From Tetraselmis striata (Eukaryota; Chlorophyta; Chlorodendrophyceae; Chlorodendrales; Chlorodendraceae): 64,000 nucleotides of DNA. This document shows positions 1 through 64,000 of the stretch, one piece after another (the first letter of the stretch is position 1; every line of letters begins with the position of its first letter). The notes beneath the pieces were generated by a model. That model was not told where the DNA came from. It worked only from the letters and a program-made list of their open reading frames with translations, and did no database searches. The position numbers and the translations under genes were made by a program. Where the stretch lies: positions 62,001 to 126,000 of the forward strand of contig VCJN01003051.1 in the NCBI GenBank assembly GCA_006384855.1. The letters are read 5' to 3'.

Positions 1-22
1 GGCGGCTTCACCGCGGTCTCGG

Positions 23-1206
23 TTGCAGGATGCTTTCGGCTCAGACGAGTTAGGACAGCGGACGCTCGACTTGCTCTCCAGCTCCCTCACCGCTCAGACA
101 CTCAAGAGTTACGCCGGCAGACTCTCCCAGTTCGCGGAGTTCTGCCACGACTCTGAGAACATCAGCCCGCTTGAGGCGACCACTGCTACCATACATGGGA
201 TGTCGTCCGGTACGTTGCCTAGATTGGTGAGCGGGGGCACATTGGGGCTAAGTCGTTGCAGCCCTACCTGTCTGCAATCAACACGTTCTTCGAGCTAGAC
301 AACCTCGACCCAATCGCCAAGGACAGCATGCACCTTATTGTAGCTCGGCGTGGGCTGGTGCTACGGCAGCGCCGCCTAGACGCTGCCCCTTTACGAGTTC
401 CTGTGCATGCTGATGTAGTTTACAGCTTCGTCAAGCGAGCCAAGTTGATTGTGTCTGCTCCCACCACATAGTACCAGTACCACTTCCGAGCCCTCGTGGC
501 CTCGGTTGACATTTTCATATTTTTTGCCATGGGACTTACTAGCGTGTCCTGCCGAGTGCGGGGTGTGCATGTCGACGATCACAACATTACGCTGCATGTG
601 TACCGCGAGAAAAGTCGCGCTGGTCGACGCGGTCCCGACGACGTGCGCGTTCTGCTCCTTCCAGTGTCAGAACACCCCCGCGTTGCACGCTTCTTGCATC
701 ACTTCATCGACCACGTACAGTCTGTCCCCCTGGTTCCTGTTGCGTTGGCTGAAACAAACTTCTCGGCGGTCACCCCAAGCGAGCAGTCAAAAGCTTGGAC
801 CGCCGCTACAATGTCGGACTGGCTCTCTGCGGCCGTTCGTCTTGTCGATGCTGCCCCTCCCGCCGGCACTTCCTGGACGTCACACAACCTTCGCAAAGGA
901 GCAGCGTCTGCCGCTAACGCCATCGGAGCTCCATTGTCCCACATTCGGTACCAAGGCGGCTGGGCCACTAACTCGACGTCGCTCAGGACTACATCGACCC
1001 CAACGTTCTTCCTTCACCTGGCGCATGGTTCTTCTTTGGCCACATCGCCCCGCTACGCTTCTTCCAAGTCCAACAGGACTCCGCAGCGGTGGCCTTCCCG
1101 GTGCCTCCTTCATGACATGGCGCTACCCCGCCCTTCTCCGTCAATCCACCGCTCTCTCCGTTCGCTCATGACTGGCAAAACCAGACTCAATTTTGAAATG
1201 ATCTAA
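23..1206 (+). pseudogene. Tyrosine recombinase of a YR retrotransposon (DIRS/Ngaro/PAT-like or Crypton-like), broken
   Basis: The conceptual product is a phage-integrase-type tyrosine recombinase, used by YR mobile elements for integration. The N-terminal core-binding part is in frame 2 (23 to about 240; residues like TLKSYAGRLSQFAEFC). The reading then moves to frame 1 (256-1206), which carries the catalytic domain with the H-x-x-R box (HNLRKGAASAANAIG near 885-930) and GWATNS. An in-frame TAG lies at 469-471. After about 985 the frame shifts again, and the catalytic tyrosine (AQDYIDPNVL) is read in another frame. So it has two frameshifts and one stop and cannot be functional as sequenced. 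The 5' end may lie outside the window. Which YR order it belongs to cannot be decided without its reverse transcriptase; the shared terminal repeat with 10430-10618 favours a DIRS-order retroelement. Confidence 0.8.
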
Positions 1207-1510
1207 ACTAGTTTATGGGGTTTCCTCCCTTGACCTAACCGCTTTTCGGCTACAAGTGCTGCTCAGTGGTACGGGAACTAGGCACCTGTCGTTGCGCCCC
1301 TTTTGGTTGCAGCACGAGCGAGTAGACATAAAAGCAGCAATAACAGCTGAGCCTGCCATCTTCCAGTTTTCGCTGCGTTACACGCAGCGCCCTCCCTGAC
1401 TCCGTTTTCCCTCCACGCTTTTCGCTTTACCTTCCTGCCAATTTCGGCTCTTGACAGTGTAAAACAGCCTGCGTGACCTTTTTGGCAAAACCACACTCAA
1501 CCTTGAAACT
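1171..1510 (+). repeat. Short direct repeat flanking the YR terminal region
   Basis: The motif GGCAAAACCAGACTCAA at about 1173 recurs as GGCAAAACCACACTCAA at about 1482, each followed by a TTGAAA. The two copies bracket the terminal repeat, as expected for the interleaved (split) direct repeats of some YR retroelements. That reading is an inference. Confidence 0.5.
1199..1391 (+). repeat. Terminal repeat of the YR element, downstream copy
   Basis: About 190 bp directly after the recombinase pseudogene matches the reverse complement of 10430-10618 at roughly 80% or better by eye. Both carry the same landmarks: CTAAACTxGTTTAT, GTGCTGCTCAGTGGTACGGG, GGCACCTGTCG, ACATAAAAGCAGC, GAGCCTGCCATCTTCCA and GCTGCGTTACACGCAGC. 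In gene orientation it follows the recombinase here and precedes the gag-like ORF at 10319, so the repeat is direct relative to coding direction. Confidence 0.75.
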
Positions 1511-1515
1511 TCCGT

Positions 1516-2129
1516 GTGATGCTTAGGATTACTAGCGCGACATCGATATACTAGCGCAATATACATCGTCGTCATCGCGTCGAGTGCTAACAATAAAAGC
1601 AACCTACATTAATATAATCCTTACTCGTTGACATGGCCCAGAACCGTCCGTAAATATCATAAAAATGAAACCAGAGCGACCAATTGACCTGCTGCGCGGC
1701 CCGTCTTATTGCGGCCGCACAGCATCACAGTAGTTAACGGTTAACTCGTTGATGGAGTACAATAACGCTTTTAAAAATATGTAGAGGACCTTTCTGATTG
1801 CCTTTTATTTTGGTGATTTCCGATATCGCCTTCTGCTGCTAGCTCATGTAATTATAAAAAATATGTGGGGCGGGCGTGATTTCTGTCCTGTAAGGATTAA
1901 AGCAAGGTACCTTTCCGTCGCCGGCTCGCCGCACCGCCATCATCAGGTAGCGACTATGTGCGCGCCCCCTACTCCACAACTACGCCCACTTCGGCTCTTT
2001 AAATATGAAGATCGTGGTTACCGATTTCGTCATCACAGATCGGCTGCTGTCATCACTCAGGACCAGCTACGACCGACCGACCGACCGACCGCGGGTTGCT
2101 TCGAGTACCAGCACGCTACACCGACTGCG
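1516..2129. other. Intergenic region upstream of GPI
   Basis: AT-rich spacer without a convincing gene. It holds one copy of the ~75-bp short element (1781-1855) and a tandem CGAC/GACC stretch near 2071-2090. The GPI promoter and any 5' untranslated exon should be here; no clear TATA box or initiator can be assigned. Confidence 0.5.
1781..1855 (+). mobile_element. ~75-bp short interspersed element, copy 1
   Basis: Begins GTAGAGGACCTTTCTGATTG and ends GCTAGCTCATGTAATTAT. It is nearly identical to 55357-55432 and to the reverse complements of 33745-33816 and 45276-45347. The flanks are A/T-rich (AAAAATATG on both sides), so the target duplication is ambiguous here. Confidence 0.75.
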
Positions 2130-2151
2130 CCCCCCCCCCCCCCCCCCCCCC
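2130..2151. repeat. Poly-C tract upstream of the GPI start
   Basis: Run of 22 C on the GPI coding strand, 24 nt before the start codon. The sequence between them contains TTGTCAG, so the tract may lie in a 5' UTR or a leader intron. Confidence 0.9.
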
Positions 2152-2175
2152 GCGCGTTCCTTGTCAGCAGACGGG

Positions 2176-4259
2176 ATGGCCTTCACAGAGACGGCTGCCT
2201 GGCAGGCCCTGGCGGCCCATGTGCCGGAGGTGCGCGCGCTCCACCTGCGCGACCTGCTGCAGGAGGACGCCCGCTGTGCGGAGCTTGCCGCGGAGCACAA
2301 CGGCATCTTCCTCGACTTTTGCCGCCAGAAGCTGACCTCGGAGACGCTGGGAAAGCTCGAAGCACTGGCGGATGAAGTGGGGGTGTCCGACAAGGTGTGC
2401 TCTCGGCTGCCTCCCCCCCCCCCCCCCCCCCCCCCTCCAATCCCCCTCTCGCCAACACTCGACGTGAGTCGCGGCGTGTTCTTCCCAGAACAAGGGAGTG
2501 GGAGTTTACGGACTTGTCGATCGGCAAGAATGTTCCCACCATCGCGCTGCTTCTAGCGGCAGAGAGTTCGCTGGATAAATTACAAGGATACACCGGCAGT
2601 CAGTATGATATACCTACGACCTGTGGATGGAAGGCTGGCAGCCAGGCTTGCACGCACCGGAACTGGCATGCTGTTATGCGCTCACTCTTGGCATCAGTGT
2701 TGGATTCATCGTCGTCTCGCCTCACTGCTTGCCCGGGAACATGTCATCAGGTGGCCAGAATGTTTGCGGGTGAGCACATCAACTCAACGGAGGACCGTGC
2801 CGTGCTGCACGTGGCGCTGCGCGCCCCGCGCGACGCGGAGGTGATTGACTGCGGGCGCAATGTGGTGCCGGACGTGTGGGCTGTGCTGGACAAGGTCAGG
2901 GAGTTCAGCGACAAGGTGCGCAGCGGCCAGTGGGTGGGCGAGACCGGAAAGCCGCTGACCGACGTGGTGGCAATCGGCATCGGCGGCTCCTTCCTGGGAC
3001 CTCTCTTTGTGCACACAGCGCTCGCCGCGGACCCGGCTGCGTCCGCCACCGCCACGGGGCGCCGCCTCGCGTTTGTGGCCAACGTGGACCCCGTGGACAT
3101 CGCCACCAAGCTGTCTGGCTTTTCGCCCGATACAACGCTGGTGGTGGTGGTCTCTAAAACCTTCACCACGGCGGAGACGATGCTCAACGCGCGGACGGCG
3201 CGCTCCTGGCTGGTGGCAGCTCTGGGCGAGGCCGCGGTCGCCAAGCACATGGTGGCGGTGAGCACCAACACCGCGCTCGTGAAGGAGTTCGGCATCGACC
3301 CGGCCAACATGTTTGCCTTCTGGGACTGGGTGGGAGGGCGCTACTCGGTGTCATCGGCGGTGGGCGTGCTCCCGCTGGCGCTGCAGTACGGCTTCGACGT
3401 CGTGGCTGATTTCCTGCGCGGCATGGCGGACGTGGACACGCACTTCCGGACCGCCCCGTGCCGCTCCAACCTGCCGATGCTGATGGGGCTGCTTTCGGTG
3501 TGGAACGTGTCGTTCCTGGGGCACCCGTGCCGCGCGATCCTGCCCTACCAGGAGGCGCTCGCCAAGCTGGCGCCGCACATCCAGCAGCTGTCCATGGAGA
3601 GCAACGGGAAGAGCGTGTCCATCGGCGGCGACCCGCTCAAGGCGCCCGCAGGCGAGATCGACTTTGGGGAGCCGGGCACCAACGGGCAGCACTCGTTCTA
3701 CCAGCTCATCCACCAGGGGCGGGTCGTCCCGTGCGACTTCATCGGGGTGGCGCGCCCCCAGCAGGCCATCCAGCTGGACGGGGAGAAGGTGGCGAACCAC
3801 GACGAGCTGATGTGCAACTTTTTCGCGCAGCCGGATGCGCTGGCGCTGGGCAAGACGGCCGAGCAGCTGGCCGAGGAGGGCGTCGCGCCGGCGCTCATCC
3901 CGCACAAGACGTTCTCCGGCGACCGCCCCTCGCTCAGCCTGCTGCTGCCGGAGCTCTCCGCCTTCACGATCGGCCAGCTGCTCGCCATCTACGAGCACCG
4001 CATTGCGGTGCAGGGCTTCCTGTGGGGCATCAACTCGTTCGACCAGTGGGGCGTGGAGCTGGGCAAGGTGCTGGCCACCAAGGTGCGCAACACCATCAGC
4101 GCATGCCGGGACTCCAGCGCGCTGGTGAGCTCGTCGCAGGGGTACAACGCCTCCACGACCAACCTCATCAACCGATACCTTTCCGCCCCCGTCCAGCCCG
4201 CACCGGCCGGCACCGACCGGCTCCCCGCCTGCATGACAGTGGCCGACAAACGCCTTTGA
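2176..4259 (+). CDS. GPI: Glucose-6-phosphate isomerase
   Basis: Interconverts glucose 6-phosphate and fructose 6-phosphate in glycolysis and starch/sucrose metabolism. Two exons: 2176-2394 and 2751-4259, joined in phase 0 (AAG|GTGTGC donor, ATCAG acceptor). The join gives [24 protein letters not shown], as in the family. The product is about 575 aa, close to the usual ~550. Both family signatures are visible: [14 protein letters not shown] (near 3325) and [14 protein letters not shown] (near 4030). Also present are the sugar-phosphate loop GIGGSFLGP and SMESNGKSV. The start at [15 protein letters not shown] matches the N-terminus of bacterial-type isomerases. No plastid transit peptide is seen in this model, so the enzyme is cytosolic unless an upstream exon exists. 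The intron carries a 23-nt C run 18 nt after the donor. The gene converges with the GT77 gene. Confidence 0.97.
2413..2435. repeat. Poly-C tract in GPI intron 1
   Basis: 23 C starting 18 nt after the 5' splice site at 2395, on the coding strand. Confidence 0.95.
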
Positions 4260-4373
4260 GAGCGGAACCGCGCGTAGGTGGTGCCGGGCGATGATTGGCC
4301 TCTGAAGAATACCCGCTGCTTCTTCAGCTGCTGCTTATGTTGCTTCTTGAGCAGAGGCACGCGCTGAAACCTC

Positions 4374-4378
4374 TGTAA
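4374..4378 (+). terminator. Probable TGTAA poly(A) signal of GPI
   Basis: TGTAA, the usual chlorophyte polyadenylation motif, 115 nt after the GPI stop. The call rests on motif and position only. Confidence 0.5.
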
Positions 4379-5287
4379 TTGCAGCATGTTACACACATCA
4401 CGTGACGGCTGCTGCACCGACTGCAAGGCAGCGACACCGGCCGGGATCATCAGACCAGCGGGCGACAGGGTGACTGCTGGCGTGCGCATGTTCGGAGTGT
4501 CTGGAAATTTAAGGGCTCTGATCGCCGATGGGAGCAGACAGTGGTGGGGGCGCGATAGACCCTAGGGCTAACTTGGTCCTTTCGCACACCCATTGTACAG
4601 AGGGGTTCTGCTGCGATGGCACCGAGCGCACGCGAAGCCTTAAAATAACTCAGTCTTGCGCAGCTGGGGGAACTGAGCGGTGAACCAGGGCTTGAGTTTT
4701 CCTGAGGCAGGGTTTTAGGGTTTAAGGTTTAGGAGCTCCTACCTATACCGTCACGTGTAAGCACCAACGGTCCGCAGTTAAATATAAACGTTTTTGACCC
4801 CTTCACGAGGAGGAAAGACTATTAAAACGCAGAAAGTGACAACGCCAGAGTACAGCACGAATACGGCACTAATATTCCGACACAAAGATGCGAAACAGCT
4901 CATGTTTTGCCCCGCGGACCGTATCTTATTTATGGTAATCATTTTAGATTAGCGCAGAGTAGGGTTTTGGGTTAGTTTTAGGGTATGGAGCTCCTGTCTA
5001 TCATCACAACTGCCCTTCCGGGGGTCCAAAGGTGGCAGCCTCTCAGCAAGCGCCGCCCACCCGCTTCTCGACGACTCCCCTAGACAGCAGCCATCGGACG
5101 GTGCAGCACTCGGTCGGTGGTCGGGGGCTGCAGGTCTCATCGGAGCCGAATACACACGATCACATAGTACTGCTTATTTCCCACGGCGCTCCCGGGGACA
5201 CCGCTCATGGCCCAATCAGCCGCGTAGCGCGCCCGCCAAATGCTGTAAATACCACCTGCTGCGCTCCAGCGCACGCTGGCCACCGCT
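4379..5287. other. Spacer between convergent GPI and GT77 genes
   Basis: No gene seen. Contains degenerate plant-type telomere-like runs of TTTAGGG spacing (about 4708-4735 and 4960-4990). The right part should hold the 3' UTR of the minus-strand GT77 gene. Confidence 0.5.
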
Positions 5288-7440
5288 CTACGTGCCCGGC
5301 TCAGAGCCACCCGGGAACTTGTCCAGCGCATGCAGATCCTTGTCGTAAAAGTACCGTATCACGCCCTGGGCAACGCACGCAACACGGGCCAGCGCGCTCA
5401 GTCTCGGCAGCTGGCCCCGGAGCTTTGCGGTATGATCCAACCAATGAAGGCAGTTGAAAGTGGCGGCCACTGTGGGCCCAGTTTGGCCGGGACTGCAGTG
5501 CTGGAAAGCAGGTTGCATTGGGGGGGGCGGGAGAGCGTGAGCGGCAGGCGCGTGCGTACCAGCATGCGGTTGTGCTTGTCTGGGTGGTAGTTGATGTGGA
5601 TCATGACGGGCCGGGAGCGCTGAGTCTGTGGCTTGTGCCTCCAGAACTTGAACAGCACCTGACGGCGGGCACTCGTTCACTCAGCTGTCCATTTGGTGAT
5701 GGGAGAAACCGGGCGCGGGGGAGGGCGCACAGCGCGGTGGGCTTCTCAGCCAAGACTAGCCCCGCAAAGCTTATTCACCGGTGAAGCGAGCCGCACCTTT
5801 GAATTCATGAACTCATTGATTTCCATCACACGCACCGTCACCTGAACGAAACACACAGCAACGGAAATGGCTGATCAGAACATTGCCCACACGGCCATGC
5901 CGGTGAGCGCTTGCAGGTGGGGATTGGCAGTGCGTCAGCACTGTACTCTCCGAGCTGAATGGGCGGAATGGCGGCACGGTCGCTGGCACCTGAGGGGACT
6001 TGTAGCTTCCGTGACTGAGGAAGAAGATCTCCTCGTTGTAGGCGGTCTGGTCCCAGTACTTCTGCTTGGACAGCCTCGTCTCCAGGCGCTGCATGAGGTC
6101 GATGGTGCGCTCGTTTGCGCGCAGGTAGAACAGCCCCGAGTTGAGGTTGAAGTGCTTCACTGCCTGGGCGTAGCGCGACCAGCCCATGGAGGGGTCGTCA
6201 ATGCCGTCGATGAAGCCGTAGGCGGTGCGGTCGTCGAAGCCGTCGGACATCCCCTCCACATCCGAGTCCCGGTACAGATGCTGGAAGGGGTCCTGTCCCA
6301 CCATGGCATGACGCGAAATGATCACATGAGCGATTCAGTGAAAGTGCGGCATGCTATCACGAGGTCGTCGGATTGCACAAAGCATAGCTCGTCTCATGCC
6401 ATGAACAGCAGCCATACATGCCTTAACCCGCTGCCAATGGCGTCTTTCAAAGCTCGCACCTGCAGGGTGACGATGTCCACGTCGCTCAGCAGCACGCTCC
6501 AGCCAAGCTCCAGGAACTCGTGGATGATGCCGAATTTCAGCGCAGAGATGGCGTGGTTGTTCCCGGTGCCGGCCTGCACCTGCGCAATCTGCCGGGTCCA
6601 ACGGCCACGAGGCAAAGTAAGGTGGCTGGTGTCAGGGAAGGCAGATGGCACCTGCACCGCTTTCCAGCAGCATCCAGTGGCTATACAAACGCAGGTGGCT
6701 GCACTCTCTCCACTCCGCACCTGCCTGTTTTTGAAAAACACCGGCACCCCCTGCCCTTTCAGGTGCTTGTAAATCTCTTCGTCCAGGCCTACAACCAAGT
6801 AGTTCTTGACGCCGGCTCTTTGAACACACTGCAGGTAGCATTCCCGCAGAGCATCACAATTTTAGCCAAACTTCAGCCCTGGCAGACAAAGAAATCCAAA
6901 GACAAAAGCCCGTGGACATAGACCAGAAGACATCTGAAGATATGGACAAAGAAAGAGAGGAGCAGCGGGAGCGAGTGCTTGACGGCCAGGGTGAGCGAGC
7001 ACCTTGACCCAGGTGGTGAGCATCCCCTCGCGCACGAGGTTGTAGTCAGATATCGCTATCAACACCTCCTTTGACGGTGCGACGGTCTGCAGCACCTGCA
7101 GAAGATCAGCCTTGGAGTGTGCCGCGGACAGCCCCGCTGCCGACGCGCCCCCGCGCGCTGACTGTACCGCCGGCCGGACGATTTGAGTGGGTTCGGGCCG
7201 CAGCTCCCGGGCGGACCCCGCCTCGCTACTGTGACGCCCGGCAGTAGCCACGTCGCGCACGGACGGCTGGGTTCCGCTGTAGTACGACGGATTCTGGGAA
7301 ATGTAGTAGCGCTCCGCGATGATGAAGCCGGCCACCAGGCCCATCCAGAACGCCGCCCAGCTCAGGCGCTGCCGGGTCCGCCTGTCCTGGTGTTTGGCAT
7401 ACTTGTTATCCGCGCTTTCGTCCCCCCGTGGCGACTGCAT
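5288..7440 (-). CDS. GT77 family arabinosyltransferase, RRA-like
   Basis: Likely Golgi glycosyltransferase adding arabinose to hydroxyproline-rich glycoproteins, by family. Seven exons on the minus strand: 7440-7003, 6828-6721, 6588-6460, 6292-5990, 5841-5797, 5658-5560, 5365-5288. All six introns are phase 0 and give 399 aa. The N-terminus has one membrane span (AAFWMGLVAGFIIAERYY), so it is a type II protein. Then come MLTTWVK|CVQRAGVKNYLVVGLDE, the DxD motif in LLSDVDIVTLQ, DPFQHLYRDSDVEGMSDGFD, YWDQTAYNEE and HINYHPDKHNRM, in the order of plant RRA proteins. The start at 7440 (MQSPRGDES) is chosen; the frame stays open to an upstream ATG at 7575. The 45-nt exon 5 (RVMEINEFMNSK) was found by homology. 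Sugar specificity is not proven by sequence. Confidence 0.9.
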
Positions 7441-9766
7441 GCCGAATAGCGCCAAGCAACAGCTGCCGAAGGCCTCGGTCTTATATATGTTGGAGATATC
7501 TATGAAATATCCCCGAGGCACTAGGCGAGCCCTCGTGTAGTGCTCGGCAAGCCCGTGATAGCGCGTCAACTTCACGTCAGGCCACTAACTAACGCCTGAC
7601 GTCGCCGTGTAACCCGCGATGTCGCCGGCCCTCCAGGAGGAGACCTTTCTACAGTGGCGCGCAGGGTCCGCCGGCCCCGCCCGGCCCCGCCCGCGATAGT
7701 CCCGTACGAATATATTTATTTAAAAATATTGCGCTGAATATATAGCTAGGAGGTGTACACATACACCTCCTCCATACCACACACACACACACACACACAC
7801 ACAGCGCACCTGTGTGTGTATGTGTGTAAACATGAAACCTAAATAACACATGCATGTGTGTACATATACAGGTATCAGGGTAGTATATAACATAGTTTAC
7901 TTGTCATACAGCAGGCCACAAAAGTATGCATGTTTTAAGGAGTGATTTCGCTTGGGTGGCGTCTAGTCGATAAACGCACGCAAAGCTATGCCGTTGCGGT
8001 CGTTGCGGGGAAACTGCTCAAGAAAAGGCGTGCAAATGGTGCGCCAGAGTCAGTGCGACGGTGTGCAGTGCGCGCGCGTCACATCATGTCATTTCGCAAC
8101 ATATGCGTGAAACATGTGTTGGAAAACGGGGTAGGTGGTGGTCGGTTTGCTATTGAGAGCACGGCACGCTGGCAGTTCAAAATAAAGAATGGGTATTCCT
8201 CCCATTGTCGTCGAGATACATTGCTAGCCACCTACCCCGTGCTGCTCGGCGCGTTTAGCGTCTTATGGTCATCAGGTAGCGGGTTGCATGCGACATTATT
8301 CTCAAACCGGTTGTCTGCGATGCAAAGATAAGTAATCGTCTTGCAATCACGCGGAAATGCATAACAATTCGCCGTAATTTGTCACAACTAAAAAATAAAT
8401 GGCCCACTAGAAAACAGTTGGGGGTGGCTTTTGTAGCCCGCTCATTGTTAGCACACCATTCGTCCGGCAAAACGGCGGAAATCTATATTGCATGTCAAAA
8501 AATACTCCTTATTCTACCATGGCATGCAAGCAGCAGGCCAACAAACTCATTGTGGGTGGGAGGCATGTCAAAGGCATGGAATGTGCCACTCAACGCAAGC
8601 TACCATGCGCGAGGACCTATTGGATGCGGATCCACGTCGCCGCGTCGATCCCGTCGTTATTCGTCGGCTACTCCCATTTGGTCGTGTGCGGTGGCATGTG
8701 CTACACCGACATGCGCGCGGACATGTGCGCTAGTGTCGTGAAATTGTTGTTGATGGGGGCGAGCCCGCGCTGAGCCCATGGTGCGGGTGGTATAAGAATG
8801 CCCATGCTGTGGAATTGAAAGCTCTTTATTATTATGTGCACATTACACCTACCCAGCGAGGCGCAGCCAGCGGCGTTTATCTTGCACCTTGGAAAATTGT
8901 GGCATGGCACATTTTGGAGAATTGTCTGCATTATTGGCACACTATCATGGAAATGCCCATGCATTCCAACGGAAGCATGCATTGATTGGTCAAACTTGCT
9001 TGCGCGTCATACGTGCCATGCATCATATGTCCACCCACCACCGAGAGCGCGCGTGCAAATGTGACGGACTGTAGCTACACCGCGAAGGTAACATGTTGCT
9101 CCCAATCATGTGCGTTGGCCGTGTTTCAGTGGTTCTAGCTTTGTGCCAAGCAAGCAACTACTACGCCATTGCCGAAACAAAATCACAATTGCGATAACCG
9201 GACGAATAAGCCGTTGCCTCCTTGGCGTAGGTGGCTTGCATGCACTGAAGGGCGAGGCTTCATGGGCCCGTAGCCCCATGGTTTGGGCACCAAATAAGCG
9301 AGGATACCCGCGATTTCCGTGTGCAAATAAAGACTTATGTGGAGTGGTATAGAGAAATTCTGAAGTGCCAGCTCCATATAGTTGCTAATACATTATTAGT
9401 CTCTAGATATATACTGTACACGGGTGCCGATCCGACCATTATTAGGACCAAAAGCCTTTTTTGCTCTGCTCGTCCTATTTGCACGCAATGCTAGAGAATG
9501 TACGTAATCATCGGAATGATATCGTGATGTTTTCGTCTGAAATGAGACCAATAAGGACACTACGATCTTAATTGTGTGTTCTTGCATGTACTCTGATAGG
9601 CACATGTATACGATAGCGGCATGCAATATACCGCGACAGCAATTGCAGACGTGTAGTCTCCATTTGCTATATTATTGATATTAGCGACGAAATAATATTA
9701 ATATTATGACGAGGGTGTCCGAAACGCCGCCGGAATGCTTCGCTTTGTGCCTATGTGCCTAGTGCC
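7441..9766. other. Intergenic region upstream of GT77
   Basis: No convincing gene. Near the GT77 start is a short perfect palindrome (arms AGGAGGTGTA / TACACCTCCT, 7748-7771) followed by an (AC)n run at 7778-7802. The rest (about 7.9-9.7 kb) is anonymous, with only short unsupported reading frames. It may be a decayed mobile element but no terminal repeats were recognised. Confidence 0.4.
7778..7802. repeat. (AC)n microsatellite
   Basis: About 12 AC dinucleotides, visible directly. Confidence 0.95.
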
Positions 9767-10319
9767 TTATTTGTGCGCTTTCGTCGTCTCCGAGTTTGGC
9801 TCGCTGGCCCCGCTGCACGCTGAGGACTGCGCTACGAAGACTGCGGACCTGTGCGCTCCGAAACACGACATCCAAAGATACTCCTTTTGGGGCGGCAAGC
9901 GCCAGTCATCCTGCTTGAGGTACTCGTTCGTCATGTCGGTGCTCATGTGAAAGAGTTCAGGCACTCGGCTGTCCAGTCCAACGGCCTCGTAACAAGACTC
10001 TGCTTGCTGCAGTAGCTCTCGCACCGCGAGGTAGTCGTCCTCGTCACTCACGGATTTCGCTCCGACACGGCCGCTCTGGTTGGGCTAGCTCTAGCAAGTC
10101 GGGGCGCTCTGCGGCTCCCCCGCGGCCTGTCGGCTGTCCCGTGATGCGCTGCCTGGAACCATAGCCATGTACTCCGTCTCCGTCAACAACACGGTCGCGA
10201 GCCGCCGTCACTTGAGCTAACGTTGTTGCAAGCTCGCGCAGCAATGTAGATTGGGCCTTCATGTCTGCTTGTAGCGATTCGAGCGTCGGCCCAAAGGCGG
10301 GTTCTTCTCCATCTGACAT
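9767..10319 (-). pseudogene. gag-like ORF of the YR element, frameshifted
   Basis: On the minus strand, a frame starting at the ATG 10319 (MSDGEEPAFGPTLESLQADM) encodes a short coiled-coil-like, Gln/Glu/Leu-rich segment. It runs to about 10044, then continues in another frame (10051-9767; SDEDDYLAVRELLQQAESCY), which looks gag-like. There is no zinc knuckle. It lies just downstream (in its own direction) of the terminal repeat 10618-10430, as expected for the first gene of a YR retroelement. No homologue is recognised from sequence alone, so the gag assignment is inference from position. Confidence 0.5.
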
Positions 10320-10429
10320 GATGACGCACGGATCTACGGATGAGAATTTCACACACGGGTGGTGAGCCGGGTGTGGTCTTGAACAACCTGGGGCGACTTT
10401 GCTCGCAGCAGGTTGCCAGACAGTTATAA

Positions 10430-10618
10430 CGTCGCTGCGTGTAACGCAGCGAAATTGGAAGATGGCAGGCTCAGCTGTTGGGGCTGCTTTTATGTCTTCT
10501 CGTGCTGCACCCCAAAAAGGGCGCGACGACAGGTGCCTACTAACCCGTACCACTGAGCAGCACAGTAGCCGGAAAAGCTGTTAAATAAGGAGGAAACCCA
10601 ATAAACAAGTTTAGAACA
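10430..10618 (-). repeat. Terminal repeat of the YR element, upstream copy
   Basis: The reverse complement matches 1199-1391. In the minus direction it precedes the gag-like frame. Neither copy is joined to a full element in this window. Confidence 0.75.
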
Positions 10619-11864
10619 TACCGACCATACGCCGATACAGGTACCGTAGGCAGAGCGACTACGGGTACGGGTATCCCCATATTGATTTGGATTTCAAAGC
10701 GCAAGTAACAAGAAACTGCACGAGTAGCCGCTCAGTACAGAACTAGCGAGACGCGTACTGGCGATACTACCCGGTACCTGTTCTGACCGCCCGTAGAAGC
10801 CATGCGATACCCGGTACTTACGGTGGTGCAGGTGCCGTGTACCAGCACCCGCGTCGTTCTTATTGCTATCCGCTTCAGAGACGCGCGACTCCCCGAGCGC
10901 ACGGGCTCGTCACTGCTGGGGGCAGGGAACAACGCGTACACTGAACGACGTGCAAACCTCATTGCCTACGGCGAGGAGCGCACCTGCGGCCGCAGATCTC
11001 TGCCTTTCCCGGCGGCCAGCTGGATCTCCCCCTCGCCAGCCCGTATCAGTCAGTGTCCGTCTCCGGCTCCGCCCGCCCTCTACCCCCCAGCAGGTGCGGC
11101 AGCGGCCCGCCAAACCCCTGGTCGCACGCACCGTCCGGCGATCTCTGGCGCTAGCAGAGGGCGTGCCTCCAGCGAGGCGAGGAGGATTCTGGATGGGCGT
11201 GCTGACAGCATGTGCCCCGAAAACGACTCCTCGTCGGTGCCGGGCGCGGCGGGCCGTGAACCGGGCGGAAGTGGGGGCTCCGCTTAATTCACCCGCGATC
11301 GCCATGTGCCCGGGCGTTGCCCCCCCCCCCCCCCCCCCCCCCCCCACTCTCCCGGCGTTGTTTCTTCTAGCAGTAGCCCACGGCATATTTCACAAAAAAT
11401 GGCGGGCAAGTGGGTTGGCAACGGGGGCCCACCCAGCGCAGCACCAACAGTACATGAAAGGCGCTGCGCTGTGGCGAAACGCTCTGCTGTCATATCTCAT
11501 AAGGTTTTTTGGCGGCTGGCGCTAGCCGTGTTTCGCCACTGCGTATCTGCACCCCTATATCGACAACTCTGCATAGAGCTCAGCTGAATCAGTGAATTCC
11601 ACGCTCTTGGGTGCTTGTCCACCTCTGCGCCGATCCTCATGCCAAGCGGGGCTGTGGGGCAGGGAGACACAAACGGCAGCGCAGCAAAGGGGGGAGGCAG
11701 CGACGCAGACTGTCTATGCGGCTGCTCCTGCGTTGGCACTGACGAGCGTGTTTCCGCTTGGTCTCCCGTGGGCACTGCCAGGCGGTCGTTGGACTGGCAG
11801 AGGTGGGTGCGAGTGCTCGCTCGGCAGTCCAGTGAGACGTCGGTGGTACCAACAGTCAGTCACG
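10619..11864. other. Region upstream of CUL3
   Basis: Contains GGTACC-rich sequence (10620-10860), a long G/C-rich stretch with no supported gene, a 26-nt C run (11320-11345), and presumably the CUL3 promoter and leader. Long open frames at 10802-11525 overlap on both strands and have no family signature. Confidence 0.45.
11320..11345. repeat. Poly-C tract upstream of CUL3
   Basis: 26 consecutive C. Confidence 0.9.
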
Positions 11865-13993
11865 ATGCAGAAGAAAAAGCCCACGGTGAGGGCCCGGACG
11901 CACCAGCACTTGCCCTGGGCCACCTTCCAGCACCCTCTTCCTTATCTCTTTGATTGGCGCCTGGCGGGCATCTGACGCTGCCCCCTGTGGGGCTGCGCAG
12001 TTCCGCATCGAGCCGTTCCGGCACAAGCTGGAGATGGACCCCAACTACGCAGGCAATGCCTCCTCTCTCTGCGCGCGCAGCCGGCAGCCGCACACCCACC
12101 CCTCCCACCCACCCCCCTCGCGCATGGCCCACCGTCAGCACTGCCGCCGCCGCGTGACAATGACCGCCGCCGGATATGTGTGGATCTTGCAGACAAGACG
12201 TGGAAGGTGCTGGAGGACGCCATCCACGAGATCCACAACAAGAACGCCAGCGGGCTCAGCTTTGAGGAGCTGTACAGGTGTGAATGCAGCCGCCAATCCC
12301 CACTCAAAATTCGTCACATCTGCTATCTATGTCCATGGGCGCCCTCCGCGCCGTAAGGAGGTGTGTGCTTGAGAATGTTGAGGGTCATCTGATGCCCCCT
12401 GTCTTGAGGCTGTACCAATTTCCGTGGGGGCGAGAGAGAGAGAGAGAGAGGGACCTTACATTGAGATGTAGGCAATTAGAGGGCATCACTTCATCCCGAT
12501 CGGGTAAGCAGCTACAGCCCTACGCGGAGTGTGTACACAAGTTTGGCACCACAGACAGTGTCATGTGGCAGGTACTCAGGGAAACGCGGAAGCCGGTGTG
12601 CTGTGCTTGGCAGACGCATCGCGCTTTGAAAACATGGGGCTCTGTGGATCTTATTGCCGAACTTGGACGAGCTCAGTTGTCCATCTCCCGCATCCGCACT
12701 CTCCGTGACTCACCATTGCCGCCATCATATAACTCCCCTGCGTCCTGGGTCGGTGTTTCCGCCGGTATTAGTTCGTCTAAATTGCGACTGGAAAACGTGG
12801 ACACTCTCTTACTGGTGAATTTCTTCGCAGCCTTCCGGCACCGGTAGCCTTCGGTGCGTCAGGACAAGCGCAAGTGCTTGCTGGTACGCGTTACTGGCAC
12901 CCCGCTAAGCTCGTTGACACCACCCACTCGCCCACATAATCCTTGAATTCGGTGTTTCAGGATAGCAAGGGACCGCCTTCTTATTTATTCTCACATTCGC
13001 TGATAGTTTCGGCTCCCATGGCGACAATGCCATTTCGACTCGCGTTGCCGTAATTCCTCAGGCGGTAGAAAGCGGCCATGTACTTGTCACTTGATAAATA
13101 TAACAGAGCCAATTCCGCCAAAGAGCCCCATTGGCAAACACGGCAAACAACCGATACACAACGGCGTCCGCACGGTTGCCTCAAGAGGCCACCGCGGAGG
13201 TGCCGGAGGGCGTTACTGTTGCCAGTTTTGAAGGCCCCTGTGTGGCGGAGAGGTGGACGTTGTCATCACCATTAGTTCTAGAGCGGCATAGTTTGGGCAT
13301 CTGACCCTGACTCCCAGCCAATTCAACATTGATTTGGTCGGCTTGTCTGTCCGCGAGTTTGTCACCCCCAACACTGCTCTGGCAACCGACTCTGCCCATG
13401 AACCCGCCCACACGCATCAGCGCTTATGGGGTGGCCTTGCTGGGGTGCAGGAGCGCGTACAACATGGTGCTGCACAAGTTCGGGGACCGCCTGTACAGCG
13501 GCCTGGTGTCCACCATCACGGGGCACCTGCACAAGATCGCCGCGGAGGTCGACGCCTCCCAGGACGAGCAGTTCCTGGCGGAGCTCAACCAGCGCTGGAA
13601 CGACCACAACAAGTCGATGCAGATGATCCGGGACATCCTGATGGTGCGCTGGCGCCCCCGCCCCCGCACGCAGCGCTGACCCTGCGCCCCTCTCCGTGTG
13701 TGAGACATGCTTGCCCGGACGCAGCCGGAGCCTGAGGGGGCTCCTTTGACAGGCAGAGTGACCGATGTGTGCTACCCGCAATTCACATACAGAAATACAC
13801 ACATATATACATACATATAAAGGGGCGCTGACGCAACTATCTTACGCCCTAGTTACAAGCTTCAACTTCGGTGTGCATGTAGCCTATGATATAGCGCTTT
13901 CGCTGTAGATTCGCCATAATTTCATCTACTTTTCACCTCTGGCAGGCAGGGTAGGTTCTTTGTTTCAGTATTTCCATTCACGCATCGGCTCGT

Positions 13994-14042
<49 letters not shown>

Positions 14043-14076
14043 TCTGTCTATCTCTATATATCTATATACATATATG

Positions 14077-14107
<31 letters not shown>

Positions 14108-17100
14108 GTGGGGGGGGGGGGGGGGGGGGGGCAAACATGTATCTCTGGATGGTTTCAGGGCGGCGCCTCATCCAGATAGGGTATCCAGCTTGGAGCCTTT
14201 CTTGAGGACGAAACAGTTCATGTATGCGCCCTGACACGTACTGGAACACAAAAGGCTGTCCGGTATGGACGTAGGGCTTGCCTGATATGGCAATGTTAGG
14301 GTCACGATTGGGGTTGAGGGTTAGGGCTTGTAGGTCTTGCCTGCCAACATGAGGTTTTGGTACCAATGCGTATGCAATCAGCGGTGATTTTCCCAGACGT
14401 CGTATTTGTAGATGGGGGTTGCAATTCAGTGTCGCCAGCTGAGCCATGGAGCCCCGACATTTGCGGGATTCAGCTTGGACTGACAAACCTCAAAAGTTTC
14501 CACAGCCGAATTCCACCTTTGGACTTTTGATGGAATTACGCCTGGGCTACTCCAATAACGCAATCATCGCAGCGGTGCCCACGGCGCCACAAGGGGCCTG
14601 CAACGGAGTGCTCCAGGCCCGCTTCCACCTGAATATCGGCTGACTCGGATACACACACGGAACATAGCGCACCACAACGTTTTATCGGGCTCGCGGGCCC
14701 TTACAGCGATTACACGTATCGCAGAGTCGAGTCGGAGCTATAACGATGTTCATTTAACGTATTCTGATAGACTTTCTGAGAAATTAGTTGTTATATCTCT
14801 TTGCGCCCCGGGGGAAGAGGGGAGGAGGGGGTGGGGGGGGGTAAACAATGATACTCAGCGAACCCAAAAGAGCGGTAAATGTACATTAATTCAGACATAC
14901 GAAAAGTCGACAGCCCAGGGACAGTGCCACCCTAGTATAGAGGGCCTGCGCCATGCACCCAATGCTCGGAAACCCTGAGCCCTGTTCACCCACTGGTAGA
15001 CTGATGTGGATGATGACCCGCCCCCGCCCCCGCAGTACATGGACCGCACCTACGTGCAGCAGCAGCGCAAGGTGCACGTCCACCAGCTGGGGCTGGACCT
15101 GTGGCGCGACCACGTGGTGCGGCACGTGTCCATCAGCGCGCGGCTGAAGGGCATCTTGCTGGACTTTGTGAAGCGCGAGCGCAGCGGCGAGCTCATTGAC
15201 AAGCAGCTGATGCGGGCGACGACCAAGGTGCCGCCCTGCGTCGGATTTTGAACCCTGATAAACCCTGCACGGCATGTCCACCCAAGCGAGCATTTTTTAG
15301 GGTTTCAGGCATTTTGTGGCCTGCAGACCTGCCCCAGAGCATTAAAGACTCAAGACCCAAAAACCCTAACCTGACGCGGTGTCGCCTTATGCGCCCCCAT
15401 CCAGATGCTGGTGGACCTCGGGCACCGGGTGTACGTGGACGACTTTGAGGTCCACTTCCTTGCGGCTGCCTCGGACTTCTACAAGGTGACAGGGCGGCTT
15501 GCGGGCGGCTGCGGTGCATGTTTTGCGGCCCAGCCCAGTCGAACCAATAACACCGCGTTCAACTTCCTATCTACACATAGTTTACATAGGTTGTTCTAGA
15601 CAGCATATGTATATACGTACGTATGTATGTATGTATATGTGTGTATGTGTATGTGTGGGTGCGGGCGCACCTGGAAGAGCCCTTATTGTAAGCCTCAACA
15701 TGGGCTTGCATGCTACGTATGAGAACACTCATAGTATTGTCTGGCAGGCAGAGCGGGATCGCATCCGCAGCATTCTGATCACCGCGTATGAACTCGTAAT
15801 CGACCCCAAAACCTACATGTGTATGGAAATATATCAGAAAACGTCACCACACCTCAGCAACTCGGCTTTGATGATGCAGCACAATGCATTACTCTTTGAA
15901 ACCATGAACCCAATTCAATGATACGGGTGTATGGAGACCCGTGCGTCGAGGGCCGACCGGAACCCAATAACCCTCACACCCAAACTCCCCACAGCCGACC
16001 CCCTAAACCCTGCAAGTTGTTTGTTAAACCCTGAAGCAACATCTGAGCATACACCCCAAGGCTCACACATCACACAGGCCGATCTGTGGGTGCACATGGG
16101 GGGCAACATATGAACCGCACGAAAGTGGCCCTGCGGGCACCCTGCTGCTGCGCGTCGGTGTACTGACAGCCTCGCGGGCTGGTGGCAGGTCGAGGCCCAC
16201 GAGTACCTCAGCACGAGCGACTGCCCGGAGTACCTGCGCAAGGCAGAGAAGCGCCTGGCGGAGGAGAGCGAGCGGGTGTCGGCGTACCTGGACTCGTCCA
16301 CGGAGGCGAAGATCACCGCGGTGGTGGAGACGGAGCTCATCAGTAACCAGGCACCCCCCCCCCCCCCCCCCCCCCCCCGGGGTTTGGCCACTTCCTGAAT
16401 GCAGCCTCATTCATTTGTCAAGCTTATTTTGGTATCATATTTTATGTTGTATATCTTATATTATGTACTACATCCTTAATATGCACTGTATCCTTACGTT
16501 GGGATAGCATTTTATATTGGTATTATATCATATTTTTATTTACATTGTATTATATTGTATGCTGCTGTTACATTACAGTATAATGGTAGTATCTTTTATT
16601 GGTATTGCTCCATTGGTCAAGCGTTCATTTTGACCGGACCAGTGGCTTTGTCGCTCCAGATGAAGGTGCTAGTGGAGATGGAGAACTCGGGCCTGGTGGC
16701 GCTGCTGCGCGACGACAAGTACGAAGACCTGGCCCGCATGTACACGCTGTTCAAGCGCGAGCACGTGCGCGACGGCCTCAAGTCGGTGCGCGAGATGACG
16801 GGCAACTTCATCAAGGACACCGGCAAGCAGCTTGTGATGGAGCCCGAGAGGCAGAAGGACCCCGTGGAGTTTGTGCAGCACCTGCTGGAGCTGAAGGACA
16901 AGTTTGACAAGGTCATCCTCAACAGCTTCTGCTCGGACAAGCTGTTCCATAACACACTGAACCAGGTGCGCTGCCCCCCCGGTCAAAAGCTCCGCCTTCT
17001 CTAATGGCGCCGGGCTGTGTCGTAAATGATCATTGTTTGGATCACGGGCTGGAGACGTCCGCTGACTGCGTGGTGTTTGCCACTCGCCAGGCGTTCGAGA

Positions 17101-20100
17101 CATTCATCAACCTCAACCCGCGGTCTCCGGAGTTCATATCACTGTTCATGGATGACAAGCTGCGCCGAGGCTTGAAGGTCCGCCCTCCACCCCCCCTCCC
17201 CCGTTGATCTCACGGCCATCCTACACTAGAATGCGATCCTTCATCTGTGGATGCTCAGATCGCGAATTTGACCAATGAGGCGAATACATCCTATACTATT
17301 CTCAAATTGCTATCTGCGAACGGGTCATGTGATCTGTGTCGCGGCCCACTGTCGGGTCATACGGGAGTCGCGAGAATCAGAGCGCCGGCATCATGCCGCG
17401 ACCAGCTGCCAGGCATACCCGGACGCCCGCCACAGCAGCCGCCACACCCGCTTGCGACCGTGTCCCGTGGGGCAACGCCGTGCACGGCAGCCTAGCGCAC
17501 GCGCGTGCTGGTGCGATGGCCGCCAGTGCCGCACGGCCCGCGCGCTGACCGGCTACCGCCTCACGCTCGGCGCTCGCTGACCGGCAACCACGACAACATA
17601 CGCGGAACATCTATAAACGATCGGCCAACCCCGCACGTTGCTCGTGCGTCTAGCTCGCGTTGGATAGTTGGTTAGGTGGGCGATGGTCTGAGAGCCGGGC
17701 GGCGTGAGGCTGGAGAGGGATGCCATGGCGGCGAGCTGCCCCGGCTGGCAGCTGCGAGTCATCGCACCCGCGGAGCGGCGACCGTTACGCCCAGGCCCGC
17801 CACAGCCGTGCGATGGGCCAGGGTTCCTCTTAAGCCGTCCGTGGCGGTCGTTAACTCGATCAGTGCAGAGGGTCTTGCGATCTGCGCACCTATTTGTGCT
17901 CCAGGAGTCTCTTTTACACAGATGCGCACCTATCTGTGTATTCGCAGATCGCTCCTCAGTGTGCACAGATCGTGAGATGATACGGTAGCCGTAGATCTTG
18001 AATATTTCTGTTTTAATGACATCGAACGGCCTCGCCGCATTTGAACCGGTACGGTCACGGGGGCTCAGATCACAGATTGCAGATCGCTATTCTAGTATAG
18101 GATGATGGTGGTGGTTCAAGTATTCCTTTTTTGAACATTGTTCAGTGTGTTTTTGACATTCCTTTCTTGATTTTTCTTTTCTTGAATACTTTAGAATTCC
18201 TTGCTTGAGCATGGCGTGACGCTGACCCTGACACGACATGGCCAGTGGCTAACGTCCACCCCCGCCCCTGCCTGCCCCTCCTGTCCCCCCAACCCGCTCC
18301 AGGGGATGACGGAGGATGACGTGGAGGTCGTCCTGGACAAGGTGATGATGCTGTTCCGGTACCTACAAGAGAAGGACATTTTTGAGAAGTACTACAAGCA
18401 GCACCTCGCCAAGCGCCTGCTGTCGGGCCGCACGGCGTCGGACGACGCGGAGCGCCTGCTGCTGGTGAAGCTCAAGACGGAGTGCGGCTACCAGTTCACG
18501 AGCAAGCTGGAGAGCATGTTCACGGACATCAAGACCAGCCGGGACACCATGCTGGACTACAAGAAGCAGGCGGGCAAGTCGCTCGACGCCAACGGCATCG
18601 ACCTGTCTGTGCAGGTGCTGACCACCGGGTCGTGGCCGACCCAGCTGGGCTGCAAGTGCAACCTGCCGGCGGAGCTGGAGGAGTGCTGCGAGCACTTTAA
18701 GAAGTTCTATCTGTCGGCCCACTCGGGGCGGAAGCTCAGCTGGCAGACCAACATGGGGACGGCGGACGTCAAGGCCACGTTTGGGGAGAAGAAGCACGAG
18801 CTCAGCGTGTCCACGTACCAGATGTGCATCCTGGTGCTGTTCAACGACACCGACTCCATGTCGTACCGGGACATCCAGCAGGCGAGCCCCCCCCCCCCCC
18901 CCCCCCCCCCCCCTCTTCATCCCTTGCCTCCCCTTGCCCCCGCCCCTCTTGCCCCCCGATCCACTGCCCCCACAATCGCCCAGGGCTGGCCCTACGTGGC
19001 ATGTCCTCCCTGTCGGCTTGTCTAATTCGCTGGCCCTGAAATCGCGCGGATAACTCGGATGTGACTGTGTGCTTGATTCTGATGTGTTTTGCGGGTTGTC
19101 CTCTTCGCGTTGGTGGTGGTGGTTGGGGGGGGGGGGGGGGGGGGGCGGCATGCCGATTATGCATGAACCGGAGTGAATGCCTGCGGCCCTTACACTCATT
19201 ACCACCGACTCCAATTCACCCTGATGTGGTAGCAAATACCGGCACAATGGCCCAACACGCCGGCGGCATGCAATGATGACGTAAAAACGGCCCACTTCCA
19301 AGTGTGTTGGCACGGCCCCGCAGTCTTGAATTTGATCTATTTGTGCAAATATCTTTTCCCAATTGCCGAAGACACCATAGACCAACATGATCCACCTCCC
19401 TTAGCCGCTTTTCCAGTACGCACTCTAAGCAAAGGCCTAATGTGAGGAGGTCACATGTGACCTGTAGCTTCAATAGACATCACCAGTACTGAATAGCTTT
19501 ACACCGCTTTATTCACGTAGAGAGTATGACGAGTGTATGACGAGTTTTGGCAAACTTCCATTCCCAGTTTATTTATTCGGCGGAACTCAATTTTAAGTAC
19601 GCAGATTCGTTGTTACCCGGGCAGGATGACGGTCTCAGGCAGTCGGTAGCGTTGAATCCGCAGTCATTTACACCCAAGAGCCGGGCAGTGGTTTTGCCAT
19701 TCAGAGATGGAGGCCGCGTCTGACGCGCACCCCGCGTCCGCTTGTGGCAACAGGCCACAGAGATCCCGCCGGCGGACTTGAAGCGCAACCTGCAGTCCCT
19801 GGCGCTGGTGAAGGGGAAGAATGTGCTGCGGAAGGAGCCCATGGGGCGCGAGATCGGGGACGGCGACGTGTTTTCCTTCAACGACGCCTTTTCGTCCAAG
19901 TTTTACAAGGTGAAGGTCGGGACGGTGGCGGCGCAGAAGGAGTCGGAACCGGAGAAGCAGGAGACCAGGCAGAAGGTGGAGGAGGACCGGAAGCCGCAGA
20001 TCGAGGCCGCGATCGTGCGCATCATGAAGGCCCGGCGGGTGCTGGACCACAACTCCATCATCAGCGAGGTCACGCGGCAGCTCTCGCCGCGCTTCCTGCC

Positions 20101-20200
20101 CAACCCGGCACTGATAAAGAAGCGGATAGAGAGCCTGATAGAGCGGGAGTTCCTGGAGCGGGACCAGACGGACCGGAAGCTATATCGCTACCTGGCCTGA
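11865..20200 (+). CDS. CUL3: Cullin-3, scaffold of BTB-type E3 ubiquitin ligases
   Basis: Scaffold that joins BTB substrate adaptors at its N-terminus and RBX1-E2 at its C-terminus. Eleven exons: 11865-11885, 12001-12052, 12193-12277, 13451-13643, 15036-15227, 15405-15485, 16189-16350, 16660-16965, 17091-17177, 18303-18881, 19754-20200. The product is 734 aa, matching plant CUL3 (~732) from start to stop. Landmarks: [19 protein letters not shown] (adaptor side), [49 protein letters not shown], and the C-terminal neddylation segment [18 protein letters not shown] with the acceptor Lys in RIMK. It ends DRKLYRYLA. Intron phases are 0,1,2,0,0,0,0,0,0,0. Introns 2, 7 and 10 need GC donors. Introns are long and hold microsatellites, telomere-like motifs, C/G runs and a TIR element. 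The 21-nt first exon (MQKKKPT) is the least certain part. Confidence 0.95.
12431..12451. repeat. (GA)n microsatellite in CUL3 intron 3
   Basis: About 10 GA units. Confidence 0.9.
13994..14131. repeat. Compound microsatellite in CUL3 intron 4
   Basis: (CA)n at 13994-14038, TA-rich steps, (GA)n at about 14086-14107, then 22 G (14110-14131). All are within the intron between 13643 and 15036. Confidence 0.95.
15245..16045. repeat. Degenerate telomere-like motifs in CUL3 introns 5 and 6
   Basis: Repeated ACCCTGA, ACCCTAA and TTTAGGG words occur at about 15250-15262, 15295-15305, 15358-15370 and 15960-16035. Similar words lie in intron 4 near 14295-14330. They resemble plant-type telomere heptamers but are interspersed, not a clean array. 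Confidence 0.5.
16351..16378. repeat. GC donor followed by poly-C, CUL3 intron 7
   Basis: Exon 7 ends AACCAG at 16350. The intron begins GCA and is then 25 C (16354-16378). Homology ([17 protein letters not shown]) fixes the junction. Confidence 0.85.
17224..18097. mobile_element. TIR element (MITE-like) in CUL3 intron 9
   Basis: The left end CACTAGAATGCGATC and the reverse complement of the right end TACTAGAATAGCGATC form imperfect terminal inverted repeats of about 40 bp (with ATCTGTG and CTCAGAT matching further in). TA lies on both outer sides (17222-17223, 18098-18099), which would be a TA target duplication. About 874 bp with no transposase frame. Assignment to a superfamily is open. 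Confidence 0.6.
18882..18913. repeat. GC donor followed by poly-C, CUL3 intron 10
   Basis: Exon 10 ends CAGCAG at 18881. The intron starts GCGAG followed by 27 C (18887-18913). The same intron also holds a G run at about 19123-19145. Confidence 0.85.
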
Positions 20201-20277
20201 GCGCGGCTGGGTGGGACGGCTCCAACAGTTCTATATTGTCCTGTAGAGCTGACGGGCCGGTCAATGAACACACCACA

Positions 20278-20282
20278 TGTAA
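20278..20282 (+). terminator. Probable TGTAA poly(A) signal of CUL3
   Basis: TGTAA 78 nt after the CUL3 stop. Confidence 0.55.
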
Positions 20283-21479
20283 AGGGTGCAAGGCGCGCGG
20301 GCTTTGCATTATTGCTCCTGATGAAGAAATCGCCTGGTGTTAGCTGTTGCTAGAGGCTAAACACAGGCAGCAGCTACGTATAGGGGGCCAGATTAATTAC
20401 CTGGCAATGGATGTGTGAGGTTTGTCGCATCATGGTAGAACTAAGCGTGCTAAATTGTGGCAGCTGACGGTGAGTAGCTACTGTATCGAGCACAAGGCGC
20501 GAGTATGGGTGACGCCTACCTTCACCGGTAGTATCCTTAGTCTGATCGGCATAACAAAAAAACCATTATATCATACGACTGCTAGCTGCGAGGTGCACTC
20601 GTACCGTATTAATTTTTTGGCGGGGTCTTCGCGTGCATCGCGACGGTATGAAGCAGCACAACTTTTGTGGAACTGTGTATGCCAGTAGGAGAACCGCCGC
20701 CGCGCGCGCCCCGCGCCCCGCTAGCGCCACAATCTTAAAAAGCGACGACTACTGCTGCCACCAATATACATATATACATATATATTGTGGATATACACGG
20801 ATACAGTCCCCCGCCGCCAAAGCAGATGTGGGCGGATGAGCCGCTGTGGCTAGGTCACCCCTAGCTATATGGCGGAGACATGATCCGCCACATGGTGAGA
20901 TAATGAGAGTGAGGTCTGCAGCTGCAGCGTGTGACTGAGGGCGACAGACCGCCGCACGCTGTTTCGATGTTTTGGACCTAGTTTCGGAGAAAGTAGACAT
21001 GTTTGGCGACACTAGAGCATGCCAGCACCGGCAGATGCTCACTTCCAAGTGCAGCACAATGCCATTGCAGATGCATAGTATTTCACAGAGACATCGGGTG
21101 TCCGCGTGCGCCGGGAGGTGGATGGCATGTTTCAACGGACGGTGCCGGCAGACATGATCGTGTCGCGGAATGAGCTTGAGCTGATCCCGGATAACTGTCT
21201 AATTGATGTGCATGCAGCACAAGGGCCTGGCGGTGAGCTTGATGCCGGCAATAATAACATGCCAAGAAAAGTCATGCCAATGATGGGAGTTTTTATGTGG
21301 GTAAGGGCATGTTCTACTATATTACTGTCAGACCTAATAAGAGATAGTCGGGGGGGGGGGGGGGGGGGGGGCTATAAAACATAACAATAAATCGGAACTG
21401 CCTTACTAGGGAGAAGCCCAGCTCGGTGTTATGGAAAATCCATAGCCCACCGTGGTAACGTTTACGCGCCGCCCTTTTG
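20283..21479. other. Spacer between CUL3 and the first LINE fragment
   Basis: No gene recognised. Includes a TA-rich microsatellite near 20764-20800 and a 22-nt G run (21350-21371). Confidence 0.45.
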
Positions 21480-21730
21480 CGACTACATGCCGCAATGTTG
21501 TCCGGGGGAAGATTGCCCGTAGCAGCACTTCGCCATGACGACGCTGTTGGTATCACGTGCTCGTTCGATAACGTGCATGCCATGTTCGCCAACTTCTCGC
21601 AATATGGGCGGAGGACATTTTTATGGGGTTTGGGGTACTTACTTCAGTGTGGGGTGATGGCATTAGGCCGCTATTCCGACGAGACCGTGTGTTGCGAACA
21701 AACTGCCCGATGACAGCTTGCGGGCGGGCG

Positions 21731-21771
21731 GGGGGGGGGCGGGGGGAGGGGGGGGGGGGGGGGGGGGGGGG
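21731..21771. repeat. G-rich expansion in LINE copy A
   Basis: Interrupted then pure G run; the homologous place in copy B is CTTGGGGGGGAAC. Confidence 0.85.
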
Positions 21772-21981
21772 TAACGTACCGGTTGTGAATCAATATAGAT
21801 ATTTGGGTTCGGTCATCAAGTCGGATTTAGGTATGCGGCACATAGTAGACGACCTGGTTAAGAATAAGGGTAAACGAGCCATTGAGGCGCTCGATTCGGT
21901 ATTAGTCGGTGGACGGGACTTAATTCCCATTAATGTGCGTGTGTCTGTCTTTAAAACACGTATACTACCGATTCTAACTTA

Positions 21982-23013
21982 GGCTCATCTTCCGAATTAA
22001 TTTCATGGTTTAGCTGCTGATTTCCTGAAAAATCACAGCGGGAGGGGGGACTTGTGTTCATTCAGGGAACTTGTTCGGTGAACGAAACAGTACATAAAGC
22101 GCGAGCTCACAACAACAGATGAGTTAGCGTGCGACCGCGCGCCCTTGCGCGCCGCCACGCACGCTACTGTGAACGCCCCTCTCGGCAAGCAAGGCCGTCG
22201 TGTTTGTCCTGACTCCCAATTGGCTCATTTCCCACATCCCGTTCGATTTGCTCAAGCGTTGCCTGAAAGTGTTGAGCAGGCACGAACACGTCAAGATGCG
22301 GCAATCCGCTGACGAGGTTGCTTAGGCTCGGCTGCGTTAAGACACACCATCTCGTGATGACACGTTCCGGCTCGAAAAAGCGTACAGTTGTAGGCGCAGA
22401 TGGGGCAGTCGTTGAGAACTGCGACAACCGTGTCGTGCGAAGCCGCATTGCAGCTCAGCTTTTAGGACTACTTCCGGTTCAACGTGATATCGACTGAGGC
22501 TCCGCCGGATGAGGCAGAGGCCGCAGCTGCCCGCAGCTAGAACAACGCGTTCAATCGTCTGTTGTCGGCGGCCAGTTCGCGAACCTTGTTGCCGAACAGT
22601 AAGTACTACCGCGCGATCAGCATGACTGCGAACCACCACTTGTACAATGCCATATTCGACTGGATACGGCGCCACAATGCGGGGTGAAAGTCCAACCAGG
22701 CCCGGACCAAGGGGGCACAGTTCGTTGCGGGTCTGAGACCGGGAGGGTATGTAAGGAGCGTAGCCACACCAACCTGTAATAATTGTGGTTTACATGCTTT
22801 GCACGCTATATGGTCGATTCTCATTGCACTACATCACTCCTATATCACTTGCAGCAATGCGCAGGAGGCATCAACAAAGGGAAACCTTCTTGCATGTTGT
22901 CCCAGGGCAGTACTTTACACAATACTGGGCTTCCCTGACAAGCAAAGTGTGCAAGCCGCCAAATCAAAGGGAGGGGACAACTGAACTAACCAGAAAATTA
23001 ATTCGGAAGAGCC
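21982..23013. mobile_element. 1,032-bp TIR element (PIF/Harbinger-like) inserted in LINE copy A
   Basis: Ends GGCTCATCTTCCGAATTAAT... and, as reverse complement, GGCTCTTCCGAATTAATTTT, so the TIRs are ~20 bp with a 2-nt indel. TTA occurs on both sides (21979-21981 and 23014-23016). Removing the element plus one TTA restores the LINE frame as ILTYGCEVWG. The paralogous LINE copy B has the uninterrupted site (TTCTAACTTACGGG as reverse complement of about 45097-45110). A 3-bp TTA/TAA duplication is the hallmark of PIF/Harbinger. Internal frames (22164-22448 minus and others) show no recognised transposase, so it is likely non-autonomous. Confidence 0.85.
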
Positions 23014-24005
23014 TTACGGGTGTGAAGTATGGGGCATGGATAGATATAGCGGCGCAAATAAATTACAAACCGTACTCAATCAGTGCTTCCATGGCCTAAT
23101 ATTGGGATGGGTAAAAACTCCCCAGGGGTGGCCACTTCACCGATGATGCGGGAATTTGATATTGCGCTCAAAAAGGCTACGGCGCTTGCGGCACAGGCTC
23201 GGGCGTTCCTTAAGGCATCCGAATTGAATACATGTATAAGTCATTTAGTAGATCGGCCAAGTCGGGCGCGCCTTAACACGTGGACGTCGGGGATTGTGCG
23301 GTGGTTAGATCGACTAGCTAGGGCGAACGTAGGGGCGGCTAGCTGAGGGGGCGCACCTTCCACTTGAGCAGTGAAGGTCACTAGCCGCGCGCGATGCCGC
23401 TATACTAGTAAAGGCATCGGTGTGGGCGCGTTTCGAATCGTCGGCAGCGTTAGCATGCACTACTAAAACCGGAGGTATATATGCCCAAGCATTTTATGCG
23501 TCAACCCCGTTGCCATCACAGTACCTAACGGTGTGGGTGTCCCCACATGGGTTGTGGCCGGACTGCACAATATGATGATGCAAGTACTCACCCCCCCGAG
23601 TATTTCCCAGTGCCCGCCGATTGGCCCAGATTCATGCCATGCCTGAGCGGTTCCTTGGACACTGACCCAGATGTGGCGGAGGTGAATATGAGACTATCGA
23701 ACATTTGTTGGTAGTGGGGTGCCCACGGTGGAGTATGTATCACCGTCGGTCATAATTTTGGGTAAGTTGTAGTTAGTTCCGGAGTTTAGGGATTTTATTC
23801 GGGGTCAGGTTATTGCGTCAACACCAGAGAACTGAATTGCCTTTATTTTGGGCGGGGTCCCCCCCTCCCTTCACGTCGTCCTGGGTTTTAATGGGAATGG
23901 GAAAAATTTTCCAGCTATGGCGTACGTTGGGCCCTCCCTCACATAGCTTTTTTGTTGCACATGTATCGCACTCCCGAAATGCTTTGCTCCGCGGGATGGG
24001 GCTTG

Positions 24006-24981
24006 CTCCAACTCGCATCACTTGAATGGGCCGACCCCCAAACGGGTAGGGCGGACCTTTCGTGGTCAGTGCCGGGTTTTTATTTATTTATGGCCGTGTT
24101 GTAGACATGTAGACAGTGATCTAAGAGTGTTGGAAATTCTATCACTGGCCCGGAATTTCTCTCGCAGAATGCTCCGGCAATTTGCTTGCTGTTGACTATC
24201 ACGGAGCGTCGCGCCTAGCCAGGCCAGGGATTTCCGTAAATGGATACCCTGTAGCTGCCCAAACGGCCGTCTTAGAGACGCCGCAGGGGTTCCAATGGTG
24301 CCAGTCCTGTCACGGGGGCGAGAAAAACAAAAGGATCGGCTACGTTGCAATTATAACGTTAAAATAATGACGTCCCAGCGCTGGCGGCGCGCCCTGAGGG
24401 ATGGGGCGAGTCGACGCTCACTGATTCGCATCGCCGCGATTGGCGCTCACTTTTCGCGGAAAGCAGTAGCTGCCGCCACGGAGGACAAGTAGCGGCAAGC
24501 GCACGGACGAGAGAGCGGGAAGGCAGAAGCGTGTTTCCAGACACGCGGTAGGAAGGGGCGCAAGTAGTGCTCACGCAGCGACGAGAGGTGTACGCGGGCA
24601 GCGAAATCAGCCAGGCGCAACAAGCGCAATCGCGGTCTTCGTCCGCCAGTCTCCGAATCACCCAGTGGGCGCGCAGCTGGAGGCCGCCAGCCATGCGTTT
24701 CGCGCCCTGCACGAGCGCTGTTCGCAGACTCGCGGCGAGCCTGCCCGCTCGTCGGGCTGGCAGCGTTACACACGATGGCCCGTGGCCTCGCCGCTGCCGG
24801 CCAGTACTCGGCGGCGCGGAGGCTCCCCTGTGCGGGGTGACACCGCGACGACCGCAGTCGGACATGCGTAGAAGGCCCGACACGGTGGGGAGCCTTCGCC
24901 TCTCGGCCCCGCTTCTTAATTTGGGAGGTCCTGCATTTCCAGATCGAGTAATGGACCAAGTGATCCCGTGTTCCTTAGCGG

Positions 24982-25017
<36 letters not shown>

Positions 25018-25050
25018 TTTGATGGGTGTGACGCGCCTTCGCAGTTCGTC
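24006..25050. other. Region upstream of the MnmM-like gene
   Basis: No supported gene. Overlapping G/C-rich open frames on both strands at 24359-25022 have no signature. A 32-nt C run (24983-25014) ends 36 nt before the proposed start codon. A CAG at 25041-25043 leaves room for an upstream exon. Confidence 0.4.
24983..25014. repeat. Poly-C tract upstream of the MnmM-like gene
   Basis: 32 consecutive C, coding strand. Confidence 0.95.
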
Positions 25051-26281
<1,231 letters not shown>

Positions 26282-27062
26282 AATTGCGCCCTCACACACT
26301 GAGAATATGTATGTGCGCAGCGCAGCGCCGCATTTTTTGTCCAGCAGTGAGCATTCACTCGCCGCCATCGTCGCCCATCGCTTGATCACGCCTTGACCCT
26401 ACACAGTTGTACACATGATGCAGTAGAAGATTCGTTAGTCCGTGCAGCATGTATACCATACCAAAAAACTTCGTCACAACACGGTGATATATTGCAGTGG
26501 CTGGCGGCTGCATAAAGCAAGGGGCGCACCCGCCTCACGAACCTGATGCTTCCCGGGTGACCACGGATACCACGCAGATGCTCTGCGCCCCCATCTCTTG
26601 TCTTGAGCGCTCGGCCGGCTTTGGACTGTTTACATTCTCGGTGACTTGTCCAGACGGTGATGTAACCTCCGCGGGCCTGTCCGTACACGAAACATTTCGT
26701 TTTTTTGGAAGACACACGGCAATCGTCTGTCAAACCGCACCCATGATCTATGTGCTAGTCACCCAGATCATTTGATAGATTCATCTGTATAAAGAGCATC
26801 AAAGGGGGGCGCACCTGGGATCTCTGTCCTCAAGCGACCACGACTGCGTGAGCATCTTTCTTCCCGTGATGGACATTTGCCTGAACCCTGAACGACCATC
26901 CAGAGTAAAGTACATGTAAACAAGCTGTTTCACCCAGCGTTTCATGCATGCTCCCCGGAACGTGGTTGGCAGGAGAATGCCCGCAGTTGAGGGGCGACGT
27001 CGCAATGAAGCATGATACGACATGACGTGACATGGTCATGTCGTAGGCCATAAACCGCTTAC
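26282..27062. other. Convergent spacer and possible 3' exons of the minus gene
   Basis: Between MnmM and the disordered-protein gene. The frame of the latter stays open to a stop at 26830, while a good donor (GCG|GTAAGC) at 27062 suggests splicing to unidentified exons here. No TGTAA was assigned. Confidence 0.35.
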
Positions 27063-29835
27063 CGCGAGCTGGCCGTTGCGAGTCGGCGGCCTTCACCATA
27101 CGCCCATCCCGGAACACGTGCGAGGGCTCCATCTCTTCCGCGCCCGGCAAGTGCGACAACACTGTCGACGCGCGATACGGAATGAGGCGATTGTGAGACA
27201 GTCCATACGGCAGCGACGCCGTGTGCGGCCCCCCGCCGTCCGAGGCGCCGCCGGGAAAGTCGCGCGACTGCACCGGCTTGCGAGGGACGACGAAGCCGTG
27301 CGCGGTGATGGTGCTCGGGATGGAGCGCACGAGGCTGCCGGCACTCGGCCTCCCGCCCCGCCGGTCGCCGCCTGGTTTCGTGGACGAGAAGAGCGCGCGG
27401 GTCCTCGGCTGAGCGCTGGCGGCGCGCCCAGGCAGCCGCTGGCTTGCGGCCGCTCGCTCGCCGTTCGTCGCCGTGGCGGACTTTGGTGGGAGGCGCCGCC
27501 TCCCGGGTGCCGACAGCGTGGCGCGGCTGCGGTGCTCCTTCTCAGCGGCCTCCTCACCCTCCATCCACCCCTCAGGGATGCTCGGCTCAGAGTTCACGAA
27601 CGACAAGGACTTCATCATCTCAAGCGCGGTGTCGCTGCCCTCTTCTGAAATCGGGCTCGGCTCCACCCCGCCAGAAAATGATGCCTCTGGGCCGGCCACG
27701 CCATTGGCCCGCTCCGACCCCCGGCTCTCATTCCCAGCAGGAGAAGACGCGCCAGTAAGCCAACCAGAGGGCGGACGACCCTGAGTACTCCCGTCACCAC
27801 GCTGCTTCGGGGATGCTGACATTGGCCGAGCACGCGCGGCGGGATTGGCACCATCAACCCCATCGGCGCCGGGGGGCGGCGAAGCGCTCTGCCAGGTCGG
27901 CGCCCGGTGCTCTGCCAGTGAGGAGGCTACGGCGAAGTCCAGAGCGTGCGCCTCACTGCCAAGGCCGCCGGGTGACTGGGGCCGCATGTGGCTGGAGGGC
28001 GATGCTGGCGGGGTCTCCCCATAGCGCAGCACCGGTGACGCACCGCTGCTCCCGCCAAACTGCGACCGATGCGCCGGGCTGGACGGGCCGAGAGAGTGGA
28101 GGCTGAGGTCATGCGGCAAGCATACATAAAAACGTCTAGTTCCTTTGATGGATCGGCCGAATTTTGTCATCGGTATTGCAGATGGTTGCATTTTATCTAC
28201 ATTGTAACTCTCTCCATCAGTTGCAACCACAGACATCCGCTGGATACTGAGTGCATCCCGCATTGGATGGAGCGATATACTCATCATTCTATATGAAGAA
28301 ACATCTCTCTTTCTCACCCCCCCCCCCCCCCACACACACACACGTCCGATTGTTTCGTGTAGCTACAGGGTAGCTGTTCATATGTCAAGCAATATATACA
28401 TGATGTGTATATATCATACATGCATATTGGAATGCGATGGGGATGCGATGCAGTGCTAGCCCAGTTTCTGCTACCAATGCCCACGTGCTGTCAGCTTGAA
28501 GCGTGTCATACTGCTACCCATATGGGGCATGGCGATGCTGCGTGCTTGGCTAATCTCTGTTACCCCCCCCCCCCCCCCCCCCCACCCTCCTCTCTTTCTA
28601 TTCGTGCAATAGTGCCCCCATGCATGCAAGATGCGTTGAGGAAAAACCGATAAACACTACAGAGACATCAACCCCCCTTATCCAATCCCTCATTTGCTGC
28701 CACCACCTGGTCCATCACTACCACGGCAGCCACCAAGACCAACGGGTCTATGCTTGAGAAAGGGGGGGGGGGGGGGGGGGGGGGCTACCTATGCTGGCCA
28801 GCATGCCGAGTTGCGCCACCGCTTGTCATAATGGTCCCCGGCGATGTGCGGTGGCCGGGGGACCGGGGCTGCTCCCTGCTCGGTGCATCCACGCGCTCCT
28901 CAGCCGCCCCTGCTTTGGCAGGTCCTCCCAATCCTGCAGCTCGCAGGGAGTGCTGCGCCCGCACCATCGACCCCTTCATGATGTGCCCCTTGAAGCCGCC
29001 GACGGCGCTTGATGGGCGCTGGCCGGGTGCGCAAGTGGATGCAAAGGCAAGCATGGGCAGGAGCGGGATCAGAGCTGACTACCTAAGGATCTTATCTTGG
29101 TACGCATGTTGTGGCATCATCCAATGCATTGACTCTCATACATACATATTTTATATAACATGTATGACAACAGCCAACAGTCGATGAAATCACTTTGGAT
29201 GGGGGGGCACCTTGTCGGATGCTCGCCTTCTGCTGCGCTCCCCACACAGCATGCATCGGGTCAGCAGCAGCGCCTAACATCCAAGATAGCCTAAGGGGTT
29301 GGGGCTGCTGAGACACGGCAAGATTGTTGAGAAGTGTGGGTAGGCAACCTGGCCGCCACAGGTGCTTTTCGTACCTCGAGCTCGGCCTCCCAGCCCCACC
29401 GCTGCGGTTGAATGAGGCGCCCGCCTGCTGCAGCTGGCCCGACAGCGGTCTTGCCGGCTGCTGCCCGTATATGCTGGTCGAGTGCCTGCCGTGCGGGCTG
29501 CCCACCGCCCGTCCCTGCCCCTCCGCCGGGGCAGCCCTCCCGCTCGAGCTGCATTCATGGCCGGCAACAGCGCGCTCTGTGCCGCCTCTGCCACCCGCCT
29601 CCCTACCGTAGGCCTTGCTGCGCTGCTTCACGGGCACAGGCGCCGAGCCCTCGAAGGGCGACAGCATGCCGCTGGCAGTATACACCGCGGCGCTGTGCCC
29701 CGGCCTCGTGGGGGCGCCCTCCTCCAGCGCTCGTCCGGGCAGAAAGCGGGCATGGGCATTGCCGGAGGGGGAAGAGAAGGCGCCGCTCGGCGACTTGCCG
29801 GGTGCGCCGATGGGCCTGCTCTCATAGGTGACCAT
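27063..29835 (-). CDS. Low-complexity (Ser/Pro/Gly-rich) protein of unknown function
   Basis: Not recognised. Proposed minus-strand exons: 29835-29375 (MVTYESRPIGAPGKSPSG...; Ser/Gly/Ala/Pro-rich), about 29007-28789, and 28102-27063 (a long disordered exon with SPSSHMRPQSPGG, ISEEGSDTALEMMKSLSF and HVFRDGRMVKAADSQRP). Junctions are phase 2 and fit as TCGAG|...|CATAG|C CTC CAC. The middle exon's acceptor (CATCAAG) is weak and an extra exon may be missing. The donor of intron 2 (CATAG|GTAG) is followed directly by 23 C on the coding strand. Codon use and G/C content resemble the other exons. The stretch with acidic ISEEGSDTALEMMKSL may be a short conserved motif. The 3' end is uncertain: either a stop at 26830 or further exons past 27062. 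Confidence 0.5.
28319..28583. repeat. Two C runs in the same intron
   Basis: C runs at about 28318-28331 (followed by CA repeats) and 28563-28583; on the coding strand these are G. Confidence 0.9.
28762..28784. repeat. Poly-G (poly-C on coding strand) after a 5' splice site
   Basis: 23 nt, four nucleotides inside intron 2 of the minus-strand unknown gene (intron begins at 28788). Confidence 0.85.
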
Positions 29836-31626
29836 CGCGATGATTGATGATGGCGAAAAGCAGCCGCCGTCACCCGGAGGCAGCGACTATTTGCGCCTGC
29901 GGGCAGTTGTCGTGTGTGGGGGTGGTGTGAGCCCAGCTTATTTATGATCCGCTTCCTATCCGCCGCATGCCGCTACGCGTTGTGTGCGCCTGTTGGAGCG
30001 CGCGCGCTCTGCTCCGAACTATGGGATACCCTGCACGCGGCCACGCGCAGTGACGAAACTACTGTAGCAGTGCAGCGGATCAGCGCAGTAGTACAGCAGG
30101 AATAGCGTCGCGCCATACATAGTAGCGACTACCCTCGTCCCCGTGCGCGCGGGACGAGTAGCAGTCGACAAGTGTATTTATATTTATTTCCTGATCGCCT
30201 TTTGCAGCTACCCTCACCTGTAGCTCATGTACCTGTATCCCCTGGATATTGACTAAATTTATTTCTACATACTGGTACTTCCACTATCACAAATACGTAG
30301 CGCGATACTTGGACTATCGGTTTATATCGGTAAATAGCAATGATATAAGCCCTATTGTGTACATATATGACACTCTTCCTGATGATCGTAGTACCCGGAG
30401 TAGACCACCACCACTACCCTACTGTGATTACATGTGCTAGATGCAACATTCAAGAAATCCACAGGAATCCAGAAGGAAATCCAGAAGGAAATCCAGCACT
30501 ACTACTCTACTGCTTGTACCTATTGATAGTACATAGAGTAGTACAGCAGCCGCCGCGTATATATATAGTAGTCTAGGTCATGATGCGGTACCCGGTATAT
30601 ACAGCAGCCCAATAATTGATGTCCCGACGAAGAAAGAGACGGAGAGGGAGTGATTCATATTGGCCTTCGAAGCAGGGAGCCTTCTTCGGTGGTGCAGATT
30701 ATTTGAAAGGAAACTAGGTAGAGGTGGCTGAAGAGCATCATAAACTAATGTGCAGCACAGTAGCACGTCCAGTGCTATGGAGGAGAGGTGGGCAAGACTA
30801 GGTGGATTCGTTCCCTTGGCAAATCGCGTGGGGTCCCGCACGGTGCGCTGGCTAGTGCAAGCGGTCCTGGGACTGCCAGCGGCCAGCAGAAACAAGGTGG
30901 GCGACGATGGTGACGATCGTGTCTTCTATCTGGGGTTTTACATATGCGAGAGGAAAGTCCCTGCGGATCACGAGTTAATAACAACGTCACGAGAACCACC
31001 TGGATATATCGGCAAGTTCTCGTCGTTTGTTTGCATTTTTGGCCATAACCCTTCTATCCGAGAAAGCTCGGCATTATGCCTTGTGTGTTGGGAAGGCCTA
31101 GCTAGTAGTAGCGTATGTAGATTGGTTGTTCTCCGCTGCTAGAGCCATCGGCATTCGGCTCATCACCGTTGTGTACAAATCCTGCCCTCACAATCTGACG
31201 AGGTGGCAAAGGTCACTTGAATGCTGGGCATCATGCACACAGCTGTGGTCTACCCGCACATGCGAACCAGCCGATATGCAGGGGCCTGGCGCAGGAATGC
31301 ATAGCTTCTTCGCTGACAACGAAAGTGCTGCACTTGGGCTGGCCTTAGAAGGATGGCATGCAATGGGCCCAGCCGACTCTGTGTGGTTGCATGGAGTCGG
31401 GCCGTAAGACAGATAGCCTCCGGCGCTGCCCTGGGACTATCGAAAGGCTGCAGTGTTGCAACATTTATGTGATTGCGGTTGGCTTGCGCGGATAGAGAGC
31501 GACAGTGCAGTGGTATGCAGGCATTGTGATCATGACATCGTAGTAACCAATCTCGCAATGTCCAAATCTTGACAGGTGTGGCGCGTGTACCCTGCTCATC
31601 AATGCTTCATCGATTGCTGGCGCCCC
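29836..31626. other. Spacer upstream of the unknown gene and downstream of ARGLU1-like
   Basis: No gene recognised. Includes a small tandem repeat (about 30465-30500; units of AATCCAGAAGGA). The 3' UTR of the ARGLU1-like gene should occupy its right end. Confidence 0.4.
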
Positions 31627-32555
31627 TCAAAGAATGCCCTCGGTCACCCGCAGCCCCTGGCCCACCTCCAGCTCAGCCGCCGCTTTGCGCAGGGCGTCTT
31701 GCACCTGCGCAGGATGGAGGCCATCTGCCGTGAGTCGCCAAGCCTTGCAGCCCAAACCACCTCATGCAAGGGTGAAGGCCTGGGGGGGGGGGGGGGGGGG
31801 GGGGGGGCGAGGCAGCCATGCCGCCCGCACCTTCTTCTGGTTCTCCTCCAGGATGTTCTTCACCTCCCGGCGCTGCCGCATGTCCTCCGCCAGCCGGCGC
31901 CGCTCCTTGAGCAGCAGCGCCTTGCGCTCCGCGTCGATGGTCTGCTTCACCTTCATCTCCAGCCGTGCGCGCTCCTCCATGAGCTTCGCCTCCACGCGCG
32001 CCTGGATGGCCGGCGAGGCCAGCTGCTCCTCCACGCGCCGGCACACCTCCTCCTCCACCTTCTGAGCCTCTGCCAGGGCCCAGCTCCCTGGCTCCTCGTC
32101 TGACCGCGCGCCATCCTCGCCACCGTCGTCGGGTGAGTCATTGCCGGTGCGCTTGGTCTTTCGGTATCGCCTCCTCCCCCTGCGGCAACAACCCCGCCCC
32201 AAGTGACAGCTTCATCGCGGCATTGCAGACGTAGTTTACATGTTGGTGGTGGTAGATTTATGAGTTTGGCGGTGGTAGGAAAATTAGGGGGAAAGGGAGG
32301 GAAGGGGGGGGGGGGGGGGGGGGAGCGGAGTTGCCATGAATGACCGCTGAGTAACATCGCAAGCGCGTACTTTGCCTTCTTCGGCTGGCGCTCCCGCGAC
32401 TCGCTCCGCGAGCGACGCTCGCTGGACCGACTCCGACTCCGGCTGCGGCTGCGGCTGCGGCTACGGTGCCGCGTGCCGCGCTCTGTGCTCGAGTCCCGGC
32501 TGCGCCCCCGGCCGCCCCCGCGCAGCCGCAGCGCTGCGCACGCCTCGGCCAGCAT
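31627..32555 (-). CDS. ARGLU1-like arginine/glutamate-rich SR protein
   Basis: Likely nuclear factor in pre-mRNA splicing and transcription, as for ARGLU1. Three minus-strand exons: 32555-32371, 32179-31831, 31704-31627 (phases 2 and 0), 203 aa. The N-terminus has an RS domain (HRSRSRSRSRSRSRSSERR) and a basic QPKKAK. The C-terminal two thirds is a charged helix/coiled coil: QKVEEEVCRRVEEQL, VEAKLMEERARLEMKVKQTI and RQRREVKNILEENQKKV, the last matching the ILEEN motif of ARGLU1. It is shorter than animal ARGLU1 (~270 aa). Both introns have C runs on the coding strand near the donor (32304-32323 and 31782-31807 as G on +). The start follows a short hydrophobic stretch (MLAEACAALRLRGGG) and has no upstream competitor in frame. 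Confidence 0.8.
31782..31807. repeat. Poly-G (C on coding strand) in ARGLU1-like intron 2
   Basis: 26 G beginning 23 nt inside the intron, whose donor is at 31830. Confidence 0.95.
32304..32323. repeat. Poly-G (C on coding strand) in ARGLU1-like intron 1
   Basis: 20 G, about 47 nt inside the intron whose donor is at 32370. Confidence 0.95.
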
Positions 32556-32738
32556 CCCTCGTCTCCGTGGAACTGGTGAGAGCTACGGAGAAACAGATGG
32601 GGAAAACGACCCAGCCGTCACCAACTGATAGACGTTCGCTTCGCGGAGGTGCGGGTGCGTATAGGCGCAGGCTGGGTGCTGCTAGCTAGATGCTACTTGG
32701 CAGGGGGCGTAAATCTTGAGGCCGCAGCGCTGAACTGG

Positions 32739-34142
32739 TATGCGCCGCGCATGATAATGCATCATCATCATCATGCGCATCATCATCATCATCAGGGTGC
32801 GTTATCCTTGCCCGTGTTCGTCGCTACTGTGCCGCCGCCCCGCTGTCCATCGCGTTCATTGTTCCCCCGATTGTTCCGCGCCGCCGGGGTAATTATTGAT
32901 TGATCATTGACGATATATTAATATAAGGATTATTTCGATCATTATTTATATTGATGCGATTACATAGTACCCGTAGGGGCGCTACAGTGGGGCTTATCAA
33001 TTACCGGGCTGAGGAATAACAGCGCCATGTAGAAAATCCTTCGGCAGGTAGCACCCGGTATGTAGCGACCATTTACAGTAACTGATGATGCTGCAACTCA
33101 CGGGGTGATTGGGGTACTGGTACCGTATACAGTATTATTGTCGCCGCCAGTCGCGCCTCTATAATTATTGTTGCTGCCGCCACTATGCTGCTGCACGCCA
33201 TCGTCAGTGGCAACACGCCCAGTTCCTAAACGTCGTCTGGCTTTGCGCAGAGCCGCTGAGCAGTAGCAGCTCATCCCGCACCTGTCTCCTATATTCTACA
33301 GCAGCCCCAGCTACCGTGGCTTCGTCACTGACACTGGTACCACAATTGACAGCGCAGTCTCGAGCTGACGGGACGCGCGGCACTTCAGAAGCGGCACACA
33401 TACCGACTATATGCGCCGCGCAGGATAATTCATCATCATCATCAGGGTGCGTTATCCTTGCCCGTGGTCGCTACTGTGCCGCCGCCCCGCTGTCCATCGC
33501 GTTCATTGTTCCCCCGATTGTTCCGCGCCGAGGTGATGATTGATTGATGATTGACGATTAAGGATTATTATGATCATTAATATCGATTTCACCGGGGCGC
33601 TGTAGTGGGGCTAATGAATTACCGGGCTGAGGAATAACAGCGCCATATATAAAACCTTTGGCAGGTAGCGCCCGGTAGGTAGCGACCATTTGCAGGAAAT
33701 GATTCTGCAACTCACGGGGCACTAATTACATCACGGGGTACTACTTACATGAGCTAGCAGCAGACGGCGATATCGGAAATCACCAAAATAAAAGGCAATC
33801 AGAAAGGTCCTCTACAGCGACACTGTATATTATAGTATCACGGGGTACTGGTACCGCAGTATGTTATTGTCGCCGCCAGTCGCGCCGCTAGATAATTATT
33901 GTTGCTGCCGCCACTATTCTGCTGCGCGCCATCATCAATGGCAACACGCCGCCCAGTTCCTTAACGTCGTCTGGCTTTCCGCAGAGCTGCTGAGCAGTAG
34001 CAGCTCATCCCGCATCTGTCTCCTATCTTTTACAGCAGCCCCAGCTACCGTGGCTTCGTCACTGACACTGATACCACAATTGGCAGCAGAATATCGAGCT
34101 GACGGCACGCGCGGCACTTCAGAAGCGGCACACATACCGACT
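32739..34142. repeat. Tandem duplication, unit about 0.61-0.73 kb
   Basis: The segment with GTGCGTTATCCTTGCCCGTG through CTGCAACTCACGGGG occurs at about 32798-33105 and again at 33448-33718. The segment from GGGGTACTGGTACCG through CGGCACACATACCGACTA occurs at about 33111-33405 and 33842-34142. The offset is about 650 and 613 bp in the first part and 731 bp in the second; the difference is the insertion of the short element at 33743-33837. It contains (ATC)n runs (about 32759-32794 and 33430-33442). No gene. Confidence 0.8.
33743..33837 (-). mobile_element. Short interspersed element, copy 2, with 13-bp target duplication
   Basis: The core (33745-33816) is the reverse complement of copy 1. 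ATCACGGGGTACT occurs at 33730-33742 and again at 33838-33850. The neighbouring tandem unit has the unoccupied site near 33105-33120, so this is a real insertion of about 95 bp. Confidence 0.8.
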
Positions 34143-34439
34143 ACCGGCACTTGCCAATTCGGCAATTCCCAATATGGCCATGACGCCGGGTGTTGCCGCC
34201 GCGGGTGGCATGCCGCGCCTGTTTCAGCCTTTTCGCCCCGAGCGGTGCTCCCAGCCTGCAAGCCGTGTTGGACGGGCAGGCGCGTCGTCTGTTGGGGTAC
34301 GTAGATCAGGCAGAAACCGGAGCAGGTGCGTGAGTGCGTGCGCCTTTCCTCGTTGTCGCACTTTGCACAACAGAATTGGGAACTTCAAATTGGGCTGTTT
34401 TTTTCTAGTTTTCGGGCAGGCGCGGCAGCCCTCCGGCTG
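34143..34439. other. Leader region of the Ctp gene
   Basis: No separate gene; presumably promoter and 5' UTR. In-frame sequence upstream of the chosen ATG (from 34326) is open but does not look like a transit peptide. Confidence 0.4.
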
Positions 34440-35168
34440 ATGTCCCTGGCGTCGCCTTACCGCAGGGTGCCCTTGGGCCGCGGGAAAACCGCTGCCAGAG
34501 CTGTGCCACATGCTGGGCCCCCGGCCAGGCTCGCTGAGGCATCCGAGTCTGAAGTGAAACCGGAGACGTTCGGGGTGGCTTCACAGGTACGATCGCACCG
34601 GTTACCCCTGTGCCATTTCTCCTCCTCCCATAGATGGAGTGGAGAGAGGACGTATAATTCATAACTAGATACACGAACTATGTGTCTTAATGTATCTTAA
34701 TATGCGGTTCTATAGCGACTATGTATAATAAGCATTCCTTCCCTGTGTATCACTGCTTGCTTTTATATGATTGCCGATCTGTCCACGCATCCCTCACGTC
34801 GATGCACACGCACGCTGCCCGCGTGAGCAGATCGCTGCGCGCCTGGGCGCTGCGGTGTGTAGCGCTGCGCTGCTGCTCGGCTCGGTGCCGCCGGTGGCAC
34901 ATGCCGTGACCGAGAACCAGCTCGTGTTCCTGGAGGTACCCCCCTCCCCCCACTGCAGCCCAGAAGCACGCCCCTGCTACTACCTTTGCGGCCCATCAGC
35001 GAACCCCATCCTGTCCCTTGGCAGCACAATGGGTCCCACGCCTGGTGGTGCTCTCTGACTCGGGGCTATGGGCTAGGCTTGGCGCGCCGTGGACCGCGCT
35101 TATGTGGACAAGACGTTCAATGGGAACAACTGGTTCAAGGTCCGGGAGCAGACCCTGAAGAAGGCAAT

Positions 35169-35202
<34 letters not shown>

Positions 35203-38200
35203 CCGCATGTCGGCATCTCCCCCTCCCTCCAAACGGCACGTCGCATGCCGTCGGTGAGGCGATTGTCTTCCACTCCTGACGCCCAGCCCGGTGCCCTCTG
35301 TGCGCTTGGCTCGCAGGTCGACATGCCCAGCAGGCCAGCCGCCTACGACGCCATCCGCGACGTGCTCCGCCTCCTGGACGACCCCTTCACCCGCTTCCTG
35401 GACCCCGAGCAGTTCCGGGCGCTCAGCAGCGGCACCAAGGGCGCCGTGACCGGTGCGGCGCTGGCCTTGCCATCCGCCTTTTTATCAACACGCGAGTGGC
35501 GGCATGAAGGCCAGCGGCATTGACCGTCTTGCTGACTGGTGCTTGCGGGGGCGGCAGGGGTTGGCCTGGAGGTGGGCTACGATGCGAACGAGGGCGCGGA
35601 CAGCCGGCTCGTTGTGGTGGCGCCCTCTGACGGAGGCCCAGCGGACAGGTGCGGAACGCCACGCCAACGGACCCGGGGGGGGGGGGGGGGGGGGGGGCTG
35701 TTCCCAGCAGCGGCCTGCCGGCGCTTTTACCCTAATTTGATGGCGATGTCTACACTTTGATGGCTCATGTATTTATGTGCAATCGCCCAGAGTGGTGATA
35801 AGCCTTCAGTTGGCACATTTAGGCTACGTTGGCGTGAGTACGTTGGCGGCTTGCCTCTGCGGTGTGAGCGGGACTCCACGTAGGGCTAGTGGGACTCCAC
35901 GTAGGGTTTGGTGCAGTGTTACTGGTTGGATGTTACAATGAACATATGGTGGGGGTCATAGTAAAGTTTTGTACTCACGCAAACAGTCACAGAAGGGCCA
36001 CAATGACCCCTATTGGCGCATTACGCACGGTGCGCACATGCCGGGATGCGCTAGCTGGCGCATGTTGGGGCGTGTGTGTCTTGACTGGCACATGATGGCG
36101 GTCCCAGGGCGGGCATCCGGCCGAAGGACGTCATTCTGTCCATCGACGGGAAGGACACCAAGAGCCTCACGCTGTACCAGGCCGCGGAGCTGCTGCAGGT
36201 GAAGCGCCCCGCCCCCCGCGTGCGCTGGCACTAGCGTCTCCCCCCCCCCCCCCCCCCCCCTCCTCATTCCCCCCCATGGAGCAGGTTAGTGTTCTTTGCA
36301 CTTAAAGAAGGTTAAGAATAGGATAGGATGAAGTGGAATCTTGACCTATCCTAAGGGTCACTATACCTATATGTGATGTGCAGACGTGTCCAGAGAATCG
36401 CTATACATAAATATAAATATATACATATATATAAATATGTATATATATATATATCAATACATATGTATATATATGTATACATACAGACATACATACATTA
36501 TATATACACACACATATATATTATACGTATATACTTACCGTTTACCCTTCAGAGGGCTGCACGCTGTGCACTTTGATTTGTGGGCCCTATGCGGGTTCGT
36601 TCAGCCGGCCTGACAGCCGGCCTGCTTCGCCCAGGAATAAAGTTGTAAGGAGTTTCAAAATTCAAATGTATACTTGCCCGCTTATTTCAGTGTAGCTTTG
36701 CCTTGAAGAACCGGGCAGGCTGGAATTTGCCACATGGGCATTGGCGGAGGGTTCCAAGGGGACTTCTCAGCAATAAATAGCGATGCCCTTGGATGGTTGT
36801 TTTGGGCGCCGACACGTCCACCGGCCGTGTGGTGCATGTTTCCCTCAGAGACTGTCCTCCAAAGGTTGCGGCGGTGGCGGTGGTGGTGGCGGTGGGCGAG
36901 GCTCTGACCACCGCCGGGCGATGGGTGCCGTGCTTCTGCAGGGTGCAGAGGGGAGCAGCGTGGAGCTGTCAGTCCAGCACGGGGAACGCGGCCCCTTGCA
37001 GACTGTGACGCTGCAGCGCGCCGTGATCAAGCTCAACCCGGTGTCGTACGGCATGTGCGGGCCGGTGTCGGCCAGCGTGGGCGGCGCGGCGGACAAGCTC
37101 GGCTACATTAAGGTGTCCACCTTCAATAAGAACACGTTTGAAGCGACGCAGCAGGCGCTTCTGAAGCTCAAGGTGCGCCTGGGGTTCCGCAGCAGCCACA
37201 AGCGCCGTCCCCGGGCTGGACATGGGAGCGGACGAGCGCTTCTTTGCCGCCCTCTCTCCCGCTCATCTCACCAAACAGTGCATGCATACGCCTGTACCGG
37301 CAGGAGCAAGGCGCGGAGCGCTACGTGCTGGACGTCCGCAACAACGGCGGGGGGCTCTTCCCGGCCGGCGTCCAAGTGGCCAAGCTCTTCATCAGAGCCG
37401 GCGACATCGTGCTGATCGCCGACAGCCAGGGCATTCGCGACTCTTACTCCGCGGACCTCACCGCCATCGAGGACAAGAAGCCCATGGCGGTGCGTAGGGC
37501 GTTGTTGTGCGCCATGCAGCCCTCGCTGTATATACCTGGCCACGCTCTGGGTCCGCAAATAGATTACATATCTATATCTATAATATATATATATATATAT
37601 ATATGTACATGTGTGTATATAAGTGTATATACATGTACATAATGTGTTATATCATGTACATATCGTAATGTACTAATATTTCTATTTATTTATTGACCTC
37701 CTTAAAAGAGAGATAGATAGAGAGGCTATATTTATTTCAAAGATTCATTAGAATGCACCACGAATATGGTACGGAATCTCCAACTGGTGCTGCAAAACAG
37801 GTCCTTATTTTTCTGACACACAAACCAAATTAATTGTTACATGGAGGTCTGAAGCTGCCTGCGTGTTGGCGCTCACCCGGGGCTGTATGTTGTGGTTGCC
37901 GCGCAGGTGCTGGTCAACAAGGGGACAGCCAGCGCGGCGGAGGTCCTGACCGGGGCGCTGCAAGACAACGGGCGCGCCACCGTCGTCGGCGAGAAGACGT
38001 TCGGGAAGGGCATCATCCAGACGGTGGTGCCGCTCAGCGACGGGTCAGCAGTGGCGGTCACGGCGGCGGCCTACCAGACGCCCAACGAAGTCAGCATCAA
38101 CAAGGTACCCACCCAAGCGCTCAAACGCCGCACACTGAGCCCTATCACGTGAACGACGTACCACTCCCAGTACTTTACCTCTATTTTCTGCGCCAACACA

Positions 38201-38466
38201 ATATATCGTGACTTGCTACGTTGCCCGCATTGTGCGCCACCTCCTACCTATAGCATAGTGGCTGTGACCATTCTCGACATTGCAACATCAATCTGCGCGT
38301 AATGCTTAATTGCAACTCGGCAGAGAGAAGGTGACGCAGTGAGTGTTTTTGTTTGCCACAGATTGGCATCACTCCGGATCTTCCTCTGCCCGATGACGTC
38401 CCCACCAACCCTGAGGCGTTCTGCAAGCTGGTTGAGAGCAGCGCTGCGCCCCGACTGTATAGGTAG
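34440..38466 (+). CDS. CTPA: Carboxyl-terminal processing protease (D1-processing type), thylakoid lumen
   Basis: Serine protease that trims the C-terminus of photosystem II D1 in the thylakoid lumen. Ten exons: 34440-34586, 34831-34935, 35077-35163, 35317-35452, 35558-35648, 36108-36198, 36942-37172, 37304-37489, 37907-38104, 38362-38466; phases 0,0,0,1,2,0,0,0,0; 458 aa. Exon 1 is a Ser/Arg-rich plastid transit peptide. Exon 2 holds a hydrophobic lumen signal ending [11 protein letters not shown]. Then come [29 protein letters not shown], a PDZ domain ([16 protein letters not shown]...[10 protein letters not shown]) and the S41 core with [16 protein letters not shown]. The catalytic Ser is in [11 protein letters not shown] and the Lys in [10 protein letters not shown]. 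It ends in [12 protein letters not shown]. Intron 3 needs a GC donor (AAG|GCAATC), directly followed by 29 C. Confidence 0.95.
35164..35197. repeat. GC donor followed by poly-C, Ctp intron 3
   Basis: The intron begins GCAAT then 29 C (35169-35197). The junction is fixed by homology ([19 protein letters not shown]). Confidence 0.85.
35678..35697. repeat. Poly-G in Ctp intron 5
   Basis: About 20 G on the coding strand, 29 nt after the donor at 35649. Confidence 0.9.
36240..36260. repeat. Poly-C in Ctp intron 6
   Basis: 21 C, 41 nt after the donor at 36199. The same intron has a long TA-rich microsatellite region (about 36405-36535). Confidence 0.9.
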
Positions 38467-41319
38467 CGCGCATCAAGCAGCGTTGCGTGTATCACGTGAT
38501 AGCAATTTTGGCAGCAAGCTTCCATTGAACAGCGAATCAAATCCTGACGGGCTTCTTCAATGTCTCTTGTCCAGCACCTTGTACAGCCGCATTGTCCCGG
38601 CTCACCCAGCCTTTGCAGCATAGTGCACTGGATGCAGCATCAGGAATTGTGCTCCCAACGCGTGTCGCACGTGCAGCCTTATTAGCCGTGGTCAAATATT
38701 GCTTGGAGTACAAGTAGCAAGAATATCTATTCAAATTTCCTGGTTCTCAATGAATAATTCGAATGAAGAACTGTGGCATAGAGTGTTGTGAAAAGGATGT
38801 TTTCCATGTAGACGAAGGTAGCCCGATGAACAACTGACTGACCATACATAGTCCGCCTATCAGCTGAGTAAACTACAGACCGCTGTTGGTATATTGTTCG
38901 CGAGGGCCTTTGGCGGTACAGGTAAATTCCTCAGTTTTACGTAGAGCTGTATATCTTAGGATCTATGTATGGCAGTTAGCGGCTGTTGCTGCATGCTGCT
39001 GGCATTTACTACGCGGGCAGCGCGAACATGTATCTACGTCAATAATAATTACCCTTCACACATCTTACATTACCTGTTTGTTCTACCCTTACTGTATATG
39101 TCGTGATGACAGCGATGTATGCGGCTGCTCAGTTATAACTGCATAGTATATACAGTGTTTTAGTATTTGTTAATATCCGCATAAATATCCGTAAGCATCA
39201 AGCAGCAATAAATATTGATAATCTTTATATGCCGGTTTGGTACCAGCGGCGGACGTGACATATACAGCAGCGCGTTTCCACGGTTCATCGTCTAGGCCTT
39301 CATGGTACCCTAGGATCATGGTACCCATACGTCCATGACGCGATCCAAGGTGCTAGCAGCACGCCAGCATTTCGTGCTTGTGTGCTCCCCTTTCTCTTAT
39401 TCTTCTTGCCCCCCCCCCCCCCCCTCCCCCCAACCGTTATTGGCGCTACATTTAGCGCCTTTCCTAGTATGTCCATTGTGTAACGTCGTAGTGTGAGCAT
39501 CCTCCCCATTTGTGCAAGACGGCAGTAGCATTTTTGGCGGGCGCCGCGGTAATAGGTAGACAGAAGTCCCCAACCACGTGGTGATGGTACGCCGTTTGCG
39601 CTATACAAAAGCGCATACTGCCAGCAGGCGGCAGCAAAAACTAGAGGTATTATTTGACGCATCTTGCAGCATCAGTACATATAATGTATGACTACTAATA
39701 TAATCTCATCTACTTTCTACTCCATGTACATTGTTGTTGGAGCTATGCGCACGCAAGCCACGCACCATGCTCATCATATGCTCCGAAACCATCTCAATCA
39801 CCAGATAAAACGCATGTTGTCGATTCCGGCCCACTATTGCACGAACAGTATACCCGCATGGCATGTTTATTTGTGTGAGTTACACTAGGCGCTATATGAG
39901 TGGTAACGAAGGACGATAACATGTGCTTGAAGCGATATATAAACAGAATAACGCCATGTTGGGGCACACGAGGCTGAGCAAGAGCAAATTTCATCTGCCA
40001 GCATTTCGACATAATGTTGTGGATTGTAGCTGACACTACTCGTGCAGCAGAAGAACGGAGCGCACGGGCCAAATTCTGACGGAACTCAGCCGGCGACTAT
40101 TCACCTATGTAGTTCCGTAGAGCAGGAGCTGTGCAAGCTCGCAATATATAGCCGCATTGACATATGGCCGAGCCGTGAGGGGATGGAGACGTCCTATTGG
40201 CAGCCATGAGCACCCCAAACACATATACCAACGCCCATAAAGGCGACGGACGAAGGCTCTAAAGCAACCCGTGCACTCAACCATAGAAAGGCTAAAAGCG
40301 ATGGACATGTTGCACGGGTTAACTGGCAGGAAGCATCGTCATTCGATTGCTTATGCTTCCGCTCACCCTTAGTGGCAACGGCAGCATGCTCATTCCGATG
40401 TGCATTGACGTTGGCCCATGTATTGCATAGTCAGTGAAGGTAAAAATCATGTGGTGCTCATTCAGTCCAGTCCAACCCAATGATTCAACAACACACCCGC
40501 CGGACGCGTGGAATCGGCCAGTCGGATACAGCCCCACGCAGCCTCAAAAACCACTTATAGTCGCTGTCCATCACACCATCGGTCCGTTGCGATGTCAGTC
40601 CAAAGGAGCACAAGGCGCTTGGGTATTTCGTGCTTGTAGGGAAGAAGCCAAAATGTAGAAGTTCCCTGGTCGATTCGACCATCTGAACCTGGAACTTAAT
40701 ATGATTGGGGCGCGCGCTCATGGGTAGAGTGAGTGACTACAAATGTGCAAGTCGGCGGCTCGAGACCGGGCGCCGGGCCGTGAGAGCTTAGTCGTCACTG
40801 CATATTCCTACCGCAATACTGTCTCATCTCGTAGTACAGACGCAGTGATGATTCGGTACTAAGGTACGTCACGAATTGAATGTGGACGTGAAAAATGGGC
40901 CGACGCGCGGATATAGGTTGGCTGGTCCCAACGCTCGCCTAGGCGATCGGGATTACGGGTACTGGTACTTGCTTGTTCGCCACATGACATGGGAGCAGTT
41001 GCAAGCGGAGGGGGCAGAGTGGAGGGAGCTGACCTGGCAGGTCAAGGCGTCTCGCAGCTTTGTAAAGGGAATCGTGGACAAGGCCTATAAGTACGTGCCC
41101 GTGCTGCAACAAGATGATCCGCAAGTATGGCGATGATGTTTCCCCAAAGAAGACCAAGAACGGGCTGAGGGAATTTGCAAGGCTCCATGCTGCGCATAGA
41201 TTTATCTCGAATTGTTTTGCAGCGTTTACATATGTATTTCAAATATGTTTCATGCTGATTGGTAATACTATGTTGCTGAATGATTGTTTATAACTATATG
41301 CACATTGCATGTACCTCAA
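38467..41319. other. Intergenic region, no gene recognised
   Basis: About 2.9 kb. Has a C run (about 39411-39424) and several short frames without signatures. A frame at 40876-41136 (WEQLQAEGAEWRELTWQVKASRSF) is isolated and could be a remnant of the transposase-like fragment that follows. It is on the same strand but in a different frame. Confidence 0.35.
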
Positions 41320-42110
41320 GCTCCCACTGCTACACATCGGAGCCAAGCGTAAGATATCTGATCTCCTGCACATCAACCTCCGCAGCACGGTGGGGTTGTA
41401 ATACAGTACGGTCCAGCGCCGCTGTGCCACCCCAGAGGACATGCGGGCGTTGCGGTAGTGGATGTTCGACGAGCTCGGAATCACAGTCAACAGCAAGAAG
41501 AGACAAACAAGATGCTGTCTTTATTGGCCAGAAGAAGGAGTCCTCGGCGCATAGTGCGTCAAGCTGATCGCCCAGTACGACAAGGCGCTGGAGCACGTCA
41601 AGGAGACTTACCCGACGGTGAGCGCCCCTGATGATGTGCAGGCGCATACCACCTGGGAGATTTGGAAGCAGCTATGGGAGATTGTTGTTGGAGCCCATGG
41701 ACCCAACGCGCGCACGTGGCACCGCCCAAGTGCCACCTCTGCATTTGCGGGAGACTCGCGCACATGTCAAGCAAGTCAAGCAAGTGGCAGAGAAATTCGT
41801 GCATGCATTTGTCAATGCTGCAGGTGAGAATGACGCTGCCACCGTGTACTGCCACATTCTGCGGTGCCATATCCCCGATTACATCATGTGGTATGGCGAC
41901 CTGATGAAGTATGACTGCAGCGGGTCTGAGCACGCTCACTCCGTCACAAAGACTGCCTACCGGAGGGGCACTGCTAGGCACCGCCCAGAGTTCAGAGTAG
42001 GGGAGGTCTTTGGCTACATGAAAATTCATGAAAGCCACCAACATGAGCTGCCCACACCAGAGCGGCCGAAGCGGGGCCCGCAGGGCAAGAAGCGCGGTGC
42101 GCCCACGTAG
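41320..42110 (+). pseudogene. Degenerate transposase-like fragment
   Basis: Broken frames encode LPLLHIGAKRKISDLLHINLR (about 41320-41395) and, in 41631-42110, HVKQVAEKFVHAFVNAAG, YCHILRCHIPDYIMWYGDL and SGSEHAHSVTKTAYRRGTARH. This order (D-x-LHINLR, a stretch of helix, HxxxxHxPxxxxxxGxL, then a Glu/His-rich QGxE-like box) resembles the C-terminal part of an unnamed transposon-encoded family common in algal and animal genomes. It ends in a basic tail (RPKRGPQGKKRG) just before a C run. The family name is not recognised with certainty, and the 5' part is frameshifted. Confidence 0.4.
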
Positions 42111-42114
42111 AGCG

Positions 42115-42115
<1 letters not shown>

Positions 42116-42142
<27 letters not shown>
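42116..42142. repeat. Poly-C tract
   Basis: About 27 C directly after the transposase-like fragment. Confidence 0.9.
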
Positions 42143-42145
<3 letters not shown>

Positions 42146-42815
42146 CCAGGGCACCAAACGGGCTGCGCCCACGAGAGCCGCAGCACCGCAGCCCCCTCTC
42201 CCCATAGAACCATATTGTAATAGTTTTTCGTGACATTTGCGATCCAAAGTTTCAGAGATGTAGGGAAAATATTATAGCGCACGGCTAGCGCCTAGCCGCC
42301 GCCTTCTTGTCATCGAGCATTTCATTTCCCTCACGCACTCTCTTGCGCTGCTCTCTCTAAAGGCGGGCATGGGCATCCCTAAGCATGCTGACATCCCTCA
42401 GCATGCTGGGGGACTCGGTGTTGCTAACACCGCCGTACTTGCCTACTGTAGTTCCATCGGCACGCCCGAGCTTCCGACCGTCTGATTGCCTTGGGGTGGG
42501 AGAGCCAGCGGGGGTGGCTGCCGGCGTAACCTCTTCATGCGCCACGTTGCGCCTGTACAACGGTATCTCCGCGGACATCAACAGGTCCGCCTCCGGCGCT
42601 CCAGCATCATAATGCTTCTTCCAACAGCGCCGGAGGCCCGCCTTCAGCTTGGCCTCAATGGCTGTCCGCGGCTTGGCCTACTCAGGTGGCGGCATGCGGG
42701 GCCACTTGATGTTCGTCTGGAAGTCCTGCGGCCAGTCCCTCTGCCCAGACATGACGGGGGGAAGGGTGACGACATTGTACAGTCACCACTTTCATGGTGT
42801 ACAACTTTGTCACCT
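42143..42815. other. Spacer; possible 3' exons of the CxxC gene
   Basis: On the minus strand, open segments such as 42581-42357 and about 42720-42590 (basic, KPRTAIEAKLKAGLRRCWKK) could be exons of the upstream minus gene or transposon remnants. No junctions can be fixed. Confidence 0.3.
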
Positions 42816-43575
42816 TCACATACTCTGAATAGAGCACGGAGAGAGTGAGCGGGGGGACTGGGGCGCGGATAGTCCCAGCCGGTGCGAATAGAAGAAGAAT
42901 TGCCCGAAGCAACGCGACGAGAAGTCCGCCTGCCCGAGGAACCGCTCCAGCTCCTCGCATGTGAAAATAACGAAGCCTCGGAGGGTGGAGCTCGCCGACG
43001 AGGGCTCGTACTTCTTCATGCCCTCCCGGTAGGCGAGGGCCTCCAGAACGCCGACGCCAGTGACATGCCACTCGATGTATTTGCCGGAGATGCCGCCCTT
43101 GGCACCGACTAGGCCCTTGAAGACCTTGTAGCGCACCACGGTCTTCTCCGCCTCGACGTCCTGGGGAATGAAGCGGCTGATGGTGTCCTGCTTGCACGAC
43201 CGGCAGAGCGTGCCGGCCGGTATCCTGAAGAGCGGGCGGGGGCGGCAACAGAAAATAGAATGGCATGTAGCGACTACGACTGGCATTACGAGTTAATTGT
43301 AATCATCAACCACCCAACCCCGCCGCCATCGGTTAAGCACGTGGCGGCACTCACTTGTAGAGCATGCCGGTGGACTGCCCACCATCGACGTCCGTGATAT
43401 TGAAGGCCTCCGCCTCGGCGAGGCAGGGCAAGCAGTAAGCGGCCCCGCGTACGACGGTGCCGTGCTTGACGAGACGCCCCGGGGCCGCCAAGACGCGTCC
43501 GGTAGTCGGGGGCAGCTCCAAATCGTCCTCTTCGTCGCTCCCCTCATACTCCCACTCCGACCCACTACCCACCAT
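42816..43575 (-). CDS. CxxC/CxxC zinc-ribbon-like protein of unknown function
   Basis: Not recognised. Two minus-strand exons: 43575-43355 and 43224-42816, joined in phase 2 (TACAA|GTGAGT donor, CTTCAG acceptor), about 209 aa if the stop at 42816 is real. The N-terminus is acidic (EWEYEGSDEEDDLELPP). Two cysteine pairs, AAYCLPCLAEAE and GTLCRSCKQDT, are split by the intron and could bind one zinc ion. Then follow KVFKGLVGAKGGISGKYIEWHV and FTCEELERFLGQ. The C-terminus (SHRLGLSAPQSPRSL) may be read-through into an intron. It lies between transposon remnants on both sides, so it may itself be part of a mobile element. The start follows CCCTCAG, so an upstream exon is possible. Confidence 0.45.
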
Positions 43576-44144
43576 CTGAGGGCAGGTTAAGGAGCCTGGT
43601 GCCGTCGTGGTTCGGGTAGCGGGGGTTGGTCCGGGCTACGCGGCCGGGTTGGCTGCGGGTGGGTGCCGCGCCCCCGCCGGTGCCATCCTCCCACTCGCGC
43701 CCTGCCACAGAAATACCCATCCACGGAAACGCGACTAAGGGATTGTAAAACACACTAGGAGAGAATCCCCCAGGCATTGGTGCGAAGTTGAGGGATGAGG
43801 GTGGGTGGGCGTGCGCGCACTGTACAGGGTCGTGAGGGTGGCCACGAAGATGCCGAACTGCTTGGCCCCTGAGGCCAAAGCAGCCGCGCCAGGCAGCCGA
43901 AAGTCCCGTTTTGGGTCCATTGCCCCCCTGCGGGGGCCGGTGCTTCGGTTGGTTGCGGGGCGGTGCGTGGCTGTGATTGAGAATGTGGCAGGTAGGGTGA
44001 CGAGTGGCTGAGTTGGCTTGTACATGGCGCTGTGCCGCACCCGCACGCGTGCAGCTGAGTGGGCGAAAAACGGCATTTTGGACATAACATATTCGGGCAT
44101 TTTTTGCACTACGGTATGGGTTACCGCGGGAAGCGGTGTTTCTT
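43576..44144. other. Spacer between the CxxC gene and LINE copy B
   Basis: No gene recognised. Overlapping open frames on both strands without signatures. Confidence 0.4.
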
Positions 44145-44377
44145 GCGGAGCTAAGCATTTCGGGAATTCGATACATGTGCAACAAAAAGTCAATGTGAGG
44201 GAGGGCGCGACGCCATAGCTGGAAAAATTCCCATTCCTAGTAGAATCCATGGCGCAGTGAAGGGAGGGGGGACTAAATAAATAAGGCAATTAAGTCATCA
44301 GGTGTTGACGCAATAACCTGACTACGAATAAAATCCCTAAACTCCGAAACTAACAACCCAAAATTATGACAGTGAAC

Positions 44378-44398
44378 CCCCCCCCCCCCCCCCCCCCC
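44378..44398. repeat. Poly-C tract inside LINE copy B
   Basis: About 21 C; absent from the matching place in copy A (near 23720-23745). Confidence 0.9.
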
Positions 44399-45275
44399 GC
44401 GCTGGCACCCCATCAACATATGTTTGATATTATCACATTCACCTCCGCCACTACATGCATGGCAGTGTTCAAGGAACTGCTCAAGCATGGCATGAATCCG
44501 GGCCAATCGGCGGGCAAAGAGAAATACTCGGGTGCGTAATTGTATCATAATGTGCAGCCCGGCCATAACCCCCGTGGGAACACCCACACCGTATTGTGGT
44601 AACGGGTTTGACGCATAAGACGCATGGACATATATACCATGGGCGCTAGTGCGTGGTAACGCTGCCAACGATTCACAACGCGCCCACACCGATCCCTTTA
44701 CTAGTTGAGCGGCATCGCGCGCGACTAGGGACCTCCACTCAAGCGGAAGATGCGCCCCCTCAGGTAGCCCTACGTTCGCCCTACTAGCTGGTCGATCTAA
44801 CACCGCACAACCCCCGACGTCCACGTGTTAGGGCGCGCCCGATTTCGCTGTTCGTCTACTAAATGGGTTATACATGTTTTCAATAAGTCGGATGCTTTAA
44901 GGATGAACGCCCGAGCCCGTGCCGCAGCGGCCGTAGCCTCTATGGGCGCAATATCCAATTCCTGCATCATCGGTGCAGTGGCCGCCCCAGGGGGTTTTTA
45001 CCCACCCCAACAAGGCACCGCGAGCACGGATTGAGTACGGTTTGTAATTTATTTGCGCCGCTAGTTCTATCCATACCCTACTATACTTCACACCCGTAAG
45101 TTAGAACCGGTAGTACACAGGTTTTTGACACACACGAACATTAATTATGGAATTATGTCCCGTCCACCGACTAATACCGAATCAAGCGCCTCGATGGCGC
45201 ATTTATACCCTTCTCAACCCGGTCGTCCACAAAATGCCGCATACCTAAATCCGAGTATGACCGTACCCAAATATA

Positions 45276-45347
45276 TTTACATGAGCTAGCAGCAGAAGGC
45301 GATACCTGAAATCACCAAAGAAAAGGACAATCAGAAATAAGGTCCTC
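45276..45347 (-). mobile_element. Short interspersed element, copy 3, inside LINE copy B
   Basis: The reverse complement matches copies 1 and 4. On the minus strand TATTTGGGTACGGT occurs on each side, a 14-bp target duplication. LINE copy A has the same place uninterrupted (ATATTTGGGTTCGGTCATC at about 21799). Confidence 0.85.
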
Positions 45348-45545
45348 AAATACCGTACCCAAATACCTATATTCATTTACAACCGGTACTCGTTCCCCCC
45401 CAAGCTGCCATCGGGCAGCTTTTTTCGCGTGACGCGGTCTCGTCGGGATGTAGGGTCGGCCTGATGCCATCTCCCCAAACCCCATAAATTCGTCCTCCGC
45501 CCATTGCGAGAAGTGGGCGAACATGGCGGCAGCAGGTTGATATAG

Positions 45546-45958
45546 TCGCTATCTTTTTGGTAATACAGGGAGAGCGTCAAGAGAGTGCACGGAAAGTAGT
45601 CGCTACTGGGGAAGGTTGATATCGAACGACCCTGTGATTTGCTGTTACGACTGCTGTCTTTTAATTCACACAGTACTCGTACGAGTAGTCGTGGCTATAC
45701 GAGAGCTATTTTACATACATACAGCGTGCCCGGTAAACCCGAAAATATATCCGTACATCATCAGCTCACGTGTCACCGCCGCGCGTGTCACCGCCATCGC
45801 CGCCAGCAACGGCTCGCCGATCGGCCATCGCTCACTTGACCGCCGGGGGGCAGCCCCCTCCATACACAACAGACGGAGACGCCCTGGCGAACGGTCAGAC
45901 ACAAGGTCCACACTACTCGCCGCCTTCAGCTGGGCTCCGATTTATGTTCCTGCGAATC
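45546..45958. other. Spacer before the PsbP-domain gene
   Basis: No gene recognised; presumed promoter and leader of the PsbP-domain gene. Confidence 0.4.
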
Positions 45959-48254
45959 ATGGCTGCCACTACATACTTGCACACGGCGCCCGCCGCGAGA
46001 GCTGCGCCAGGTGGAGCTGCGCACGCCTCTGCGCAGGTGGCTAGGCGTGGCATCCGCGCCCTCTCCCCATACCGCACCCCGAAGAGCGCCGGTGACCTCC
46101 TCGCCCTTTCCCTGCCCCTCCTTGCACCCCTCTGCCACCTCCCGTGCCGCTTGTGATGCCAAATGATCATTTCGTGGCGTGCATCTTCTCGGCTTTGTGC
46201 CTGCGTATCTTAGACTTGAACGGGCAGCCCACTCGACCTAATTCCAACTGATGCGAGGCTTTTACCGACTCAATACCTTGTTGGGGCGCGACCAGCTGTG
46301 CGCGCAGTGAGCACACATGTGAAGGCATCGCACGAGTCTCAGGAGGTGCCCCGTCCCGACGGCGCCCACCTCACCCGCCGCACCATGCTGCAAGTCGCGG
46401 CCCTCGCCCCGCAGCTGGCCTCCGCAGCCCGCGCAGGTGAACACATGCTTTACACCCCCAACAGCGCACATCGCCCGGCCCTCCCTGCTTGCCGTTGGAG
46501 TGGCGACAACGCACGCACAGTTGTACGCTGTTTTTGCTGCGATTTCTGGCCGCTGCTGAGTAGACCTGCGGGGCTGTGCGCGCCCTGCTGCCCTGCTTTG
46601 CCCGCTGTTCAGATGAAGTCCCGCTGACTGTAGTGAGCGATGGCACGGATGACTTCAGCATTGCGATTCCGAAAGGTGCGGGGGTGATATTCTGTGCATG
46701 CCACAGGCGGTTAACAGCATTCTGCCTGTGACCTGCCGAAGTCACAGCGTCGGTCTCAGTGTGCTGAGGCACCGAGGCTGCACATGCACCACCATCATGG
46801 CCATGCTGCGCCTCGGCGGTAATCGTAAAAGTGAAAAAAACGCAAATGTCTGTTACTGTTGATGTCGTGCTGCAAGCATATGGGGCGTCACAGGCAGCGC
46901 TATAGGGGACGTGTGCCTTCAGGGTCCTCACCGTGATCTCGTGTTGATGCATTCACACCGCAGATTGGTCTTCCGGCGAGGGCAACCTGGAGGCCGCCAA
47001 CGCGATGGCTGCGAGCCGGAGAGCGTTGGCATGGTCCGCCCACCACCCTATCCACTTCCTCTGCCTCCCCGCCCCATCTCTCCACGCCAGCTGTGCTAAA
47101 TAAGTACTTGGGAATTGGGTAGCTCCATTTGGAGGCGGGTTGGCGAAACGTCACCTCATCACGCGACAACTTCCCCCTCACTTCCCCTTTTAAACAACGC
47201 AAGAGTGGTCGAGTCCCGTTTCAGACGTATGCGGGGCGATCAAGTGCACTTAAGTGGCAAGGGAACGTGGAGCAAAGGAAGCAACGCAACAATGGCCGGG
47301 TGACATGCGGGTTAGTGACATTTCATACCCGACCTGAGGCGGTTGATGTCGGCATGCGCAGGTTCCCCGGGGGCAACCCGGAGCCGGTGAACATCACGCT
47401 TGTCATCACCAACAGCTCGCCGGATTTCACCAAGCTGGGCTCCTTTGGGACGGCAGAGGACTTCGGGACCAACCTCGTCAACTCCATGGACCGGTCGTAC
47501 CTCAAGAGGGCGCCCAAATGGGCGAGGAGGGACGTGAAGGACGAGGACATTCAGGTGAGGGGCATTGTGAAAGCGCCGCGTGCGGTTCACACTCGCTATA
47601 CGCCCCGGCGTACGCCCCTTCTCTCATGTGTTTTAAAACTCGGAATAAATAGATGGCGGCCGTCTCGGGAACAGACAGCAATGTCAATGCCCCCGTGTAT
47701 GTCACACTTTGGGTTCGCCGTTTATTATTGTTGTTGACCTTACTCAAACATGCGATTCACTCAATACACATCTCTTCATCTGATATATGTATTATACCTA
47801 CCTAATACCTACATATCATGTCCATTATCATATCTATCCGATTATCTACATCATTTTTGGCATCAATCAGAATGCACCAGAAGCATACAATGGATCCCCC
47901 GACACGATGATGGTACGGAACGACCCATTAGTTGACCCGCGAACTCAAATAGAAATGTTGGGGCATTTTCTCAACTGCCATTGTTTGAGCCCCTGCCGCC
48001 TGGTTTGGTGTGGTATCCAGACGGCGCATCTGATCAAGACGGGCACGCTGAAGGACAGCTACAAGATCGAGTACACCGTGCAGAACGCCAACGTGCAGAA
48101 GTACCTGTTCAGCCTCGTGTCGCTGGGCTTCAACGGGCGCTACAACCGCGTGTACACCATCACCGCGCAGTGCCCCGAGGCGCAGGCGGACGAGTTCCGG
48201 GCGCTGTTCGAGGCGGTGTTCAAGAGCTTCACTTTCCCCGCCGTGAAATACTGA
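45959..48254 (+). CDS. PsbP-domain protein, thylakoid lumen
   Basis: Lumenal protein of the PsbP-like/PPD family, associated with photosystem assembly or stability. Six exons: 45959-46091, 46308-46436, 46613-46675, 46964-47033, 47362-47554, 48021-48254; phases 1,1,1,2,0; 273 aa. Exon 1 is a plastid transit peptide (MAATTYLHTAPAARA). Exon 2 has a twin-arginine lumen signal, LTRRTMLQVAALAPQLASAARA|D. The PsbP fold is recognisable in DDFSIAIPKDWSSGEGN, VNITLVITNSSPDFTKLGSFG, FGTNLVNSMDRSY, KIEYTVQNANVQKYLFSLVSL and NRVYTITAQCPEAQADEF. It ends SFTFPAVKY. Exon 3 is only 63 nt. The subgroup (PPD1-7, PPL) cannot be fixed without a tree. The gene converges with the rhodanese gene; both ends have TGTAA motifs. 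Confidence 0.9.
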
Positions 48255-48307
48255 CCGTGCCCACTGTTGGCATCGATACTTGTCATCGGCATTTCGGCCC
48301 CCGGTTG

Positions 48308-48318
48308 TGTAATTGTAA
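48308..48318 (+). terminator. Probable TGTAA poly(A) signals of the PsbP-domain gene
   Basis: Two TGTAA words, at 48308-48312 and 48314-48318, 54 nt after the stop. Confidence 0.55.
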
Positions 48319-48961
48319 CGCTTTCAGCGCAGCATTCCTTTCGTTCGCCCTCCGCCACATTGGACTGCAGCGCGCAGCGGCAGACGCATGAGGTGGGTCT
48401 GACATCACCTTGCGGGTGTGTCCCGAGTTCCATGCCGGTGGGAGCCAATCAGGACCCGTGTAGGTGTAAGTGGGGTCATCGCTCCACCAAGATCAGACGG
48501 CGCGACAGGGCTGTGGGTGGCGCAACACAGCACCTTAACCGTATGTAGCTTCCTTGCTCTATGAGGGTGATATAGGCCGACCGCCGTTCGTGTCGAGGAG
48601 TTCCGGCCGCCGTTTGAGGGCTACACATACCTCATCATAAAATACCAATCGTGCCCAGCGCCGTCATGCCAACTCGTCTTCAACGCGTACCCCCTCCCCT
48701 TCCCCAATATGTGATGTAATTTGAGCGCTCGCAGCGGATCATTCCTTGCGTACACCCGCCACGAATGTGAATTGCACAGTCACCACATCCGCAAAAGTGA
48801 CCCCCTCCCCCTGCGGCCCAACAGTGAAGGGCGGTGTAACACATGGGATGCTGACAACAAAGGCGGTCGATCGGGACCCCCCATGCGCGGCAAACATCAA
48901 CCCACATGCTAAGGAACGTGCGCAGATCGGCGCTAGCGTACACAGCATCAGCACGCACGTC
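48319..48961. other. Convergent spacer
   Basis: Between the PsbP-domain and rhodanese genes; no gene seen. Confidence 0.5.
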
Positions 48962-48966
48962 TTACA
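48962..48966 (-). terminator. Probable TGTAA poly(A) signal of the rhodanese gene
   Basis: TTACA on +, i.e. TGTAA on the minus strand, about 40 nt after the stop codon at 49006. Confidence 0.55.
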
Positions 48967-49005
48967 CAATTATAAGGTCAGTGGGGTAGGGTGGGGCGGG
49001 ACCGC

Positions 49006-50393
49006 TTAGAAGCTGTCCCAGAAGTCGCCGGCGGAGCGATCCTGGTTGGCAAAGCCGGCGCCCGAGGAGTGGATGCCGCACGAGTCGCCAGAGCCAAGGC
49101 GGTCGTAGCTGCTAAAGTTCTCGGCGTACTCGCCAAACACGCGGCGGCGCAGGTTGTAGTCAAAGGTGCGGAACCACATCTTGAAGCCGCCCTTGATGCC
49201 GACGATGTTCTCGTAGCCGTCCTCGTACATGGTCTCCAGCGCGTCGATGGCGTGGGTGCGGCCGTCCATGTCGGCGACCATGATCTTGGTCTCCTTGTTG
49301 GGCACCTTCTTGCGGAACTCCTCCAGCCAGTTCTCGTTGATGGTGGTGTCGATCTCCATCTTGCCGTCCACAAAGCGCTTCTTGTCAAACGCCCACGGCA
49401 CGTGCACCGAGTCCCGGACGGCGCCGATGTCGCGCAGGCGCGCCGACCGGATGTCCAGCCAGATGTACCCCGCCTCCTTCCACAGAACCTGCGGCACAGC
49501 ACCAATGCCAACCCCCTCACTTCAGCCACATCCAACAAAGCCACATACACACTTTCCAAATGCAGACGCACGTCGACACCCACATCAAGTGCATCCGCAT
49601 CATCGACCAACAGGATCCCTGCACACCAACAACGCTTCCGAAAGATGGATGGAAATACTCGTGTCTCAGCCCCCGCAATTGCCTGCACGCCCCGCTACCG
49701 CAGGTGCCCGTGTGCATGCGCACCCCTGTGCGCCGCTTGAACGACGTCAGAGCACAGGATGGCAGACATTTGTCCCACTACACGACACTCACTGGATAAT
49801 CATCGGATCTGCGGCTGAACTATGTATCCCAATCCATACATGAGTATGGAGGGCGACCTGCGGGGTTGAATGATGCTCCAGCCCCGATAGTTTCATGCAG
49901 ATGGTAGTGTCTCCCTCCCTCTCAGTCTGCCCAATGTAAATACCACCTACTGCCACCTCCTCACACAGCTGCCACTGGTACCTCCTAATCATTGCCGATG
50001 CAGGAGCCGCGTCATCGGCCTGCATGTCGCTGTCATAACCCGGCGGCTGTGGATGTGGAGGCAAGGGCGAGCGGGCCGGCCGCGCACCATCGCCTCCTCC
50101 ACGTTGGCGACGCCCTCGTCCGGGAACTTGGCGAGCGTCTCCGCGATGAAGTCCTTGTTGGGCCACTGCTTGAGCGTGGGGTCCTCCTCCTCAAACTCAG
50201 GCATCTCAAAGTCCATGGCCACGCGTGTCAGAGTGGAGTCGCGCCGGCAGGTCTTGCCAGTGGGGTGCGGCACCTGGCGCTGGCGATGGCGAGGGGCCGG
50301 AGCGGCGCGAGCGGAGGGGCGAGCCGGGCGCGCGGCGGCGGCGGAGCCGACGCCGGCGACGGAAGCGCAGGTGCGGAGGGAGGTGGCAGCCAT
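49006..50393 (-). CDS. Plastid rhodanese-domain protein lacking the catalytic cysteine
   Basis: Two minus-strand exons, 50393-50088 and 49488-49006, joined in phase 0 (GCGATG|GTGCGC, CCGCAG acceptor), 262 aa. The N-terminus is an Ala/Arg/Ser-rich plastid transit peptide (MAATSLRTCASVAGVGSAA). The rhodanese fold shows as WKEAGYIWLDIRSARLRDIG, GAVRDSVHVPW, and ENIVGIKGGFKMW. The active-site loop reads IMVADMDGRTHAIDAL: Asp-Met-Asp stands where active sulfurtransferases have Cys at the start of the six-residue loop. The protein is therefore probably a non-enzymatic rhodanese-like protein. A 60-residue tail after the domain (NLRRRVFGEYAENFSSYDRL) is rich in Gly, Ser and Asp and of unknown role. 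The start is the first ATG of the frame with a plausible transit peptide. Confidence 0.85.
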
Positions 50394-51455
50394 ATTGGCG
50401 GAAAAAAGCAAACAAACAGGGGCTTCCGACAATGTTGTCAGAGGGGTTCCGCGGCTGCGTTGGGTGTTGTGAGCGCTCGCCAAATTCTGCCAACTCAGAT
50501 GGGAGTCGGTGGGGAATTCGCCTGGCTGGGCTTGCTTCGCGATCCTTCCGCACGATGCTGCGCTAGGGCGGCGGTGGGCTTTCGACCGTCACCCTTGTCG
50601 GGCGATCGGATTTACGGCGGAATTTGTGGCTTGAGCGGATAACGGGATAAGTGCTGGCCTGTTCATGGTCTAAGAAAGCGTTATCAACACGGACACGGAT
50701 GATCATATCGATGTAAACTACACGAATTAAAACACATAGATGTATGGGATACGAGGATTTGAAACGGTGCACAGCTGGCGCGTGCCTGGCGCCTTACCGC
50801 CTACCGTCGTACCTTGTATTTGTAGGCGGCAAGTTGTGAGTACAACAGTACCAGGAACGGTAGTTTATGTCAAAATAGTGTACACTGCGAAAGTAGCCTA
50901 CAAATTGCATGTCATACACGATACGAGATACTGCATACAGGTACACAGCTCCAGTATTCGCGTACAGTATTACTCGCGCGCCGCTGCCGCATCGCCTCGT
51001 CAGCTCATCAGCCGGCGGGCAATCGAATGCGATGCTGTGGGGCTTATCATCAAAAGCCGTCGCGCGGCAGGCCGTTCGCCCCCTCCGCCCAGTCCGCCCA
51101 AACAGGCGTCCAATACAAAGCGCGCGGGCGCGCAGGAACGACAGTTCATGTTGGCTGGTTTTTTAACTTTTTGGTTACAGGGAGAGCATGTTGGCTGGTT
51201 CGTCCGTCGCCCGATCAACTTCCGCAGTCAGCATCGGCAGATATGATGCATTGCTCGTGGTCGCGCGAAAATGAGTGTTCGCGTCGTGCGCTGTGACGGC
51301 CTGCCTGCAAGCTTCTCCCCTGCCTGCCGTGCCTCGCGTCGGAACACCGTCAAGCCACCGCCAGGTACAAGGTGTAAAGCAGGGGATAGACAGTAAGTAA
51401 AAAAAGTTAAAAAAAGTCAGCGGGGACCCGACCGGGACGGATCCCAGTCACCGCC
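50394..51455. other. Divergent promoter region between rhodanese and DUF6816-like genes
   Basis: About 1.06 kb with no supported gene. It should hold both promoters. A near-repeat of CATGTTGGCTGG occurs at about 51147 and 51187. Confidence 0.45.
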
Positions 51456-54384
51456 ATGTTGACCCTGCAAGTCGGCCCCAAGCCGACCGCGACCGCGTGC
51501 AGAGGGACGGGGCGGCGCGTTGGACGCCGCCGCCGCACTCGCTGCACCGCGGTCAGGAGCAACACGCCCCTCTCCGACACCGGCAGCACGTCTGGGCACG
51601 GAGGGAGCGGAAAGGGCCGGGCGAGCCCATCACCCGTCGCCAGCAGCAGGCGGGCGGCTCTGCAGGCGGGTGCGGCGCTGCTGCTGTCCGCGCCGTTGTC
51701 GCTGCCGGCCAAGGTAGGGCCGTGCCTGCTCGCTTGCGGCACGGCCAGGCACTCGGAACGCTACCTTTGGCTGTGTCCTGGGCCTTCTCCCTCTCGCCTC
51801 TCAGCCCTGATGCTTTCGACAGACAAACCCAGGGAGCGCTGGAGGCTGATGCTGGCGGTGATTCCGATGCCGATGCGCGTCGCTGATTCCTGTTCGCTCA
51901 CCGCTGGATAGGCCAGTTACGCACCAGCAGCGGTAGATCGGGCATGGGAGGCTTTCGGGGGCGGGCCCGGCGACCTCTACTTTCCGGAGGTTTTCCTTGG
52001 TGAGTGGACCGTCAACTCCACACTCGTGTCCCTGGAGACGCCGCTCGGGGAGGATTTCGTCCCCAACATGAAGGTATCCCCACTGGGCGGCCTTGCTCTG
52101 GATCCCCTGCCCCTACTGGTGACTGCCAGCAGCGGTAGGGCAGCCGCATGCTGCCCTGCGGGGCCTCCCTTGTGTGAAGCTCATTGAGACGAGGTGGGTG
52201 GGCAATACTGCGCAGGTCGTCCAGAGGGCAAAGCAGGAGGATCTGAACAACACCATCAGCTACGCGTCGATGTTTGTGATGAACAGCGACGGTAAGGTTG
52301 TGTTTGATCGGAAATACAACACTGCCGCGCTGCTCAAGTGCGTATCCCCTCCCCCCCCCCCCCCCCCCCACCCCTTGCGATTAGCCACCTCTGCCGCCGC
52401 GCGTGCTCCCTGCCACCCCATGCATGCCGGACGTGCTCTGATCGCCCCTCAGACATGATTAGCCCGCACCTTACACGCTCGCTAGGGGGGCCACCGAGAC
52501 GGCCGCTGATGGTGTTTGTTGTGCGGGTGGGCATGGCAGGTTCTACATGGGGGACAGCATGTCGCTGGACGACCGGATCAGCTGGGACATCAACAACCCC
52601 AATGACATCCGGATCTCGCTGCCAGGTACAGTGCCGTGCCCCCGACCGCCGGCTCCCCGCCCGCTTCATCAATAAGTTGTCCGTCACCCACGCCGGAGCC
52701 ACCTGCCTACGGCTCTGAACCGCCTGGCGCACGCTTGGCGTGCGCAACAGGCGGAACGGTCATCGAGTCGCGGACAACGCGGCGGTCGCAAATCACCTAC
52801 GAGGCGGAGTCCCGCACGGAGACCAGCGAGTTTCTGCGCCAGGTGCCCCCCCCCCGCCCCCCCATTTTTTCCTTCGGGCTGCCTGTACCTGGACATGGTC
52901 CGCCATATCCCACTCTATCCTGGACGCTTGCCGTAGTATTGATTGCATTGGCTGCAGTGGGCAAAGTGGGAAGTTCTCTGTCCACATGGCGGCGATGATT
53001 ATTTCCCGTAACCACGCTTTGGGTTTGCTATACATCATCGTTGTCTATAAAGTACTCCCCCCCCTGCAATTGCAAAGAGAGAAAAACTACGCCCGTCTGA
53101 AAATACATGAGAATAAGCCACAAATACAGCACAGAATCTCCAACCTAATGTTGCAAACAGTGCATAGTTTCTGCGACTACCCGCAAAACCAACCAAACCC
53201 TTTGATTGCATGGCGGAGGGCAGGTACATTTTAAAATATCAGGGATGGCGGGCCCGTGATCGGCAGGCCGGTGAGAACCGCGAATGCTTGGTAATCCGTC
53301 TAGGCTCCTGACAAGGCAGTGACGCATGCATGCCCTCTGACACGGACGTGTTGCCGTGCGCCGCGGCAGATGTACGACACGTCGGAGTCCTCCACGAACA
53401 AAGTGAAGGCCAGCCAGTGCTTCACAAAATACAAGTGGCGGAGCCGGGAGGCGGCCAACGGCGGCCCGGTGATCGTGGCCACCCAGGTATCCCTCCAGCG
53501 GGCGCAATGCCGCCGCAGCTGGCGGCGTGGCTTTCCGGTTCTGCCCCCCTGCCGGCGGAAATCGGCATGGCTATTGAGAGTCTCAGCATGGGGTCGATCA
53601 AAGACTCGGATCAGATGGGGTGGGCAGGTATAAAGGTCAGATCATCTTCTCGCAGGTGGATCTTCTCTTGTGTGTATCGCCGCCTAAAGAGTTTATCTTT
53701 AGGTGTTGATTTACCATGTACATCAGACTCTTGACGATGCATGAAGTAGGGCCTTGATTCACCTGATGCATCAATCAAACAGCCCTATGGATTAATCGAT
53801 TAATCAATGGGTTAAGTGGATTAAACAAAGTAGCGTTCTTTAAGGAAGAGCCGGTTCATCGTACTGTAGCCTCGTTTTGGGTTTTCTATAAATATTTCTA
53901 ACCCCCTTTCTGCCCAGAGGCAGGAAAAGAATATACATCTGGAAACATATCAGAATATATCACGAAAACTGAACAGATATCCTGGCTGATGTCGCAAGGC
54001 GGCTCATTTTTTTGGGTTCCTGCAAACACGGTTACATGGCATGATCTGCATCGATGTCGTTAGAACCTGCGTGGATTTAGCGCTGTACAGACCTGATCTA
54101 AACCTGATCCCAACCTGATCTAAATCGTTGGACTGCCACTCTATGTATCCTGACGCTTGATCGCTCGGTCGTGACCCTGGAAGCTGATCGCGGTCGTACG
54201 CATGATGGTCGCCCCAGACTGAGAGGCGCCGCCGCTGCGCGGTGCGCCGCAGGTGGTCAGCGACTACCTCACACCCTCCGACGGGGAGGAGAAGATGATC
54301 CAGGCGATGAATAAGCCCGTGGTCATCTACACATACAAGATGAGCTTCTTCCCGGTCGATGCTCCGATTGGAAACGCCAGCTGA
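51456..54384 (+). CDS. DUF6816-like plastid/lumen protein
   Basis: Function unknown; conserved in cyanobacteria and plastids. Seven exons: 51456-51713, 51912-52073, 52216-52337, 52540-52625, 52751-52842, 53370-53486, 54253-54384; phases 0,0,2,1,0,0; 322 aa. Exon 1 encodes a plastid transit peptide followed by SSRRAALQAGAALLLSAP, a twin-arginine-style lumen signal. The mature part begins near ASYAPAAVDRAWEAF and has FLGEWTVNSTLVSLETPLG, VVQRAKQEDLNNTISYA, DRKYNTAALLKFYMGD, NNPNDIRISLPGGTVIESR and KASQCFTKYKWR. These match the pattern of DUF6816 (a lipocalin-like beta-rich fold is plausible). Introns 3 and 5 carry C runs 13 and 3 nt after their donors. The family name is from memory of its pattern and should be checked. 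Confidence 0.75.
52351..52369. repeat. Poly-C in DUF6816-like intron 3
   Basis: 19 C, 13 nt after the donor at 52338. Confidence 0.95.
52846..52863. repeat. C-rich run in DUF6816-like intron 5
   Basis: Seventeen C with one G, starting 3 nt after the donor at 52843. Confidence 0.95.
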
Positions 54385-54726
54385 GGCGCATGCGGGGCGG
54401 CGATGCTGTGTTCCCGCCATGCTGGGGGATATCGATGACGAACCTATGACAAAATGGGATAATGGGACGACACACCTATGCAAAGAAATGTCGTATTACA
54501 ATCAAATACATTCGGATGCGGCATCCGGGGGCGTGCGCCTTGAGATTGTAGTAAGATAAGCTTCCAAGCATGCAAGACGACGCTGTCAGACTGTGCGGCA
54601 TCAATGGCGACATGCGCTTAGATGTACAACTTCGAGATATATGGAAGAGGAAGAAACGCAATAAATAAAATAAGTAAATAGCATCCATCTCAGTGTTTCA
54701 TTTCATTGCCAGGATATTGGGAAGAC

Positions 54727-54729
<3 letters not shown>

Positions 54730-54757
<28 letters not shown>

Positions 54758-54768
54758 GGGGGGGGGCG
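54730..54768. repeat. Long poly-G tract
   Basis: About 37 G with one C interruption. Confidence 0.95.
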
Positions 54769-54989
54769 CTAAATGGGGATTCATTCTGTGTGCATGTCAT
54801 AGTTGCCTTCCCTGTTCTCGGTACCAGTACGAGTACCAACTAGCAGGCAGCAGCAGCAGATAGTTTTCTACTTCAGTAGTCTGAAAAGCCCCCGGACAGG
54901 CCCCTGCGGCGCCATCGGGTGCCATCAAGACTGTGAGTATTATTTTGATATGCCCCCCCGGAAGGGCTTTTTCGGTCGTCATCGCACGA

Positions 54990-55350
54990 TCCGAGGATCA
55001 TCGATGTTGACAAACACTGGTCGAAGCAGGTGATCAACTGGTCCACTGGAGTGTAAGTGAGCCCATCTGGCTTATAGGCAAATAAGCCTGATGATAATGT
55101 ATTCGTATTAATAGTGCAGTATAAATTACGGCTACTGCAGAAATGATGGAATGTACTGGTACTATCAAGTGACCCCTGCTGAGTTCCGCCGTCACCTGTC
55201 GCGCACACGGCGGGGGCTGTTGCAGCGGGTCTCGGCTTGCGTGCATGGTACCCTGGGCGGCATTCTCTCTGCCGGTGTGCAGATGGCCAAGTCTGATGCG
55301 TGTGCTCGTGCCCACTCTGCGTCTTCTCATGTTGCTGCTTCCACCCCGCA
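54990..55350 (+). pseudogene. Possible spliced gene remnant
   Basis: A frame ending RIIDVDKHWSKQVINWSTGV meets a consensus donor (GTAAGTGAGC, about 55053). A consensus acceptor (GGCTACTGCAG, near 55139) is followed by NDGMYWYYQVTPAEFRRHLSR. The two join in frame. No family is recognised; there is no clear start or further exons. Confidence 0.3.
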
Positions 55351-55356
55351 GTGGCT

Positions 55357-55432
55357 GTAGAGGACCTTTCTGATTGCCCTTTTCTTTGGTGATTTCCGAT
55401 ATCGCCTTCTGCTGCTAGCTCATGTAATTATT
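55357..55432 (+). mobile_element. Short interspersed element, copy 4
   Basis: About 97% identical by eye to copy 1 over 75 bp. No target duplication is obvious immediately at its ends; TATCAAGTGAC occurs after it (about 55432) and at about 55165, which may be chance. Confidence 0.75.
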
Positions 55433-56127
55433 ATCAAGTGACATATACTGGACCTGCACAGCAAGACAGGTGTGAGGCATGTGAAGACATGCCTCATATA
55501 ACACTCCATCAAACACACCCAGATTTCTGACAGGTGTCCGACTGAACCTGAATAGCCTTTTAGATATTGGACCCAGATCAAGAAGCATGAGAAATGGACA
55601 GATGAGCAGATGGAGCATGCCCCTAGCAAGGGCATTCTGCAGATGAGAATATAATGGGACAATTCTCATCATTTGTAATTACAATATTCTGATCCCACAG
55701 ACTCTGTCCCAACAGCAAGCTCTGAATTCTCCGAACATCTAGAGGTTATGGCTAGCTGCACGACTCAAAGCTTCCACTGCGTCTAGCCTGCTGTTCAGTT
55801 CTTCGTGCCTGTGTGCCTGTGTGCCTGGAGCTGTGTGGTCGCCTACTTCGTGCCAGCTTTGTGCTTACTTTGTGCCAGCAGCTTCGCTGCTGAGGAGGGG
55901 AAACTGTGTGCCTCTCTAAAACGACTTGTCGAACCCCTGGCCAGCTCTCTCTCGGCAAAACTCGACCGTTCCCTACCTCAGAAGCGACCCAGCTCCGAGC
56001 TCTTCTGCCCCCTTCTCAGCCCCACTCAGCTCCACTCTCTGATTATGGCTGTGACAACCGATCGTCTCAACTTTGGCAAAGCTCCCCCTGTCTGTCTCTC
56101 CGACTGTGTACCTGACTCCCTTACATC

Positions 56128-57732
56128 ATGTCCCTCCCTGCCAAACTCAAGCTCAAGGAGGCCAAGTACCTGGAATTTCAGGAGGTCAATGATGCTCGCC
56201 TCCTCGTGATCTGGTGCATCTCTGTGAAGCGCCACATCCGCGGTGTTCCTGGGTACCGCAACATCTTCAGCGCCAATGACACCACTGTTGATGACGCGCA
56301 TCACAATGAAGCTGTCAGCTTTATGGCTTCCCTACTGCTAGATAATCAAGACAAGGGCATCGTGCTCAAGGCCGCTGATCGCGCCAATGAGACAGCAGGC
56401 GGACGTGCGACGCTCAAGGCCTTGCGGGAACTCCGCGCTTCATACCTTCCAGATGAACGTACCCTTCTCGCTCAATTGAAAGCGTCACTGAATGATGGTC
56501 AGAGTACTCATGAAAATCTCCTTGACTTCATGACCCGGCTGGAGGACCTGCAGATTGCCATCAAAGACTGTGGTGCGACTGTCTCGGATGACGACATGCT
56601 CGTATCCCTGCTCAACGGCATGCGCACTGAGGAGGCCACTATCCGAGCAGTGGTGAAGGGGGACCCCACTGTCACCACCTTCGAGCGGGCCAAGGCAAAG
56701 ATCAGGACTGTCCAAGACCACAGCATCAGTATGGAGCAACCTGGCGCTGCCTTTGCTGCCTTTGCGCCAACTTGGGCGACTTCCTACGCTGCCCTCCAAG
56801 CCCGCGTAACTGAGCTGGAAGCTGAGAAGAAGAAGGCTGAGGCTGCGACCCGCAAGTCCGAGGTAGACGAACTGAAGGCTATGGTGGCTGCAATGCAGTC
56901 CCAGCACAACGCTGGAGGCGGCGGCAGTGCACTGCGCTTCAATCCGCAGAACCGCCGCTGCTACAACTGCAATGCCATCGGACATTTGGCCCGTAACTGC
57001 CCCAAGCCCGACAAGAGGAAGACAGCAGGAGAAGGCCGCCCAAGGCTTGCACCTGGTTCAGAGGAGCCGCCCGCCAAGGAGTTTGGAGCACTGTCGTTCC
57101 ACATGGCGCTACTTGCCAGCGCCACACCTGAGCTCCCACCCATGCCGACTGACGCTTGGTCCGTGATGCCTACCAGCCGTCGCACCATGATCAGGGCAGC
57201 GCCGTCACCCCCGCTCAGCTCCCACAACCCGTTCGGTTCCCTCACCTTCTCCGATGACACCGCCGGCCCAGACGATGAGCCTACCCTCCTGGAGGAGCGC
57301 GAAATGCGAGACGCCATCGCCGCTGTGTCAGCTGAAGAACAAGCTATTGCTGCCGCCGTTGCGGCAGTCGCTGAGGAGGAAGCTGCAGAGCGTGCCGCCA
57401 TTGCTGAAGTTGCAGCCTTCATCGCAGCCGACCCTGTGGCCATGACTGTGGCCCGCACAAGCAAGGCGGCCATCCTGCCCAACGACGTTGCCATGCGCCG
57501 AGCTATCATCACAAATGATCCCACCCCATGGCCTGCTGACTGGCTGCACTCGGCCGCCCACCGCTCGGGTAAGGCACCAGTCCCGATGCCAACTGTGACG
57601 CACGCCGTGCCAGCTTCTCGCTTCAACGCGTCGATCAGCAGTGGCATGTCTTCTGACTGCAGCCGCCTGAGCGATCATGATCTCGGGTACGACAGCGCCG
57701 ATGATGAAGAAGCCATGCTGGTGGATTTCTAG
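56128..57732 (+). CDS. Ty1/copia-type retrotransposon gag
   Basis: Capsid-nucleocapsid protein of an LTR retrotransposon, 534 aa. The N-terminal half (MSLPAKLKLKEAKYLEF..., ASLLLDNQDKGIVLKAADRA, LRASYLPDERTLLAQLKASL, MLVSLLNGMRTEEATIRAVV) has the layout of the copia gag (UBN2/retrotran_gag) domain. A CCHC knuckle CYNCNAIGHLARNC lies at about 56959-57000, followed by a Lys-rich and then an Ala/Glu-rich tail. The frame is uninterrupted. It ends at a TAG (57730-57732), after which the same frame stays open into the methyltransferase ORF. Confidence 0.9.
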   Translation: MSLPAKLKLKEAKYLEFQEVNDARLLVIWCISVKRHIRGVPGYRNIFSANDTTVDDAHHNEAVSFMASLLLDNQDKGIVLKAADRANETAGGRATLKALRELRASYLPDERTLLAQLKASLNDGQSTHENLLDFMTRLEDLQIAIKDCGATVSDDDMLVSLLNGMRTEEATIRAVVKGDPTVTTFERAKAKIRTVQDHSISMEQPGAAFAAFAPTWATSYAALQARVTELEAEKKKAEAATRKSEVDELKAMVAAMQSQHNAGGGGSALRFNPQNRRCYNCNAIGHLARNCPKPDKRKTAGEGRPRLAPGSEEPPAKEFGALSFHMALLASATPELPPMPTDAWSVMPTSRRTMIRAAPSPPLSSHNPFGSLTFSDDTAGPDDEPTLLEEREMRDAIAAVSAEEQAIAAAVAAVAEEEAAERAAIAEVAAFIAADPVAMTVARTSKAAILPNDVAMRRAIITNDPTPWPADWLHSAAHRSGKAPVPMPTVTHAVPASRFNASISSGMSSDCSRLSDHDLGYDSADDEEAMLVDF

Positions 57733-59455
57733 CGTCACTGGGCGCCGGCTGCACTTGCAGCACGTGGGTTCGCTCTCGCTGATGATCTGACATTGTCACC
57801 CGTATCTGACGACACTGGCTGCGAGAACAACAGCGTTCCTGGGCTTATTAGCGACGACAGTATCAGTGACAATGACTTCTCCCAGCACGCAAGCCCAGCC
57901 TCGCTCTGTGGCATACCCACTACTCAGTCACACACGAATGACAGCGTCTTCCCCGACTCTGACAACATGCCGCACCTGGCCCCCGACAACACTGATGATG
58001 ACAAGGCCGTCTCGATCGGTCGCCGCCCCTCCTCGTTGGGCGCACGCAGCAATCCCAGCACCCGTGCATTAAAACTTCACCGCCGCGCCATTCATGCCGC
58101 TGCCCGCACCTTCACAGTGTGGCCCAATGCCAGCCTCCTTGGGACTTCCCCAACTGCGCCTGCTGTCATGCGCAACATATATCTGGACGATTCCGTGGAC
58201 TCCTTTCGCCTCGTGCCCCGCGATGCCGTGTCCATTCAAAATCCATCGACGCAGCATGTTGCTGCTCACGAGGGCGTCTCACCCAGCAACACCAGGCTCT
58301 CCATGACCAAGAGTGCACGTCGTCATCGCAATCGCCGCTCAGCTCGTCGCCTTCGGAAGCGCGGCCCCTTTGCCATCGGGGGCACCAGGCACCTTGCAGC
58401 CACCACCCCAGTTGTCATCCCCTCGTCCCCTCCCAACGCTATCGACCAACTGGAGACTGCTCTGGCGGCCGCTGAACAGCGTTGTTTCCTGGGAGAGGCA
58501 GCGCCACTGCCGTCCATCCGCCACGTTCGTGCCGACCATGCAGCACTGGTGCCCCACCATCCACTCCATGTTGTCATCCTCTGCGCAGGAGCCACATTTG
58601 GCGTCATTGACGGACTCTGTGCAGCCGGACACTGCATTGCTACCATCACACTCGTGGAGAATGACGCCGCAATGCGTGCTGCCGGGATCCTGCAGCTCAA
58701 CAGAGTCCGTTCAAAATGGACTGCGCTCATCTCATCTGTTGCGATCGCCAATGCCTACGATCGCCTCCCCACTCATGACGTCCAACTCCTCACCACAGAC
58801 ATGTTTGCCGCACTTCCGCGTGTGGACCTTCTCGTGGCGACACCTCCGTGTCAGCCGTTCTCATCAGCTGGGAGGAATCAAGGCATGCATGACCAGCGAG
58901 CCAAGCCCTTCTATATATGCAGTCTGCCGTCTCGTCAAACAGCTCAACCGCGCACAGAGCGGTATTACCTACGCCATCGAGAATGCCGCTGGAGCCGGGC
59001 GTTTCCCCGCCATTCGCGCGGCCCTAGGGGACCCTGTCCTGGCCCGAGCACACGAGCTCGGATCATCATCCCGCCGCGACACTTTACTCTGGACCGACGC
59101 GCGCGACCCGGACGACCTGCAGGCCCACTACCATCGTTCGCTCTGTCGCCCGACCAGCGTGGGCGATTTGATTGCCAAGGGTGGCTTCGCACCGGAGTGG
59201 CAGGCTCCCGCCCACCTTCGTCACAGCAAGTTTGGCAAGTTTGTGTCCCGCAAAGGCAGTTTCGCGCACCGGCTGCATGGGTCCACCCCGGGCAGCAGTA
59301 TGCTGCTACACAATGGCGTGTATGAGGAGGCACCCACCGACATCAAATGCATTTCTATGGGCATCGATGCCAACGCCGTCGACTTCCCCGAGGTGTCCGC
59401 CGATCTGCGTCGACGTATCATTGGAGCGTGTGTGGACTCAAACGTGGCGCGCTGA
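57733..59455 (+). pseudogene. Retrotransposon-borne cytosine-5 DNA methyltransferase (one frameshift)
   Basis: Enzyme that would methylate cytosine C5 in DNA with SAM. Frame 1, open from 57733 (first ATG 57793), holds a ~260-residue basic/disordered leader. Then come motif I VVILCAGATFGVIDGL (about 58570-58612), the acidic LVENDAAMRAAG, and motif IV with the catalytic Cys in PPCQPFSSAGRNQG (about 58841-58880). At TTCTATATATGCAG (about 58908-58921) the frame moves to frame 2: motif VI AIENAAGAG, motif VIII SSSRRDTLLW, a short target-recognition region, and motifs IX/X ISMGIDANAVDFPEVSADLRRRIIG. It stops at TGA 59453-59455. All main motifs are present in order, so apart from a likely 2-nt slip in the TA repeat it is complete. 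The same element's gag lies before it and its protease after it. The motif VI-VIII spacing recalls DNMT3/DRM-like enzymes, while motif IV is of the general PCQPFS type. Confidence 0.85.
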
Positions 59456-59458
59456 CTG

Positions 59459-60343
59459 ATGGCGGCCATCTCCTCCGCGTCCAAGAACGAGAGCGCTCTT
59501 CCTAGCATTCACACCTTCCCCCACAAATGGATCTTCGACTCTGGCGCTACCTCACACATGGTGGCGCAGTACGAGGACTACTCCGACTATCAGACCATAC
59601 CGCGCCGATGGATCAGCGGCTTGGGCGCCTACGCTGTGGGTACCGGTACAGTCCATATCAGCATGCGAGCCGTCAACGGCGATACATCCTGCAGCACCCT
59701 TCACAACGTTCTTCATGTGCATGATCTCGCTTCCCGCACCAATAACGAGGTGCTCCGTCTCTTCAGTGCGCGGCAGGCTCATGATGCCAATGCAGCTCTA
59801 CAGATAGTCATGACAGCGCGCAGCAGCGCCATGCAGATCTCCGATGCCGTGACCATTCCCATCGAGAATGACGGGCGATTATTTGTCCTACACAACCACG
59901 TGCTCCGTCAGGGACGGCGTCAACGTCATGGTAGTCCGGTGGAAGCTACCACAGCCCTCTCTGCAACACCCTCCGGCGCGTTACCATCTGACAAAATGTT
60001 GTGGCATGCGCGCCTCGGTCACATCCACGAGCGCGCCATGCACCGAGTTACCAATGGGGGACCCAATGCCGACCTGCGTCATACCAGCCTTCCGTTCTGC
60101 AAGTCATGCGCAATCGTCAAATCCACTGTGGCCCCGATGCCGCGCATCTGTCATGAGAAACCAACTGTGCCATTCTCTCTCGTTGGGAGCGACTTTTGGG
60201 AGTTGCGCACTCCTTCGCTGCAAGGCCACACGTACTGCTGTGGGTACGTCGACTACGCGACATCCCTGGTGTGCTTGTTCTTCTGCAATTCCCGAAAATG
60301 TGCTACCGCTACTGCAAGGAAGACACCTTTCCTCCATGTGTAG
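59459..60343 (+). CDS. Copia protease and integrase N-terminus (truncated pol)
   Basis: Continues frame 2 after a TGA (59453-59455). WIFDSGATSHM (about 59527-59560) is the aspartic protease active site (D-S-G-A-T-S-H). KMLWHARLGHIHERAM (near 60000) starts the GAG-pre-integrase domain, and its HHCC zinc site follows (FCKSCAIV). LVGSDFWELRTPSLQGHTYCCGYVDYAT is the beginning of the integrase core with its first catalytic Asp. The frame ends at 60343, with no integrase remainder, reverse transcriptase or RNase H, so this copy is 3'-truncated where the antisense gypsy fragment begins. Confidence 0.85.
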   Translation: MAAISSASKNESALPSIHTFPHKWIFDSGATSHMVAQYEDYSDYQTIPRRWISGLGAYAVGTGTVHISMRAVNGDTSCSTLHNVLHVHDLASRTNNEVLRLFSARQAHDANAALQIVMTARSSAMQISDAVTIPIENDGRLFVLHNHVLRQGRRQRHGSPVEATTALSATPSGALPSDKMLWHARLGHIHERAMHRVTNGGPNADLRHTSLPFCKSCAIVKSTVAPMPRICHEKPTVPFSLVGSDFWELRTPSLQGHTYCCGYVDYATSLVCLFFCNSRKCATATARKTPFLHV

Positions 60344-61950
60344 CGAGCGTACGGCTGAGGGCTATTGATGCTGTCCGCAGGCAGCTCCGCCATTGCCTCC
60401 GCGTCCACCCACGGGTCACCTCTTCGCGGTCCCGCCGACAGCTCGCGGGTAATCGCCACCATGTCGCCGTCAGCCGCGCCCTCTTGGGCAGCGCCCAACA
60501 CGCCCTGTCGCGCCCATGCCGACAGCATGCGTCGGCTGCTCTCAGCCGCCGCACAGCAATAGGCTGCCGCATGTCGCACGGTGACCTCCGGTGAAAGCTC
60601 ACCCCGCCCATCCGGCTCCGACCGCTGCTCCGTTGGGTCGCCCTCCACGAACTCGATGCTCAAACAGTCGGCGTTGACATGGGTGGCGCCCGTGCGGTAG
60701 CGCACCGCGAAGTCGTACTCGCTGAGCCGCATAGCCCATCTCGCCAACTATCCGCGAAGCTGAGCGGTTATCAGGCCCTACAGTACCCCATCCAGTGGTC
60801 AGTGATCTATCATCACAACAAACTACTTGCCAAACATGTTGTACCTGAGTTTGTCAATACCATTTAACTTGGCAAGGCGCTCATCCTCGTAGGTGGAAGG
60901 CTCCGTGCCTTGGCACGTGCGGCTCGCAAACTCGAGCACATGCTCTCGCCAGTCGTCGTCCTCCTGCGCCAGCACCGCGACCAAGCCCACTCCAACACTG
61001 AAATACATGTCCGGGTTGAATAAGGGCCCGCTCCAATCCGGACTCGGGGGGCTGAAACCAAATCTGCCTTGAGCTGCTCGAAGGCATATGTAAGTTCTTG
61101 CTTCTTCGGTCCCCACTCCCACGCCATCTTGCCGGTCCGGTCAGTTTTGTCAGCGGATGGCGCTCCAAAACCACTTACCAAAAGAACTTATTCCCAAAGT
61201 AGCCCACCATGCCGAGGAAGCGCCAAATAAGCCCTATCACGACAGTCGGCGGCTGCATCTTCGTCACCATTGCCTCCACCTTGGAATGCTGTGAAAACAT
61301 TCCCTTTCCCCAAAAAGGCAATCTGCTTATTCATGGCATGCGCGCCTCCTTGGGCGCCAGCCGGATGCCCGCCTTCGCGAGCCTCTGAAACGCAGTCCCC
61401 ATATATTGCAGGTGCTGCTACAATACCTCAGCGTGGCTCCTCTCGTCTATGCCGGAAAATGCACAAATGCTATCGGCATAAACTGCCACAACGGCAGATT
61501 GCCGAATAAGGCTTCATCCGTCACACGCTGCTACGCTTAATTGGCGTTCTTGAAGCACATCGCCAACCGGCCCCAGCCACTGTCTCTAATTATTACGGCC
61601 GGTTGCTGCCACAAAACGTTCTGTTACGTCTCTCCTCCTCCGCGATAGGCAGCTGCTGGTGGAAGGCCGACTTGACGTCAAACCCCGATGTACATCCGGG
61701 CGCCTGCCACTTGCAAGGTAATTCGTCAGTCTTGCTTGGGCATACAGTACGCCCATGATTTACTGACATTGTTCAACGGGCGCGCATCCCAGTCACACCC
61801 AAAATTTGGCCCAATTGCCGTCCTCGTCGTCCGTTTTTGGTGGGCACACCGCCGGGATGTAGGGCCGCTAGCTCTCGTGATCGCTCCCGCCTCCAATAGC
61901 TCCTTGCACCTCTTGTCCACAACGACCCATGCACTCAGTCTTGCTCATTA
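60253..61950 (-). pseudogene. Ty3/gypsy pol fragment, antisense
   Basis: Minus-strand remnants in the order of a gypsy polymerase. The RT start is near 61920 (DKRCKELLEAGAITRASGP), then the RT palm near 61500-61320, where the YxDD box reads YADS (CVYADSICAFSG-like) and is followed by FQRLAKAGIRLAP. After that comes the connection/RNase H region near 61140-60850 (AFEQLKADLVSAPRV, VLEFASRTCQGTEPSTYEDERLA). The C-terminal RNase H is at 60747-60253 (RWAMRLSEYDFAVRYRTGATHVNADCL). Many frameshifts and stops. It overlaps the end of the copia integrase sequence at 60253-60343. No LTRs seen. Confidence 0.75.
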
Positions 61951-64000
61951 AGCCGTACTTGGAGCGCTTGCTGGGCTGCGCGTCGGCCATTGGTATTCGT
62001 ATTTCCCAGTACTTAAGGCCGGAAATTTGTAAACGGGCACCATCCATCCATCATCTGCCCAATAGCCGACCGTCGCATAGCTCCAGGCGCTCTCGCAATT
62101 GCGCATCGCTGCGCTCACGTCCGCACCGCCAAGGTGTGCTTGTCAAGTTCCCATACACTGGGTACGTCCTCCACATGGTCATTGATGTTTGCCGGCGTGC
62201 GTATTGCCGCGGTTGGCACAAATGATAACGCTACTTCGCTCCTCGGATCCGCATGCATATGATACGACGTTGGCGCCGAAACCTCGATCGTCGCCTCGCT
62301 TTGCTCATTGCCGTCACCTTGGTGCGGTAGCGGGTGCTCGCCCGCGGCACGTCTCACAGCCACACATATGGCTTAAAGTTTGTGTATTGCAATTGATTCA
62401 AGCTCTTTCTCGTGTCAAATGTCTTAATCTAGCATCAAGGAAGGTCCCGCAAACGCAGCTAACACAGTTGTGATGTCTAGCCGGATCGCTTCGCAAAAAT
62501 ACGTAGGAGACACACAAAGAAGTGGCAACCACCAGCCAATAACACAACGCATGCCGGCACATGTGCTGCCGCTCCCTCTCGCAGTATCTTTGCATATTGC
62601 GATGCTCTCTCCTTCTCTGCTCCGCTCTTTGACGACCGCCGCCAGACAATAACCCATCAAGAGCAGAGGGTTAACCGATGATCACGTTATGGAAGGAGGC
62701 GGGGTTTGGAAACGAAAGAGACATACCGGCGGAAACTAGAGATGTAATTAAACTACATGTTCCCTAATATGGTTAAAGATAGCATGCCCTAAAATCAACT
62801 CAGTTTGATGGGCGGTGGACAGCAACATGCTAGCACGCGTTGTAATCAATTTAAATTTCATGCAAGCATGCCACCCCCTCGCCGGATTAGGCATCTGAAT
62901 CGGCGGGGTCCTCGTTCAAGCCTTGAGCAACCAGTGATGTGGCAGACTGGCAATGGCTGACGAGCGTCAGTCAGCCAAAGCTGAACAATCTACGGGACTG
63001 CCACTCCATGGTGGTGCCCGCCATGCTGGTGGTTATGCCGTGATGGACGTTCTTAGCGATGGCGAACGCCAACATAACCCTAGCGAAAGGTCCGGTTAGT
63101 CACGGACGGTCCGGACACGTACCCCTACTAGGGTGTGTGCGCAGAGTAATCACCTAGAACTCCCCCCCCTTTACATGATCCGCTCTCTGATTTGCTGCAA
63201 GATCAAGATCACCCCCTCCCCAACCCCCCTCACCCACGGCGCACCCCGCTCGGTGTTTAAAATCGGCGATTGCAGCAGTGCTCGTATCGTGTGTCATGTA
63301 CCCGTACAAGGACCACCCCCATCCTACCCCCGAACAAGCAACTAGCAGTGCCCTCGACGCGAACCACCAACTACCGACCACCAGCCATGGCCCCTGAAAG
63401 GCCAGGCGTGGAATATGGGCCAAGTCGTTTGGAATTTGGTGAAGCACAGTGAAGAATATCTTTTAGTGCGATTCAGCCCGTATCTCACCTCCGCCCGATA
63501 ACCGTATTACCGCTATTTTTTTGAATCATCATAGCTACCCGTCGCTCCATTGGCTCCCGGTGCACCTACATGCAAATGAATCGACCCATATTGGACTCTA
63601 TCGCTAGCATGTGGGTATAGTGGCCTTCGGTAGGCGTAGGTATATGGGTGGCGCGTCGACCACTCATGTACGGGTGGTGGTTGGCGACCGGGCCCTCATT
63701 CAGCCCGTGTATCTAATCTCGGCTCAAAAATATGGGAGTACATGTAGCCCTGCGCAACGACAGCCTCATGGGCCACTCATGGGCTCTACCGCACCCAACA
63801 GTAATTTAATCTATTTTACACCACGGATGCACCCGGATTCCATTTTGCACCATAGGGTTTGATTATACCCTAGTTCCCCGGGCTACTATCAGTACTTAAG
63901 ACTCACGGGTAGTGTAGCTTGGGTTCGTAGAACTTGGCTACATGGCGGCGACATTCATAAGCGTGAACACTAGCCGCGGCGCATGTCCAATGTCGGTTTT
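61951..64000. other. Unassigned right end of the window
   Basis: A minus-strand frame at 62363-62115 may be the upstream part of the gypsy pol. From about 62400 onward no gene is recognised; short frames lack signatures. Confidence 0.35.

Follow-up and report, generated by a model that had tools for sequence, protein, structure and literature searches.

A broken copia retrotransposon copy of Tetraselmis striata with a DNMT3-like cytosine-5 methyltransferase between Gag and protease

Introduction

Why would a retrotransposon carry a cytosine-5 DNA methyltransferase (MTase)? Cytosine methylation is a mark used by many hosts to silence retrotransposons, so that an element keeping an MTase under selection presents a paradox. 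This question is raised by a locus of the alga Tetraselmis striata, which we analysed within 64,000 nucleotides of contig VCJN01003051.1 (assembly GCA_006384855.1, positions 62,001 to 126,000; this whole stretch is called the window). Elements carrying a DNA methyltransferase (DNMT) have been described among Gypsy, DIRS and LINE retrotransposons (de Mendoza 2018, PMC5890265), and our observations extend to copia elements and to chlorophytes what had been known from those classes in other algae. Since T. striata offers near-identical open copies, relatives with and without the MTase and a near-neutral linker as internal control, the reason why retroelements carry DNMTs can now be put to the test in an alga that is green and unicellular.

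Results

A dead copia copy with an MTase between Gag and protease

Window positions 55005-60313 hold a broken, 3'-truncated Ty1/copia retrotransposon copy, in which a 5' LTR, a gag with zinc knuckle, a cytosine-5 MTase, a protease and the start of an integrase follow one another:

55005..55743, + strand: 5' LTR, in halves 55005-55173 and 55429-55743 (blastn of copy L170 against the contig)
55174..55428, no strand: 255-bp insertion splitting the LTR; about 14 bp of LTR sequence occur on either side of it
55744..55759, + strand: primer-binding-like site GGTTATGG..., immediately 3' of the LTR
56128..57729, + strand: Gag, 534 codons (Pfam zf-CCHC, E 1.7e-6)
about 56956-57006, + strand: CCHC knuckle inside Gag
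57730..57732, + strand: in-frame stop at the gag/linker boundary, where intact copies are open
57733..58509, + strand: gag-MTase linker, evolving near-neutrally
58510..59467 (limits approximate), + strand: cytosine-5 MTase domain, from PF00145 (DNA_methylase, E 1.1e-8), alignments and the predicted fold of copy L173
about 58570-58620, + strand: MTase motif I
58843-58863, + strand: MTase motif IV, PPCQPFS
58912..58918, + strand: frameshift in a short TA run, separating motif IV from motif VI
58979-58987, + strand: MTase motif VI
about 59060-59095, + strand: MTase motif VIII, followed by the C-terminal motifs
59453..59455, + strand: stop at the MTase/protease boundary, where intact copies are open
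59456..60313, + strand: copia protease region and integrase start; element similarity ends at 60313, the frame stays open to 60343
about 59528-59734, + strand: Pol_BBD in the protease region (E 2.6e-10)
about 59984-60121, + strand: gag_pre-integrs (E 2.6e-8)

With two stops, one frameshift and no reverse transcriptase (RT), this copy is dead; the element's RT and RNase H are absent from the window, the match to L170 stopping within the integrase at 60313. An earlier note, made from the letters alone, had read a copia gag with CCHC knuckle, an MTase and a protease/integrase in this order, and the zf-CCHC, DNA_methylase, Pol_BBD and gag_pre-integrs matches bear this out, the DNA_methylase match lying in the next frame after gag. 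Alignments likewise show the motifs it had named, I, IV, VI and VIII and the C-terminal part, in order. The T. striata protein P0003 covers the window copy colinearly in two blocks at 94% identity (Gag alone matching its residues 1-270 at 97.0% and residues 271-535 at 95.1%), which, together with intact genomic copies of identical order in one frame, indicates that the gene order is not due to chance.

Intact copies show a recently mobile element

Other copies with the gag-MTase-protease order and intact frames, as the earlier note had envisaged, are present on several contigs. Five copies of a family that we call A read gag-MTase-PR-INT-RT in one uninterrupted frame of 2295-2299 codons (2299 each in L169, L170 and L171, 2298 in L172 and 2295 in L173). 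The intact copies have LTRs of about 467 bp, with a pair identity of 99-100%, and 5-bp target duplications. LTR pairs were found in nine of the ten family-A loci fetched, the tenth (L174) having been fetched as a short stretch; eight of the nine paired loci have an exact 5-bp duplication, seven at the expected LTR end and L169 two bases off, and in L176 one of the five bases differs. In L169 the integrase (rve, 1347-1443, below its cut-off at 28.2 against 32.6 bits) precedes the copia-type RT (RVT_2, 1799-2046). We assign the element to Ty1/copia on this domain order as read in L169, on LTR pairs with 5-bp duplications in family-A loci, and on a CCHC Gag and Pol_BBD above cut-off, the window copy itself having only a 5' LTR and ending in the integrase.

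The near-identical LTRs, target duplications and surrounding open frames show that the MTase is part of an element that moved recently and is not a host gene trapped among fragments of other origin, a point on which the earlier note's reading also holds. The stops, frameshift and truncated end of the window copy might have raised the suspicion that pieces of gag, a host MTase and a protease lie together by chance, or that the assembly is at fault; the open copies on several contigs, with their LTR pairs and target duplications, and sister families of equal order refute this vanishingly improbable explanation. Two annotated T. striata proteins are exact pieces of two element copies in this assembly, confirming the chlorophyte host that the earlier note had guessed. 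The gene models have a putative splice donor in common.

Related MTases in other retroelements of the genome

MTases of one clade occur in four copia families (A, B, C and D), the sister copia families sharing the gag-MTase-protease order, and in one LINE-like family (E), in which the MTase follows the RT in one frame and which also carries a PCIF1-like domain, of the cap m6Am type. Families C and E group at 99/92 in a tree without DNMT3A, whereas E falls outside C+A/B/D at 85/60 when DNMT3A is included, and a shared history of C and E thus depends on the root. By RT, the MTase-less copia L190 is nearer to A, B and D than family C is. Of 897 candidate RVT_2 places 150 were scored; the commonest frame length among these was 1561 codons, and no MTase was found in L190, the one copy of this length that was read, suggesting that copia elements can thrive in T. 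striata without an MTase.

A PF00145 profile search of the genome gave 123 rows, of which 90 were kept (match from profile positions 34-57 to 92-120, counted by hand); the remaining 33, which include C2414 and C325, comprise full-length, exon-like and other stretches. We lean, by a narrow degree, towards a DNMT3-like MTase clade that has spread through the retroelements of one genome and been passed on as a shared epigenetic tool, coupled in the LINE with the PCIF1-like domain.

A DNMT3-like catalytic domain under purifying selection

The domain has the catalytic Cys, the Glu of the ENV motif, the Arg and the predicted class I MTase fold of C5 MTases, the PF00145 match being confined to about positions 36-112 of the 324 in the profile. 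Among solved C5 MTases, DNMT3A/3B catalytic domains are nearest to the predicted fold of L173 (PDB, E 2.5e-12) and are also the best profile match, at about 18-20% identity in structural alignments. Motif IV reads PPCQPFS in families A and D, PPCQPWS in C and PPCAPFS in B; none of the four has the SPCN-type motif of DNMT3A, from which motifs VIII and X also differ.

Comparison of two subfamilies (intact or long copies) gave a dN/dS of 0.21 in the MTase, against 0.93 in the preceding linker, showing purifying selection on the MTase. A non-catalytic role as a DNA- or SAM-binding accessory domain could account for the unusual motifs VIII and X of family A (GSSSRRDT and GACVDSN) and for PPCAPF in family B, but appears improbable to us in view of this dN/dS and of the catalytic Cys, Glu-Asn-Val and Arg kept in all seven retroelement rows of alignment A4, family B lying outside A4.

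In the tree, the retroelement MTases branch with a single DNMT3A row (98/98), DNMT3A being the only eukaryotic DNMT family included and the program warning of long branches meeting. Thirty other MTases (28 bacterial or viral-contig sequences picked from 134, and two Tetraselmis Dcm-like sequences) fall outside the retroelement clade at 100/100, and a viral or bacterial origin was rejected against these rows, host DNMT1/5/6 being left out of them. The matches to viral folds in BFVD (best E 4.6e-11; 1.4e-4 for the MTase of Tetraselmis virus 1) are weaker than that to DNMT3 in the PDB; as the two libraries differ, this is no more than a hint that the source was not viral. The window MTase had no relative in a scan of viral contigs, and in a second viral match set (L191-L235) the 31 of 45 MTases that were read are short, with none among the best 30 profile scores listed. 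Protein searches, which scored only candidates having short words in common with the query, returned no dinoflagellate protein, and the last of them gave one weak match beyond T. striata (E 0.04).

Possible role of the MTase

The analysis shows the architecture, the recent open-frame insertions, the selection on the MTase and its conserved catalytic residues. Beyond these, we propose with moderate confidence that the DNMT3-like MTase, placed between nucleocapsid and protease in the Gag-Pol of this recently mobile Ty1/copia family, of which the window copy is a dead member, serves to mark new cDNA. As a piece of Gag-Pol, the MTase would enter the virus-like particle together with RT and integrase, where it could methylate the new double-stranded cDNA before or at integration, probably at CpG, to judge from the DNMT3-like predicted fold. 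The new copy would thus arrive already marked. With such a mark, foreign-looking DNA could escape the notice of the host; alternatively, the mark could damp expression of the new copy and so make the element easier to tolerate. In families A, B and D the LTRs are CpG-poor, so that most of the promoter would stay unmarked. That intact copies moved recently, and that other retroelement families of this genome hold relatives, suggests that the MTase is kept because it is helpful to these elements.

Several observations count against this cDNA-marking proposal: CpG o/e in the ORFs of MTase elements (0.80-0.92) is not lower than in MTase-less L190 (0.80), family C LTRs are CpG-normal (0.83-0.86), and family B has PPCAPF. 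The apparent success of copia elements that, like L190, have no MTase weighs in the same direction. A dN/dS of 0.621 for RT-RH in the same subfamily comparison (one short overlap) and of 0.535 for the MTase within five close A copies (few changes) may also speak against it. CpG decay was rejected as proof of methylation, the window copy having no significant excess of CpG transitions (11/654 at CpG versus 26/2063 elsewhere; Fisher p 0.44).

Action in trans, in which the MTase alters host chromatin or interferes with host silencing instead of marking its own cDNA, we regard as rather unlikely. One MTase clade in four copia families and a LINE makes a shared benefit against a host system conceivable, and PF00145 also matches other, non-retroelement-like C5 MTases in the genome; however, a Gag-Pol domain is expected in particles, this polyprotein position being all that discriminates cDNA marking from action in trans. 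Somewhat less probable still is an RNA substrate (genomic RNA or the tRNA primer). The MTase adjoins the nucleocapsid, where a Gag-linked enzyme would sit on RNA, and the sequence matches include chains of DNMT2, a type of C5 MTase that acts on RNA. RNA methylation was also raised for SymbioLINE by de Mendoza et al. (PMC5890265), but the predicted fold and profile of the T. striata MTase are closest to DNMT3, a DNA enzyme.

Comparison with known elements

KnitGypsy-Dnmt3 of Klebsormidium nitens, likewise an LTR retrotransposon, also comes from an alga of the green lineage and has in its polyprotein a DNMT3-related domain under purifying selection (PMC5890265). It is of Gypsy type with the DNMT in Pol, whereas the T. 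striata element is of copia type (integrase before RVT_2), has its MTase between CCHC knuckle and protease, with motif IV PPCQPFS, and lives in a chlorophyte. SymbioDIRS-Dnmt3 and SymbioLINE-Dnmt of Symbiodinium are similarly multicopy C5 MTase retroelements, with MTase-bearing and MTase-less elements in one genome; the carriers there are DIRS and LINE, and the Symbiodinium copia elements described have no DNMT domain, in contrast to T. striata, where carriers include copia (PMC5890265). In SymbioLINE the MTase is mostly encoded by an ORF that precedes the RT, unlike in family E. When tested in yeast, the SymbioLINE DNMT gave no DNA methylation (PMC5890265), which by analogy would count against marking of cDNA by the T. 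striata enzyme.

As the cases described in PMC5890265 are Gypsy, DIRS and LINE elements, an independent capture of the MTase, which the earlier note had put forward, is likely. A 2025 paper (PMC12344493) assigns some DNMT3 members to Copia (LTR) and DIRS elements and refers, for streptophytes and dinoflagellates, to the 2018 paper, although the streptophyte element of the latter is a Gypsy. The main text of PMC12344493 does not name Tetraselmis; a copia case may stand in its supplement, and within this limit a chlorophyte copia element whose MTase lies between gag and protease seems new, as does a single MTase clade common to copia and LINE elements. The ParB-MTase of algal DNA transposons (Ectocarpus Sola1, PMC12477816) is also a transposon-borne DNA methyltransferase in algae, but is a predicted N4-cytosine or N6-adenine enzyme.

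LTR and flanks of the window copy

Positions 2-169 and 156-5037 of L170 align by blastn to the window copy, at 94.2% (55005-55173) and 97.0% identity (55429-60313). The window LTR begins with TGTTGAC and ends with CATCTAGA; a repeat search of 50-64 kb of the window found no second LTR for this copy. The primer-binding-like site, presumably a half-tRNA primer site, occupies the same position in families A, B and D and in MTase-less L190. Adjoining the truncated end, outside the copia element, lies a stretch (60345..62400, - strand) that we take, from motifs read by eye, to be decayed Ty3/gypsy-like RT/RNase H remains; Pfam gave nothing RT/RNase H-like in 60253-60744. Part of the 255-bp insertion in the LTR is found again elsewhere in the window.

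The methyltransferase-carrying element in the window

The earlier note had read the locus as a copia element with a cytosine-5 methyltransferase (MTase) placed between a gag with a CCHC knuckle and a copia protease region; all three parts are present in that order, and the MTase-carrying retroelement is real. The flanking parts are:

56128-57729, gag with CCHC knuckle
59456-60340, copia protease and gag_pre-integrs region

Three lesions interrupt the window copy: one stop falls between gag and the linker (the segment joining gag to MTase), the frame shifts between motifs IV and VI of the MTase, and a second stop falls between the MTase and the protease. The copy begins at 55005 with a 5' LTR into which 255 bp have been inserted. 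Over 55429-60313 it is 97.0% identical to the intact copy L170; similarity stops at 60313, inside integrase, and no further element match turned up between there and contig position 136300, a range that takes in about 12 kb beyond the window end at 126000. The LTR insertion (55174-55428) is a SINE-like repeat, flanked on both sides by ~14 bp of LTR and present again in part at 1780-1855, 33739-33818 and 45273-45337. After the truncated end, 60345-62400 on the minus strand resembles, by eye, decayed Ty3/gypsy RT-RNase H pieces; Pfam on 60253-60744 gave no match of this kind.

Intact copies elsewhere in the genome

The genome (224,097,584 bases, 2903 contigs) was searched with PF00145, and 123 of 337 candidates were scored. 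Counted by hand, 90 of the 123 matched only profile positions 34-57 to 92-120, in the style of the window copy, with long frames (at least 1000 codons, one with an internal TAG) holding 39 of these. Of the other 89 rows, 18 were picked for long frames, and all 18 loci proved to lie in retroelement frames: 10 of family A, to which the window copy belongs, 5 of C, 2 of D and 1 of E, assigned by Pfam in seven cases and by shared sequence in the rest. Further copies with the same order and intact frames, for which the earlier note had proposed a search, do exist, with single open family-A frames of 2299 (n = 3), 2298 (n = 1) and 2295 codons (n = 1). Pfam orders the domains of one family-A copy (L169) as zf-CCHC, DNA_methylase, Pol_BBD, gag_pre-integrs, rve, SH3_retrovirus and RVT_2. 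Copies L176 and L177 (LTR identity 99.6 and 100%) look like non-autonomous derivatives, since their frames have 1805 codons and L176 retains gag, MTase, protease and integrase in Pfam without RVT_2.

LTR pairs are 98.9-100% identical in 16 copies of A, C and D, reaching 100% in six, and exact 5-bp target duplications flank eight of nine family-A copies, the single B copy read and all five C copies; both D loci start at the LTR, so a duplication is not readable there.

Several families share one MTase clade

Family B, read in one copy (L236), has a 2147-codon frame with the same domain order and the motif PPCAPFS; this frame length recurs in 7 of 150 scored RVT_2 rows. Its MTase falls below the Pfam cut-off (18.7 of 22 bits), and PF00145 counts can therefore miss B-like copies. 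In family C (L181), Pfam finds MTase, gag_pre-integrs, rve, SH3 and RVT_2, with no CCHC or Pol_BBD match, while family D has the whole set in L185 and, in L184, a frame without RVT_2.

The MTases align along their length, with 27-51% identity between families, and fall into a single clade (100/100) that excludes 30 other MTases; this clade also occurs in a LINE, and the branching order of C and E within the tree changes with the root. In the RT tree, A, B and D group together (99/97). Because the MTase-less copia L190 adjoins them (49-51% RT identity) while C lies far off (34-36%), either L190's line would have lost the MTase or copia would have acquired it more than once.

The LINE-like family E (L186, G000:C2687:16500-26200, with L189) has a 3505-codon frame with RVT_1, PCIF1_WW, DNA_methylase and RNase_H. 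Four PF00145 rows have the E-type profile range 49-116 (contigs C596, C2172, C653 and C2687), and in each case PCIF1_WW is matched no more than ~1.3 kb away on the same strand. This PCIF1_WW domain is of the cap m6Am type, with NPEY as its likely tetrad; PCIF1 itself has NPPF, and the family-E domain may for this reason be inactive.

De Mendoza et al. 2018 (PMC5890265) report that retroelements of the Gypsy, DIRS and LINE types carry DNMTs and that the copia elements of Symbiodinium do not; PMC12344493, citing that paper, places DNMT3 in 'LTR Copia and DIRS' elements. PMC9998398 reports that MMETSP yielded no green-algal DNMT3, and that three Tetraselmis have DNMT6. Among the open-licence PMC papers listed, none dealt with MTases in retroelements of Tetraselmis. 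Compared with known DNMT retroelements, the copia context, the gag-protease position, the chlorophyte host and the sharing of one MTase clade by several families and a LINE seem new.

Selection and mosaicism

Pooled NG86 dN/dS between five A copies and three copies of its subfamily A2 (L174, L176 and L177) was 0.276 in gag, 0.208 in MTase and 0.336 in PR-INT, against 0.933 in the linker, which lies immediately upstream of MTase and served as neutral control; RT-RH gave 0.621, from 1970 codon pairs only. Among the five close A copies, MTase dN/dS was 0.535, from few changes. Between the A subfamilies, dS is ~0.18 in the MTase segment (residues 796-1118) compared to 0.03-0.09 elsewhere, which points to mosaic elements, formed perhaps by template switching.

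CpG content

LTRs are strongly CpG-poor in A (o/e 0.27-0.37), B (0.37) and D (0.13-0.16), with TG and CA raised; across window 1-56000, 237 overlapping 470-bp stretches all exceed 0.32, with a minimum of 0.326. Depletion is absent from LTRs of family C (0.83-0.86) and of L190 (1.21, LTR region approximate), and ORFs are not poor (0.80-0.92; L190, 0.80). Past methylation or its avoidance could each account for the low CpG of the A, B and D LTRs. C-to-T or G-to-A changes in the window copy affect 11 of 654 CpG positions versus 26 of 2063 elsewhere (p 0.44), and counts for two further copies are 7/656 versus 12/2065 (L175) and 6/656 versus 11/2064 (L178); such counts offer no evidence of heavy CpG methylation of these three copies.

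Gene models and other MTase loci

Protein searches returned eight Tetraselmis striata gene-model clusters (P0001-P0008, 1 to 14 members each) and one weak unrelated match. P0003 and P0004 each consist of three exact pieces of a genomic copy (L172 and L173, respectively), which identifies the assembly as T. striata (Chlorophyta, Chlorodendrophyceae). In P0003, P0004 and P0005, compared with L172, L173 and L177, the protease-integrase part is removed from an open frame; the common donor is polyprotein residue 1169 in L172 and L173, and acceptors differ. This excision is either a gene-prediction artefact or real splicing, which occurs in other copia elements.

In six loci (L161-L166, on C1993, C776, C1647, C2337, C355 and C1455), a Dcm-like MTase frame of 325 codons occupies the same position; the two read are near-identical, and in L162 the adjoining frame contains a 'INIQNDDDLCFKYCIIAALHP' stretch. 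These loci probably represent a further repeated element, mobile or viral. At L167 (C2385), which may be an endogenous giant-virus stretch, a Dcm-like MTase adjoins a frame in which domains 5 and 7 of RNA polymerase Rpb1 are recognised; the same contig has a PCIF1_WW match ~190 kb away.
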